From assembly GCA_012517375.1 (NCBI GenBank), contig JAAYVC010000072.1, positions 1 to 40,587 of the forward strand: 40,587 nt of DNA. The letters run 5' to 3'. This document shows positions 1 through 40,587 of the stretch, piece after piece. This DNA comes from a bacterium. Its GTDB lineage: Bacteria; Hydrothermota; Tepidihabitantia; B3-TA06. Every line of letters starts with the position of its first letter. Positions within the stretch are counted from its first letter, which is position 1. A model generated the notes under the pieces. The model ran no database searches and was not told where the DNA came from. It saw nothing but the letters and a program-made list of their open reading frames with translations. Made by a program: the position numbers and the translations under genes.

Positions 1-1
1 C

Positions 2-187
2 AACCCCCGCCTCCTGGGCCGGCCCAAGGACTTTCTCGTGACCGTCCGCGACATAGTCATTGCGGCGGGCGCCGGCTTCCTGATTCCGATTACGGGCGAG
101 ATTTTAAGGATGCCCGGCCTGCCCAAACACCCTGCAGCCGAACGAATTGATATTGACGACGAGGGAAGAATTAGCGGCCTCTTTTGA
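2..187 (+). CDS. fhs: Formate--tetrahydrofolate ligase, C-terminal end (partial)
   Basis: This is the last 61 codons of a gene that begins outside the window. The visible peptide includes AAGAGFLIPITGEILRMPGL, then PKHPAAERIDID, and ends in ISGLF. This is the characteristic C-terminus of 10-formyl-THF synthetase, which ligates formate to tetrahydrofolate using ATP in the cytoplasmic one-carbon pathway (the Wood-Ljungdahl methyl branch in acetogens, purine and fMet supply in others). It converges on the minus-strand methyltransferase gene, whose stop lies 37 bp away. No clear terminator hairpin is visible between them. The identification is firm; the physiological direction cannot be judged from this fragment. 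Confidence 0.9.
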   Translation, partial: NPRLLGRPKDFLVTVRDIVIAAGAGFLIPITGEILRMPGLPKHPAAERIDIDDEGRISGLF

Positions 188-224
188 TTATGAATCACTC
201 CCCTGGGGGCAATAAAAGTAGGGG

Positions 225-3098
225 TTAATCCCGTTTAAGACCCTTAATGAGAATCATCTCCTTTACGATGATTTCATAGAGACTCAAAAGCTCTTCCTTT
301 GTTACTGGCACCCCAAGGGCCTTGCATACGGCTAGATCGAACTTCAATCGATCAGGAAAAGGGTTAATTGGTTTATCAAGATAAGTCCACAACCTTTGCT
401 GATTGCCTTTACGAAGTCTTTCCCTATCCCAAAACTCTTCATAACGCTCGCTGAAGTTCCTGTCGAATTGCTTTGAAAGCGCGGGAAATTCAATCTGACC
501 ATACTTTCTGAACACATTAACCAACAGATTGATGGTTTTGTCACTAGGTATTAGTCTCATTTCTTCAAGGTCGTAAAGCCTAATATCTACATACCGCCCG
601 GTACTTTCCTCTTTCAATAAGAAGAATTGACCATGGAATATAATCGAGTTAAGAACTGCGCAGATAGCCTGTGCACGATTTGAGTTTTCTTCAAGGATCA
701 CGTTCAATTGATCAGAAGGACTAAATCTCCTTGCTGCGAAAAAGGCGAAATGGTGGTTGGCTGGGGAAAAGGGGTTAAGACGACGACTAACCGCAATGTA
801 TGATTCGATACCTTTCAATCTCTCATTTAACTCATCCCAGAATTCTTCTTTAGGCAAACTTACATCAGCGGCTTTGCAAACCCTCTCAAGATCGGTATAT
901 GGCTCCTTGACTATGTAGTCGCAAAGGAATGTCATGTCCATCTGGTTAATGCCTACAGGCGTGCGTAAGCTTTTAATAAGCTTCGATTTCGGTATTTTAT
1001 ATGTAGTACCCTTGAGTGTTTGCGCGCTGATTGGAGTTTTAAGGTCACTCAAAAAATGCAGAAAGGCTTGTTCAATTCTTGCGTCTTGCGTCCTGCGCGT
1101 CAGGAAAAGAATTTTTGACAGCCTACCGTAGGTGCGCAGGCCGGTTTGAAAATACTTCTCATTCGCAGGGAACGGAAGAAGTTTGTCATTGAACTTTTCC
1201 AGAAAAGCCGTAATCTTGTCCCTGAAATTAAAATCGGTTACGCCGCAGAACCACATCAAATTATTCATGCGCTCTTTGATTTCTTTAATGGGGTGGCTGT
1301 CAATATCAACCAACTCGTCGTCGCGGGTCGTGTCGCGCTTCTTTACTCCTTCGGCGATTTTCTTAATATCCCTCTGAGTTATTTTTGTCAGGTCCTTCTT
1401 GACAAGGCAAAACTTAACCTTGTGATCAGGTTCAGGTTTTTGCTTACGGGCTATTAAAAGTATGTCCCTGTATTCGGACCACTCGGAGAATCCGTAGTTA
1501 TACGTCGGCTTAAGAATGTATAACGGCGTCCATTCTTCAAAGACAATCTTCCTTACTGATGCACTCTCCCGTCCTCGCAAGACATTTATAGGTATAACCC
1601 CTCCGAATGTTCCCTCTTCTTTAAGGAAAACGTCCGCAAGGCCTATAAAGTGTCCCCATAAGCCTACTTCGCCGCCAATCTTATTCTTAAACCTGTCCAT
1701 TTTTTCAACAATCGCCTTAATGCCGCGTTCTATTTTAGTAAATGGAGGGTTCATGAGTATTGCGTCGAAATTGTTCAACTTGATAGCGTAAGGGTCGCCA
1801 TTGACTGTCTTGGCCATGGGGGTATGTACAAAGAAACCAAGTTGTATTCCGCCTGAATAGACGACGCCAGAAGCAAGTTCAAGACTGTTGCCCTGAATTA
1901 TCTGAGTTCTTTCAATTGTCACAGCGGGGTCAATTGCGGCTATGTTTGCAGAAGTTAGGTGAACCGCGAATGGCATTATATCTGCGCCAAATAATTCCTT
2001 TTCTGCGAAGCGCCTGTGGGGGTTTCCAACTATTCCTTCCTTCTTTGACAAATGCATTTTGCAGTTATAGGCAGAGACAAGAATAGTGCCTGAACCGCAA
2101 GCAGGGTCAAAAACAGTCGCGTCGTTTTTTTCTATTGTTAAATGAGCGAGGATGTCGGCTGCGTATGGCCTTGTATAGAAAGCGGCAAGCATCTTTCTTA
2201 TTTTTGAAGGCATAAGCTCGTGGAAAATACGCCCCGGCAATTCATGCTGGACCTTTTCGACCTCAAGCCCCCAGATTAATTTGAATGTGTCTTCGAGAAA
2301 CTCTTTAGGGATTGCGTCAAGGACATCGATTTCATAAATGGGCCTGTAGTTTATTTCACAGACCTTGCCGAAAGCGGTTCTTAAGCCGTTATGGGTTACT
2401 GGTGTTATGGGTGTTGAAAATTTGTCCGGTTGAGCATTAACCAGCAAGCGCAAGAAAAGTATCTGATTCAGAAAAATGAATGCAGCTAGAAAATAGGCTG
2501 TAGCCTCTGCCTCGCTTGTGTGCATATGTCCCAAATCCATAAGTAAATGCTTGTCGGTAATAACACGCAGTGCCGTCTTTTCGTCGAGATGAATTCCAGC
2601 CATCATATCGGCAACTTGTTGTTGCAAGAGCGAGATAACCCTGGGGAACGGATAGTACGTACTTTGTTTACGTTCCAGCTTTAATAACACCTCTTTTATG
2701 AGGTAATCGATAACTTCGGGGAAGGGTCTGTCGGCAAGTTCATCTTTAACTAAATCTGCATCTATCATTGTAGTTACTTTTGTTCTACGCAGGGTGGATC
2801 TAATTGCAGACTCGGCTGGTTCTATCTTTCTAAATAGATCAGGTAAAAACAGGATTAGTCCGAACTTAATCCCTGAATCATCCTTGTGTCTTAAATATTG
2901 AAGTAGTGCGTCTTTTATTATCTTCGGGTTTTCACCAATTTTTACTGAAAGCAGCCAAGTACGATTTCCCAATTCAAATTGTATGTCTGGTTCAGATTGG
3001 TACATTATTTCTGAAACGGCTTGTCCGCCTTTGGAACGAATAATATCTATGAGTTCAGGGTAAAAACTACGTTCAGTGACCCTAGGGATAATCCTCAT
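225..3098 (-). CDS. Single-chain type II (IIG-like) restriction-methylation enzyme
   Basis: A protein of about 957 residues with an N6-adenine methyltransferase core: SAM motif DPACGSGT at about 331-338 and catalytic NPPF at about 450-453. The first 140 residues look like a nuclease domain, with a PD-(D/E)XK-type core in which PDI is followed by SVK (Asp38 and Lys53 counted from the ATG). The roughly 400 residues after the methylase core would hold the target-recognition region. Length and domain order fit type IIG enzymes that cut and methylate with one chain. No separate HsdR or HsdS is adjacent. I start at the ATG at 3098; a TTG one codon upstream (3101) is also in frame. No Shine-Dalgarno site is present, and the promoter sits so close that a leaderless mRNA is expected. 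An orphan HsdM-like methylase is the alternative. Confidence 0.8.
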   Translation of the reverse strand: MRIIPRVTERSFYPELIDIIRSKGGQAVSEIMYQSEPDIQFELGNRTWLLSVKIGENPKIIKDALLQYLRHKDDSGIKFGLILFLPDLFRKIEPAESAIRSTLRRTKVTTMIDADLVKDELADRPFPEVIDYLIKEVLLKLERKQSTYYPFPRVISLLQQQVADMMAGIHLDEKTALRVITDKHLLMDLGHMHTSEAEATAYFLAAFIFLNQILFLRLLVNAQPDKFSTPITPVTHNGLRTAFGKVCEINYRPIYEIDVLDAIPKEFLEDTFKLIWGLEVEKVQHELPGRIFHELMPSKIRKMLAAFYTRPYAADILAHLTIEKNDATVFDPACGSGTILVSAYNCKMHLSKKEGIVGNPHRRFAEKELFGADIMPFAVHLTSANIAAIDPAVTIERTQIIQGNSLELASGVVYSGGIQLGFFVHTPMAKTVNGDPYAIKLNNFDAILMNPPFTKIERGIKAIVEKMDRFKNKIGGEVGLWGHFIGLADVFLKEEGTFGGVIPINVLRGRESASVRKIVFEEWTPLYILKPTYNYGFSEWSEYRDILLIARKQKPEPDHKVKFCLVKKDLTKITQRDIKKIAEGVKKRDTTRDDELVDIDSHPIKEIKERMNNLMWFCGVTDFNFRDKITAFLEKFNDKLLPFPANEKYFQTGLRTYGRLSKILFLTRRTQDARIEQAFLHFLSDLKTPISAQTLKGTTYKIPKSKLIKSLRTPVGINQMDMTFLCDYIVKEPYTDLERVCKAADVSLPKEEFWDELNERLKGIESYIAVSRRLNPFSPANHHFAFFAARRFSPSDQLNVILEENSNRAQAICAVLNSIIFHGQFFLLKEESTGRYVDIRLYDLEEMRLIPSDKTINLLVNVFRKYGQIEFPALSKQFDRNFSERYEEFWDRERLRKGNQQRLWTYLDKPINPFPDRLKFDLAVCKALGVPVTKEELLSLYEIIVKEMILIKGLKRD

Positions 3099-3103
3099 CA
3101 ATA

Positions 3104-3132
3104 ACTATATATTAACTCTCAGGGATTGTCAA
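3104..3132 (-). promoter_or_regulatory. Sigma-70-type promoter of the IIG-like gene
   Basis: On the minus strand TTGACA (3132-3127) and TATAGT (3109-3104) are separated by 17 bp. Only five bases lie between the -10 box and the ATG at 3098. Transcription would therefore start at or within a base or two of the initiation codon. There is no ribosome binding site. Confidence 0.75.
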
Positions 3133-3390
3133 CCGCATCCACCTTTATGACCCCGAAAATCGCCGTTTTGTCCCACTTTTGTCCAGCTTTTGTCCATGAT
3201 TCCTGACCTCGAGTGTATCATGGATAAGAAAGAATGCAGCACGATATCAATGCAGCTGTAAGATCATGTTTTTAATTAACTTAGCATGATCCCCGGCTCA
3301 AAAAGAATTGCACTTTTTATCTTTGTGCCGATGATTTGAATCCAATCTGTAAAACCCCATACTAATACTAGTGTTTTGTTTTCCAAGAAG
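3133..3390. other. Gene-free stretch before the tldD promoter
   Basis: No substantial ORF is visible here apart from the 22-codon frame described for repeat copy A. A perfect 7-bp inverted repeat, GATCATG at 3262-3268 and CATGATC at 3285-3291, encloses an AT-rich 16-bp spacer. Its role is unknown. The remainder looks like ordinary divergent intergenic DNA. Confidence 0.4.
3164..3197. repeat. 34-bp repeat copy A, upstream of the IIG-like gene
   Basis: This 34-bp block matches 37882-37915 in the same orientation at 29 of 34 positions. On the plus strand it contains three near-copies of TTTTGTCC. On the minus strand it opens with ATG and reads MDKSWTKVGQN within a 22-codon frame (3197-3129). 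The TGA of that frame lies inside the -35 box of the IIG-like gene. The other copy reads IDKSWSEVGQN. The five differences fall on three third and two first codon positions, which suggests the block once encoded, or still encodes, a short peptide. Confidence 0.6.
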
Positions 3391-3419
3391 TTGACAAATG
3401 TAGATTTATGATGTATAAT
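3391..3419 (+). promoter_or_regulatory. Consensus sigma-70 promoter of tldD-tldE
   Basis: TTGACA at 3391-3396 and TATAAT at 3414-3419 are both perfect hexamers with the ideal 17-bp spacing. Transcription should begin near 3426. This leaves about 100 nt of leader before the tldD ATG. Confidence 0.85.
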
Positions 3420-3446
3420 TAACATTAGACTTAAGAATTCATCTTG

Positions 3447-3497
3447 GGGATCAACCTCTCAGCAGGAGGGCATCCCCTCCTTGTTTAAGGTGATCCC
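3447..3497 (+). ncRNA. Structured 5' leader (two-tier hairpin) upstream of tldD
   Basis: The tldD leader can fold into an outer stem of GGGATCA (3447-3453) with TGATCCC (3491-3497), extended past a bulged A by CCT with AGG. Inside it is a 7-bp hairpin of AGGAGGG (3464-3470), a CATC loop (3471-3474) and CCCTCCT (3475-3481). The inner stem contains an AGGAGG sequence that could mimic or compete with a ribosome binding site. No oligo-U tract follows, so this is not an obvious terminator. I do not recognise a known riboswitch class. A regulatory leader is an inference from the pairing alone. Confidence 0.5.
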
Positions 3498-3526
3498 GCT
3501 TATTTTGAATATTTTAAGGAGGATTT

Positions 3527-4975
3527 ATGAAGGATTTGGCTGAGCGCGCAGTTGAAGTAGCGCGGCTCGCCGGAGCAGACTACGCCGATGCCCGCGTTCT
3601 AACAATTCAAGACCAGTTCCTCTTTGTTGAAGACCGGTCGCCGAGAGCGATTAGGGACTTAAGCGACGCAGGCATTGGAATTAGAGTCTTAAAAAACGGC
3701 GCATGGGGATTCGCTTCCATAAGTCGTCTCGACAAACGCTCCGCTGAGAAGGTCGCAAGAGAAGCAGTAGCGGTCGCAAAAGCCTCGGCTTTGACCACAG
3801 GTCAAGAAAAGATAACTATTGTCCCTGAACCTCAACATAAGGCAAAATATGAAACCAAGGTTGAGATCGACCCCTTCGCAATACCGATTAATGAAAAGAT
3901 CGCTATGCTCCTGCGTATCAATGATAAGATGCTTAAGGTAAAAGGTATTGTTAAAACAAGGGCAAACTCTCACATAACCAGACGCCACCAGTTCTTTGCT
4001 TCAACCGAGGGCTCTTCTATTGAGACTTTAATTACAACTGTAGGCGGCGACTACACAGCGGTTGCAGCCGGCAAGGGCGACAGCCAGACAAGAACATTTC
4101 AGGATCATCCGATGAACAAGGGATGGGAACACGTGCAAAGCCTTAAGCTTGAGGAGAACGCCGAGCGCATCGCGGAAGAGGCGGTAGCCAAGCTTTCTGC
4201 CGACTACCCTTCTGAAGGACCAATGGATCTTATACTGGACCCTGCGCATCTTGCCCTTACTATTCACGAATCAGTCGGTCATGCAACCGAGCTTGACAGA
4301 GTGCTTGGTTATGAAGCAAATTTCGCCGGCACGAGTTTTGTAACTCTGGACAAGAAGGAAAACGGGTTCCGGTACGGTTCTGATCTGATTCATTTTGTCG
4401 CCGATAATACACTTGAAGGCGGACTTGCTTCTACAGGATTCGACGACGAAGGCGTTCAGTGCCAGAGATGGGACATCGTTAAAGAGGGTATATTTAAGAA
4501 CTACAGCTCCACTCGGGAGGTTGCCATGCGCGCTGGCTATAATCGCTCATTCGGTTCCGGCAGGGCCGATAGCTATGCCTCAATGCCCATCAACCGAATC
4601 CCAAATCTATCCCTTATGCCTGGCAAGAAAGACCTGTCACCTGAAGATCTCATGTCGGATATTAAAAAAGGGATATGGATAGAAGGCCGCGGAAGCTGGT
4701 CAATAGACCAGCGACGCCTCAATTTCCAGTTCGGCGGGGACTTGTTCTTCGAAATCAAGAATGGAAAGAAAGGCAAGATGCTGAGGGACGTGATATATCA
4801 ATCCATAACGCCTGAATTCTGGGGTTCAGTGGACGGGCTGGCAGGTCCTAAGTGGTGGGAACCAAGAGGCTTACGCAACTGCGGAAAAGGCGAACCTATG
4901 CAGGTTGCACAGATGACAAACGGAGGTACGTGGGTTAGGGTTCGCAAAATACGCGTTAGCCGGGGGAAAAAATGA
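3527..4975 (+). CDS. tldD: Metalloprotease TldD
   Basis: This 482-residue protein has the usual TldD length. The zinc-binding HExxxH motif is at residues 247-252 (HESVGH), and the conserved C-terminal cysteine in NCGKGEP is Cys452, matching the third metal ligand known in E. coli TldD. TldD pairs with TldE to form a cytoplasmic heterodimeric protease that degrades unfolded peptides and matures some RiPPs such as microcin B17. The ATG at 3527 follows a good AAGGAGG site. The gene overlaps tldE by four bases (ATGA), so the two are translationally coupled. Transcription comes from the consensus promoter at 3391-3419 through the folded leader. No RiPP precursor is visible nearby, so a general proteolytic role is more likely. 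Confidence 0.93.
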   Translation: MKDLAERAVEVARLAGADYADARVLTIQDQFLFVEDRSPRAIRDLSDAGIGIRVLKNGAWGFASISRLDKRSAEKVAREAVAVAKASALTTGQEKITIVPEPQHKAKYETKVEIDPFAIPINEKIAMLLRINDKMLKVKGIVKTRANSHITRRHQFFASTEGSSIETLITTVGGDYTAVAAGKGDSQTRTFQDHPMNKGWEHVQSLKLEENAERIAEEAVAKLSADYPSEGPMDLILDPAHLALTIHESVGHATELDRVLGYEANFAGTSFVTLDKKENGFRYGSDLIHFVADNTLEGGLASTGFDDEGVQCQRWDIVKEGIFKNYSSTREVAMRAGYNRSFGSGRADSYASMPINRIPNLSLMPGKKDLSPEDLMSDIKKGIWIEGRGSWSIDQRRLNFQFGGDLFFEIKNGKKGKMLRDVIYQSITPEFWGSVDGLAGPKWWEPRGLRNCGKGEPMQVAQMTNGGTWVRVRKIRVSRGKK

Positions 4976-6264
4976 ACAAAGACTGGCTTAAGGAAACCAT
5001 CGACCTCGTCTCAAAGAGAAAGAAAGTCGAAGATGCAAGAATTCTTTTGAGCGTAGAGAATGAAAACCTTTCTCGTTTTGCAGAGAACAGAATAACCCAG
5101 AATACAACAAGACATCGAATCAACGTAAACGTCATCGCGGTAAACAAACACCGAAGAGGCATGGCCGAAACATCCGATGTTTCTTCTCGCGGAGTTCTTG
5201 CCGCTCTGAGACGGGCAGAGGCTATTGTCAAAGCGACGCCTGAAGACCCCGAGTACATAGAACTACCTCAGGGTCAACGTTACTTGAAGGTCGAAAGGTT
5301 CTGTGACAAAACGGCCAAGATATCGGTCGACGCTAAAGCCAGGGTCATTCGCGAGATTACTGCCGAGGCCGCATCTCGTAAAACCACATCGTCAGGCATC
5401 TATCGTTCCGGCGACTACGGGCTGTATATAGGCAACACACGCGGTTTGATGGCTGAACACGTGTGGACTGAGGCGGAATTCTCGATAACGGCTCAGACAT
5501 CGGACTCGTCCGGTTCGGCGGTTGCCCAGGATGAAGATGTTTCAAAGATAAACCCTCAGGCTCTTGCTATTGAGGCTTTCCGGACAGAGGAACTTGGGAG
5601 AAACCCAAAAGAGGTCAAGCCAGGAATTTATAAAACCTTGATTACCGCCAGATCTGTGGCTGAACTCCTTCCCTTTGCCGTCTTTCAGATGGATAGACGG
5701 GCTGCCGATGAAGGGCGGAGCTTTTTCAAGGACAAGCTTGGTAAAAAGATAATCTCATCAAAAATAGATCTTATATCTGATCCTGCGGATGCAAGAAATC
5801 CGGGAATACCCATGGATTTATACAATGACGGTATAGCAAGAAAGAAAACTGCTTATATTGAGAAGGGTGTCCTCACCAACCTGTGGACATCCAGATACTG
5901 GGCTAAGAAACAAAAGATACCCGTTGTAACCTCCTCCTTCAACTTCTCAATGACCGGCGGCAACAAAAACCTTGACGAAATGATACGCAAGATTGATAAG
6001 GGACTTCTTGTAATGAATCTGTGGTATATTCGTTATGTAAATCCTATGGATCTTGTTCTTACAGGGACCAGCCGCGACGGTTTTTTCTGGATAGAGGACG
6101 GAAGAATCAAACATGCAGTAAAACACATGCGCTTCAACGATTCGCCGATACGCATCTTAAAGAATCCCAGCGCTTTGGGCGCACCCGAACGCAGGCAGGG
6201 TTCGATGCTTGTTCCTTCGGTTCTTGTGGACGACTTCAACTGGGCAAGCGGGACAACTTTTTAG
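4972..6264 (+). CDS. tldE: TldE/PmbA, partner subunit of the TldD protease
   Basis: This 430-residue protein belongs to the TldD/PmbA family but has no HExxxH motif, which marks it as the TldE (PmbA) subunit. In the E. coli complex TldE is metal-free and helps build the substrate channel. Family hallmarks include FNFSMTGGNKNLDEM in the C-terminal third and the terminal LVDDFNWASGTTF. It starts at 4972 on an ATGA overlap with tldD. It converges on the ACR3 gene with only 39 bp between stops. Confidence 0.92.
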   Translation: MNKDWLKETIDLVSKRKKVEDARILLSVENENLSRFAENRITQNTTRHRINVNVIAVNKHRRGMAETSDVSSRGVLAALRRAEAIVKATPEDPEYIELPQGQRYLKVERFCDKTAKISVDAKARVIREITAEAASRKTTSSGIYRSGDYGLYIGNTRGLMAEHVWTEAEFSITAQTSDSSGSAVAQDEDVSKINPQALAIEAFRTEELGRNPKEVKPGIYKTLITARSVAELLPFAVFQMDRRAADEGRSFFKDKLGKKIISSKIDLISDPADARNPGIPMDLYNDGIARKKTAYIEKGVLTNLWTSRYWAKKQKIPVVTSSFNFSMTGGNKNLDEMIRKIDKGLLVMNLWYIRYVNPMDLVLTGTSRDGFFWIEDGRIKHAVKHMRFNDSPIRILKNPSALGAPERRQGSMLVPSVLVDDFNWASGTTF

Positions 6265-6303
6265 ATACCTAGAACAAGGTGTTTTTAGGCTTTTAATCCA
6301 GAC

Positions 6304-7500
6304 TTAATCGCTGATCTGTCTCTTAAATTTGCTCTTTGTAGCAAGACATATCCTCACAAGCATAAGCATTACCGGGACTTCGATCAAAACACCAACTACG
6401 GTAGCCAATGCTGCACCTGAGGAAAGTCCGAAAAGCATGGTTGCCGTTGCTATTGCGACCTCGAAGTGGTTGGACGCTCCTATCATGGCCGAAGGCGCCG
6501 CATCCTCGTAGGAAAGCTTGAGGAGCCTTGCCCCGGCATAACCCAGCCAGAAGATGAGATTGGTTTGGACAAAGAGGGGGATGGCTATCCAGAGGATAGT
6601 GAGCGGGTTCGAGATTATGACGTCACCCTTGAAGCTGAACAAGAGAACGAGTGTCGCAAGCAGGGCGGTGATGGTTACGGGCGTGAGGAAGGGTAGGAAG
6701 CGAGTCTTGAACCAATCTATACCCTTTGCCTTGATTATCCAGCGCCGCGAGAAGTAGCCGGCGATAAGAGGAAGGGCGACGTAGATTCCAATGGAGAGGA
6801 GGAGGGCCTGCCAGGGAACAGGTAGACGACCAACACCCAAAAGTAGCCCGCCCAAAGGTCCGTAGAGCACGAGCATTGAGAGCGAGTTGATTGCGACCAT
6901 CACGAGCGTGTGGCCGTCGTTGCCGCGCGCGAGGTATCCCCAAACGAGCACCATTGCCGTGCATGGAGCGATGCCGAGAAGGATAGCGCCTGCCAGATAG
7001 CTTCGCCATAAGGGAACCGCGAGCATCTTTGCCCCGTTCACGAGAACGACCTTGCCTGCGCCGTATGACGCGCCGAGTGCGAGATTTTGCCCAAGGGGCA
7101 TCTTTACGTAGTCGAGGGCGTCAGGACCGATGAGACCCCTGAAGATAACCCCCAGAAAGAGCATTGCTATTGCATACATGGTGAAAGGCTTTATAGCCCA
7201 GTTCAGAACGAGCGTGAGCGTGACCGGCTTTATGCTTCTGCCCGCTTTGAGGACCTCTGCGAAATCAATCTTGACCATGATAGGATACATCATAAAAAAA
7301 AGACAGACGGCAATTGGAATGGATATTACAGGCGCTTCGTTGACGTATATGGAAAGCCCGTCAAGGAAGCGAGCGACGCCCGGAGCAAGCTTTCCGAGAC
7401 CGATCCCGGCACCGATGCAGAGTAGAACCCAGAGGGTCAGGTAGCGTTCGAAAAACCCCAGACCTCTTCCCTTGTTTTGCACTTTATCGGAGGAGCTCAT
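6304..7500 (-). CDS. acr3: ACR3-family arsenite efflux permease
   Basis: This 398-residue integral membrane protein has about ten predicted transmembrane segments. The ACR3 signature [17 protein letters not shown] contains the essential cysteine (Cys180), and [11 protein letters not shown] lies near the C-terminus. ACR3 proteins export arsenite, driven by the membrane potential, across the inner membrane. It is the last gene of the minus-strand operon headed by arsR, 21 bp after the mini-thioredoxin gene. The ATG at 7500 is preceded by an AAGG-type site (AGGAAAAGAAGGCAAG on the minus strand). It is confidently distinguished from the unrelated ArsB family by the PCTAM motif. Confidence 0.93.
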
Positions 7501-7521
7501 CTTGCCTTCTTTTCCCGTCCT

Positions 7522-7764
7522 TTACTGCGCCTCTTTGATGAGCTTTTCGACTTCTTGTGCGGTCGGCACCCTGCCTTCAAGTACCTTTTTATCGTTGATG
7601 AACACAGCAGGCGTGAACATGACCCCGCGCTTTATCATCTCGTTCATGTCCTTGACGTGGCTCAAATCGGCTGCCACGTTCATCTCGGAAAGAGCGCGCA
7701 TGAAAAGCTCCTCTGTTTTTTTGCACTTCGGACATCCTGCACCGAAGACCTCTATCTTAAGCAT
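7522..7764 (-). CDS. Small thioredoxin-like redox-active disulfide protein
   Basis: This 80-residue cytoplasmic thioredoxin-fold protein has CPKC at residues 11-14 and the cis-Pro motif FTPAVFIN further on. This pattern is typical of the mini-thioredoxin family sometimes annotated redox-active disulfide protein 2. Such genes very often sit beside ArsR and the SO_0444-type permease, as here. It could reduce an arsenate reductase-like partner or the neighbouring permease, but no arsC is present in the window, so the partner is inferred. AAGGAG lies 6 nt before the ATG. Confidence 0.88.
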   Translation of the reverse strand: MLKIEVFGAGCPKCKKTEELFMRALSEMNVAADLSHVKDMNEMIKRGVMFTPAVFINDKKVLEGRVPTAQEVEKLIKEAQ

Positions 7765-7801
7765 GATCGACTCCTTTTTATCGATTCATTATATTCTGCT
7801 A

Positions 7802-7824
7802 CCTTTCGTCTCATGGACGAAAGG
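7802..7824 (-). terminator. Intercistronic hairpin between the CcdA-like and mini-thioredoxin genes
   Basis: CCTTTCGTC (7802-7810) and GACGAAAGG (7816-7824) form a perfect 9-bp stem with a 5-nt loop, 10 bp downstream of the CcdA-like stop. No strong U-run follows in the minus direction, so it may be an attenuator or an RNA-stabilising hairpin within the operon. A very similar stem occurs at 19274-19295. Confidence 0.5.
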
Positions 7825-7833
7825 AGCATTTAT

Positions 7834-8523
7834 CTACACTCCCAAGTAAACGAAGTAAAGCCCTACTCCGAAAAGAAGTATCCCAGCGACAAGCTTCACG
7901 ATGCGGTTGACCTTCTCGGTCTTTTCAGAAGAGATAAGCTTCTGCGCGAATGCGGTTGATACGCCTGCGGCGAATATGAGAATCCAGTGTCCGACAGAGT
8001 AGGTAAGCAAAAGCCCCATGCCGTAAACTACGTTCTTCGTGGTCGCGGCGAATGCGAGGATGAGGGCGAGTATAGGCGCGGCGCAGGGCGATGATGCGAT
8101 GCCGAAAAGAAGCCCGAAAAGAAGCGCGCCCCAGAGTCCCGTTTTGCGAACCTTTATCTTCTTGAGCCATGGAAGGTCGAACTTGAGAAGGCCTACGAGG
8201 TTGAGACCGACGAGGAATGCGGCTCCTGCGAGCACGAAGTACCACACCTTGCCCTGCAGGCCGAACATCCCGCCCACGTAGGCGGCAATGCCACCCAAAA
8301 CGACGAAGGTAATTGTAAGACCAAGGACGAACATGAGGCTGTAGATGACGGCTTTCTTGGTTGAGCCCCCGGCGTACCCGCCGACGTAGCCGATGGAAAG
8401 AGGAATAAGCGCAAGCACGCAGGGCGAAAGGGAGGAAATTATCCCGCCAAGGAAAACGCCCGCGAACGCAAGCAGCGGAGCGCTATTTATCCACTGTTCG
8501 ACGTTTCCAAGCAATCCGTTCAT
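7834..8523 (-). CDS. CcdA-like membrane thiol-disulfide transporter
   Basis: This 229-residue protein has six predicted transmembrane helices. The two conserved prolyl-cysteines of the DsbD-gamma/CcdA family are Cys35 (LSPCVLALIP) and Cys147 (SSPCAAPIL). CcdA proteins pass electrons from cytoplasmic thioredoxin to extracytoplasmic thioredoxin-like proteins. The gene start immediately abuts the stop of the membrane-anchored TlpA-like gene, which is the natural electron acceptor, and a mini-thioredoxin gene follows. The three could form a complete relay across the membrane. Confidence 0.9.
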   Translation of the reverse strand: MNGLLGNVEQWINSAPLLAFAGVFLGGIISSLSPCVLALIPLSIGYVGGYAGGSTKKAVIYSLMFVLGLTITFVVLGGIAAYVGGMFGLQGKVWYFVLAGAAFLVGLNLVGLLKFDLPWLKKIKVRKTGLWGALLFGLLFGIASSPCAAPILALILAFAATTKNVVYGMGLLLTYSVGHWILIFAAGVSTAFAQKLISSEKTEKVNRIVKLVAGILLFGVGLYFVYLGV

Positions 8524-9090
8524 CTACTTAACGCCCATCCTTGTTAACTGAGCGATTATGGAATCCTTCTCCATGAAACCTATATGGCGTCCGACCTCCA
8601 AGCCCCTGGCATCGTAGAATATCTGTGTAGGAATCATCTGAATACCCACCTTGCGAGCAAGTTCGTAGTACTCGTCGAGGTCCAGCACGAGCACCTCGAC
8701 CCTGCCCGCATACTCTTGTTTTAGTTCTGCAAGGATGGGCGCCATCTTTTTGCACGGGATGCAGGTTCCGCGTCCAAAGTCCACGAGCACGGGCCTGCCT
8801 GTTGCTACGGCCTTGCTGATCGGGTCTGTTGCAACAGGTTCCACTTTCTTTGGGGTGGTGTCTTTGGGTGCGACTTGCGGCATAGGGATGGTATCTTTAT
8901 TTACGCGAGGTGTATCTACTGTTGGAATTGTGTCTTTCGAGACAATCGAGAGAGTGTCTTTTGCGAGGGTATCGGTGAGTGGCCCTTGAGAAGCTTTGTC
9001 CTGGTTTTTCTTTACGAGGATTACTCCTGTCACGGCTGCGGCCAGGGCGACAAGAACGACGATCAGGATAAGCAAGGTTTTCTTGTTCAT
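8524..9090 (-). CDS. Membrane-anchored TlpA/thioredoxin-like protein
   Basis: A protein of 188 residues. Residues 4-27 form an uncleaved-looking signal anchor, then comes a Thr/Pro/Asp-rich linker with repeated KDT motifs (about 35-85), then an extracytoplasmic thioredoxin domain with CIPC in GRGTCIPCKKMAP and the cis-Pro motif MIPTQIFYD. The reading frame stays open far upstream, but the ATG at 9090 has an AGGAG site, begins the signal anchor and avoids overlapping the permease gene. It probably receives electrons from the adjacent CcdA-like protein and reduces disulfides outside the membrane, possibly on the permease or on metalloid-binding thiols. Its direct partner is not evident. Confidence 0.87.
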   Translation of the reverse strand: MNKKTLLILIVVLVALAAAVTGVILVKKNQDKASQGPLTDTLAKDTLSIVSKDTIPTVDTPRVNKDTIPMPQVAPKDTTPKKVEPVATDPISKAVATGRPVLVDFGRGTCIPCKKMAPILAELKQEYAGRVEVLVLDLDEYYELARKVGIQMIPTQIFYDARGLEVGRHIGFMEKDSIIAQLTRMGVK

Positions 9091-9107
9091 CTCACTTCTC
9101 TCCTTTT

Positions 9108-10199
9108 TTATGATTTTGCGATAGCTCCAAAAAGCCATCCTGTTAATGTTGCCATAACGACGACAAGCCCGATATACGTCAGCGCGCGCTTGAAGCCCAT
9201 TATCTTCGTGATGACTATCATGCTTGGCAGCGAGAGCGCCGGTCCCGCCAAAAGCAGCGCGAGCGCCGGTCCCTTGCCCATGCCCATCTCTAAAAACGCC
9301 TTGAGGATTGGCACCTCGGTCAGGGTGGCGAAGTACATGAGCGCGCCGAACAGCGATGCGATAAAATTCGCGAGGATTCCGTTTCCGCCCACGAGCGCGG
9401 CTATCCATGCATCCGGGACGAGAAACTTGAGCATCCCTGCGACGAAGACCCCGCCAAGCAGCCACGGAAATACGAGCTTGACGAACCGCCAGGTTTCGAG
9501 CATCCAGTGTTTGGTTTCTTCCTTTGAGAACCAGATAATGGTTGTGACGACCACGGCTGCAAGAGAGAGAGCCGCCGGTATCCACGCAAGCCAGTATCCA
9601 AGGGGCCCGGATAACCCGATGAGCTTTTGAACCCAGCCCTGTCCTGCGGCGAGTACGAGAAGGGCGACGAGGAGCGCGAAAAATACAGCGGTTTTCCACA
9701 AGGGACGGAGTTGCTCCTCCTTCTCGAAATCGAAAGCGTGCTCGTCAGTGGGAGGGGGTTCGCGGCGCTGCCAGACCGCGGCCATTATTAGCCCGATGAC
9801 CACTGAAAATATGACCGCACCGATGACGCGGGCAATGCCAAGGTCCCATCCGAGAAGGCGGGCAGAGTAGACGATAGCAAGCACGTTTATTGCAGGGCCC
9901 GAGTAAAGAAATGCCGTTGCGGGACCTATTCCCGCGCCCCTCTTGTAGATTCCGCCGAACAGTGGTAACACAGTGCACGAACAGACCGCCAGTATGGTTC
10001 CCGATACGGAGGCGACCCCGTAGGAAAGAACCTTAGGAGATTTGGGTCCGAAGTATTTGAGTACAGCTTTCTGAGAAAGGAAAACGGCTATTGCGCCTGC
10101 GATGAAGAAGGCGGGCACAAGGCAAGTAAGAACGTGAGCGGAGAGATATTCGAGAAGCGCGAGCAGTCCGCTCCTGACCAAATGCCACACAAACTGCAT
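9108..10199 (-). CDS. SO_0444/YraQ-type permease (UPF0718 family)
   Basis: This 363-residue membrane protein has about ten helices in two related halves. The family motif CSCTVLPLFGGIYKRGAG lies in the first half. Members of this permease family occur with ArsR regulators and mini-thioredoxins and include the ArsP organoarsenical exporters, so metal(loid) or organoarsenical efflux is likely but the substrate is inferred. I start at the ATG at 10199, which overlaps the arsR stop as TGATG and follows an AAGGGAG site. A start 24 nt upstream would lie inside arsR without a better site. Confidence 0.87.
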   Translation of the reverse strand: MQFVWHLVRSGLLALLEYLSAHVLTCLVPAFFIAGAIAVFLSQKAVLKYFGPKSPKVLSYGVASVSGTILAVCSCTVLPLFGGIYKRGAGIGPATAFLYSGPAINVLAIVYSARLLGWDLGIARVIGAVIFSVVIGLIMAAVWQRREPPPTDEHAFDFEKEEQLRPLWKTAVFFALLVALLVLAAGQGWVQKLIGLSGPLGYWLAWIPAALSLAAVVVTTIIWFSKEETKHWMLETWRFVKLVFPWLLGGVFVAGMLKFLVPDAWIAALVGGNGILANFIASLFGALMYFATLTEVPILKAFLEMGMGKGPALALLLAGPALSLPSMIVITKIMGFKRALTYIGLVVVMATLTGWLFGAIAKS

Positions 10200-10558
10200 C
10201 AGGGCTTCTCCCTTAGCGGGCAACGCCTGCCCGGGGGCTTGTTAGATTCAAGAAGGTCAGCCGCCCTCATACTGTCGGTCGAGACTTCCGAATTCTTCTT
10301 TGCTTCCTCCTCAAGGTAGTCTCGGAGCGAGCGCGGCAGTTCGGGTGATGCTTTGTAAAAGACCCACCTTCCTTCGCGCCGCTCCACGATGACCTCGGCA
10401 TCCCACAACACCCTGAGGGCGTGAGAGATTCTGGACTGTTCCATGCCTAATATTGATTCCAATTCGCAAACGCACAGTTCATGCTTCATGAGCAAAAGCG
10501 TGATACGAAGCCTTGTAGGCTCGGATAGAGCGTTGAAAAACTTGAGTGCTTGTTTCAT
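10199..10558 (-). CDS. arsR: ArsR-family metalloid-responsive repressor
   Basis: This 119-residue winged-helix repressor carries HELCVCELE, with Cys29 and Cys31 on the DNA-recognition side helix, the classic arsenite/antimonite-binding box of ArsR. Metalloid binding releases the repressor from its operator and derepresses the operon, which here includes the permease, redox proteins and ACR3. The ATG at 10558 gives the normal N-terminus (FFNALSEPTRLRI) but has no Shine-Dalgarno site. The promoter -10 box is 7 bp upstream, which points to a leaderless mRNA. The C-terminus is extended by about 20 residues with a charged, proline-containing tail. Confidence 0.93.
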   Translation of the reverse strand: MKQALKFFNALSEPTRLRITLLLMKHELCVCELESILGMEQSRISHALRVLWDAEVIVERREGRWVFYKASPELPRSLRDYLEEEAKKNSEVSTDSMRAADLLESNKPPGRRCPLREKP

Positions 10559-10565
10559 TAATATG

Positions 10566-10616
10566 ACTATATGAACATTTATTCATTTGTCAAGGAGATC
10601 ATTTATTCATATGAAC
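10566..10616 (-). promoter_or_regulatory. arsR promoter with overlapping repeated operator
   Basis: On the minus strand TTGACA (10593-10588) and TATAGT (10571-10566) are 16 bp apart. Between and beyond them lie two copies of CATTTATTCAT (10576-10586 and 10600-10610) and two of ATATGAAC (10569-10576 and 10609-10616). Together they form ATGAA/TTCAT inverted repeats typical of ArsR/SmtB sites. One operator sits in the spacer and overlaps the -10 box; the other is just upstream of the -35. Autorepression by ArsR is the expected regulation. Confidence 0.75.
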
Positions 10617-10662
10617 TTCCGTGTCTACGACGTCAGAGGATCACAGAACGACTAATGGCTAT

Positions 10663-11916
10663 CTAGTATTGCTTAACAATCTCGCAGCCAGGAACGGCTT
10701 TTTTAACAGATTCAATACCTTCATCAGTTACTGTAGTTCCGCTTAGATCGAGGAGCCGCAGATTTTTCAAAGTCTCGATATGGACTAACCCCTTATCAGT
10801 AATGCCTGTTGAGACAAGATTGAGTATCTTGAGGTTTACGAGAGATTGAATGTATTCCAGTCCCTCATCGGTCACGTATGTCGATGAGATATCCAGATGT
10901 TGTAAGGTGGATAATCCTGAGAGATATGCTATACCTGTATCAGTCAAATGCCCGGGGCCTCCCCCGCCGATGGAGAGAGACTTAAGACACTCGAGGTTCG
11001 TTAATGGCTTTACATCTTCGTCATTGATTTCGGTTCCTGTTAAATCAAGCTCCTTAAGATTTGTCATCCGGCTGATCAAACTAAAGTCATCTCCATACAC
11101 TCCGGAATACGGAAGGGATAACCTTTCGAGCTTGTTTGATTGTGAAAGGTACTCAAAGACTTCATCTGCAATCTCAGCCTGGATTATCGTCAACTCAACA
11201 AGATTCGGAAGACTTGCTAAAAGGTCCGACCATCCTGTATCGCAGACCTCCCAGTAGCGGGTCAGGGATTGAAGCTGTTTGTGACCGGAAAGAGCAAAAA
11301 GCTCCGAGTCGGAAACCGAGGCTATGACTAATGCGCGAAGATTTGGAAGATTTCTTATAAGCTTCATGGAGCCTTCCGGTATAACCGTAACGGAGAAATC
11401 GAGTTCTCTCAACCCGCTGCATCTTGAGATATCTGCAATCTGGCCTTCGGAAAGGGAGCCTGCCGCGAAGTATATTCCTTTTAATTCTTTGCACTTAGCC
11501 AGTATGCTTAGATCAAGTTCAGGATCATCAATCGGACAGCCAAAAGTCAGCGTCGCAAGGTTAGGAAATCTCGATAGCGTGTTGAGATTGTATGGAAAAA
11601 CCATTGCACAGGTAATTCTATCTGCATCCTCGACGGAACAGCTGTCAGGATCTTGAAGATTGACGCCTACCTGTACACCGTTGACGAAAAGTCCCTTCTC
11701 GTCAATTCTGTAGTTGAGGCTCGATTCGCCAGCCCACGGGTATGTGTAAGCTTCGCCAGTACTTGAATAGAGCTTTATAAACGTTGCATCTAGGTTTAAG
11801 GCCCTGATGTCCAGTTCTTTACAGAACTTCCCTTCTTGAGTAATGGCTAAATTATCCTGAGAAGACAAAAAGGTTACCGCAGTAAAAAGCATTCCTGATG
11901 CAAAAATGAACTTCAC
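10663..11916 (-). CDS. Exported leucine-rich-repeat protein
   Basis: This 417-residue protein starts at GTG 11916 behind a strong AAGGAGGAG site. It has a hydrophobic N-terminal export signal (about residues 1-19) and a non-repetitive region to about residue 110. The rest is leucine-rich repeats with units such as LKELDLTGTEINDEDVKPL, STLQHLDISSTYVTDEGLEYI and LRLLDLSGTTVTDEGIESV. These resemble the bacterial cysteine-containing/GALA-like LRR class with ITDEGL turns. The domain probably mediates protein binding in the envelope. No partner is evident, and the flanking genes are transcribed separately. Confidence 0.82.
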   Translation of the reverse strand: MKFIFASGMLFTAVTFLSSQDNLAITQEGKFCKELDIRALNLDATFIKLYSSTGEAYTYPWAGESSLNYRIDEKGLFVNGVQVGVNLQDPDSCSVEDADRITCAMVFPYNLNTLSRFPNLATLTFGCPIDDPELDLSILAKCKELKGIYFAAGSLSEGQIADISRCSGLRELDFSVTVIPEGSMKLIRNLPNLRALVIASVSDSELFALSGHKQLQSLTRYWEVCDTGWSDLLASLPNLVELTIIQAEIADEVFEYLSQSNKLERLSLPYSGVYGDDFSLISRMTNLKELDLTGTEINDEDVKPLTNLECLKSLSIGGGGPGHLTDTGIAYLSGLSTLQHLDISSTYVTDEGLEYIQSLVNLKILNLVSTGITDKGLVHIETLKNLRLLDLSGTTVTDEGIESVKKAVPGCEIVKQY

Positions 11917-11940
11917 TATTCTCCTCCTTATTTGAGTCTT

Positions 11941-11969
11941 ATCTTAATTGTTTCAAGATGACTTGTCAA
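11941..11969 (-). promoter_or_regulatory. Probable promoter of the LRR gene
   Basis: On the minus strand TTGACA (11969-11964) is followed after 17 bp by TAAGAT (11946-11941). It lies 25 bp upstream of the GTG start, and the ribosome binding site falls in the short leader. Confidence 0.55.
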
Positions 11970-12013
11970 TGTTAAGACAAATAAGCTGCCTTGTTTTTTG
12001 GGATTAGCTGTAT

Positions 12014-12065
12014 GATAGTACTATCTTTTTAATCTTCTTGACAACCGTAAATTCTTACCTATTCT
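12014..12065 (+). promoter_or_regulatory. Palindrome and probable promoter of the DUF4388/Roadblock operon
   Basis: A perfect 12-bp palindrome GATAGTACTATC (12014-12025) followed by five T precedes TTGACA at 12038-12043. The best -10 is TATTCT at 12060-12065 (16-bp spacing). The palindrome could be an operator or the weak terminator of an upstream transcript. The predicted start site is only a few bases before the ATG at 12076. Confidence 0.4.
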
Positions 12066-12075
12066 ATAGGTGGAT

Positions 12076-12966
12076 ATGTTGCTGCAGGATACTTTCGGGG
12101 AGTTCGACTCCACTCAGAGACTCAAAAATTTGATTCAGCTAATATGTCAACTGACAGGGACTTATGAAGTCTTACTGAAGGCGGAAAGCGGGGAAGAAGG
12201 AATACTGCATTGTTCCAACGGGACGATAAGGAATGCCGCATATCGAAATCTTTCGGGGATGGAAGCGCTATCAATAATAATAAAATGGTCCAAGGGTAAA
12301 TACTGGCTTGAGGAACTGCCCGTACTGCCCGTAAGAACGATACATGAACCACTTGAGAAGGTGCTCTCCGATGCAGAAAGAATCGCAGCCTCTAAAGCAA
12401 ACGAGATAATCGTCCCAGCAACCGATCTTGAGACATCCGAGGGAAAACTCGGCCAAAAGGATAGCTCTGCCAAGGTAACTGAAAAACCAATATCCGATGA
12501 GAGAAAAGAACCCGCTACGGTAATAAAAACTGAAAAGGAGGAGCAAAAATTCGTACCGCTCACAAAACCTGAAGAGAGTCGACCGCTTCCTGCCAGCGCT
12601 GAGTCCGTTGCTTCTAAGGATAAATTTGTCAAGGATGACACCATCCTGAAAGAATTAACCTCTATAAGCGGGATCAAAGGGATTATAATGGCTTCGATGG
12701 ATGGGACACTTCTTAAAATGCATGGAACCGAATCCGGGGCTGGAGCGGCTCAACTGCTGGCTTTACTCGGTGAAGCATTGGAGCAGACCGGAGAGGTCTT
12801 TGAAAAGGGCAAGCTTATCCACGGTTCTATCGAGTTCGCCGACAAAAAAATTCTTCTCCATCCGTTCCAGAACAATTATATTGGCTCGGAGATTGATCTT
12901 GAAACCTCATCGCAGATTGTGGGCTCAGAGATAGAGAAACTTCTAGAAAAGGGAAAGCAGCTATGA
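12076..12966 (+). CDS. DUF4388 (PATAN) plus Roadblock/LC7 domain protein
   Basis: About 296 residues. The N-terminal 100 residues match the DUF4388/PATAN pattern (LKNLIQLICQLTGTYEVLLK, then GILHCSNGTIRNAAYRNLSG and ALSIIIKWSKGKYWLEEL). A Lys/Glu-rich linker (about 110-190) leads to a C-terminal Roadblock/LC7 fold (LKELTSISGIKGIIMASMDG onwards). These modules occur in bacterial GTPase and two-component signalling. The next gene encodes another Roadblock protein with a 4-base overlap, so the two could form a heterodimer. The start is uncertain: ATG 12076, GTG 12070 and TTG 12079 are in frame, and AGGTGG at 12068-12073 sits awkwardly close. Confidence 0.8.
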   Translation: MLLQDTFGEFDSTQRLKNLIQLICQLTGTYEVLLKAESGEEGILHCSNGTIRNAAYRNLSGMEALSIIIKWSKGKYWLEELPVLPVRTIHEPLEKVLSDAERIAASKANEIIVPATDLETSEGKLGQKDSSAKVTEKPISDERKEPATVIKTEKEEQKFVPLTKPEESRPLPASAESVASKDKFVKDDTILKELTSISGIKGIIMASMDGTLLKMHGTESGAGAAQLLALLGEALEQTGEVFEKGKLIHGSIEFADKKILLHPFQNNYIGSEIDLETSSQIVGSEIEKLLEKGKQL

Positions 12967-13610
12967 AGGAGCTTCTAGTCTCGCTTCATTCCGTTTCGGG
13001 CGTTGAAGGCACAATGCTTTGCGATTATGATGGCAATGTCGTTTGCCATACATTCTCCGATAGTGTAGACGAAGACGCTGTGTCGCGAATAGCGTACGCT
13101 TTCAGTCTTGGTATCCAGGGTAAATGGGGAAAACCTCAAGCCATATACGGGACTTTCGCGGACGGCAGAATAGCCGTAAGAATAATCGAAAAAGGTTTTT
13201 TGATAGTTATCGGCAAGATTACAATGAAGCAACTGCTTCTTAAAGCCGCTCTGGATCGCGCAATCTCACGTATGGAAGCCGAGAAACCCGAGACAAAATC
13301 CGTCAGCGGCGGCGAGAGAAGTCTACAGGTAGCGGCAGCTAAAATCAGACTCGATCAGGCTGTAATCGATTCAGCGATATTCGATGAATGGAAAAAGCTA
13401 TCCAGGAAAGGATCCATCGTAAAACAGGTGGAGATAAAAACGCATCAAGGAAAAGCGTCCGTTTTCAAAATAAAAACAAAAAAAGGGCTTGGGGATGCAA
13501 TTGAACTGAACAGCACGGCAATAAAAGAACTTGAACTCGCCGAGGGAGAAACCATCAAAGTCACGCCTTTGTTGGAGATAGCTTCTGAAGTAGAAGAGTT
13601 TTTCGGTTAA
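12963..13610 (+). CDS. Roadblock/LC7 domain protein with C-terminal extension
   Basis: This 215-residue protein begins on an ATGA overlap with the preceding gene. Residues 1-100 have the Roadblock/LC7 pattern (LVSLHSVSGVEGTMLCDYDG, then MKQLLLKAALDRAISRMEAE). The remaining 115 residues form a separate, unrecognised domain rich in Lys, Ile and Val that ends in a small beta-rich region with a Glu-rich tail. Roadblock proteins usually regulate small Ras-like (MglA-type) GTPases. None is encoded in this window, so the partner may be elsewhere or the pair may act with the membrane proteins downstream. Confidence 0.78.
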   Translation: MKELLVSLHSVSGVEGTMLCDYDGNVVCHTFSDSVDEDAVSRIAYAFSLGIQGKWGKPQAIYGTFADGRIAVRIIEKGFLIVIGKITMKQLLLKAALDRAISRMEAEKPETKSVSGGERSLQVAAAKIRLDQAVIDSAIFDEWKKLSRKGSIVKQVEIKTHQGKASVFKIKTKKGLGDAIELNSTAIKELELAEGETIKVTPLLEIASEVEEFFG

Positions 13611-13633
13611 CGCAACCCAAAAGAGGAGGACCG

Positions 13634-14353
13634 ATGCATGCCGACAAGTATGGTCTTTTAATAAACGCGGCAGTCAGTCTGGCAATAGCAGTAGTGGCTA
13701 TTATTGTCGGAATTGTAGTAGTAAGAAGACAGCGCACCCAAAGAATCAGGGCAGCATCAATTGCATTCATGCTTTACTGGCTTGCCCTGGCCCTGCTTTA
13801 TTTCTTTGTTTCGGTAAGAACCGTTTTAGGGTATTTCGGTTTTGAACAGCTTGACTATGTATTCTTCTTCGTCGATAACGTATTCGGAGGTTTGATGGTT
13901 GCCCCTGCCGTCTTCCTCTTCATTTATTTCCTGACCACAAGGAGGAACCTTGCCCTGGGTATTTCATCTATCTTTATTATCGTATGGGCGGTTTGGAGTA
14001 TAATTAATATTACTGCCGGAGCGGCCAACTACACCCTGGAATTCTGGTACACCGAGTGGGAACCCTCGAGCGAGCTGGCTCGAAACATTGCAATTTTCGG
14101 ACTGTATATTCCTGCCGCCATTGCAATCCTAGGCATGAACTTCGCCTTGATCAGGGCCCAAACCAAGCTTGCCAGATATCGAATACTTCTGACTTCCATC
14201 TCCTTTCTGGCCGCCCTCACTACTATAATCGTGGATTACCTTAGACCTGGACCGCCATGGCTCAGAATAATCATCCTAATTGCAGCTCTCATCGGATACT
14301 TCGCTTATATTCCGCCGAGGTTCATTCTCAATGCCCTTGAGTCTGAAACTTGA
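13634..14353 (+). CDS. Seven-helix membrane protein of unknown function
   Basis: This 239-residue protein is almost entirely hydrophobic, with about seven predicted transmembrane helices and short loops. Its layout resembles the 7TM sensor modules found at the N-terminus of some histidine kinases, but no output domain is attached. It follows the two Roadblock genes after 23 bp, with an AGAGGAGG site before the ATG. Context suggests a membrane sensor feeding the Roadblock proteins; this is inference only. Confidence 0.75.
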   Translation: MHADKYGLLINAAVSLAIAVVAIIVGIVVVRRQRTQRIRAASIAFMLYWLALALLYFFVSVRTVLGYFGFEQLDYVFFFVDNVFGGLMVAPAVFLFIYFLTTRRNLALGISSIFIIVWAVWSIINITAGAANYTLEFWYTEWEPSSELARNIAIFGLYIPAAIAILGMNFALIRAQTKLARYRILLTSISFLAALTTIIVDYLRPGPPWLRIIILIAALIGYFAYIPPRFILNALESET

Positions 14354-14375
14354 AATCACTCTGCTAAAAAACACC

Positions 14376-14403
14376 TTGACTATACTTCAGGATTAAATAT
14401 AGT
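14376..14403 (+). promoter_or_regulatory. Promoter of the lipoprotein gene
   Basis: TTGACT (14376-14381) and TATAGT (14398-14403) are 16 bp apart. Transcription would begin near 14410, just before the AAGGAGGA site of the lipoprotein gene. The lipoprotein and methyltransferase-like genes may therefore be expressed independently of the Roadblock genes. Confidence 0.65.
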
Positions 14404-14423
14404 TTGATATTTAAGGAGGAAAC

Positions 14424-14843
14424 GTGAAATCAAAAACCTCACGATTGGTTGTATTTGTATTTGCAGCTTTAGTGCTTATTCTTATCGCCGGTTGCGCGGC
14501 AGGAGACGCGACAAAGTGGAATGCAGCTTCACCTGCCGGGTTCTGGGCAGGTTTATGGCACGGCATGATCTCCATCGTAACTTTCATAATCTCCCTATTT
14601 AATCAGAACGTCGAAGTATATGAGCGTATAAACAACGGTGGATGGTACGATTTTGGATTTCTTCTCGGTATACTCCTCATATGGGGCGGCACAGGCGGCG
14701 TAGGCATTCGTTTAAGAAAGTGCCAGGCCGAACGCAGAAGGCTCTACAGACTTCTTGAAAGAAAAATCAACGAGGAACGAGATATTGATGAAAAAGTCGA
14801 GAAGAAGATGAGAGAAACCCTAAAAAAATGGTTCGAAGAATAA
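14424..14843 (+). CDS. Small lipoprotein with one internal membrane helix
   Basis: This 139-residue protein starts at GTG behind AAGGAGGAAAC. It has a signal peptide ending in the lipobox LIAGC (Cys24). A Trp/Gly-rich segment (FWAGLWHGMISIVTFIISLF) and the motif NNGGWYDFGFLLGILLIWGG form a second hydrophobic region. It ends in a highly charged coiled-coil-like tail. The WHG...NNGGWYDFGF pattern recalls a widespread small lipoprotein/membrane family of unknown function; that link is from memory of the pattern and not from a search. Confidence 0.78.
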   Translation: MKSKTSRLVVFVFAALVLILIAGCAAGDATKWNAASPAGFWAGLWHGMISIVTFIISLFNQNVEVYERINNGGWYDFGFLLGILLIWGGTGGVGIRLRKCQAERRRLYRLLERKINEERDIDEKVEKKMRETLKKWFEE

Positions 14844-14861
14844 TATACACTTCCTGTAAGC

Positions 14862-15479
14862 GTGTTAAGCGAAATCAATAATATATCGACAAGACGTCTG
14901 CAAGTTGTCGCCCGTTTCCTGAAAGCTGAAGGAATATCAACTATTGTACAGGGTGGATGTTCGGAAGATGTCAGCACGCTTTTATTCGCAAAAGAAGGCT
15001 TCAGCATTACACTCCTGACTAATTCAGATTATCTGAAAGCCAAAGACCTTTATATAGATTTTGATAAATGGAAAAATAAGATCACGATCATTGATGAAAC
15101 CCGCGAACAATCATCTGAAATAAAACACGAGTCATTTGATTTTCTGCTCCTGTTCAACACGATTTATTACGCTACATTCACGGACTTACGAAGAAATCTT
15201 GATAGATTCCTGGGTTTTCTGCGCAGAGACGGGTTCTTTTACCTGACTTTGATCTCAACAAAACATGGAAGATACGGACAGGGTAACGAGATTGAGCCAA
15301 ATACTTTTTATTTTGAAGGGAAAAAAACCCATTTCTCTGATGCGTCCGACATCGTTTCCCTGCTGAGGCATGTGGAGGTTATAGATATAAGGGATGAGGA
15401 ACAGGAAGATGCGGGAAGCTTTCACTGGCATATACTAGGAAGGAACAGGATCATGGCTCCCGCAGATGATGACTCCTGA
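14862..15479 (+). CDS. Degenerate class I methyltransferase-like protein
   Basis: This 205-residue protein has the alternating pattern of a Rossmann-type SAM methyltransferase: a glycine-rich turn (IVQGGCSEDVSTLLFAKEG), an acidic strand end, FDFLLLFNTIYYATFTDL and then RRDGFFYLTLIS. Motif I lacks the usual GxGxG, so SAM binding is doubtful. It starts at GTG 14862, 18 bp after the lipoprotein stop, with no strong ribosome binding site. It converges on the epimerase-like gene across a shared hairpin. It may be an active but divergent methyltransferase or a catalytically dead relative. Confidence 0.65.
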   Translation: MLSEINNISTRRLQVVARFLKAEGISTIVQGGCSEDVSTLLFAKEGFSITLLTNSDYLKAKDLYIDFDKWKNKITIIDETREQSSEIKHESFDFLLLFNTIYYATFTDLRRNLDRFLGFLRRDGFFYLTLISTKHGRYGQGNEIEPNTFYFEGKKTHFSDASDIVSLLRHVEVIDIRDEEQEDAGSFHWHILGRNRIMAPADDDS

Positions 15480-15482
15480 TTC

Positions 15483-15508
15483 GTTGAAGTAGCTACTTAA
15501 TCTTCAAC
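15483..15508. terminator. Bidirectional hairpin between convergent genes
   Basis: GTTGAAG (15483-15489) pairs with CTTCAAC (15502-15508). A perfect 12-bp palindrome AAGTAGCTACTT lies inside it. In the plus direction TCCTTTTTG follows, giving a U-rich tail. The stem overlaps the last codons and the stop of the epimerase-like gene on the opposite strand. Confidence 0.45.
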
Positions 15509-16437
15509 TCCTTTTTGAACCAGAATATAGTCCTATCAAGCCCCTCGTCTAGTGAAATCTTAGGTTTCCAGCCAAGCGCTTTCATGCCTCGCGAGGAGTC
15601 AAGACTCATAACATAGACCTCGCATGGCTTTTGTGGTCCCTTCACAGGCTTTCGTTCGTAAGGTATTTTGTCTTTGAGAAGGCTGAACAGATCATTTATT
15701 GAAACACTCTCCCCAGAACCCACATTGTAAACAAAATCTACGGGCAACGCACGCTTGGTTTTTCTTTCCTGCAGTCTCAGAGCGGCTACCGTTGCATCAA
15801 TGAAATCCGAAAAGAAGAGAAAATCCCTCTCCTGCATTCCGTCTCCGTTTAATATTACCTCCTGAGCGCGCAGCATCCTTTCGATAAGAACGGAGACTAT
15901 TCCGCCTTCCCTGCTGGCGCTTTGCCTTGGACCGTAGACATTTGCGTTTCTCAAAATCGTGTGATCCAGGCCGAAATTAACCCAGTAAAAATAAAGATAG
16001 CTTTCTATCGTCTGCTGAGTTACGCCTAAAGGTGAAACCGGATGAAGAGGATGAACTTCGTCGCAAGGAAGATACTGAGGATTTCCGTAAACGGCTGTCG
16101 ACGATGCGTATATGATCCTTTTAATGCTGTAGCGCTTGCACAGTTCAAGAAGCATGAGAGTAGACAGAATGTGATTCGCGTTTTCAAGAGGCCGTTCGAA
16201 GCTAGTCGCTATCGTGTCGTCCACCGAAAAGTGACAGACGTAGTCGGGTCGTTCCTTCTCGAATATCTTTTCAAGAGTTGCTGCGGAGTAATCCTGCCGG
16301 TATATCCTTGCAAGCTTTGTGATAAATCCGCGTCCTCCCGTTGGATCAAGAGCAATTACTTCTTCGTTCTCAGCAACCAATCTATCCACGAGATGCGAAC
16401 CCAGAAATTTGTTGGCCCCGGTTACGAGGACTTTCAT
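15493..16437 (-). CDS. NAD-dependent epimerase/dehydratase-like protein with altered active site
   Basis: This 314-residue extended SDR protein resembles UDP-glucose 4-epimerase. It has an N-terminal Rossmann motif (VTGANKFLGSHLVDRL), a conserved Ser/Thr strand (YASSTAVYG) and a nucleotide-sugar region (LRNANVYGPRQ, then LNGDGMQERDFLFFSDFIDA). The YxxxK catalytic pair is replaced: where PYGVSK is expected the sequence reads SPLGVTQ, so Tyr is Leu and Lys is Gln. The protein may bind NAD and a nucleotide sugar without the normal hydride chemistry. The ATG at 16437 has an AGGAGG site. Confidence 0.8.
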   Translation of the reverse strand: MKVLVTGANKFLGSHLVDRLVAENEEVIALDPTGGRGFITKLARIYRQDYSAATLEKIFEKERPDYVCHFSVDDTIATSFERPLENANHILSTLMLLELCKRYSIKRIIYASSTAVYGNPQYLPCDEVHPLHPVSPLGVTQQTIESYLYFYWVNFGLDHTILRNANVYGPRQSASREGGIVSVLIERMLRAQEVILNGDGMQERDFLFFSDFIDATVAALRLQERKTKRALPVDFVYNVGSGESVSINDLFSLLKDKIPYERKPVKGPQKPCEVYVMSLDSSRGMKALGWKPKISLDEGLDRTIFWFKKELKIK

Positions 16438-16464
16438 TACCTTCCTCCTGACGTTTAACGGGTC

Positions 16465-16492
16465 AGTGTATTTAAAAGAATCGACTTGTCAA
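16465..16492 (-). promoter_or_regulatory. Probable promoter of the epimerase-like gene
   Basis: On the minus strand TTGACA (16492-16487) and TACACT (16470-16465) are separated by 16 bp, 27 bp upstream of the ATG. Confidence 0.5.
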
Positions 16493-16560
16493 GTTTCCAA
16501 GCTTCAAAAAAATGAAAGATACAAGACAAGCAATAAGCTTGAGCGCAACATTCAGATTCC

Positions 16561-16589
16561 TTGACTAAAGCTCTGATTCATAGTAGAAT
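16561..16589 (+). promoter_or_regulatory. Promoter of the PHP-SMC-like ATPase gene
   Basis: TTGACT (16561-16566) and TAGAAT (16584-16589) have the ideal 17-bp spacing. The expected start near 16596 leaves a very short leader that still contains the AAGGAGG site at 16597-16603. Confidence 0.65.
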
Positions 16590-16607
16590 AGCCTTCAAGG
16601 AGGAACC

Positions 16608-19268
16608 ATGCCTTTTGAAGACCTTCTTAATAAGCCAAACGGCGCAAGAACTATATGGGCCGATTTGGCCATAAAGACACCAGCCTCGCCCGACTACAAA
16701 GAGGGTGAAGGTTTCAATCCGGAATTTGCTGAATCAAGAAAGGCTATCATTCAAAATATCATCTCATCTGCCGCTGAAAAGGAGATTCGCCTGATCGGCA
16801 CCGCCGATTACAATCTCGGGCTGGAGGAAAGAGGAGCATGGCTTGACGATTTGGGGATTGAAGGAAGAAAAAAAGGGATAAGTGTTTATCCTGGACTCCG
16901 CGTGCTTCTTGAAGAAGGCGTGGACCTTGTTTTTCTTTTCGAACCTGGAAAAGAACAGAAGGAACTTGATGAATTTCTCACCGAAATGGGTTTAGGGCCA
17001 GGCGAAAGATTCTTCAGGAACAACAGACCGGTTCCTGTGCCACTGCCTCCTCGCGAGGCAGTGGCAAGAGCAAGAAGAGCTGGAGGCATGGTTCTGCTCT
17101 GCATAAACAAGACGCTTAAGGAGCACCCAGCCCTTCTGGCTGACCCATGGCTGTGGGGCGTCATTCTGCCCGATGATCCTGATTCCTTGTCGCCGGACGA
17201 GACCATGCTTATTTCGGGAACGATGAAAGGTTTCGAACGCAAGCTCCCGCTGGCAAGGGTTGCAGGTTCCTTTGCATCCAAACCTAAGGATGTAGGATCA
17301 AAGAAGGTCTCAATAAAGCTCGGATCCCACAATCTAGAGGGTTTGAGAATTGCTCTGCTGGATTGGAAAGCTAAGATTCGTTTTCCCAAAGAGGTTGAAG
17401 AGCCAGTCTATTCCAAGTTTCTTGCCGCTCACTGGGAGGGAGGATTCCTGGACGGACTCCAGATACACTTCAATCCGGGATTCAACGCGATGATTGGGGG
17501 AAGGGGTACAGGCAAGACTACCATAATCGAAACGCTTCGCTACGCTCTTGATGAAAAGCCCAAGACCGACCGTAACAAGGACAACCATGAACAAGTGATG
17601 CGTGACGTGTTCCTGCCTGGTTCAAAAATATCGCTTCTTGTTGAATCGCACGAACCGAAACCTAAGCGGTATCTTATAGAACGCATCTATCCTTTCGAAC
17701 CAGTTGTCCGCGAAGCCGAGACCGGTCTCAAACTCTCCTTGAATCCAAAGGACGTTTTCAGGGCTGAGATATTTGGAAACAAGGAGATATACGAAATCTC
17801 AAAACACCAGGATTTCCAGATAACGCTTCTTGAGCGCCTTGCCACAAAGGAATTATCATCCTTCCGGGAGGAGGAAAACTCTCTCATTGAGAAGCTGGAA
17901 AAACAATCGACGGAGATTCTTTCTCTCTCAGCAGAGCTCTCGAAGCGGGATGCAGAACTTGCAAAGCTTCCTGCGACTGAAGAAAAATTAACGCGGTTTC
18001 TCGAGATGGACATCCCTGCAAAGATTGAAGAAAAACGGAGCTTCGAGCAGGAAGGTCATGCCTTTGAACGAGGCGAAGCCGTTCTAGCCGATATAAAGAA
18101 AATGCTCCTTGGGCTTATCGGTGAAACCTCGTCGCGGTTGCGTTCGCTTCAGGACGAATCCGCTTCCACGCTCAACCAGGAACTTCTCGGCGAATACAAG
18201 AACACCATGGTTGAATTCGTTGCGGGGTTCGAGCGGAATGTCCAGGATCTCATAGCTTCGCTTCAGGATACGGAAGCCTCTCACCGCACTTTCTTTAAGC
18301 AGTGGGAAAAGCTTTATCTCGAGGGCGAGGAACGCTTCCAGGAAAGCTTGAGAGCGCTGCAGGATCGCTTTCCAGGCATCGACGTTAACGAATTCATTAC
18401 CCTGGAAAAAGAAGCCATGAGACTGAGGGAAAGAAAAGTCGAGCGCGACGTTTTATCATCAAGACTCTCCATGCGCCGCGATGAACGCAGGGCTTTAATT
18501 GAACGTTTATTCGATATTAGAAAATCCCGTTTCTCGATTCTCGCGGAACGCGTTTCGCGATGGAACGCCGATCTGGGCGGCAAGATAAGGATCGAGCTTT
18601 CGCCAAAAGGCGATCCGGAACGCTCTGCCGTGGAGATACGCAAGCTCGTCCCTTCGATAAGCAGGGAAAACGCTCTGCAGATCGTGAACGACGATAACTT
18701 CAGCTTCAAAGCGCTCGCAGAAAGCGCCCGCTCAGGCGACAGGGACGCGTTATCCGCCATGCTTAAGCTTGGACCAGGGAGCCTGCCGCCGTCATTCGAC
18801 GAAGAAACAATCTCGCGTATGGAGATGGTGGATATTCCTCCAAAGGTTGCCATTCAGCTGAATCTGGGCTCCAAGAAGGAACCCCGATACAGGGATGTCG
18901 GGCACCTTTCAGACGGACAGCGCTGCACAGCGATTCTGGGAATCCTCATGCTCACCTCCCCTTATCCTTTGATTGTTGATCAGCCGGAGGAGGATCTTGA
19001 TAACGCCTTTATTGTAGAGGAAATAGCAGACCGCTTCCGCTCCGAGATGGACAAGCGCCAATTCCTAGTCGCAACGCATAATGCCAACATCCCGGTGCTG
19101 GGAGACGCAGCCCAGATTCTCGCTCTGGAGGCCGACGTAGACCATTCATACTTGCTTGAAGGCCGCTACGGCTACCTTGACTCGCCTGTGATAAAGGAAG
19201 TGGTCGAACGCATACTCGAAGGCGGCAGAGAGGCCTTCGAGATCCGCAAGGAGAAGTACGGACTATGA
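16608..19268 (+). CDS. PHP-domain-related SMC/RecN-like ATPase (TrlF-like)
   Basis: This 886-residue protein has an N-terminal PHP-related domain (about 1-230) followed by an SMC/RecF-type ATPase. Walker A is GGRGTGKT at 297-304, a coiled-coil region spans about 390-650, and the C-terminal head contains HLSDGQR (signature), LIVDQPEEDLDN (Walker B) and ATHNANIP (H-loop). This layout matches large PHP-plus-ATPase proteins that some pipelines call TrlF. The PHP metal ligands are missing: where DLHVHTPAS is typical it reads DLAIKTPAS (residues 19-27), and TDHN is ADYN. A DNA-structure or defence role is plausible from the ATPase type but unproven. The gene is monocistronic with its own promoter. 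Confidence 0.82.
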   Translation: MPFEDLLNKPNGARTIWADLAIKTPASPDYKEGEGFNPEFAESRKAIIQNIISSAAEKEIRLIGTADYNLGLEERGAWLDDLGIEGRKKGISVYPGLRVLLEEGVDLVFLFEPGKEQKELDEFLTEMGLGPGERFFRNNRPVPVPLPPREAVARARRAGGMVLLCINKTLKEHPALLADPWLWGVILPDDPDSLSPDETMLISGTMKGFERKLPLARVAGSFASKPKDVGSKKVSIKLGSHNLEGLRIALLDWKAKIRFPKEVEEPVYSKFLAAHWEGGFLDGLQIHFNPGFNAMIGGRGTGKTTIIETLRYALDEKPKTDRNKDNHEQVMRDVFLPGSKISLLVESHEPKPKRYLIERIYPFEPVVREAETGLKLSLNPKDVFRAEIFGNKEIYEISKHQDFQITLLERLATKELSSFREEENSLIEKLEKQSTEILSLSAELSKRDAELAKLPATEEKLTRFLEMDIPAKIEEKRSFEQEGHAFERGEAVLADIKKMLLGLIGETSSRLRSLQDESASTLNQELLGEYKNTMVEFVAGFERNVQDLIASLQDTEASHRTFFKQWEKLYLEGEERFQESLRALQDRFPGIDVNEFITLEKEAMRLRERKVERDVLSSRLSMRRDERRALIERLFDIRKSRFSILAERVSRWNADLGGKIRIELSPKGDPERSAVEIRKLVPSISRENALQIVNDDNFSFKALAESARSGDRDALSAMLKLGPGSLPPSFDEETISRMEMVDIPPKVAIQLNLGSKKEPRYRDVGHLSDGQRCTAILGILMLTSPYPLIVDQPEEDLDNAFIVEEIADRFRSEMDKRQFLVATHNANIPVLGDAAQILALEADVDHSYLLEGRYGYLDSPVIKEVVERILEGGREAFEIRKEKYGL

Positions 19269-19273
19269 TGCTC

Positions 19274-19295
19274 CCTTTCGCGTAAACGCGAAAGG
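19274..19295 (+). terminator. Hairpin after the PHP-SMC-like ATPase gene
   Basis: CCTTTCGCG (19274-19282), a TAAA loop and CGCGAAAGG (19287-19295) form a perfect 9-bp stem 6 bp after the stop codon. Only three T follow, so termination may be weak. It shares the CCTTTCG/CGAAAGG arms with the hairpin at 7802-7824. Confidence 0.6.
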
Positions 19296-19358
19296 TTTGC
19301 AAATCGAATCAACACTGTTCACGCCTCAACGATTTCAATATTTATTGCACACTTAATC

Positions 19359-19386
19359 TTGACAATCTTGTAAACTTCAGCATACT
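19359..19386 (+). promoter_or_regulatory. Probable promoter of the six-gene unknown cluster
   Basis: TTGACA (19359-19364) is followed after 16 bp by CATACT (19381-19386). It sits 13 bp before the TTG start at 19400, which would leave almost no leader. Confidence 0.45.
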
Positions 19387-19399
19387 CCGGTTGTAAGCA

Positions 19400-19936
19400 T
19401 TGGAGGATAAGATAGAAAAAGCCAGAATTTATGAAGAAGGTCTGGAAAATTACCCCGCATGGTGGGTGTTTTCTGAAAACCTCCTTAATTTTGTCGTCTG
19501 GGGCCTCGGTGCATGGATTCTGTGGCCTCTGGGTGTCGCCGGCATCCCAATCGCTTCGATCATTTACTTGCTACTAATAATTATCTTCATATGGATACTG
19601 TTAAAGAAACACAACTGCACCACATGCTACTATTACGGCAAATGGTGTCATCTAGGCTGGGGCAAGTACGCAGCGCTCTTCTTCAAGAAGGACAGCGGAA
19701 ACGCAGCAACGGGCGCCAAACTTTCTGTTATCTGGATGATTCTCCCCCTCCTCCCCCTCTTGGGTGCGGTTGCAGTCATGCTGTGGAAGGGTTTCTCGTG
19801 GATCACACTGATTGTCCTCGTCGTATTCCTCTTGCTGAACGCGTTCCAGTTTGCGGTTCTTCGCAAGCCGGGCTGCATGCGCTGCAAAAGACGTTTTGAC
19901 TGTGCAGGAAGCGCGGCAGGAAATGCCGTCAGATGA
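19400..19936 (+). CDS. Membrane protein with CxxC pairs, unknown function
   Basis: This 178-residue protein has two predicted pairs of transmembrane helices flanking two cysteine motifs: HNCTTCYYYGKWCHLGWGK after the first pair and PGCMRCKRRFDC at the C-terminus. Three cysteines in each motif could bind a metal or an iron-sulfur cluster on the same membrane face. The only plausible start is TTG 19400. GGAGG occurs just inside the coding region and not before it, so initiation is unusual. The gene overlaps the next by four bases (ATGA). Confidence 0.7.
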   Translation: MEDKIEKARIYEEGLENYPAWWVFSENLLNFVVWGLGAWILWPLGVAGIPIASIIYLLLIIIFIWILLKKHNCTTCYYYGKWCHLGWGKYAALFFKKDSGNAATGAKLSVIWMILPLLPLLGAVAVMLWKGFSWITLIVLVVFLLLNAFQFAVLRKPGCMRCKRRFDCAGSAAGNAVR

Positions 19937-20862
19937 ACAAAGCTCTCGACTGGCTTCTTGACGAATCGGAGCCCGCGGCCCGCTACCGCACGCTCACATG
20001 GCTTCTGGGGCGCAAGGAAACGGACAAGGAAATCAAAAAGGCAAGAGAGAGGGTTAAGGAGGATCCATCCGTACAGAGGATATTCGCCATGCAGGATGAG
20101 GACGGCGGATTCTACGGCAAGGGAAGTCTCGATCCGATGGTTCCCCTCTCAGACTTCGGCTTACCCGAGAGCGACCCTGGGATTCAAGGAGCGATTGAAT
20201 TGATTTACAGCCGCCAGACCGAGGACGGCGGATTCAAGCATTACTACGGCAAGAAGCTTCCATGTACGTCCGCCTACAGTACAGGTCTGCTTCTCGCATT
20301 AGGGGAGGGGAAGACCGAGCGCACTCAAACCGCCGTTCGCCATCTCCTCTCAATCCAGAGGAAGGATGGAGGCTGGCTGCACGGATTAAACACGCTTCCA
20401 GGCGGAACGAAGGAGAATCTGGCGTCCTGTCCTCACGCTACGCTGCATGCGCTCTGGGCGATGTCTATGGACGATGAGTTGAGAGGCTCAAGAGCGGCTA
20501 ACCGTGCCCTTGAATTCGTACTTCATCATTGGGAGACAAAGCTGCCTATTCCCGACCAGCCAGGCATGGGATTCGGCATTGGCTCCCGCTTCGCGAATCT
20601 CAAGTACCCGCTACTTGGGTACCATATCCTTGCCTACGCCTCGATTCTGGCTCATTATCCCCGAGCTTGCAAGGACAAGCGCTTGAAGGACGTCTCTCGA
20701 ACGATACTAGCAAAGAGGGGCAATGACGGTTTGTTCAAGGCAGAATCCTTTATAAAGGCCTTCAGCGATTTCGAGTTCGGCAGGAAAAACCAGCCATCGA
20801 AGTGGATCACCCTGCACGCCCTGACGGTAATTAAAAATGTACTCGGTGAGGAGTATTTGTGA
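19933..20862 (+). CDS. Squalene cyclase/prenyltransferase-like alpha-alpha toroid protein
   Basis: This 309-residue protein has QW-type repeats seen in terpene cyclases and prenyltransferases: QDEDGGFYGKG, RQTEDGGFKHYYG and QRKDGGWLHGL. No DXDD or DDXD catalytic acid motif of squalene cyclases is seen, and it is about half their length. Toroid binding of a hydrophobic or peptide ligand is therefore more likely than cyclisation. It starts on an ATGA overlap with the Cys-rich membrane protein and overlaps its own paralog downstream as GTGA. No signal peptide is present, so it is probably cytoplasmic. Confidence 0.78.
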   Translation: MNKALDWLLDESEPAARYRTLTWLLGRKETDKEIKKARERVKEDPSVQRIFAMQDEDGGFYGKGSLDPMVPLSDFGLPESDPGIQGAIELIYSRQTEDGGFKHYYGKKLPCTSAYSTGLLLALGEGKTERTQTAVRHLLSIQRKDGGWLHGLNTLPGGTKENLASCPHATLHALWAMSMDDELRGSRAANRALEFVLHHWETKLPIPDQPGMGFGIGSRFANLKYPLLGYHILAYASILAHYPRACKDKRLKDVSRTILAKRGNDGLFKAESFIKAFSDFEFGRKNQPSKWITLHALTVIKNVLGEEYL

Positions 20863-21818
20863 ACCAACCGATTGACTGGCTCATGCAAGGTCCTGGGTTC
20901 GTAAGATACAGAACATTGGTCGACCTCATTGATAAGGGGGAGGAGGACAAGGATGTAAAAAAGGCTTACGCCGAGATGCTTGCCGACCCAATGGCAGCCG
21001 GACTTATCAAGGAGGTGAACGACTGGGAAAATCAGTACACCATAACGCGTCACAACGATGCCGCGCACCCTTTGCACAAGCTCGTTTTCCTGGCTGACAT
21101 TGGTGTTAAAAAGGATACGCTCAAACAGGCAATTGATTCGATTCTTTCTCACCAGTCTTCCGAAGGGCCCTTCCAGATAAAGATCGTTATCCCCAAGGCG
21201 TTCGGCGGAGATGATAAACCACGCTGGGACTGGGTAGCAACCGACGCTCCGCTCCTTCTCTACTCTTTACTGAAGCTCGGCATAAAGGACAAGAGGGTTA
21301 TGAAAGGTATCGAGCACCTGAAATCGAGGATCGCCGAGCCGGGTTTTCCATGTTTCGCATCGGCATCTATGGGCAGGTTTCGGGGGCCCGGACGAAAGGA
21401 CGACCCATGTCCCTACGCCAATTTGATTATTCTTAGGATGATGTCTCAGGCGCAGGAATTTGCAGACTCAAAGGAAGCGGGAAAGGCGCTAGACATGCTC
21501 CTCGGGCATTGGCGGCAGAGGAAAGAAAAGAAGTATTATCTCTTCGGAATGGGAACCGATTTCCAGAAACTAAAGGCGCCCCTCATCTGGTACGACATTC
21601 TTCACCTGCTCGACACCTTGACTCTGTTTCCGAAAGCACGCAAAGACCCACGTCTGAACGAGATGTTCGATATTGTAGAGAAAAAAGCCGATTCCGAAGG
21701 CCGCTTCACACCCGAGTCCGTCTGGACCAAGTGGAAGGGCTGGGAGTTTTGCCAGAAAAAGGAACCCTCAAGATGGGTTACATTTCTCGCACAAAGGATT
21801 CTCAAACGTGTCCAATAA
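20859..21818 (+). CDS. Toroid-repeat paralog of the preceding gene
   Basis: This 319-residue protein shares the same outline as its upstream neighbour: DWLM start, RYRTL near residue 17, the FGMGTDFQKLKAPLIWYDIL segment paralleling FGIGSRFANLKYPLLGYHIL, and a PSRW(V/I)T C-terminal motif. The QxxDGGF repeats have eroded (for example HQSSEGPFQ), so the toroid glycines are mostly gone. It starts at GTG 20859, whose last two bases are the start of the upstream TGA. Tandem duplication followed by divergence is the simplest reading; the two may form a heterodimer. Confidence 0.78.
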   Translation: MNQPIDWLMQGPGFVRYRTLVDLIDKGEEDKDVKKAYAEMLADPMAAGLIKEVNDWENQYTITRHNDAAHPLHKLVFLADIGVKKDTLKQAIDSILSHQSSEGPFQIKIVIPKAFGGDDKPRWDWVATDAPLLLYSLLKLGIKDKRVMKGIEHLKSRIAEPGFPCFASASMGRFRGPGRKDDPCPYANLIILRMMSQAQEFADSKEAGKALDMLLGHWRQRKEKKYYLFGMGTDFQKLKAPLIWYDILHLLDTLTLFPKARKDPRLNEMFDIVEKKADSEGRFTPESVWTKWKGWEFCQKKEPSRWVTFLAQRILKRVQ

Positions 21819-21827
21819 GGAGGAACA

Positions 21828-22238
21828 TTGAACTGGTTACGCATCCTTTGGGTAGGTCTCGTTGTTGGTGTAGCGTTCGTATTGCTCGACGCTGTAATCA
21901 ATGCCAACCCGATTGGCGCGAAATCCCTTGCCTTCTATAAGCCCATCGCCAGAGGGCAATTCCTGATGTCTCTCGGGATAGCCTCGGATATATTTTCAGG
22001 ATTCGTCATCGTCTTCTTCTTCGCTCTCCTCTACCCGGCATTACCGACATCGTCCGGCATCGTCAAAGGGATAATCTTCGGTTTGATGGCAAGCTTTTTC
22101 AGGGTCTTCATGAATGCGGTTGCATCCTTTGCGATGTTCGATATGCCCGCAGGAGCTTTTTTCTACACCCTGGTTACGGGCATTATAGAGATGTCCGCCC
22201 TTGGATTTATTGCCGGGCTTTTGTACAAGCCGAAGTAA
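21828..22238 (+). CDS. Four-helix membrane protein of unknown function
   Basis: This 136-residue protein has about four predicted transmembrane helices and little soluble sequence. It starts at TTG 21828, supported by AAGGAGG six bases upstream and 9 bp after the toroid stop. It is therefore cotranscribed with the toroid pair. No family is recognised. Confidence 0.7.
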   Translation: MNWLRILWVGLVVGVAFVLLDAVINANPIGAKSLAFYKPIARGQFLMSLGIASDIFSGFVIVFFFALLYPALPTSSGIVKGIIFGLMASFFRVFMNAVASFAMFDMPAGAFFYTLVTGIIEMSALGFIAGLLYKPK

Positions 22239-22258
22239 TCTTATGAAAAGAGGATACT

Positions 22259-22561
22259 ATGCTGAAACCGCTATATAGACGAAGGCTGTCCGCGACCGAG
22301 GTCAGGGAAGGCTTCATTCTTATTCTCAAGGATAAGGTCAAGCTGTTCCCGGACGTAGGCAAGCCTTTCAGCTTGAGATTCAAGGGAAAGGAGTACAAAA
22401 CCGGGGTTGAGGCTATTGACTGTACGTGCCAGGGTCCTGACGAGCCTCACGTTCACTGGCATCTCGACGCACAAGTACCCATAAAACTCATGAAGACTCC
22501 GAGACCAGAGATTACTGTACGGAAGCTCACGGATGGTGTTTACGAGTTGGAGGAGCTTTGA
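22259..22561 (+). CDS. Small conserved-looking soluble protein, unknown
   Basis: This 100-residue protein is rich in beta-strand pattern and charged residues, with CTCQGPDEPHVHWHL near the middle, a Cys/His-rich stretch that could bind metal. It has an AGAGGA site before the ATG at 22259. Its last bases overlap the TTG start of the next gene. No signal peptide or helix is seen. Confidence 0.6.
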   Translation: MLKPLYRRRLSATEVREGFILILKDKVKLFPDVGKPFSLRFKGKEYKTGVEAIDCTCQGPDEPHVHWHLDAQVPIKLMKTPRPEITVRKLTDGVYELEEL

Positions 22562-23148
22562 ACACGCTCTTGACCTTGATTCTTCTTACACAGACAGGGG
22601 TGTCGTCGACGGATACTAAACCTTATAAAGCGTTCGAACTGCCAATGGGCATGGTAGGCAGCGCCGTTGGCGGGGCGACCGCCTGGGCCGGCTACATAAT
22701 ATGGGAGCTTGGCTCAAAGGCCGTGCTTTCGGACTCGCTCGATCAGGTGCTCGATATTATAGGTGCGGCGGAGCTTTTCGGGCTCGGTTACGGGCTCTTC
22801 ATACCCCTCGGCACCTACACGGGCGTTATAGGTTCCGCTTACCTTGCTGGCGACCTGCGTCCCGAATGGGGCGCGGCGGTTGGCGCATGGCTGGGTTCTG
22901 CCGCGTCGGCGCCTTTTGCGGTGATGGTTCTGGACACATTGACGTGGCCGCGCGCGGCGCTTGCCGCAGGCTCGACTATCCTCCTGCCCGCACTCGGCTC
23001 GTGGCTGGGGTATAAGCTTATGCCTAAGAGAGTGCCCTCCGCCCCGGATAATCCTGATGAAGGAAAATCCTTAAGGTTTTTCGAACTTGAGCCGTACTTC
23101 GCGTTCGACGCACGCGGGGTCTGTGCAGGGCTAAGGGTGGGATTCTAA
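22558..23148 (+). CDS. Gly/Ala-rich envelope protein, unknown
   Basis: This 196-residue protein starts at TTG 22558, overlapping the upstream stop. It has a short hydrophobic leader (LLTLILLTQTGVSS), several Gly/Ala-rich hydrophobic segments and a C-terminal segment ending in an aromatic (LRVGF), which is reminiscent of an outer-membrane beta-strand end. It may be exported. It is the last gene of the cluster, followed by repeat DNA. Confidence 0.6.
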   Translation: MNTLLTLILLTQTGVSSTDTKPYKAFELPMGMVGSAVGGATAWAGYIIWELGSKAVLSDSLDQVLDIIGAAELFGLGYGLFIPLGTYTGVIGSAYLAGDLRPEWGAAVGAWLGSAASAPFAVMVLDTLTWPRAALAAGSTILLPALGSWLGYKLMPKRVPSAPDNPDEGKSLRFFELEPYFAFDARGVCAGLRVGF

Positions 23149-23191
23149 GTCCCTCTCCCCCCGGATGAGGGTTGGGTAAGAGCGGATAAAA

Positions 23192-23253
23192 GTCATTGCG
23201 AGGTTGCTTCGAGCAACCGAAGCTCCGAAGGGCGAGCGAAGAGAGCCATCGCC
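23192..23253. repeat. Dispersed-repeat-like element beginning GTCATTGCGAGG
   Basis: The stretch begins GTCATTGCGAGG, contains a perfect hairpin GGTTGCT-TCG-AGCAACC (23202-23218), and continues through CCGAAGGGCGAGCGAAGAG. Similar GTCATTGCGAGC...CGAAGGGCGAAGC sequences are common dispersed intergenic repeats in many bacterial genomes. Only one copy is in this window, so repeat status rests on pattern recognition. Confidence 0.45.
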
Positions 23254-23267
23254 TTTATTGTTGGGAA

Positions 23268-23377
23268 CTACTTTATCAGCCCTGCGGCCTTGAGTTCCTG
23301 CTCGATGTCAAGAACCTTTTCTTCGATTGACTCGTTGAATTCGATGCGTGAAACGCCCGCGAGGATACAGACACGGC
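23268..23377 (-). pseudogene. Decayed C-terminal remnant of a second TIR-like gene
   Basis: On the minus strand 36 codons followed by TAG read SRVCILAGVSRIEFNESIEE and then KVLDIEQELKAAGLIK. They align with the C-terminus of the neighbouring intact TIR-like protein (NVCII, a gap of about 11 residues, then GGVEIIWFKESVEEKFFKIK and so on). The reading frame is intact but has no start and lacks the catalytic region. It lies directly across the MITE-like element from the intact gene. This is the residue of a tandem duplicate or of recombination between homologs. Confidence 0.7.
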
Positions 23378-23474
23378 TAATGTAGGGGCCGGTTTTGACA
23401 CCTGCAGAGTCCGCTTCGCGTCAAACCGACCCGCGTCTGTTTTCGGGCCGACCTCAAGGTCGGCCCCTACATTA
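23378..23474. mobile_element. MITE-like element with 14-bp perfect terminal inverted repeats
   Basis: TAATGTAGGGGCCG (23378-23391) and CGGCCCCTACATTA (23461-23474) are perfect inverted repeats bounding 97 bp with no coding capacity. An inner region repeats themes such as GGGCCGACCTCAAGGTCGGCCC near the right end. The terminal TA/TA pair could be a target duplication. The left repeat abuts the decayed TIR remnant, and the right repeat overlaps the last codons and TAG of the intact TIR gene. Confidence 0.7.
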
Positions 23475-24177
23475 TCTTGTTAAATAGATTCGTAGCTTTT
23501 AGTTCTTCTTTTATTTTAAAGAACTTTTCCTCTACTGATTCTTTGAACCAGATTATCTCTACACCACCAAAATCAGAATGGATTTCAGTTCCTTCCTTAA
23601 TAATTATGCAAACGTTTTGTTGCCCCAAATATTCGCAAAACCACCCAAGTTCAAAGAAAACGTTTGGCCTTGCCTGAAAATACTCTTTCCCTTTCGACGT
23701 GGTAACTTTATCATCAGGAGTCATCATAATAAAAGCGAATCGCGCGTTCTTAGCTTCTTCTTCAAACTTAGTAAGCAAAAATCTGCTTCTCCCCGCCTTC
23801 TTGAACAATATAACTGGGTCCAGGTGGAGTTCGTCCTTTAGAAAATCTTCTAGTTTTAAAAGATTGGCTTCGTCATGGCCGTGAACGATGAAAACTTTGT
23901 TTACAGCTTCAATATCAGTTTTACTGCTTATTAAGTCTGCCTTACTTGGCTGTTTTAGGTCTATTATTACTTTGCTTAAAAACTTATAAAGAGAATCAAC
24001 AAATGGAATCAGATTCGTTGTCCATGGATTCTTCGGCCGAGTTATTTCACTAAGTGTTTGAGCATCTTTATGGAGTCCTTTATCTTCAAGAAACTTAACC
24101 AACTGATTGTGTAAATCAATCGCCTTTTCAGTAAAATCTTTTTCTATATTTGGTATGGAATTATTGCCTAAATCCAA
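23467..24177 (-). CDS. TIR-like (CAP12/Pycsar-effector-type) nucleotide-binding protein
   Basis: This 236-residue protein has an N-terminal helical region (about 1-90) and a C-terminal TIR-like domain: KVFIVHGHDEANLLKLEDFL at 94-113, FAFIMMTPDD at 147-156 and PNVFFELGW at 171-179, with candidate catalytic Glu177. This is the pattern of the predicted nucleotide-binding/TIR family PF10137, whose members include NADase effectors in Pycsar-type defence. No cyclase is nearby, so activation is unknown. The C-terminus NKIM and the TAG stop come from the inserted MITE-like element. The start is uncertain: TTG 24177 lacks a ribosome binding site, and the frame stays open about ten codons upstream. Confidence 0.78.
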   Translation of the reverse strand: MDLGNNSIPNIEKDFTEKAIDLHNQLVKFLEDKGLHKDAQTLSEITRPKNPWTTNLIPFVDSLYKFLSKVIIDLKQPSKADLISSKTDIEAVNKVFIVHGHDEANLLKLEDFLKDELHLDPVILFKKAGRSRFLLTKFEEEAKNARFAFIMMTPDDKVTTSKGKEYFQARPNVFFELGWFCEYLGQQNVCIIIKEGTEIHSDFGGVEIIWFKESVEEKFFKIKEELKATNLFNKIM

Positions 24178-24252
24178 ACGTATCTCGGAAATTTTATCTC
24201 GAAACTTTTAGAGGACTTGAATGATTTCTTTTACAAGCATACGTGGCTATTC

Positions 24253-24804
24253 CTACTCCCCGAAGACCTCGCCCGAGAAGACGAACAGCTCGGTGTCCTC
24301 GTCATGCCAGCAGGAGGAGGGCAGACCTGCCTTGCGGCAGGTGTGGGCGAGAAACGTGTCGCGGTCCCAGCCCTCTTCGACAGGTACCTGCGGGAGCAGG
24401 ACGCCCTGGTAAGGACCTTTGCGTACTAAGAGTCCGTGCTTGCCGACCTGGACTTCCGAAGGATTGTCTATCTGACGCAGAGGCGAAAGAACGGTGATTT
24501 CGATGTCTATTTTCGGATACTCGGCTGGCGAAAGAGGTGGAAATCGCGGGTCGCCGAACGCGGCTGAACGCGCCATCTCGGCAACGGTCAGATAGAGCGG
24601 CTTGTACCCAACGATATAACCTATGCATCCGCGAAGCATGCCGCGGATATGAAGGGTAACGAACGCACCCTGCTTCTCGGCAAGACGGGCGGTCAAGGGC
24701 CGCTCTGGATTCCAGAAGTTGTCATCCAGCTTTTCCTTTATAGCCCTGCGCGCAATACGGAGAAGTTCGGCGCGTTCCTCGTGTGTAAGAGCTTCTTCAA
24801 TCAT
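24253..24804 (-). CDS. amrA: AmmeMemoRadiSam system protein A (AMMECR1 family)
   Basis: This 183-residue AMMECR1-domain protein contains the invariant LRGCIGY motif (residues 58-64) followed by RSAAFGDPRFPPLSPAEYP. It is the downstream partner of the Memo-like gene. The ATG at 24804 lies 3 bp after that gene's stop, with its AGGAG site inside the partner's last codons. AmrA, AmrB and a radical-SAM AmrS usually occur together and are thought to carry out an uncharacterised radical modification. No amrS is present in this window. Confidence 0.92.
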   Translation of the reverse strand: MIEEALTHEERAELLRIARRAIKEKLDDNFWNPERPLTARLAEKQGAFVTLHIRGMLRGCIGYIVGYKPLYLTVAEMARSAAFGDPRFPPLSPAEYPKIDIEITVLSPLRQIDNPSEVQVGKHGLLVRKGPYQGVLLPQVPVEEGWDRDTFLAHTCRKAGLPSSCWHDEDTELFVFSGEVFGE

Positions 24805-24807
24805 AAT

Positions 24808-25632
24808 TTATGCTCCTGTAAAAGCGAATGCAGAATAGCCAACCACGTACCCTGAGCGCATTCCGGTAACGTCGTTCGAGTTGTAAGCTGCAAGAAGTCG
24901 AGCCTTTGTGATTCCAAGACTTGCGGAAGCCTTAAGAAAGGCAACAAGCCCGTCACCGCCGCATGCTGCGGCTTCGCCCGAACCTAAAGCGCCTTGAAGT
25001 CCTTCTGCATCGACGTTGGATACGTAACTTATGGTTTTCTCGTCGGATTTCCTGCATTCATCGTACGACTCGCCGTGGTAGAGGTCGGTTGAAACAAGGA
25101 CAATAATGTCAGGGTTTGAGCCTACGATTTCAATCAGAGCATCGGCAAGAATGTTAGCATGCCCGGAGTAAGGGGGTGTAAGTATTGGAACTATCTTGAC
25201 ATGCGGAAGAACGGATGCGAGAGGAGGTATTTGGACTTCGAGGGAATGTTCGGCCTGGTGAGCGCTTATCTCAACCTGAAAAGCCTTGTCGAATTCGAGA
25301 AATCTTCGTGAGATTTTGGAGTCGACCTCGAGGCCGCCGAGAGGGGAGTTCCAGACACCTTCTGGAAAGACCTGTAAGGAGCGAACCATAACATGATGCT
25401 GAGGTCCAATCATCACTACCGATTCTATGCTACGATTTTTCAGTTGGTTATACGCCTCGGCAGCCGCCTGGCCCGAGTATATCCATCCGGCATGCGGTAC
25501 CTGTATCCCTTTCACGGGTTCATCTATTCTGGCGGTGGCGCATCTTTCAAAAAAAACGCTCCACATCCTCTGAGCCTCCTGGGGGTCGGATGGATAAAAT
25601 TGATCTGCCCACATCGGCTTGCGTATCTTCAT
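24808..25632 (-). CDS. amrB: AmmeMemoRadiSam system protein B (Memo family)
   Basis: This 274-residue Memo-family protein shows the non-haem-iron dioxygenase-like motifs VPHAGWIYSGQAA, IGPQHHVMV, QAEHSLEVQIP and STDLYHGESYDE, which supply the conserved histidines. I start at the second ATG (25632), because the first (25644) creates a GGAGGAGGAG tract that is a perfect ribosome binding site for the second, and MKIRKP is the usual Memo N-terminus. It overlaps functionally and physically with amrA downstream. Confidence 0.91.
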   Translation of the reverse strand: MKIRKPMWADQFYPSDPQEAQRMWSVFFERCATARIDEPVKGIQVPHAGWIYSGQAAAEAYNQLKNRSIESVVMIGPQHHVMVRSLQVFPEGVWNSPLGGLEVDSKISRRFLEFDKAFQVEISAHQAEHSLEVQIPPLASVLPHVKIVPILTPPYSGHANILADALIEIVGSNPDIIVLVSTDLYHGESYDECRKSDEKTISYVSNVDAEGLQGALGSGEAAACGGDGLVAFLKASASLGITKARLLAAYNSNDVTGMRSGYVVGYSAFAFTGA

Positions 25633-25700
25633 CTCCTCCTCCATGATTAAGTCAGTCCTGAAACAGGGCAGGCTTTCTCAGCCTTCGACTTTACGGATTA

Positions 25701-25970
25701 TTACTGTCCAACAAGCTTATCAAGGTGTTCGCGGGCTTCCGTGTGGTCGGGGTCCAGTTCCAAAGCCCTTCGGAACTCTCTTTTCGCCTTCTCGAAATCG
25801 TTCGTGCCCTCAAGAGCAAGACCATAAAGATAATGAAGAAGGGGGTTGGAGTCATCAAGTTCGCGCGCCTCCTTAAGCACCTTTACCGCTTCGGAATACT
25901 TCTGATTAAGTATGTAGAACTCACCGGTTTCAATAAGTTCGCCAACCATATCGGGTGTTTTTTTTGCCAT
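25701..25970 (-). CDS. Small TPR protein
   Basis: This protein of about 89 residues has two tetratricopeptide repeats: YSEAVKVLKEARELDDSNPL then LLHYLYGLALEGTNDFEKAK and FRRALELDPDHTEAREHL. TPRs mediate protein-protein contacts. It starts at ATG 25970, overlapping or abutting the KtrA stop (25975). A TTG nine codons upstream is in frame, but it lies within ktrA and lacks a site. It links ktrA to amrB, so it is probably cotranscribed. Confidence 0.75.
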   Translation of the reverse strand: MAKKTPDMVGELIETGEFYILNQKYSEAVKVLKEARELDDSNPLLHYLYGLALEGTNDFEKAKREFRRALELDPDHTEAREHLDKLVGQ

Positions 25971-25974
25971 ATCC

Positions 25975-26664
25975 TTAGAGTTTTTTAACGCGTTCAATAT
26001 CTTCGTCTCGGCCTATTAAGACAAGCGTGTCGCCTTCCCTTATCTCGTCTTCCGCACCAGGGGCAATGTTTATCTTGTCCTCGATATCGGGCAGTCCCTT
26101 CTTGGAGATTGTTGGAACCTTGCTTTTTATCGCGATGACGTTGACCCCGAATCGCTTGCGGAGGTGTATCTCGACAAGCTTCTTCCCGATAGTCTCCTTG
26201 GGCGCGGCTATCTCGACCAGGCTGTACTCCTCACTCAGCTCTATCACATCGAATATGTGCGGCGAGAGAAGGTTTTCCACGACCCTTACCGCCATATCCC
26301 TTTCGGGAAAAACAATCTTATCTGCCCCGATTCGCCTCAAGAGCTTTGCATGCTGCTCGTCCGTAACCTTTACTATTACCTCTGGAACGCCGATCTCCTT
26401 GAGAAGCATGGTTACGAGCAGGCTGTCGGCAATCGACTCGCCGAAGCTTACGAGCGCCGTGTCGACTTCGTCAACCCCTGCATCTCTTAAGGATTTTGCA
26501 TCAGTAGCGTCGAGTTCGACGGCGTTGGACAGCTCGTTTCCGATTTCTTCTACCTTTTGCGAGTCATGGTCGCAGGCAAGCACCTCGTAGCCTCTCTTCG
26601 CAAGCTCCCGGGCTACGGCGGAACCGAATTTGCCAAGGCCTATCACGGCAAATTTTTTGGACAT
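25975..26664 (-). CDS. ktrA: KtrA/TrkA-type potassium channel gating subunit
   Basis: This 229-residue RCK protein has an N-terminal NAD/ATP-binding Rossmann fold (VIGLGKFGSAVARELAKRGY, ending in the acidic ACDHD) and a C-terminal RCK_C domain from about residue 145 (YSLVEIAAPKETIGKKLVEI, then INVIAI-like strands). Length and single-RCK design fit KtrA, a cytoplasmic octameric ring that gates KtrB in response to ATP/ADP. It follows two KtrB genes on the same strand. Confidence 0.9.
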   Translation of the reverse strand: MSKKFAVIGLGKFGSAVARELAKRGYEVLACDHDSQKVEEIGNELSNAVELDATDAKSLRDAGVDEVDTALVSFGESIADSLLVTMLLKEIGVPEVIVKVTDEQHAKLLRRIGADKIVFPERDMAVRVVENLLSPHIFDVIELSEEYSLVEIAAPKETIGKKLVEIHLRKRFGVNVIAIKSKVPTISKKGLPDIEDKINIAPGAEDEIREGDTLVLIGRDEDIERVKKL

Positions 26665-26799
26665 TCAGTTTGCCTCTTTATTAGTATGGGTCAGACAATC
26701 CTCACTATGAATGTGTTCACGTCGAGATTTTACAACCGAGCTAAAAAAAGTCAAGCGCGCAACCTGAGCTCCCCAATAAGGATAAATCCTGAATCTAGT

Positions 26800-28137
26800 C
26801 TACCCGACATAGATATCCTCCCTTGCAAACTTGAACGAAACCTTTTTCGGCTCTCCAAGCAGCGAAAATCCTATTGCCAATGGCCCAATCCTGCCAATAA
26901 ACATGGTCAGACTGAGGAGGACACGTCCTACAGGGGTAAGATTCGCGGTAATTCCGGTGGACAAGCCGCCGTTTCCGAAAGCTGAAATTACTTCAAAAAG
27001 AATCTGCATAAAGGTTCCTTTTTCCGTAAAGACCAGAGCGAGCGTGATTATTGCGACCAGCAGCAGAGAAAGTGACGCAATAGCGAAGGATGTATCAATC
27101 AACTCAGGAGGGATGCGTCTTTTGTATATGTTGGCATCAGGGCTTCTCTTAAGAAGTGACAGAACGAAAAGGATGATGACCCCGAAGGTCGTGGTCTTTA
27201 TGCCTCCTCCGGTGCTTCCCGGTGAGGCGCCGATGAACATGAGTATCATGAGGAAGAAGAGACTCGGGGCCATCAGGCCGCCGACGTCGACGGTATTGAA
27301 TCCGGTTGTCGTTTCAGCGGACACAGCCTGGAAGAACGCGTTCATAAGCTGTCTGCCTATTGGGAGATTCGATCTTCCGAGTTCCGAAAAGAAAACAACA
27401 AAGGTGCCTATTACGACAATAACCGCCGTTACCGTAAGCACCATCTTGGTGTGCAGCGACAGCCTGTGAGGCCACTTCCTGGCTATGGTTTTCTGGGATT
27501 GACGGTACATGTCGAAAAGGACGAAGAAGCCGACTGCGCCGGCAATGGAAATCACTTCTTCAACGAGGTTTACGTAAACGCTAGCCTGGCACGAAACAAG
27601 GCTGTCCGGGAAAAGTCCGAATCCGGCGGTGCAGAACGCCGACACGGAATGGAAGAAACCGAGCCACAGAGCGCGAGGAAGAGGATAGTAAGACATCCAG
27701 TAAAGGGTCAGGAGCAGGGCGCCGCCTAATTCAAACGCAAGGGTAAAGAGTATTACCGCTTTCGCAAAACTCTTGGTATTGCCTATCGGCGCCCCGGCCA
27801 TGGATTCCTTGAAGCTTGCCTTGCTCACGTGATTCGGTTTCCTGTTCAACGCATAGGCGATAAGTACAATGAAGACCATGAAGCCTATGCCGCCTATCTG
27901 GAAGATAATAAGCATGACTATCTGGCCGAACAGATTGTAAAAGCTGCCCGTGTCCTGCACCACAAGGCCGGTCGTCGAGATGCAGGATGCCGAAGTAAAG
28001 AGCGCATCAATAAAAGACTGCCAAACGCCTTTGGTGTTCGAGATGGGCAACGTCAAAAGGAAAGCCCCCAGAATAGTAATCAGGAGGAAGCCGAGGACGA
28101 CCGATTGCAGGGGCGTCAGTCTGGTGCGCTTTTTCAC
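26800..28137 (-). CDS. ktrB: KtrB/TrkH-type potassium channel subunit (copy 1)
   Basis: This 445-residue membrane protein has four M1-P-M2 repeats whose pore loops are all visible: STTGLVV, CTAGFGLF, TTTGFNTVD and GNGGLSTGI, each with the filter glycine. The C-terminus REDIYVG is the usual KtrB ending. It starts at GTG 28137. It lies 135 bp upstream of ktrA and probably forms the membrane channel of that system. Confidence 0.9.
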   Translation of the reverse strand: MKKRTRLTPLQSVVLGFLLITILGAFLLTLPISNTKGVWQSFIDALFTSASCISTTGLVVQDTGSFYNLFGQIVMLIIFQIGGIGFMVFIVLIAYALNRKPNHVSKASFKESMAGAPIGNTKSFAKAVILFTLAFELGGALLLTLYWMSYYPLPRALWLGFFHSVSAFCTAGFGLFPDSLVSCQASVYVNLVEEVISIAGAVGFFVLFDMYRQSQKTIARKWPHRLSLHTKMVLTVTAVIVVIGTFVVFFSELGRSNLPIGRQLMNAFFQAVSAETTTGFNTVDVGGLMAPSLFFLMILMFIGASPGSTGGGIKTTTFGVIILFVLSLLKRSPDANIYKRRIPPELIDTSFAIASLSLLLVAIITLALVFTEKGTFMQILFEVISAFGNGGLSTGITANLTPVGRVLLSLTMFIGRIGPLAIGFSLLGEPKKVSFKFAREDIYVG

Positions 28138-28268
28138 TTAGTCTTTCCCATTAAAGCGCAAAAAGTGGAATAAAAAAAGTAATCCGCAGATAATAGTTCA
28201 GCTCTCATTTTTAAAGGTAATTCCTATGAAAAGTACCCTAGGGATCCTTGCTCTTTTATTAAAACCAT

Positions 28269-29666
28269 CTACCCTACCACTATATTGGCTTTTGCAGGTC
28301 TTACACGGGTGGAACTTCCACCTGAGAAGAGCGCCGAACCAATAGTTATTGTTCCTACTTTGCCGAAGAACATGGTTAATATCAATACCATTTTGCCCCA
28401 GGTGTTGAAATCGGCGGCGAAAGAGAGAACGGGCGAGGTTTTTGACCCCATGGACAGGCCAACGGTTCCGAAGGCGGAGAAAACCTCGAACGCCGAGCGT
28501 GAAATATCTTTTCCACCGTTAAATACTACGCAAAGGAATGTTGATGTCAATACCAGGAGTGCCGAAAGTACCACTATGGTTATGGAACGCTGAACCTGTT
28601 CGGGTTTTATACTCCGCTTGAGCATAACTATCTCGCTGCGGCCCCGAAGCACCCTTATCACCTCGGCCAAAAGAAGCGAAAAGGAGGTCGTCTTAACGCC
28701 CCCGCCCGTCCCACCTGGCGAAGCGCCTATGAACATGAGAATCATCATAAAAAACAGGGTATATGAGCGCATTCCGCCGACGGCTGCGAGGTTGTAACCG
28801 GCAGTGCGCGGGGTTATAGAGGCGAAAAAAGCATTTAGTATCTTGTAGCCTGCGGGGAGGTCCCTGAAGGCGCCGTTCCATTCGGCAATTCCGATGATGA
28901 GGGCTCCAACGCATATGAGTACGGCAGTGGATATCAAAACAAGCTTTGTGTGCGACGCAAGTCTCATGTTTTCGCCCTTTATGCGTTTGTAAATATCGCT
29001 TATAACAATGAACCCCAAACCGCCAGAGATTATTAGAGCCGCTATCACGGGGCCGACAACTGGGTCCTGGGTAAAACGACCAAGGTTATCTGAAAACGTT
29101 GAGAATCCGGCGTTGCAGAAAGCTGAAATCGAGTGAAAAATACCGTAATATGCCGACTGTCCCCACTCCATGCCGTATTTGAACCTGAACCAGAAGGTAA
29201 GAACTAACGCTCCTAGAGCTTCGACGACCAAGGTGACCTTAATGATGGTAAATGCGAAGCGTCTCAGGTTTCCAAAGGATAGGAAGTTTATGGACTCCTT
29301 CATGAGAAGCCTGTGGCGCAGGGTCGCCTTCTGCCCCAGAAGAAAGAAGAAGGCGGATGAAAGGGTCATGTAGCCAAGGCCTCCAATCTGGATGAGTAGG
29401 AGGATAACAATCTGACCGAAAAGTGTGAAGTCGACTGGCGTATCCTTCACGATGAGTCCGGTAACGCAAGTAGCCGAAGTAGACGTAAAAAGGGCATCTA
29501 TGAACGAACACCCGTGCGATGCAAAGGGGAGAGACAGAAGACCCGTTCCCGTGAGTATCATTATGGCGTAGCCCAGCAGAAGGAGTGCGCCAGGGTTAAC
29601 AGCCGAATGAACCTTTAAGGAGCCGGCAAGCGGAAAGCTCTTGAACGCCGATCCTTTCATTCTCAT
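28269..29666 (-). CDS. ktrB: KtrB/TrkH-type potassium channel subunit (copy 2)
   Basis: This protein of about 465 residues is a paralog of the downstream KtrB. Pore loops read ATCVTGLIV, CNAGFSTF, RTAGYNLA and GTVGLSMG, and the C-terminus is NIVVG. Filter variants (CVTG, TVG) differ from copy 1, so ion selectivity or affinity may differ. I choose the ATG at 29666, which overlaps the TGA of the 76-residue ORF as ATGA. GTG 29690 is an alternative but lacks a site. Confidence 0.88.
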   Translation of the reverse strand: MRMKGSAFKSFPLAGSLKVHSAVNPGALLLLGYAIMILTGTGLLSLPFASHGCSFIDALFTSTSATCVTGLIVKDTPVDFTLFGQIVILLLIQIGGLGYMTLSSAFFFLLGQKATLRHRLLMKESINFLSFGNLRRFAFTIIKVTLVVEALGALVLTFWFRFKYGMEWGQSAYYGIFHSISAFCNAGFSTFSDNLGRFTQDPVVGPVIAALIISGGLGFIVISDIYKRIKGENMRLASHTKLVLISTAVLICVGALIIGIAEWNGAFRDLPAGYKILNAFFASITPRTAGYNLAAVGGMRSYTLFFMMILMFIGASPGGTGGGVKTTSFSLLLAEVIRVLRGRSEIVMLKRSIKPEQVQRSITIVVLSALLVLTSTFLCVVFNGGKDISRSAFEVFSAFGTVGLSMGSKTSPVLSFAADFNTWGKMVLILTMFFGKVGTITIGSALFSGGSSTRVRPAKANIVVG

Positions 29667-29893
29667 TTCTTCCACAACTGGATTTTCCACTTAGAAAGCT
29701 TGTTGTCAACAGAGAAGTAAGTACCACATATCCGGCAAGGAATCGACATCATCTTTTTCCTTGGTTGGAGAGTGTCGAAATCTCCGGTTGCGCTCAGTAA
29801 CGACATATCATCCTTTGAGTGTTTTTGAGTTTCAGGCCACGGGAATACGCTTGTAAAGTTGCGATTATCCAGAGATGATTTAAGGATAAACAT
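29663..29893 (-). CDS. 76-residue ORF coupled to ktrB copy 2
   Basis: The ORF begins at ATG 29893, three bases after the PP-loop stop, preceded directly by an AGGGG sequence. Its TGA overlaps the ATG of ktrB copy 2. It contains SIPCRICGTYFSVDNKLSKW near its C-terminus, a CxxC that might bind metal. No family is recognised. The tight coupling on both sides argues that it is translated, but codon and homology evidence are lacking. Confidence 0.45.
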   Translation of the reverse strand: MFILKSSLDNRNFTSVFPWPETQKHSKDDMSLLSATGDFDTLQPRKKMMSIPCRICGTYFSVDNKLSKWKIQLWKK

Positions 29894-29896
29894 CCC

Positions 29897-30931
29897 CTAA
29901 AGCCTAAGTTTTTCGATGTTTACATCTTGAGCAGGCGAAACAGAGATTACCTTTTCTACTCCGTTATGACAAAGAGTTACTTTGATTTCCGGTTCATTCT
30001 TCAAATCCGAATACCGCGCAACAATGCTTGCAGCCCACAGCAAAACTGTGTTTGCTTGCGGGTACTCCGGCAATCCTTGACTGAGGTCGTCCCCGAATGA
30101 TTCAAGGAATAACAGGCCTACGGGGCTGCCTGCCTCTTTTACATCGAGGAATACCCTTGACTTGTCCGGATGACGCAAAAGCTCTTCGTTGTCATTCTGG
30201 TTCTTTCCGACAATGAGCTTTGGACCCAGGGGGTGCCTGAAATGCCTGCCTACCTTGAGGAGCGCAACCTGCTCGTCCGTGAGTTCCAGGGGGCGCTCGA
30301 GTATATCGCGGAGTTTTCTTGAATATCCGGGTTCGGTAAGAAGGCATCCGCCTGAGGGAGTAGCGAACTCGGTGATTCCCCATTTCGATGCGAGTTCAAG
30401 CTGCGGCTTGCGGCCCCTGCCCTGAATGGAGAGGAGTCTTGGGCGATCTATAAGGCCGCTCGTCTCGATTTCGGTAGATGGAAGGAGGGTGGCGGAAAGC
30501 GGACGGAGCAGTCTTCCCTCAAGTCCTGATTCGCGTTCTATGATATCGAGGGAGAGCCGGTTCTGGCTCATAGGCCGCTCGCCAAGCACCTCCCCTGTTG
30601 CAGCCGCATCAAAGCCTTCGGACTCAATTATTCGCTTTGCTTCGCGGAGGAACAGTATCTTGCAGTCTATGCAGGCGTTGAGGGCTCGGCCGAAACCATG
30701 AGGGGGCGACGTAAGCAGAGGCAGATAGTCGTGGAGGGATATCCTTGTCCTGCGGATGCTGATGCCCCATTCGCCGAGATAGCGCTCGCCCGGCAATCCC
30801 GATTCCTTACCAGTAAAAGGGGTCATGAAATGCACTGCCTCGACACGGGCGCCAAGCTCGACAAGGAGTCTTGAAGCAATAAGACTGTCCAGTCCGCCGG
30901 AGAAGAGCAAAAGAATCCGGGGTCTTCTCAC
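29897..30931 (-). CDS. PP-loop ATP pyrophosphatase (MnmA/ThiI-like) with C-terminal domain
   Basis: This 344-residue protein has the PP-loop SGGLDS at residues 11-16. A cysteine pair in NACIDCKILFL and a second conserved cysteine in TPSGGCLLTEP follow, as in MnmA-type thiouridylases. Motifs TGEVLGERPMSQNRLSLDII and RLLRPLSATLLP match a lineage of stand-alone thiolation enzymes annotated as tRNA 2-thiouridylase-like. The last about 110 residues form an extra domain. A tRNA or other thiolation role is likely; the exact substrate is not known. It overlaps the membrane gene upstream by four bases. Confidence 0.8.
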   Translation of the reverse strand: MRRPRILLLFSGGLDSLIASRLLVELGARVEAVHFMTPFTGKESGLPGERYLGEWGISIRRTRISLHDYLPLLTSPPHGFGRALNACIDCKILFLREAKRIIESEGFDAAATGEVLGERPMSQNRLSLDIIERESGLEGRLLRPLSATLLPSTEIETSGLIDRPRLLSIQGRGRKPQLELASKWGITEFATPSGGCLLTEPGYSRKLRDILERPLELTDEQVALLKVGRHFRHPLGPKLIVGKNQNDNEELLRHPDKSRVFLDVKEAGSPVGLLFLESFGDDLSQGLPEYPQANTVLLWAASIVARYSDLKNEPEIKVTLCHNGVEKVISVSPAQDVNIEKLRL

Positions 30932-31632
30932 TTAACTATTCCGATAACCCTCAAAGTTCCTATGGCCCAGTCGTTTACTAGAAAGTAAAGCCTGCCTATG
31001 AGAAGCGATATACGCGACATGACCGTGTATCCGAATGCGGCGCCGAAGGAGACCATGATGAAGATAATACCGACGCGCGACACTCCGCCAAGAAAACCGG
31101 TATGAGGCTTGGAGAAGTAGAAATAGATAAGCGTTGCAACCACGCCCACGAAAAGAAGGATATTGCCGACAATGGTCCAGAGATCATAGCCCTGGGACCA
31201 CAAGGGCAGGAGAGTGGCCTGTATCTGAGGCAGAAGAAAACCCTGAATGCCGCCGGTAATTCCGAGACCCGAGCCGAGACCGACTGCGAATGCTATAGGC
31301 CAGCGGGAAAGCCAGCTTACCTTAGGTCCGAACCAGCGCGTCAGCATGAGAAGGCCGAGAACGGTGGGAATGATGAGTATCAGCGCTTCAGCGAGGCCGT
31401 TGGCTGCATTGACGCCGCCTGTCCTGTACAGCGCGATGTTCTGGAAGAACGGCTTAACCAGAAGTTCCTCCATCGTTGACTTGGCGAGCGTGATAACCAC
31501 GTATGCGGCTGAAGCGCCGACGTACAGATGCTCGGCGAATTTGTACAAAGGATTGTCACGGTAAAGGAAGGAAAGAATTGCTATAGTGAGCGTAGCCGCT
31601 ATCCATATTCCGAGGATTGTTGCGAAGTTCAT
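30928..31632 (-). CDS. Membrane protein of the four-gene cluster (subunit D)
   Basis: This 234-residue protein has about six to seven predicted transmembrane helices with conserved-looking loops YKFAEHLYVGASAAYVVITL near the N-terminus and PHTGFLGGVSRVGIIFIMVSF near the end. It overlaps both neighbours by four bases (ATGA), so translation is coupled. No family of known function is recognised. It is part of the cluster with the FN3/DUF6754-like protein. Confidence 0.75.
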   Translation of the reverse strand: MNFATILGIWIAATLTIAILSFLYRDNPLYKFAEHLYVGASAAYVVITLAKSTMEELLVKPFFQNIALYRTGGVNAANGLAEALILIIPTVLGLLMLTRWFGPKVSWLSRWPIAFAVGLGSGLGITGGIQGFLLPQIQATLLPLWSQGYDLWTIVGNILLFVGVVATLIYFYFSKPHTGFLGGVSRVGIIFIMVSFGAAFGYTVMSRISLLIGRLYFLVNDWAIGTLRVIGIVK

Positions 31633-32507
31633 TTCTTCCTCCTCTGAAAGATATCAACCGCAAAATCAGCGGCCGAGCCTATGAGTATGAGAACGATTAT
31701 TAGAATGTGCGCAGTGGACTGGGCAGGCATTCCGCCGCTGGCCGCGCCGGGTTTTCCAAGAAGAGACTCGTATTCGCTTGCGCCCTTAAGCCCGCCCACG
31801 AGTCCTACGAGCTGGCCCGACTGGATATAGGTGTAGAGTCCAGGAGCGTTGACGCCCGTGACTCCGGCTATTATCTTCTGTCCGAAACGGCCTCCGGCAA
31901 ACTCGACCCACGCATCCACAATGGGTCCGTGCGCGTAGCTCACGAGAAGGGCTATGTCGTTGTAGTTGTGCACGTTCTTCATGATGGGAAAGCTGTCAAC
32001 ACTGACGCCCTTGTAGTCCGAGGGATAAAAATCGCGTATCTCGCGGCCCAGGCCGACCATTACCGCCGTGTAACCAGGGTTGTAGGAAAGGTAAAGGTAG
32101 TCCTTCCCGTACTCTTTATGAAAATGGGGATTACCGGTTTTCTCGTACTCTTTTACGTTGCGGTCGTTGTATTCAGCGGCGATTCTTTCTATGCCCATCT
32201 GTCCCAAAGGCAGTCCCTGCACGATGTGACCCACAAGAAGTATCTTAAGATCCTTCCTGAAGGCATGAGCGGTCATTGCATCCAGCATCGGCTGACACTC
32301 GGGAGAACTCGTTGCATCGTAATCCACTGAAAGCATTAGGACAGACCCGGCGGGGAGCTTTTCGATGGCGTCATAGGCGTCTCGGACTTGTTTGCCTACC
32401 TCGAACGGAATAGGTATCCTTAAAAGCAAGGGAATAAGCACAACCAGGGTGACGAGTATGAATATGACCCGCCGGTCGATTCTGGAAAGCCAATTGATGA
32501 ATTTCAT
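31629..32507 (-). CDS. Membrane-anchored protein of the four-gene cluster (subunit C)
   Basis: This 292-residue protein has an N-terminal anchor (about 14-31), a large soluble domain containing LPAGSVLMLSVDYDATSSPE, ILLVGHIVQGLPLGQMGIER and LGREIRDFYPSDYKG, and a C-terminal helix (about 266-284). The soluble domain therefore faces one side with both ends in the membrane. The gene has a TAGGAGGAAGCGATG start that overlaps the preceding stop. No known family is recognised. Confidence 0.75.
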   Translation of the reverse strand: MKFINWLSRIDRRVIFILVTLVVLIPLLLRIPIPFEVGKQVRDAYDAIEKLPAGSVLMLSVDYDATSSPECQPMLDAMTAHAFRKDLKILLVGHIVQGLPLGQMGIERIAAEYNDRNVKEYEKTGNPHFHKEYGKDYLYLSYNPGYTAVMVGLGREIRDFYPSDYKGVSVDSFPIMKNVHNYNDIALLVSYAHGPIVDAWVEFAGGRFGQKIIAGVTGVNAPGLYTYIQSGQLVGLVGGLKGASEYESLLGKPGAASGGMPAQSTAHILIIVLILIGSAADFAVDIFQRRKK

Positions 32508-32516
32508 CGCTTCCTC

Positions 32517-33308
32517 CTAAGTAGACGAGATGTAGGTTCGCTCAATGCCGAGAATGAGCCTGATGGACATGGCTATTCCGCCCAGGACAAGGCCGATGAA
32601 TATTCCGCGTTGTGCGGCGGTCTGGGGAACCGACATTATCCATTCCTGAATTTGGGGGGCCAGCCGCACGTAGTCCTTGGCGAAGACAAGAACCGCAACC
32701 CCGAAGCCCAATCCGAGTGCTGAGAGTATTACGCCTGCCACAGGCTTGCGGATGACGATGCGGTAAACGCCGGCCGCAGCAATCAGAACGGCAAGCATCA
32801 CCGCCGAAGGCAGTATGCCGATGCTCAACCTGCCTATCATGACAAGAATCGCTGCGATGAGGAGCAGGGTTGCGTCGAACGTTCTTGCGCGGAAGGCGCG
32901 GTAAGCGGCGGAAGCGATAAAGAACGCAAGCAGGGAGAACATCGTTCCCTGCAGCGGAACTATTATCCAGTTATAGACCCAGAAGAAACCGCCAATCTTG
33001 TCTATGGATGAAAGCTCGAAAGGCGAGCCGAAGCGCGCCCAGGTCACTATGCCGGAGACAAGAGTGCCTACTATTCCGACGAGAGTCACAAGACTGAAGA
33101 ACCAGTCGCGCTCCTTGCGCACCATTCTTGTAAGGTGATGCCTGACTAGACTGTCTATTCCAAGGAGCGCCGTGAAACCTCCGATGATGGAGAACCACAC
33201 GAGCATTCGCTGCTCCATGCTCCCGAACGGCTCGCGCGGGATAAAGAAGGTGACTGTGATGAAAACACCCGAAAGGAATGTTATGATGAGTGGAACTGTT
33301 TTTTTCAT
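32517..33308 (-). CDS. Multi-helix membrane protein of the four-gene cluster (subunit B)
   Basis: This 263-residue protein has about eight predicted transmembrane helices with very short loops. A basic cytoplasmic patch (RHHLTRMVRKERDW) follows the second helix. It starts at ATG 33308 with AGGAG upstream and lies 9 bp after the FN3/DUF6754-like gene. No family is recognised. Confidence 0.75.
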   Translation of the reverse strand: MKKTVPLIITFLSGVFITVTFFIPREPFGSMEQRMLVWFSIIGGFTALLGIDSLVRHHLTRMVRKERDWFFSLVTLVGIVGTLVSGIVTWARFGSPFELSSIDKIGGFFWVYNWIIVPLQGTMFSLLAFFIASAAYRAFRARTFDATLLLIAAILVMIGRLSIGILPSAVMLAVLIAAAGVYRIVIRKPVAGVILSALGLGFGVAVLVFAKDYVRLAPQIQEWIMSVPQTAAQRGIFIGLVLGGIAMSIRLILGIERTYISST

Positions 33309-33317
33309 ATCTGGCTC

Positions 33318-34520
33318 CTACAGGGTATTGAAGAATTCAACGAACCGGTTGAAGAAATCGAGCACCCAGTTAGAGGACTCCGGAACCTTGAGCGCTTCCA
33401 GTATCCCGCCTACCGTGCCGAGAAGCGTGCCCGCTAGGAGTAGGAAGATGATGCCTATCTTTGCGATGTCCTCGCTCTTCAGGGAACCCATCAGCTGCGG
33501 CTCGCGGTCGATGTAGGCGGATGCAGCGTACAGTTCTTCTCCGAGAAGGGTGTAGTCGCAAGCGGCTACGAAAAACGGCAGCTGCGTAACCATGGATGTT
33601 CCGGCAATCTGTATGGCGCCAACGCTGTGGCCTGTTTCGGCGAGGATAAGCGCCTCGGCGTAAAAAGTTCCCTGCAGGAAAACGGTGCCGGGCTTTTCCC
33701 TTATCAGGATACCGTCGACACCCGCTGCGTAACCAAACTGGTCGGCAGTGAGAAACGAAATATCATCCTCCCTGTAAAGATCGGGCCTGCCCGCTTCCAT
33801 GAAAGCCTGCTTGACCGTCTCCTGCGCAGCCGTCATGACTATCGGGTCGCAGTTGGGTATGATGAGGCGGGTTTCGTACTGGGCGGCGCGCTTGGCTATT
33901 CTTCTGAGAATGGAGAGGGCGGCAAGCGTAGCCAGATCGGTAAGCCCGCCTATGCCGAAGGTGAAAAGGATAGGCTTGCCCATCTCGGTGGAGCGGCCCA
34001 CGGCTTCGTCCACCGCGTCAAGACCGGCGATGCGCCGGATGAACATGTTGCGGTTTCGCTTGGCAAGCTCTATGTAGAGTATTACCACAAATCCGTAAAC
34101 CACAGCCACGATAAGAACCGCCCAGCGGGCCTTATTGAACCAGTGAGCCTTGGACTGAACAGGCCCGGCAATGAGAGACGGAGCGGTTTGACCGTCGTTG
34201 GACTCTGCATCCACCCGGTAGTAGTAGTCAACCTTGTCCCGAAGCGCGGTGGTGTCGTTGTCGGTGTAATAGAAGACGGGCGTGACGAACTCAACAACCT
34301 TCGTGAAAGGTCCGGAGGCGGATTGGGCGCGGTACACGGTATAGGTTTTGATGCGCGCCGAATCCCGAGAAGGATTCCAGGAAAGCTCTATGCTCCTTCC
34401 GGCGTCGTTTGGTGTATCCTCTGCTGCAAGCTCCGTTACAGGCGCTGGAGGCTCAAGTTTCACCGACGAATCCGGAGGAGGAGTCTGGGCTATAAATAAA
34501 AGCAATATCCCCAAGATCAC
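33318..34520 (-). CDS. FN3-domain plus DUF6754-like membrane protein (subunit A)
   Basis: This 400-residue protein has a signal sequence, an extracytoplasmic fibronectin type III domain (about 25-125: ELSWNPSRDSARIKTYTVYR, then YYYRVDAESNDGQ), a transmembrane helix (about 131-150) and a conserved cytoplasmic-looking region with GKPILFTFGIGGLTDLATLA, LIIPNCDPIVMTAAQE and QIAGTSMVTQLPFF, ending in another helix. This conserved region resembles DUF6754. It starts at GTG 34520 with AGGAGGAG upstream. It heads the four-gene operon and diverges from padR. Confidence 0.8.
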   Translation of the reverse strand: MILGILLLFIAQTPPPDSSVKLEPPAPVTELAAEDTPNDAGRSIELSWNPSRDSARIKTYTVYRAQSASGPFTKVVEFVTPVFYYTDNDTTALRDKVDYYYRVDAESNDGQTAPSLIAGPVQSKAHWFNKARWAVLIVAVVYGFVVILYIELAKRNRNMFIRRIAGLDAVDEAVGRSTEMGKPILFTFGIGGLTDLATLAALSILRRIAKRAAQYETRLIIPNCDPIVMTAAQETVKQAFMEAGRPDLYREDDISFLTADQFGYAAGVDGILIREKPGTVFLQGTFYAEALILAETGHSVGAIQIAGTSMVTQLPFFVAACDYTLLGEELYAASAYIDREPQLMGSLKSEDIAKIGIIFLLLAGTLLGTVGGILEALKVPESSNWVLDFFNRFVEFFNTL

Positions 34521-34645
34521 AATACTCCTCCTAGGGTTAGATTATTTCAAGTCTAAAGCTTATACCTGCTTGAGGGGTTGTCAAGTGTTTCTTAAGAGAG
34601 TATATTGAGATTGTTTGGTATATTCCGTTTACTTTCCCGGCATTC

Positions 34646-34673
34646 TGGACAAACTTGGGATTCACCGTATCAT
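34646..34673 (+). promoter_or_regulatory. padR-MFS promoter
   Basis: TGGACA (34646-34651) and TATCAT (34668-34673) are 16 bp apart. Directly downstream, TATCGGA occurs twice 13 bp apart, and the palindrome CGATATCG (34684-34691) overlaps the second copy. This could be the PadR operator, placed where binding would block the start. Confidence 0.5.
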
Positions 34674-34703
34674 TATCGGAAATCGATATCGGAGTTCGTT
34701 AAG

Positions 34704-35006
34704 ATGGATAAGCGGCTAAGACCATTGTATCTGGCATTCATAAAGCTTCACATACTCTGCCTTGCGGCAGAGGAGGAGGTTTACGGCGCCGCTATTAAGG
34801 AAGAGTTCGAGCGTCACGGCTACAATCTCTCGTACGGCACTCTCTATCCTATTCTGCATGGATTGGAGAAGGAAGGATATCTAAAGAGCTGTAAAAGAGT
34901 TGAAATGGGCAAGCAACGCAAATATTATGTACTAACACAGCCGGGCAGGATCTTTTTTAAAAAGGCGAAGGTAAAACTCAAGGAGTTAAGCGAGGAGCTA
35001 CTATGA
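34704..35006 (+). CDS. PadR-family transcriptional regulator
   Basis: This 100-residue winged-helix protein has the PadR features KLHILCLAAEEEVYGAAIKE, LSYGTLYPILHGLEKEGYLK and RKYYVLTQPGR. The ATG at 34704 has GGAG 9 bases upstream; the frame is open further upstream but has no site and would exceed family length. It overlaps the MFS gene by four bases (ATGA) and probably controls that exporter. Confidence 0.88.
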   Translation: MDKRLRPLYLAFIKLHILCLAAEEEVYGAAIKEEFERHGYNLSYGTLYPILHGLEKEGYLKSCKRVEMGKQRKYYVLTQPGRIFFKKAKVKLKELSEELL

Positions 35007-36223
35007 AGAAGGACGGAAGAAACATGCCTAATGAAGAGGTTTTAATCGGAAAGCAGAAGGCGCCTAGCGAGGGTAAACGCAACGTGTTTCTTTTCGGGAT
35101 GATTAGCCTTTTCACGGACATCTCGAGCGAGATGATCTATTCCCTCGTCCCCGGCTTCCTTCGCTCGCTCGGCGCGACGTCCACTCTCATAGGACTCATC
35201 GAGGGAATAGCCGAGGCGACCGCCGCGCTTTCAAAATCCTTCTTCGGATGGCTATCGGACAGGCTAAAGAACCGCAAGCTCTTCGTTTTTCTTGGGTATA
35301 GTTTATCCGCTCTGTCAAAACCATTTCTTTTTCTTGCAGGGCATTGGAGCGCCGTTCTGGGAGTGAGATTTGCTGACCGCACAGGCAAGGGGCTTCGCTC
35401 TCCCGCTCGCGACGCCCTTCTTTCGCAGTCTGTTTCCGCAAAACGCCGGGGGCTCGGCTTCGGGTTCCAGCGCGCGATGGACAACCTTGGCGCTGCATCA
35501 GGACCCTTGCTCGCGATGCTGATTCTCTATCTCTCGCACAACAACATGCGGCTCGTTTTCCTACTCTCAGTTATCCCGGCGCTTATTGGCGTATCCTTCA
35601 TCTTCTTTGTAAGGGAGATTCGCTCGCTTTCGAGGACGGTGAAGGAAGCGAGGAAGGACGGCCCGCTGGACGCACGCTTCATCTGGTTCTCTATTGCGAT
35701 GGTCGTGTTCACGCTCGGCAACTCATCTAACGCATTCCTTTTATTGAGGGCGCAGGACTCGGGTATAAGCCTGTCGCTCGTTCCCTTGATTTGGACGGTC
35801 TACAGCGCAGTTGCCGCATTATCGAGCCCTGTGTTCGGACATCTCTCAGATAAGATTGGCAGGCGCTGGGTCATTCTTGTTTCCTTCGTTGTTTACTCCG
35901 CCGTCTACTTCCTTTTCGGGAACTTCTCGACGCCTCTGGCTATGTGGCTACTCTTTGCTGCATACGGAGTCCATCACGGGCTTTCGGAGGGCGTTTTCCG
36001 CGCATTCATCGCGGACCTGATTCCAGCAGAGCGCCGCGCTACCGCCTACGGGATTTATGAGACCATGATAGGACTCGCGCTCTTTCCTGCAAGCCTCATC
36101 TTCGGGCTTTTGTGGGATAAGCTTTCGCCGCAAATAGCGTTCTACACGGGCGCAGGCCTGTCCCTTCTCGCAGGGGTTATCTTTATCGTGACGCAAAGGG
36201 GGAGGAGGGGTGTGGATGACTGA
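35003..36223 (+). CDS. MFS transporter
   Basis: This 406-residue protein has about twelve transmembrane helices. Motif A variants GWLSDRLKNRK (first half) and GHLSDKIGRRW (second half) are both present, along with FADRTGKGLRSPARDALLS, typical of a bacterial MFS subgroup with an N-terminal FTDISSEMIY. Coupled to PadR, it is most likely a drug or toxic-compound exporter; the substrate is unknown. Confidence 0.87.
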   Translation: MKKDGRNMPNEEVLIGKQKAPSEGKRNVFLFGMISLFTDISSEMIYSLVPGFLRSLGATSTLIGLIEGIAEATAALSKSFFGWLSDRLKNRKLFVFLGYSLSALSKPFLFLAGHWSAVLGVRFADRTGKGLRSPARDALLSQSVSAKRRGLGFGFQRAMDNLGAASGPLLAMLILYLSHNNMRLVFLLSVIPALIGVSFIFFVREIRSLSRTVKEARKDGPLDARFIWFSIAMVVFTLGNSSNAFLLLRAQDSGISLSLVPLIWTVYSAVAALSSPVFGHLSDKIGRRWVILVSFVVYSAVYFLFGNFSTPLAMWLLFAAYGVHHGLSEGVFRAFIADLIPAERRATAYGIYETMIGLALFPASLIFGLLWDKLSPQIAFYTGAGLSLLAGVIFIVTQRGRRGVDD

Positions 36224-36235
36224 AAAGTAAAAGGG

Positions 36236-36263
36236 TTGACAATAAGTTCCTATTTGACATAAT
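36236..36263 (+). promoter_or_regulatory. Promoter of the type II methyltransferase gene
   Basis: TTGACA (36236-36241) and CATAAT (36258-36263) are 16 bp apart. Six bases separate the -10 box from the ATG at 36270, and there is no ribosome binding site. A leaderless mRNA is predicted. Confidence 0.7.
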
Positions 36264-36269
36264 AAAAAT

Positions 36270-37103
36270 ATGGAGTATCCCTTAGATGAGATCATTTGTG
36301 GAGATTGTGAAAAAGTTCTTAAAGACTTCCCAGATGATAGTATTGATCTTATCGTCACTTCTCCGCCGTATGCCGACAGCCGCGAAAAAACCTATGGCGG
36401 AATAAATCCTAATGAATACGTGTCATGGTTCTTGCCCCGGGCGGAACAATTCCTTAGGATTTTAAAACCAACAGGTACTTTCATCCTGAACATTAAAGAA
36501 AGAGTAGTTGCTGGGGAAAGACATACATACGTTATCGAATTGATTCTTGAGTTGAGAAAACAAGGTTGGTTATGGACTGAAGAATTCGTCTGGCATAAAA
36601 AAAACTGCTACCCAGGAAAGTGGCCCAATCGTTTCAGGGATGCGTGGGAGAGATGTCTGCAATTCAACAAGGATAAGAGATTTAACATGTATCAGAATAA
36701 CGTAATGGTTCCAATGGGTAAGTGGGCAGAAACAAGATTAAAAAGGTTAAGCGATACTGACCAGATAAGAGATGAATCTAAGGTCAACAGTGGTTTTGGA
36801 AAGAATATCTCAAACTGGGTTGGGCGCGAAAAGGTTTACCCGACAAATGTACTTCATTTAGCTACAGAATGTGGTAATCGCGAACACAGTGCTACTTTTC
36901 CTGTAGCTTTGCCTGAGTGGTTCATAAAGCTTTTCACTCAACCTGGTGATGTGGTACTTGACCCCTTTATAGGTTCAGGCTCCACAGCCATTGCGGCTTT
37001 GAATCTAAACAGACACTTCATTGGCATTGATGTTTTGGAGGAATATTGCGAACTGGCACGAAACGCACTCAGAACCATGCCTCAAAGGAAATTGCCGATA
37101 TGA
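36270..37103 (+). CDS. Type II DNA methyltransferase (beta class, permuted)
   Basis: This 277-residue methyltransferase has catalytic TSPPY at residues 30-34 before the SAM motif DPFIGSGST at 231-239, the beta-class order used by N4-cytosine and some N6-adenine enzymes. The SPPY form favours N4-cytosine, but this cannot be settled by eye. It overlaps the endonuclease gene by four bases (ATGA), so methylase is made first and the nuclease is translationally coupled. Confidence 0.88.
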   Translation: MEYPLDEIICGDCEKVLKDFPDDSIDLIVTSPPYADSREKTYGGINPNEYVSWFLPRAEQFLRILKPTGTFILNIKERVVAGERHTYVIELILELRKQGWLWTEEFVWHKKNCYPGKWPNRFRDAWERCLQFNKDKRFNMYQNNVMVPMGKWAETRLKRLSDTDQIRDESKVNSGFGKNISNWVGREKVYPTNVLHLATECGNREHSATFPVALPEWFIKLFTQPGDVVLDPFIGSGSTAIAALNLNRHFIGIDVLEEYCELARNALRTMPQRKLPI

Positions 37104-37873
37104 AACAGTTGGATTTCGTCAAACCTCTTGATTTGAAGGAGGTTGAGAAATTTGTTGCTTCACATATAGCGAAGTTTCACCAAAGACGTCTTGAAAGTGC
37201 AGGCAAGATGGATTTGAAAGCTATCCTGAAGCGTAAAAATCCTTATTTGTTTAGAGCCAAGAATATGAACCGTGCGGGTGATTTGATAAACGGATTCCTT
37301 GATGCCGCGATTTCTTCCTCAGAGGAAGAGATATTCGGTGACTTCCTTGAGGATTTGGCTATATTTATTGCAAAAGAAACTTATGGTGCAGAGAAATCGC
37401 CTGCGCCGGGAATTGACTTTCAATTCAACAAAGATGGTATTACATATATTGTTTCAGTCAAATCAGGACCCAACTGGGGAAATAGTTCTCAACAAGATAA
37501 GCAAGAGGAAAACTTTAAAAGGGCAACAAAGGTTCTTAAGGGTTCAAGCCATACACGTCACGTAGAGGCTATCCTGGGTATCTGCTACGGAAAAACAAGA
37601 ACAACTAGCCTTCGCGGCTACCAGAAGATTGTAGGTCAAAACTTCTGGTATTTCATCAGCGGAAACGAGAATCTTTATACAGATATTATCAAACCTTTAG
37701 GGCACAGAGCGAAAGAATGCAACGAGGAATTCCAAGCTAAAAGAGATGCATTGGCTAACCGCCTTACTATGGAATTCATGAAAGAGTTCTGTGACGAAAA
37801 TGGCTACATCAATTGGATTAGGTTGATTCAACTTAACAGTGGGAATTTACACCTGAACCCCATAATTCACTAA
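37100..37873 (+). CDS. PmeII-like type II restriction endonuclease
   Basis: This 257-residue protein shows the pattern of PmeII-type endonucleases: KAILKRKNPYLFRAKN, SSSEEEIFGDFLEDLAIFI and GIDFQF...SVKSGPNWGNSSQ. Asp106, Ser119 and Lys121 fit a PD-(D/E)XK-type core with D-x12-SVK. It starts at ATG 37100 within the methylase stop; an upstream in-frame GTG-type start is disfavoured. It and the methylase form a complete type II system. Confidence 0.85.
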   Translation: MKQLDFVKPLDLKEVEKFVASHIAKFHQRRLESAGKMDLKAILKRKNPYLFRAKNMNRAGDLINGFLDAAISSSEEEIFGDFLEDLAIFIAKETYGAEKSPAPGIDFQFNKDGITYIVSVKSGPNWGNSSQQDKQEENFKRATKVLKGSSHTRHVEAILGICYGKTRTTSLRGYQKIVGQNFWYFISGNENLYTDIIKPLGHRAKECNEEFQAKRDALANRLTMEFMKEFCDENGYINWIRLIQLNSGNLHLNPIIH

Positions 37874-37881
37874 TCACTCCA

Positions 37882-37915
37882 CGTTTTGACCAACTTCTGA
37901 CCAGCTTTTGTCTAT
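37882..37915. repeat. 34-bp repeat copy B, downstream of the endonuclease gene
   Basis: This block matches copy A (3164-3197) at 29 of 34 positions in the same orientation, with themes TTTTGAC and CAGCTTTTGTC. Read on the minus strand it gives IDKSWSEVGQN followed by VE and a stop. It lies 8 bp after the endonuclease stop. Confidence 0.6.
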
Positions 37916-37975
37916 CTTCTGACTATAAAACGGGACTGCGTAGGGTCAAACGCGGCGTGGGTTTCAACCGCCCAC

Positions 37976-38003
37976 TTGCAAACCTGAGACAGTTGAATAT
38001 AAT
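37976..38003 (+). promoter_or_regulatory. pckA promoter
   Basis: TTGCAA (37976-37981) and a perfect TATAAT (37998-38003) are 16 bp apart. A leader of about 38 nt with GGAGGAAGA precedes the ATG. Confidence 0.6.
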
Positions 38004-38047
38004 ATCTTTCCCAAAACAAGTAAGCTGAACCACACCATGGAGGAAGA

Positions 38048-39844
38048 ATGGGTCCAAAAAAGAGAGTATCTCCGGACTTAGATCCGCATCCATTTAACGT
38101 AATTTACATAAAGAATCCCTCTCAGGAGCAGTTGCGCCGCATGGCAATAGAGCACACGCCCGCCTGCTACACTACAAAGCACGGCAACGTGAACAAGATT
38201 GCCCGCAACAAGGCTCGCATGGCCAACTATACTTATATCATAGCCCCGGAGGAGGATAAGGCAAAGTATTCTGGAAACTTAATTGCGCCCGAGAAGGCTG
38301 AACAACTGCTGTGCGCGGTATGGGACTACATCGAGCGCCAGGGCAGGCTTATCGAGATACAGGGCTACTACGGCCTTTCAGAGAACGCCTCCGAGCGTTT
38401 TCCTATCCAATGGCTTTACACAATGCCTGCAGCAAACGTTGCGGGAATGCAGCAGGTACTTACGTTTCCGAGGGAGGACGTGGAGACCTCGGAGGAACGC
38501 TCGCAGGTATTCAAGCCCGTCATCCGCGTGGTCATGGTCCCCGAGTTTCCCTTATGCGATATGCCCGGCAAGCAGGCTATGTTAGTTGATCTTGAGAACT
38601 GGACCACCTGGGTCATAGGCGCCGATTACTTCGGGGAATCCAAGAAGGGCGCGCTCCGCATGCTTAACGACTACGTATACCAGCGCGGCGGATTGGTTCT
38701 CCATGCAGGAGCCAAGGCGGTATCGATCCAGGGCAAGCGTGTAACAATGGCGCTTCTTGGTCTCTCTGGAACGGGCAAGACGACAACGACATTCTCCAAA
38801 CAGGGCGATACCAGCGAACCCATTCAGGACGACATGATATGCCTCTGGCCGAACGGTCGTATTTCGATTACGGAGAACGGCGCATTCGCAAAAACCTTCG
38901 GGTTAACGAGGCAGACAGAACCGATTATTTACAGAGGGTCGCTGGACAGCGCCGCATGGGTCGAGAACGTATATACGGATGCCGAAGGAGCGTACGACTT
39001 CTCAAAGAGCCGCATGACGGTCGAAGAGGTTCGCAGGTTCAGGACCTATCTCGTAATAACGGGCGCATCGGCGGAGAACATAGACGCATACATATCAGGA
39101 AAGGTCCGCTTCGAGGACAAAGTGGACGAGTACGGCACTCCTGCAGACGGTTGGGACTTCCTCGTCTGGACGCAGAACGGCCGCTCCGTAATCCCCATGT
39201 CAAAGATTGAGGGTGCGGCAGATTTACTGGACATACCTCCGCTTCAATCGATAGGGCTTCTTAACCGCGACGAGGGTCCTGACGCAGCAACACCCGGGAT
39301 TGTCAGGTTCGTATCCATGGATCAGGCGGCCGCCTACTTCATGCTTGGCGAGACCTCAAAGACATCGGCAGCAGGCAAGGAACGCGGAAAAACCCGCTCC
39401 CCATTCACCCAGCCTTTCTTTCCGCGCGCAATGGGTCTTCAAGCGGTTCGATTTTCGGAACTTGCCAAGGATATTGACGATCTTGAAACCTGGATGATGA
39501 ACACGGGCTACGTCGGCGGAGACCAGCTTGACGTTGATGCAGGCAAGGCGTTGAAGGTGAAGATAAAGCATTCTTCGGCCATGCTCGAGGCGATGCTTGC
39601 AAAGAAGATCGTCTGGAAGCTTGACCCCGATTTCGGATACGAGATAGCGGATGTGGATAATCCGAAGAACGCGGAGCTTTTAGCCAAGGTACCGAAGGAA
39701 GTGTTGAACCCCATGCTTTTCTTCGAACGCACGGGCAAGATGGACATCTACAAAGCCTGGGTCAAAAAGATGAAGGAGGAGCGAAGGGCGTTTCTCGAGA
39801 AGTACAAGGTTGACCCGAAGATAATAGCGACTATACCGAAATAG
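38048..39844 (+). CDS. pckA: Phosphoenolpyruvate carboxykinase (ATP-type, divergent)
   Basis: This 598-residue protein has the ATP-type PEPCK P-loop LSGTGKTTTT (Gly241-Thr247) and the kinase-2/metal region IQDDMICLWPNGRISITENG followed by AFAKTFGL. It catalyses oxaloacetate + ATP to PEP + CO2 + ADP at the TCA/gluconeogenesis junction. It is longer than the usual about 540 residues and diverges in the DDE(H)GW motif, so a specialised clade is likely. The ATG at 38048 has GGAGG upstream and its own promoter. Confidence 0.88.
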   Translation: MGPKKRVSPDLDPHPFNVIYIKNPSQEQLRRMAIEHTPACYTTKHGNVNKIARNKARMANYTYIIAPEEDKAKYSGNLIAPEKAEQLLCAVWDYIERQGRLIEIQGYYGLSENASERFPIQWLYTMPAANVAGMQQVLTFPREDVETSEERSQVFKPVIRVVMVPEFPLCDMPGKQAMLVDLENWTTWVIGADYFGESKKGALRMLNDYVYQRGGLVLHAGAKAVSIQGKRVTMALLGLSGTGKTTTTFSKQGDTSEPIQDDMICLWPNGRISITENGAFAKTFGLTRQTEPIIYRGSLDSAAWVENVYTDAEGAYDFSKSRMTVEEVRRFRTYLVITGASAENIDAYISGKVRFEDKVDEYGTPADGWDFLVWTQNGRSVIPMSKIEGAADLLDIPPLQSIGLLNRDEGPDAATPGIVRFVSMDQAAAYFMLGETSKTSAAGKERGKTRSPFTQPFFPRAMGLQAVRFSELAKDIDDLETWMMNTGYVGGDQLDVDAGKALKVKIKHSSAMLEAMLAKKIVWKLDPDFGYEIADVDNPKNAELLAKVPKEVLNPMLFFERTGKMDIYKAWVKKMKEERRAFLEKYKVDPKIIATIPK

Positions 39845-39891
39845 ACACTACACAACCTTGCTCCGTAGCGTCGTGGGAATCCCATCTTTTA

Positions 39892-39922
39892 CCCCGCAAA
39901 ACCGCTTCGCGTTTTCGCGGGG
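39892..39922 (+). terminator. Hairpin downstream of pckA
   Basis: CCCCGC (39892-39897) pairs with GCGGGG (39917-39922), and the inner AAAAC pairs with GTTTT past a bulged C. No long U-run follows, so this may be a processed 3' end or an imperfect terminator, 47 bp after the pckA stop. Confidence 0.5.
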
Positions 39923-40192
39923 ACCCCATCCATTGAGTTTAGGATGCAGGGACCGGCTGCGTGTCTTCCAGACGCGAAAAAATCGGCGCTTAGCCCCGAA
40001 CCCTTAATAATCCTTCGCTTCAACGCCAATAGTTCAATAAAGCCGATTAACAAACCTGGGCTACGAGATAAATCAGTATTTCAGGTTTCGTGGGTTCAAT
40101 ACAGGCAAATCGGTCAGGAGAAATCCTTCTAACGTTTCTTGGACGCTGGAATCTGGAGTTACTGACAGGCAGTTTTAAGTGCTGAAAACGAT
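39923..40192. other. Gene-free stretch between pckA and the RRM gene
   Basis: No convincing ORF, RNA gene or repeat is seen. A GGGTTCAAT-like string near 40090 resembles a tRNA T-loop, but no acceptor stem pairs around it. Confidence 0.5.
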
Positions 40193-40216
40193 GGGGCCGG
40201 TCAGATGACCGGCCCC
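40193..40216 (-). terminator. Terminator of the RRM protein gene
   Basis: GGGGCCGGTC (40193-40202) and GACCGGCCCC (40207-40216) form a perfect 10-bp stem with a 4-nt loop. On the minus strand the run ATCGTTTTC follows, giving a plausible Rho-independent terminator 70 bp after the RRM stop. Confidence 0.75.
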
Positions 40217-40286
40217 AAATTACCTACCCTAATCGATCTAGATCAAATTACGGTCAAGAAAAACGAGGAAGGTATTCATTGAAAGT

Positions 40287-40586
40287 TTACCAGCGTTTGC
40301 GGTCGTAGCTTGGTGCACGGTCGCGGTTATAACCGCCGCCGCTCGAACGATTGAAGCCGCCTTCTCTGTCGCCGCGCTCGCGCGGGGGACGGGCTTCCTC
40401 AACCTTGATCTCGCGACCGTCGTGTTCTGTTCCGCTGATGGCCGAAATGGCCGCTCTTGCTTCCTCGTCATTCGGCATTTCCACAAAGGCAAATCCGCGA
40501 GGGCTGTTGGTGTAGCGATCCTTGGGGACCCCTACATTGGATACTTCCCCGTGCTGCGAGAATATCTCGCGAACCTTATCCTCGGT
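40287..40586 (-). CDS. RRM RNA-binding protein, C-terminal part (partial)
   Basis: The window edge cuts off the N-terminus. The visible 99 residues contain RNP1 as RGFAFVEM, then AISGTEHDGREIKVEEARP, ending in an Arg/Gly-rich tail (GGFNRSSGGGYNRDRAPSYD). This is the layout of small bacterial and cyanobacterial RRM cold-shock-type RNA-binding proteins. The shorter internal ATG at 40484 lies inside the RRM and is not the start. Confidence 0.88.
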   Translation of the reverse strand, partial: TEDKVREIFSQHGEVSNVGVPKDRYTNSPRGFAFVEMPNDEEARAAISAISGTEHDGREIKVEEARPPRERGDREGGFNRSSGGGYNRDRAPSYDRKRW

Positions 40587-40587
40587 A

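Follow-up and report, generated by a model that had tools for sequence, protein, structure and literature searches.

The window considered here, a 40,587-nucleotide stretch of bacterial DNA, forms part of a draft genome of 2.54 Mb, the closest named relatives of which belong to candidate division WOR-3. Encoded on its minus strand, from positions 34520 to 30928, are four genes that are referred to here as g1 through g4. The first of these begins with a GTG codon at 34520 and, by sequence reading, is preceded a few nucleotides upstream by an AGGAGG element. Both g1 and g2, and g2 and g3, are separated by 9 nt, and g3 and g4 share a 4-nt overlap. The open reading frame coordinates thus bear out the initial annotation of this locus as four overlapping or near-abutting genes. 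The relevant features, all on the minus strand, are as follows.

34525..34532 (-): Shine-Dalgarno-like AGGAGGAG ahead of the GTG start of g1 (direct sequence reading)
33318..34520 (-): g1, 400 aa, signal/TM helix, FN3 domain, TM helix, DUF6754 (PF20539), and TM helix (Pfam, AlphaFold, alignment)
34155..34436 (-): FN3 β-sandwich of g1, residues 29-122, predicted extracytoplasmic (profile match, AlphaFold, Foldseek, flank charges)
33408..34151 (-): DUF6754 domain of g1, residues 124-371, six β-α units between two TM helices, predicted cytoplasmic (Pfam, AlphaFold, flank charges)
32517..33308 (-): g2, 263 aa, polytopic, unnamed family (ORF, alignment, hydrophobic segments)
31629..32507 (-): g3, 292 aa, TM helix, α/β domain (predicted extracytoplasmic), and TM helix, unnamed family (AlphaFold, topology)
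31749..32354 (-): α/β domain of g3, residues 52-253, six β-α units (AlphaFold)
30928..31632 (-): g4, 234 aa, about six TM helices, unnamed family (alignment, topology)
29897..30931 (-): PP-loop (ThiI-like) plus NFACT-R_2 protein, a lineage-specific neighbor (Pfam, locus comparison)

The last gene in this list had been described as a coupled PP-loop enzyme, and in the window it does overlap g4 by 4 nt. It lies outside of the conserved unit, however, for among the loci first examined it is found beside the cassette only in the window and in loci L033 and L034. With its adjacency limited to the lineage of the window, it was rejected as a candidate fifth subunit.

The overall architecture of g1, previously noted as an FN3-bearing, DUF6754-like protein, is well defined. 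The DUF6754 match scores 371.7 bits against a Pfam cut-off of 27 and covers positions 2-249 of the 257 in the model. The FN3 domain alone falls below the Pfam cut-off (20.2 versus 25 bits), but it is visible in the AlphaFold model of g1 (pLDDT 91.8), it is matched by Foldseek to the FN3 domains of titin and neogenin, and it aligns with a titin FN3 profile with an E-value of 2e-22. Indeed, when whole g1, rather than DUF6754 alone, was employed as the Foldseek query, the 50 best matches were nearly all FN3 domains. The topologies of g1 and g3 were assigned from the charges flanking the TM helices. On this basis the FN3 domain of g1 is predicted to lie outside and DUF6754 inside, in agreement with the extracytoplasmic FN3 face that had been proposed.

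In an alignment of 60 sequences, g1 displays 35 invariant columns, many of them polar, including Arg 162, Arg 176, Thr 178, Glu 179, Glu 234, Gln 261, Arg 274, Glu 289, Glu 295, Asp 322, Glu 328, and Glu 329. The conservation of the majority residue is 0.69 in DUF6754 versus 0.43 in the outer arm. Among the relatives of g1, the arm contains from one to about five copies of FN3 and/or insertions of 150-400 aa that appear, by eye, to be coiled-coil-like. The Pfam entry for DUF6754 (PF20539), the whole of which is present in g1, carries no function, and its coverage does not extend to the FN3 arm, to g2 through g4, or to the ATPase partners described below. A literature search revealed no paper naming DUF6754.

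The initial annotation of g2 as an eight-helix protein stands for the window, where about eight hydrophobic segments are observed, but not for the family, the core of which contains six TM helices. The two additional helices represent an insertion that is also present in L033, and g2 is ancestrally a six-helix protein. Its conserved motifs include SAAYRAFRAR and GIER. The g3 protein is double-anchored with a large soluble domain, just as first described: its AlphaFold model (pLDDT 95.6, pTM 0.90) shows a TM helix, an α/β domain of about 200 residues that is predicted to be extracytoplasmic, and a second TM helix. In g4, for which six to seven helices had been claimed and about six segments were found, the invariant residues Glu 34 and Arg 207 lie in or beside predicted membrane helices. 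Among the 95%-conserved polar residues of the four proteins, the sole histidine is His 267 of g3, and the single conserved cysteine, Cys 321 of g1, stands alone.

The soluble domains of g1 and g3 share a layout, namely six β-α units between TM helices in the AlphaFold models. Homology between the two was not supported by hhalign, the comparison being non-significant (P 0.13), and none was found between g2 and g4. With g3 as the Foldseek query, the best query TM-score in the list was 0.33, arising from generic Rossmann-like overlaps (the threshold was >0.5 over the domain). No consistent Pfam family was observed for g3, g2, or g4 in scans of 61, 40, and 41 members, respectively. In addition, NCBIfam and PADLOC provided no family match for any of the three, and sequence searches of the PDB revealed no relative. 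The claim that known secretion and transport systems are not matched was thus upheld for g2, g3, and g4 in these four resources. Novel families from uncultivated taxa have been catalogued systematically (PMC10849945); the novelty of g2 through g4 was judged against Pfam, NCBIfam, PADLOC, and the PDB.

The order g1-g2-g3-g4 is kept in 125/129, 118/121, and 112/113 of the testable steps, and it extends across at least eleven phylum-level lineages. The possibility that the genes scatter independently in other genomes had been raised; their neighborhood is, instead, conserved. A total of 81 complete cassettes show the fixed order, with median gaps of 12, 0, and 0 nt. Four families in a fixed order in 81 cassettes and in 112-125 neighbor steps exclude chance. 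Several of the exceptions to the order are truncated copies, and one, L134 in genome G049, is a lone g1. Mirror-tree correlations among the four proteins range from 0.75 to 0.85 versus a shuffled maximum of 0.12, so that all four evolve together as one unit. The entire cassette is often repeated in tandem. Within the triple arrays of the Zixibacteria, positions 1, 2, and 3 fall into three separate clades, and the tandem copies are thus old and non-equivalent. In the genome of the window itself, contig C49 contains another complete cassette.

DUF6754 is present in each of the 61 genomes surveyed from the host class and in 140 of the 147 genomes of its phylum (WOR-3-like), with one to seven copies in each; g3 is present in 144 of the 147. 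None of 14 control genomes contains DUF6754. In a scan of named genomes, at least 528 of 587 pattern matches were confirmed as relatives, and 80 loci were kept. Among the matches listed, the lineages represented in the kept loci are WOR-3/Stahlbacteria, Zixibacteria, Latescibacterota, Poribacteria, Edwardsbacteria, Fermentibacteria/Aegiribacteria, Eisenbacteria, Coatesbacteria, TA06, and Effluviviaceae, together with metagenome-assembled genomes labeled Gemmatimonadaceae, Scalindua, and Deltaproteobacteria. The lineages that carry the cassette are mostly diderm. A phage origin was considered and set aside, as no relative on a viral contig was confirmed.

Located just upstream of g1 in many loci, and outside of the region initially annotated, are two additional genes. 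One encodes an ATPase of the GlmL/MutL family, referred to here as MutL, and the other a barrel-sandwich protein, referred to as BSH. Of the 49 loci in which 4 kb or more of sequence is available upstream of g1, 21 contain both, and 23 contain one or more of the two. In the planctomycete loci the gene order is U202-MutL-BSH-g1-g2-g3-g4; within this class, which includes Scalindua, the cassette is usually single and its partners are often adjacent. In the genome of the window, MutL and BSH are encoded on contigs other than that of the cassette. Conservation of both is high, with mean column identities of 73% for MutL and 63% for BSH.

MutL and BSH are co-inherited with the cassette and were co-lost in one genus. 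Within the host phylum, each is present in 139 of 147 genomes. Two genomes of one genus, G126 and G127 (94-95% complete), lack all four of g1, g3, MutL, and BSH. The module is patchy in the planctomycete class, where 53 genomes contain both DUF6754 and BSH, four contain DUF6754 without BSH, two show the other single state, and 16 contain neither (Fisher p 8e-11); the corresponding value for DUF6754 and MutL is 5e-8. Given that these assemblies are drafts, the four genomes with DUF6754 and no BSH may reflect gaps. PF13941 is present in 12/12 genomes picked from distinct lineages. A paralogue in which MutL and BSH are fused also occurs, including in the genome of the window (L141, 3715-6558). 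One genome, G073, retains MutL and BSH and contains no cassette.

The MutL protein, with a length of 600-650 aa, matches the Pfam GlmL/MutL family at 420 bits and thus belongs to this superfamily (PF13941, NF040745, TIGR01319). It falls, however, under all of the NCBIfam cut-offs (226.6 of 475 bits) and therefore fails the GlmL equivalog, the methylaspartate mutase accessory. Whereas the GlmL family elsewhere is named in NCBIfam for cobalamin-dependent aminomutases, the MutL described here is tied to BSH and the cassette, with no aminomutase link in the loci read, and its role may accordingly differ. An MreB-like signal in MutL is weak (E 9e-4) and below the cut-off. BSH, at 375 aa, shows weak matches to the RnfC N-terminal barrel-sandwich (PF13375) and to Biotin_lipoyl (PF00364), both with E-values of about 3e-4 and below the cut-off. 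It differs from these in its length, in its fusion to MutL in the paralogue, and in having no Rnf or Nqr genes alongside.

A Rnf/Nqr redox pump was rejected, since g1 through g4 show neither a match to the Rnf/Nqr families nor a conserved Cys/His ligand set, and a role in anti-phage defence was likewise rejected for want of a PADLOC match. Both MreBCD and the PilMNOP proteins of type IV pili are machines of the inner membrane whose cytoplasmic partner is ASKHA/actin-like. The cassette resembles these in how it may work, namely a cytoplasmic ASKHA protein combined with inner-membrane proteins bearing periplasmic arms, but no sequence relation to them was found for g2, g3, or g4. A search of the literature revealed no paper linking the families of the cassette together. 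The cassette is a real and widespread system, unlike any described kind in the databases and literature searched.

On the basis of these observations, we infer that g1 through g4 form a single four-subunit complex in the inner membrane, putatively stoichiometric as first suggested; for such an association the agreement of the four trees is indirect evidence. In this complex, g2 and g4 would constitute the membrane core. The strongly conserved DUF6754 of g1 would reside in the cytoplasm with its variable FN3/coiled-coil arm in the periplasm, where g3 would place a second α/β domain of similar layout. The partners of the complex would be the GlmL/MutL-family ASKHA ATPase and the barrel-sandwich protein. 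ATP turnover by MutL would be passed by BSH to the cytoplasmic DUF6754, and the ensuing conformational change would be transmitted through g2 and g4 to the periplasmic domain of g3 and the arm of g1. Their movement would then lead to an envelope component being moved, inserted, or assembled. The envelope is suggested as the site of action because the periplasmic arm varies and the carrier lineages are mostly diderm. Diverged cassettes within one genome may serve different partners or substrates. Taken as a whole, this ATP-coupled machine of diderm bacteria is put forward tentatively, as a reading that is quite possible. That it defines a new class of machine, one whose paired α/β domains, placed on either face of the membrane, are driven by a GlmL-type ASKHA ATPase together with a barrel-sandwich adaptor so as to build or move an envelope component, seems rather unlikely at present. 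About half of the testable loci have no MutL or BSH nearby, which weighs against the machine model, as do the separate contigs of MutL and BSH in the genome of the window, the state of G073, the four planctomycete genomes with DUF6754 and no BSH, and the aminomutase naming of the GlmL family.

Other explanations can be envisioned. The 35 invariant columns of the DUF6754 protein, with their many polar residues, together with the names given to the GlmL family, would fit a membrane enzyme complex in which DUF6754 is catalytic and synthesizes or alters a lipid, glycan, or lipoprotein of the envelope, no transport occurs, and MutL-BSH functions as a reactivase or chaperone. Yet no cofactor or catalytic motif was recognized in g1, Foldseek returned no enzyme fold with whole g1 and g3 as queries, and a variable periplasmic arm plus two polytopic subunits exceed the needs of an enzyme; such a complex is considered unlikely. 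A division into a variable outer arm and a constant inner domain, with domains at each membrane face, might be expected of a sensor or relay in which FN3 and g3 monitor the periplasm or surface and signal to DUF6754; in WOR-3 the signal would also reach DUF4388 and further cytosolic proteins whose genes lie downstream. The WOR-3 loci do carry, downstream of the cassette, genes for DUF4388 and for two small proteins without a name. There is no output domain, however, and the DUF4388 operon persists in G126 (L152) in the absence of the cassette, all of which renders a sensor quite improbable.

The persistence of that operon bears as well on whether the cassette assists TonB/ExbBD in energy transduction and in import across the outer membrane. 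Loci of WOR-3 and Fermentibacteria show a same-strand run of ExbB, ExbD, and TonB after the cassette, with TonB-dependent receptors beside it. These proteins are neighbors in two lineages, with no homology to those of the cassette, and the majority of cassettes, among them those inspected in planctomycetes, lie away from TonB genes. Given that cassette-less genomes retain ExbD, and that G126 retains the same DUF4388-ExbB-ExbD-TonB operon, TonB/ExbBD was rejected as an obligate partner, and an accessory role appears very improbable. Hardly any credence can be given to the cassette as a motor or a translocon of type IX-like secretion. Por_Secre_tail matches are numerous in cassette-bearing genomes (72 in G000), but the cassette-less G126 and G127 contain 65 and 50 such sorting tails, respectively, and of four cassette-bearing planctomycete genomes tested, three contain none and one a single weak match. 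Sorting tails and cassette thus dissociate in both directions, and a type IX link was rejected.

Three of the four subunits of the proposed inner-membrane machine belong to unnamed families, and the fourth is known as a domain of unknown function. The near-universal presence of the system in one phylum, its occurrence in ten or more further lineages of phylum rank, and its copy number of up to seven suggest that it likely plays a central role. It has probably been overlooked because the carriers found are almost all uncultured. With the cassette, the GlmL/MutL ATPase superfamily gains a second context, one much wider than that of its namesake aminomutases.

The GlmL/MutL-family ATPase (MutL) and the barrel-sandwich protein (BSH) that are co-inherited with the four-gene membrane-protein cassette have counterparts in a second MutL-BSH pair, which is encoded at the following positions.

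Locus L141, in the window's own genome, 3715-6558 (-): second MutL-BSH pair
Locus L142, 6760-9612 (-): second MutL-BSH pair
Loci L144-L146: second MutL-BSH pair

In these loci the pair occurs either as a fusion of ∼950 amino acids or as adjoining genes, and within the stretches read the cassette is not adjacent to it. The second pair is a separate paralogous system. The cassette-type MutL gene, for its part, lies side by side with a glycine-cleavage gene, gcvPB, named by eye from the sequence.

Locus L114, 8165-11754 (also L083, L096, and L151): cassette-type MutL gene and gcvPB

This adjacency is observed in the window's genome, in relatives of that genome, and in Fermentibacteria, and in some of these loci U202, the gene found upstream of MutL in planctomycetes, is positioned between the two.

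Genes on either side of the cassette in the window include the following.

24253-25644 (-): adjoining Memo-like and AMMECR1 genes
25975-29690 (-): genes for two proteins of the TrkH type and one TrkA protein, lying downstream of the PP-loop gene
34605-36223 (+): PadR-type regulator gene overlapping an MFS-type transporter gene (MFS assigned by eye)
36270-37873 (+): N6_N4 DNA methylase with an EcoO109I-family endonuclease, forming a type II restriction-modification pair
38048-39844 (+): 598-residue ORF matching PEPCK_ATP

The PadR/MFS-type pair is oriented divergently from the cassette. The PEPCK_ATP profile, shorter than the ORF, aligns to it in two stretches. In L033 and L034, from the window's lineage, the PP-loop gene is likewise followed by TrkH and TrkA relatives, and the Memo-like and AMMECR1 relatives are again adjacent.

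One further conserved operon is found both with and without the cassette.

Locus L129, 10423-15544 (also L152, from a cassette-less genome): DUF4388, a pair of small unnamed proteins and a pair of small membrane proteins, then ExbB, ExbD, ExbD, and TonB

Follow-up and report, generated by a model that had tools for sequence, protein, structure and literature searches.

Four genes on the minus strand between positions 30928 and 34520 of the window, by which we mean the whole 40,587-nucleotide stretch of DNA that was analysed, belong to a membrane-protein cassette, A-B-C-D, whose frames, spacing and order repeat in about 100 complete copies from many phyla, a layout that is far beyond chance. 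From these genomic data we infer that the four products very probably make up a single physical complex of the inner membrane. In many loci three further genes, F, M and E, lie directly upstream of A, and a partnership of M and E with A-D is strongly supported. The reading put forward here, which we rate a little short of an even chance, is that A-D are the membrane half of an F-M-E-A-B-C-D machine that is powered or regulated by M by way of E and that moves or senses a small ligand.

The cassette in the window

An earlier note on this DNA had described four overlapping or near-abutting membrane-protein genes followed by a coupled PP-loop enzyme, and all of the ORFs are present where the note had placed them (Table 1). 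In the window, A and B are separated by 9 nt, as are B and C, and C and D overlap by 4 nt. The PP-loop ORF overlaps D by 4 nt as well, so that the coupling described by the note stands for the window; the enzyme, however, is no part of the system, and was ruled out as a fifth component, because it adjoins the cassette only in the loci of the closest relatives, L054 and L055.

Table 1. Positions of the cassette genes, the adjoining ORF and selected domains in the window
Feature	Coordinates	Strand	Size or residues	Description
Gene A	33318..34520	-	400 aa	N-terminal signal/anchor, FN3, TM, DUF6754 domain, C-terminal TM
FN3 domain of A	34158..34436	-	residues 29-121	confirmed by fold; extracytoplasmic by the positive-inside rule
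DUF6754 match of A	33408..34151	-		membrane helix and (beta-alpha)6 domain, predicted cytosolic
Gene B	32517..33308	-	263 aa	polytopic membrane protein
Two-helix insert in B	32682..32816	-	about residues 165-209	helices at 168-208
Gene C	31629..32507	-	292 aa	N- and C-terminal TM anchors around a soluble domain
Soluble alpha/beta domain of C	31746..32408	-	about residues 34-254	Rossmann-like, extracytoplasmic by topology
Gene D	30928..31632	-	234 aa	about six TM helices
PP-loop ORF	29897..30931	-		directly 3' of gene D

Distribution and evolution of the cassette

DUF6754, the domain by which gene A is recognised, occurs in 140 of the 147 genomes of the window's phylum, with one to seven copies in each, and was absent from all 14 control genomes. 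A scan of named genomes yielded 80 loci in about ten phyla as labelled in the records, namely WOR-3/Stahlbacteria, TA06, Zixibacteria, Latescibacterota, Edwardsbacteria, Coatesbacteria, Fermentibacteria/Aegiribacteria, Eisenbacteria, Poribacteria and Planctomycetota (including Scalindua), together with one 'Deltaproteobacteria' MAG. Among all loci read, 120 A-B, 113 B-C and 105 C-D adjacencies were counted, with no instance of reversed order; these counts are minima, as some genes in GC-rich loci escape the greedy ORF calls. Cassettes are found in one to three tandem copies, and where they adjoin, D is followed by A (36 adjacencies). The few remaining arrangements (A-C 6, B-D 4, C-A 3, and some singletons) seem, judging from the part of them that was inspected, to come from fragments or from ORFs that were missed.

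The spacing is conserved along with the order, the median A-B, B-C and C-D gaps being 9, -1 and -1 nt over some 100 cassettes. When the distances in the four gene trees are compared among 98 complete cassettes, the correlations run from 0.75 to 0.89, and from the congruence of the A-D trees it follows that the cassette evolves as a unit. The view of the earlier note that the four genes belong together is thus borne out, in that A-B-C-D keep their order wherever read and do not scatter independently. That they are mere neighbours without a joint product is scarcely credible, given that the order does not vary across many phyla, that starts and stops overlap, that the trees agree and that the cassette has been duplicated repeatedly.

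In a tree of the concatenated genes, two large groups are supported, one of 48 cassettes (0.97) and one of 41 (1.0), and a small group listed next to the latter holds the cassette of the window. The host genome carries a second, ancient paralogous cassette on contig C49 (L003:8557-12024), which belongs to the 48-cassette group. Most genomes have two or more cassettes, those in tandem are mostly deeply divergent and not recent copies of one another, and on our reading of the tree about 11 of the 18 multi-cassette loci mix both types. It seems that the two main types separated before the phyla diverged, and the mixed-type loci suggest that a single hetero-assembly may combine cassettes of type I and type II.

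Predicted architecture of the A-D proteins

The topology of A-D was derived from hydropathy, averaged over alignments, and from charge by the positive-inside rule. Gene A was found to be what the earlier note had called it, an FN3-bearing, DUF6754-like protein. It is a full match to DUF6754 (PF20539; E=1.9e-111 and 371.7 bits, where the cut-off is 27), and covers positions 2-249 of the 257 in the profile. The FN3 domain scores below the Pfam cut-off (PF00041, 20.2 versus 25 bits) but is confirmed by its fold, an AlphaFold model built from a cross-phylum alignment (pLDDT 86.6, pTM 0.71) aligning with known FN3 structures at a VIA-align Z of 13.4 over 97 residues and 1.9 A. FN3 structures fill the matches listed for this model, leaving no fold match for the DUF6754 domain on its own, and FN3 was all that a PDB sequence search with the A profile returned. 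The positive-inside pattern puts FN3 outside the inner membrane, in agreement with the extracytoplasmic face proposed earlier, and suggests a cytosolic location for the (beta-alpha)6 DUF6754 domain. It is this cytosolic part that is the most conserved piece of A, with a mean pairwise identity across phyla of 68% over residues 156-340, compared to 36% for FN3.

Gene C encodes, as had been proposed, a double-anchored protein, in which hydropathy places two anchors on either side of a 230-aa soluble domain. Its AlphaFold model, likewise from a cross-phylum alignment, is of high quality (pLDDT 95.4, pTM 0.89), and a fold search with it retrieved generic Rossmann neighbours only, the best being 1kjn (Z 9.5, 138 residues, 3.5 A) and the rows after it lying within about 1 Z of each other. 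Taken with the predicted topology, the models suggest two Rossmann-like domains on opposite faces of the membrane, that of C outside and that of A inside. In both domains many invariant residues, as judged by eye, sit near predicted strand ends, the usual place of ligand binding in Rossmann-like folds. The two also share a run of secondary structure, in which a pair of membrane helices flanks six beta-alpha units. Homology between them was considered but found no support in sequence, as the hhalign probability of 0.6% is no better than that obtained with permuted columns.

The remaining two proteins are polytopic. B had been described as having eight helices, and this is true of the protein in the window; the family form has six, and the two extra helices are a local elaboration, shared only with L054 and L055 and missing from the 37 relatives in the alignment. 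By charge, the family form of B is N-in/C-in. For D, where six to seven helices had been proposed, hydropathy gives about six, one of them weak, with an N-out orientation by charge and a nearly invariant C-terminal motif, GAxFGYTVMxRISLLIGR. As families, then, B and D each have six helices and about 210 aa, and are predicted to lie in the membrane in opposite orientations; no profile similarity was detected between them.

Partner genes F, M and E

The order F-M-E-A-B-C-D is found in Planctomycetota, Fermentibacteria, WOR-3 and others, with 25 F-M, 38 M-E and 25 E-A adjacencies, where F is a small protein of about 110-165 aa, M is about 610 aa and E about 375 aa in length. M matches PF13941, the family of GlmL/MutL-type ASKHA ATPases, over its full length (E=5.9e-128, positions 1-450 of 450). 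E is a predicted barrel-sandwich protein with further conserved regions and a probable KOW domain. In many genomes M and E are unlinked to A-D, and this is so for the host of the window, where M lies on contig C6 beside gcvPB and E on contig C89. M-E fusion proteins also exist, one of them encoded in the host genome by a second M-like gene (contig C62).

The association extends to gene content. Among 199 Planctomycetota genomes, A is present in 50, M in 53 and E in 48, with all three in 44; Fisher tests, which ignore phylogeny, gave p values of 1e-30 for A-M, 3e-35 for A-E and 9e-38 for M-E. Exceptions were 8 genomes with M and no A and 5 with A and no M. Neither of two control families tracks A in the same 199 genomes, Rnf-Nqr giving an odds ratio of 1.9 (p=0.07) and methylmalonyl-CoA mutase one of 0.46 (p=0.03), in the negative direction. 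M was present in 23 of the 24 genomes reached through named loci, and in the window's phylum M and E are each found in 139 of 147 genomes; two genomes of one genus (G126 and G127, 94-95% complete) are missing A, M and E together. These tests agree with the operon structure and with the M-E fusion, and it is probable that M and E act on the A-D membrane complex.

The N-terminal third of E has weak but recurrent matches to RnfC_N and NQRA_N, below cut-off in the members shown, and weak biotin-lipoyl matches occur in E as well. Together with two six-helix proteins of opposite predicted orientation, the RnfC_N and NQRA_N matches could point to a respiratory ion pump with a distant likeness to Rnf or Nqr, with B and D as the inverted pair and E as the NqrA/RnfC subunit. 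This is very improbable, however. PF02508 has no match at E<=1 in B or D of the window and does not figure in the lists of weak Pfam matches of their relatives (25 of 60 families listed in the case of B), no cysteine pair or flavin-attachment motif was seen, and the association of Rnf-Nqr with A is not significant.

Other genes near the cassette

In Fermentibacteria, Aegiribacteria and a number of other lineages the genes gcvPA and gcvPB lie directly before the operon (gcvPB in 15 loci, counting those beside M), a lipoate ligase or LipB gene lies downstream in six loci, and threonine synthase-like genes, so named from their sequence, are found near M in some genomes. Relatives of ExbB occur in 15 loci and of ExbD in nine, within the stretch retrieved, in WOR-3, Zixibacteria, Fermentibacteria and Planctomycetota. 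None of the gcvP, lipoate or Exb neighbours is universal.

The metabolic neighbours bear on an explanation in which the system is a membrane-tethered repair or cofactor station, M reactivating PLP-, lipoyl- or corrinoid-dependent enzymes in the manner of GlmL, Or-4 and the lysine aminomutase accessory proteins, and A-D anchoring M or supplying cofactor across the membrane. The full-length match of M to PF13941 and its hits to the GlmL and Or-4 models fit this explanation, as do the gcvP, lipoate and threonine synthase-like genes. Yet M falls short of the equivalog cut-offs of both models (229 of 475 bits for GlmL and 216 of 600 for Or-4), gcvP is no neighbour of the Planctomycetota operons that were read, methylmalonyl-CoA mutase shows, if any relation to A, a negative one, and two Rossmann-like domains on opposite faces are left unexplained. 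On balance we regard such a station as unlikely.

The Exb genes, for their part, raise the prospect of an envelope machine tied to ExbB/ExbD-type proton motors, in which FN3 of A and the domain of C would engage the outer membrane or peptidoglycan. The presence of these genes in four phyla and the FN3 domain outside the membrane are in keeping with it, and so are the carrier lineages, all of which we take to be diderm. As exbBD genes are not nearby in most loci, are common in general, and accompany the cassette in few lineages, a proton-motor machine seems quite unlikely.

Proposed working of the system

In the working that we infer for an M/E-driven membrane complex, B and D, as two six-helix proteins of opposite predicted orientation, would assemble into a transmembrane core, with C displaying its Rossmann-like ligand domain outside and A presenting FN3 outside and its highly conserved (beta-alpha)6 domain inside. 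M, with E as an adaptor and the small F, would dock on the cytosolic domain of A, and an ATP-dependent conformational change in M would drive or gate the core, which would either translocate a small ligand bound by C or signal its presence. One point counts against transport driven by M, in that GlmL-type ASKHA ATPases are known for the reactivation of enzymes and not for transport. We offer tentatively, as a step more doubtful than not, the idea that M uses ATP to drive the transport of a small ligand or its sensing. The broader proposal, that F-M-E-A-B-C-D represent an undescribed class of trans-envelope machine, driven by an ASKHA ATPase, with Rossmann-like domains on both faces and two ancient A-B-C-D sets, comes close to being evenly balanced.

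The system is near-universal in WOR-3, the phylum of the window, and patchy in Planctomycetota, and has relatives in many other candidate phyla. That a strictly conserved membrane system should occur in some 95% of genomes in one candidate phylum, and in one in four of the Planctomycetota sampled, suggests that a part of basic cell biology is still missing for a large share of bacterial diversity. Furthermore, the Planctomycetota operon F-M-E-A-B-C-D is found on single contigs of about 7-8 Mb, an indication that carriers may be in culture, and thus the question may be directly testable.

Comparison with known systems

The earlier note had found no known system to match, and this holds for B, C and D in Pfam and NCBIfam, where they have no match, and in PADLOC and a profile search of PDB sequences, where nothing of consequence was returned. 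Gene A is a full member of DUF6754, a curated Pfam family for a domain of unknown function; PF20539 covers one domain of A only, and B, C and D have no Pfam family. An anti-phage defence system was considered and set aside, as A-D, M and E have no consequential match in PADLOC. There is no ABC transporter match in Pfam for A-D of the window; weak matches to TMD0_ABC occur in 21 of 38 B members (best 8.7e-5), and B of the window has none. Likeness to the type IV pilus and type II secretion inner-membrane platform (PilM/GspL) is in outline only, in that an ASKHA protein accompanies membrane subunits. The neighbourhoods read contain no recognised gene for a PilB/GspE ATPase or a pilin, and none of B, C and D matches a platform protein. 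E shares weak N-terminal similarity with the barrel-sandwich domain of NqrA/RnfC; no signature of an Fe-S centre or a flavin was seen in it.

The closest relatives of M are the GlmL/MutL accessory ATPases (PF13941, NF040745, NF040744), from which M differs in lying far under the equivalog cut-offs and in being encoded in one operon with E and the genes of a membrane cassette, while the one B12 mutase tested, methylmalonyl-CoA mutase, does not track A. The literature searched, which covers few subscription journals, held no paper on DUF6754, and nothing on the system was found there in work on GlmL reactivases, on WOR-3 with FN3, or in catalogues of unknown genes. With A the only named component, and that as a DUF, with M below its equivalog cut-offs, PF02508 unmatched and no paper found, the system is therefore regarded as new, although it could still prove to belong to a known kind when its function is found. 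The GlmL/MutL ATPases gain a possible second role.

Genes adjoining the cassette

The PP-loop gene that adjoins D, the last gene of the four-gene membrane cassette (A-D), probably encodes an RNA sulfur-transfer or modification enzyme, and this arrangement is conserved only in the two closest relatives of the window, L054 and L055. Within the stretch of each that was compared, these relatives carry a single TrkH gene, versus two in the window. In three Planctomycetota loci (L173, L174 and L188), genes for ExbB, two ExbD-like proteins and a TatD-like protein lie directly upstream of F-M-E-A-B-C-D, and ExbBD genes are also found near cassettes of WOR-3 and Fermentibacteria.

The PadR/MFS gene pair runs divergent from the A-D operon. 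Further along, the methyltransferase is kin to adenine-specific enzymes and the 275-aa protein contains a nuclease-like stretch; together they look like a small restriction-modification pair. The 598-aa relative of PEP carboxykinase, which falls under every NCBIfam cut-off (262 versus 369 bits), is a divergent form.

Other genes of the window and the host-genome fusion
Feature	Position	Strand	Details
Two different TrkH-type potassium transporters, one TrkA/KtrA-type regulator	25975-29690	-	
PP-loop protein	29897-30931	-	ThiI-like (PF02568) and NFACT-R_2 RNA-binding (PF18297) domains
PadR-type regulator, MFS transporter	34605-36223	+	Genes overlapping
DNA methyltransferase, then 275-aa protein	36270-37873	+	Overlapping
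Relative of ATP-dependent PEP carboxykinase	38048-39844	+	598 aa
M-type ATPase/E-type protein fusion	L141:3715-6558 (host contig C62)		947 aa

Loss and fusion of system genes

Two well-complete genomes of one genus in the window's phylum (G126 and G127) lack A, the ATPase M and the barrel-sandwich protein E altogether. This absence is a natural loss, and comparing these genomes with carriers could point to the function of the system. M-E fusion proteins like that of the host genome are present in further genomes of the phylum, and the top NCBIfam match of the host's fusion is Or-4, the model for an aminomutase accessory protein.
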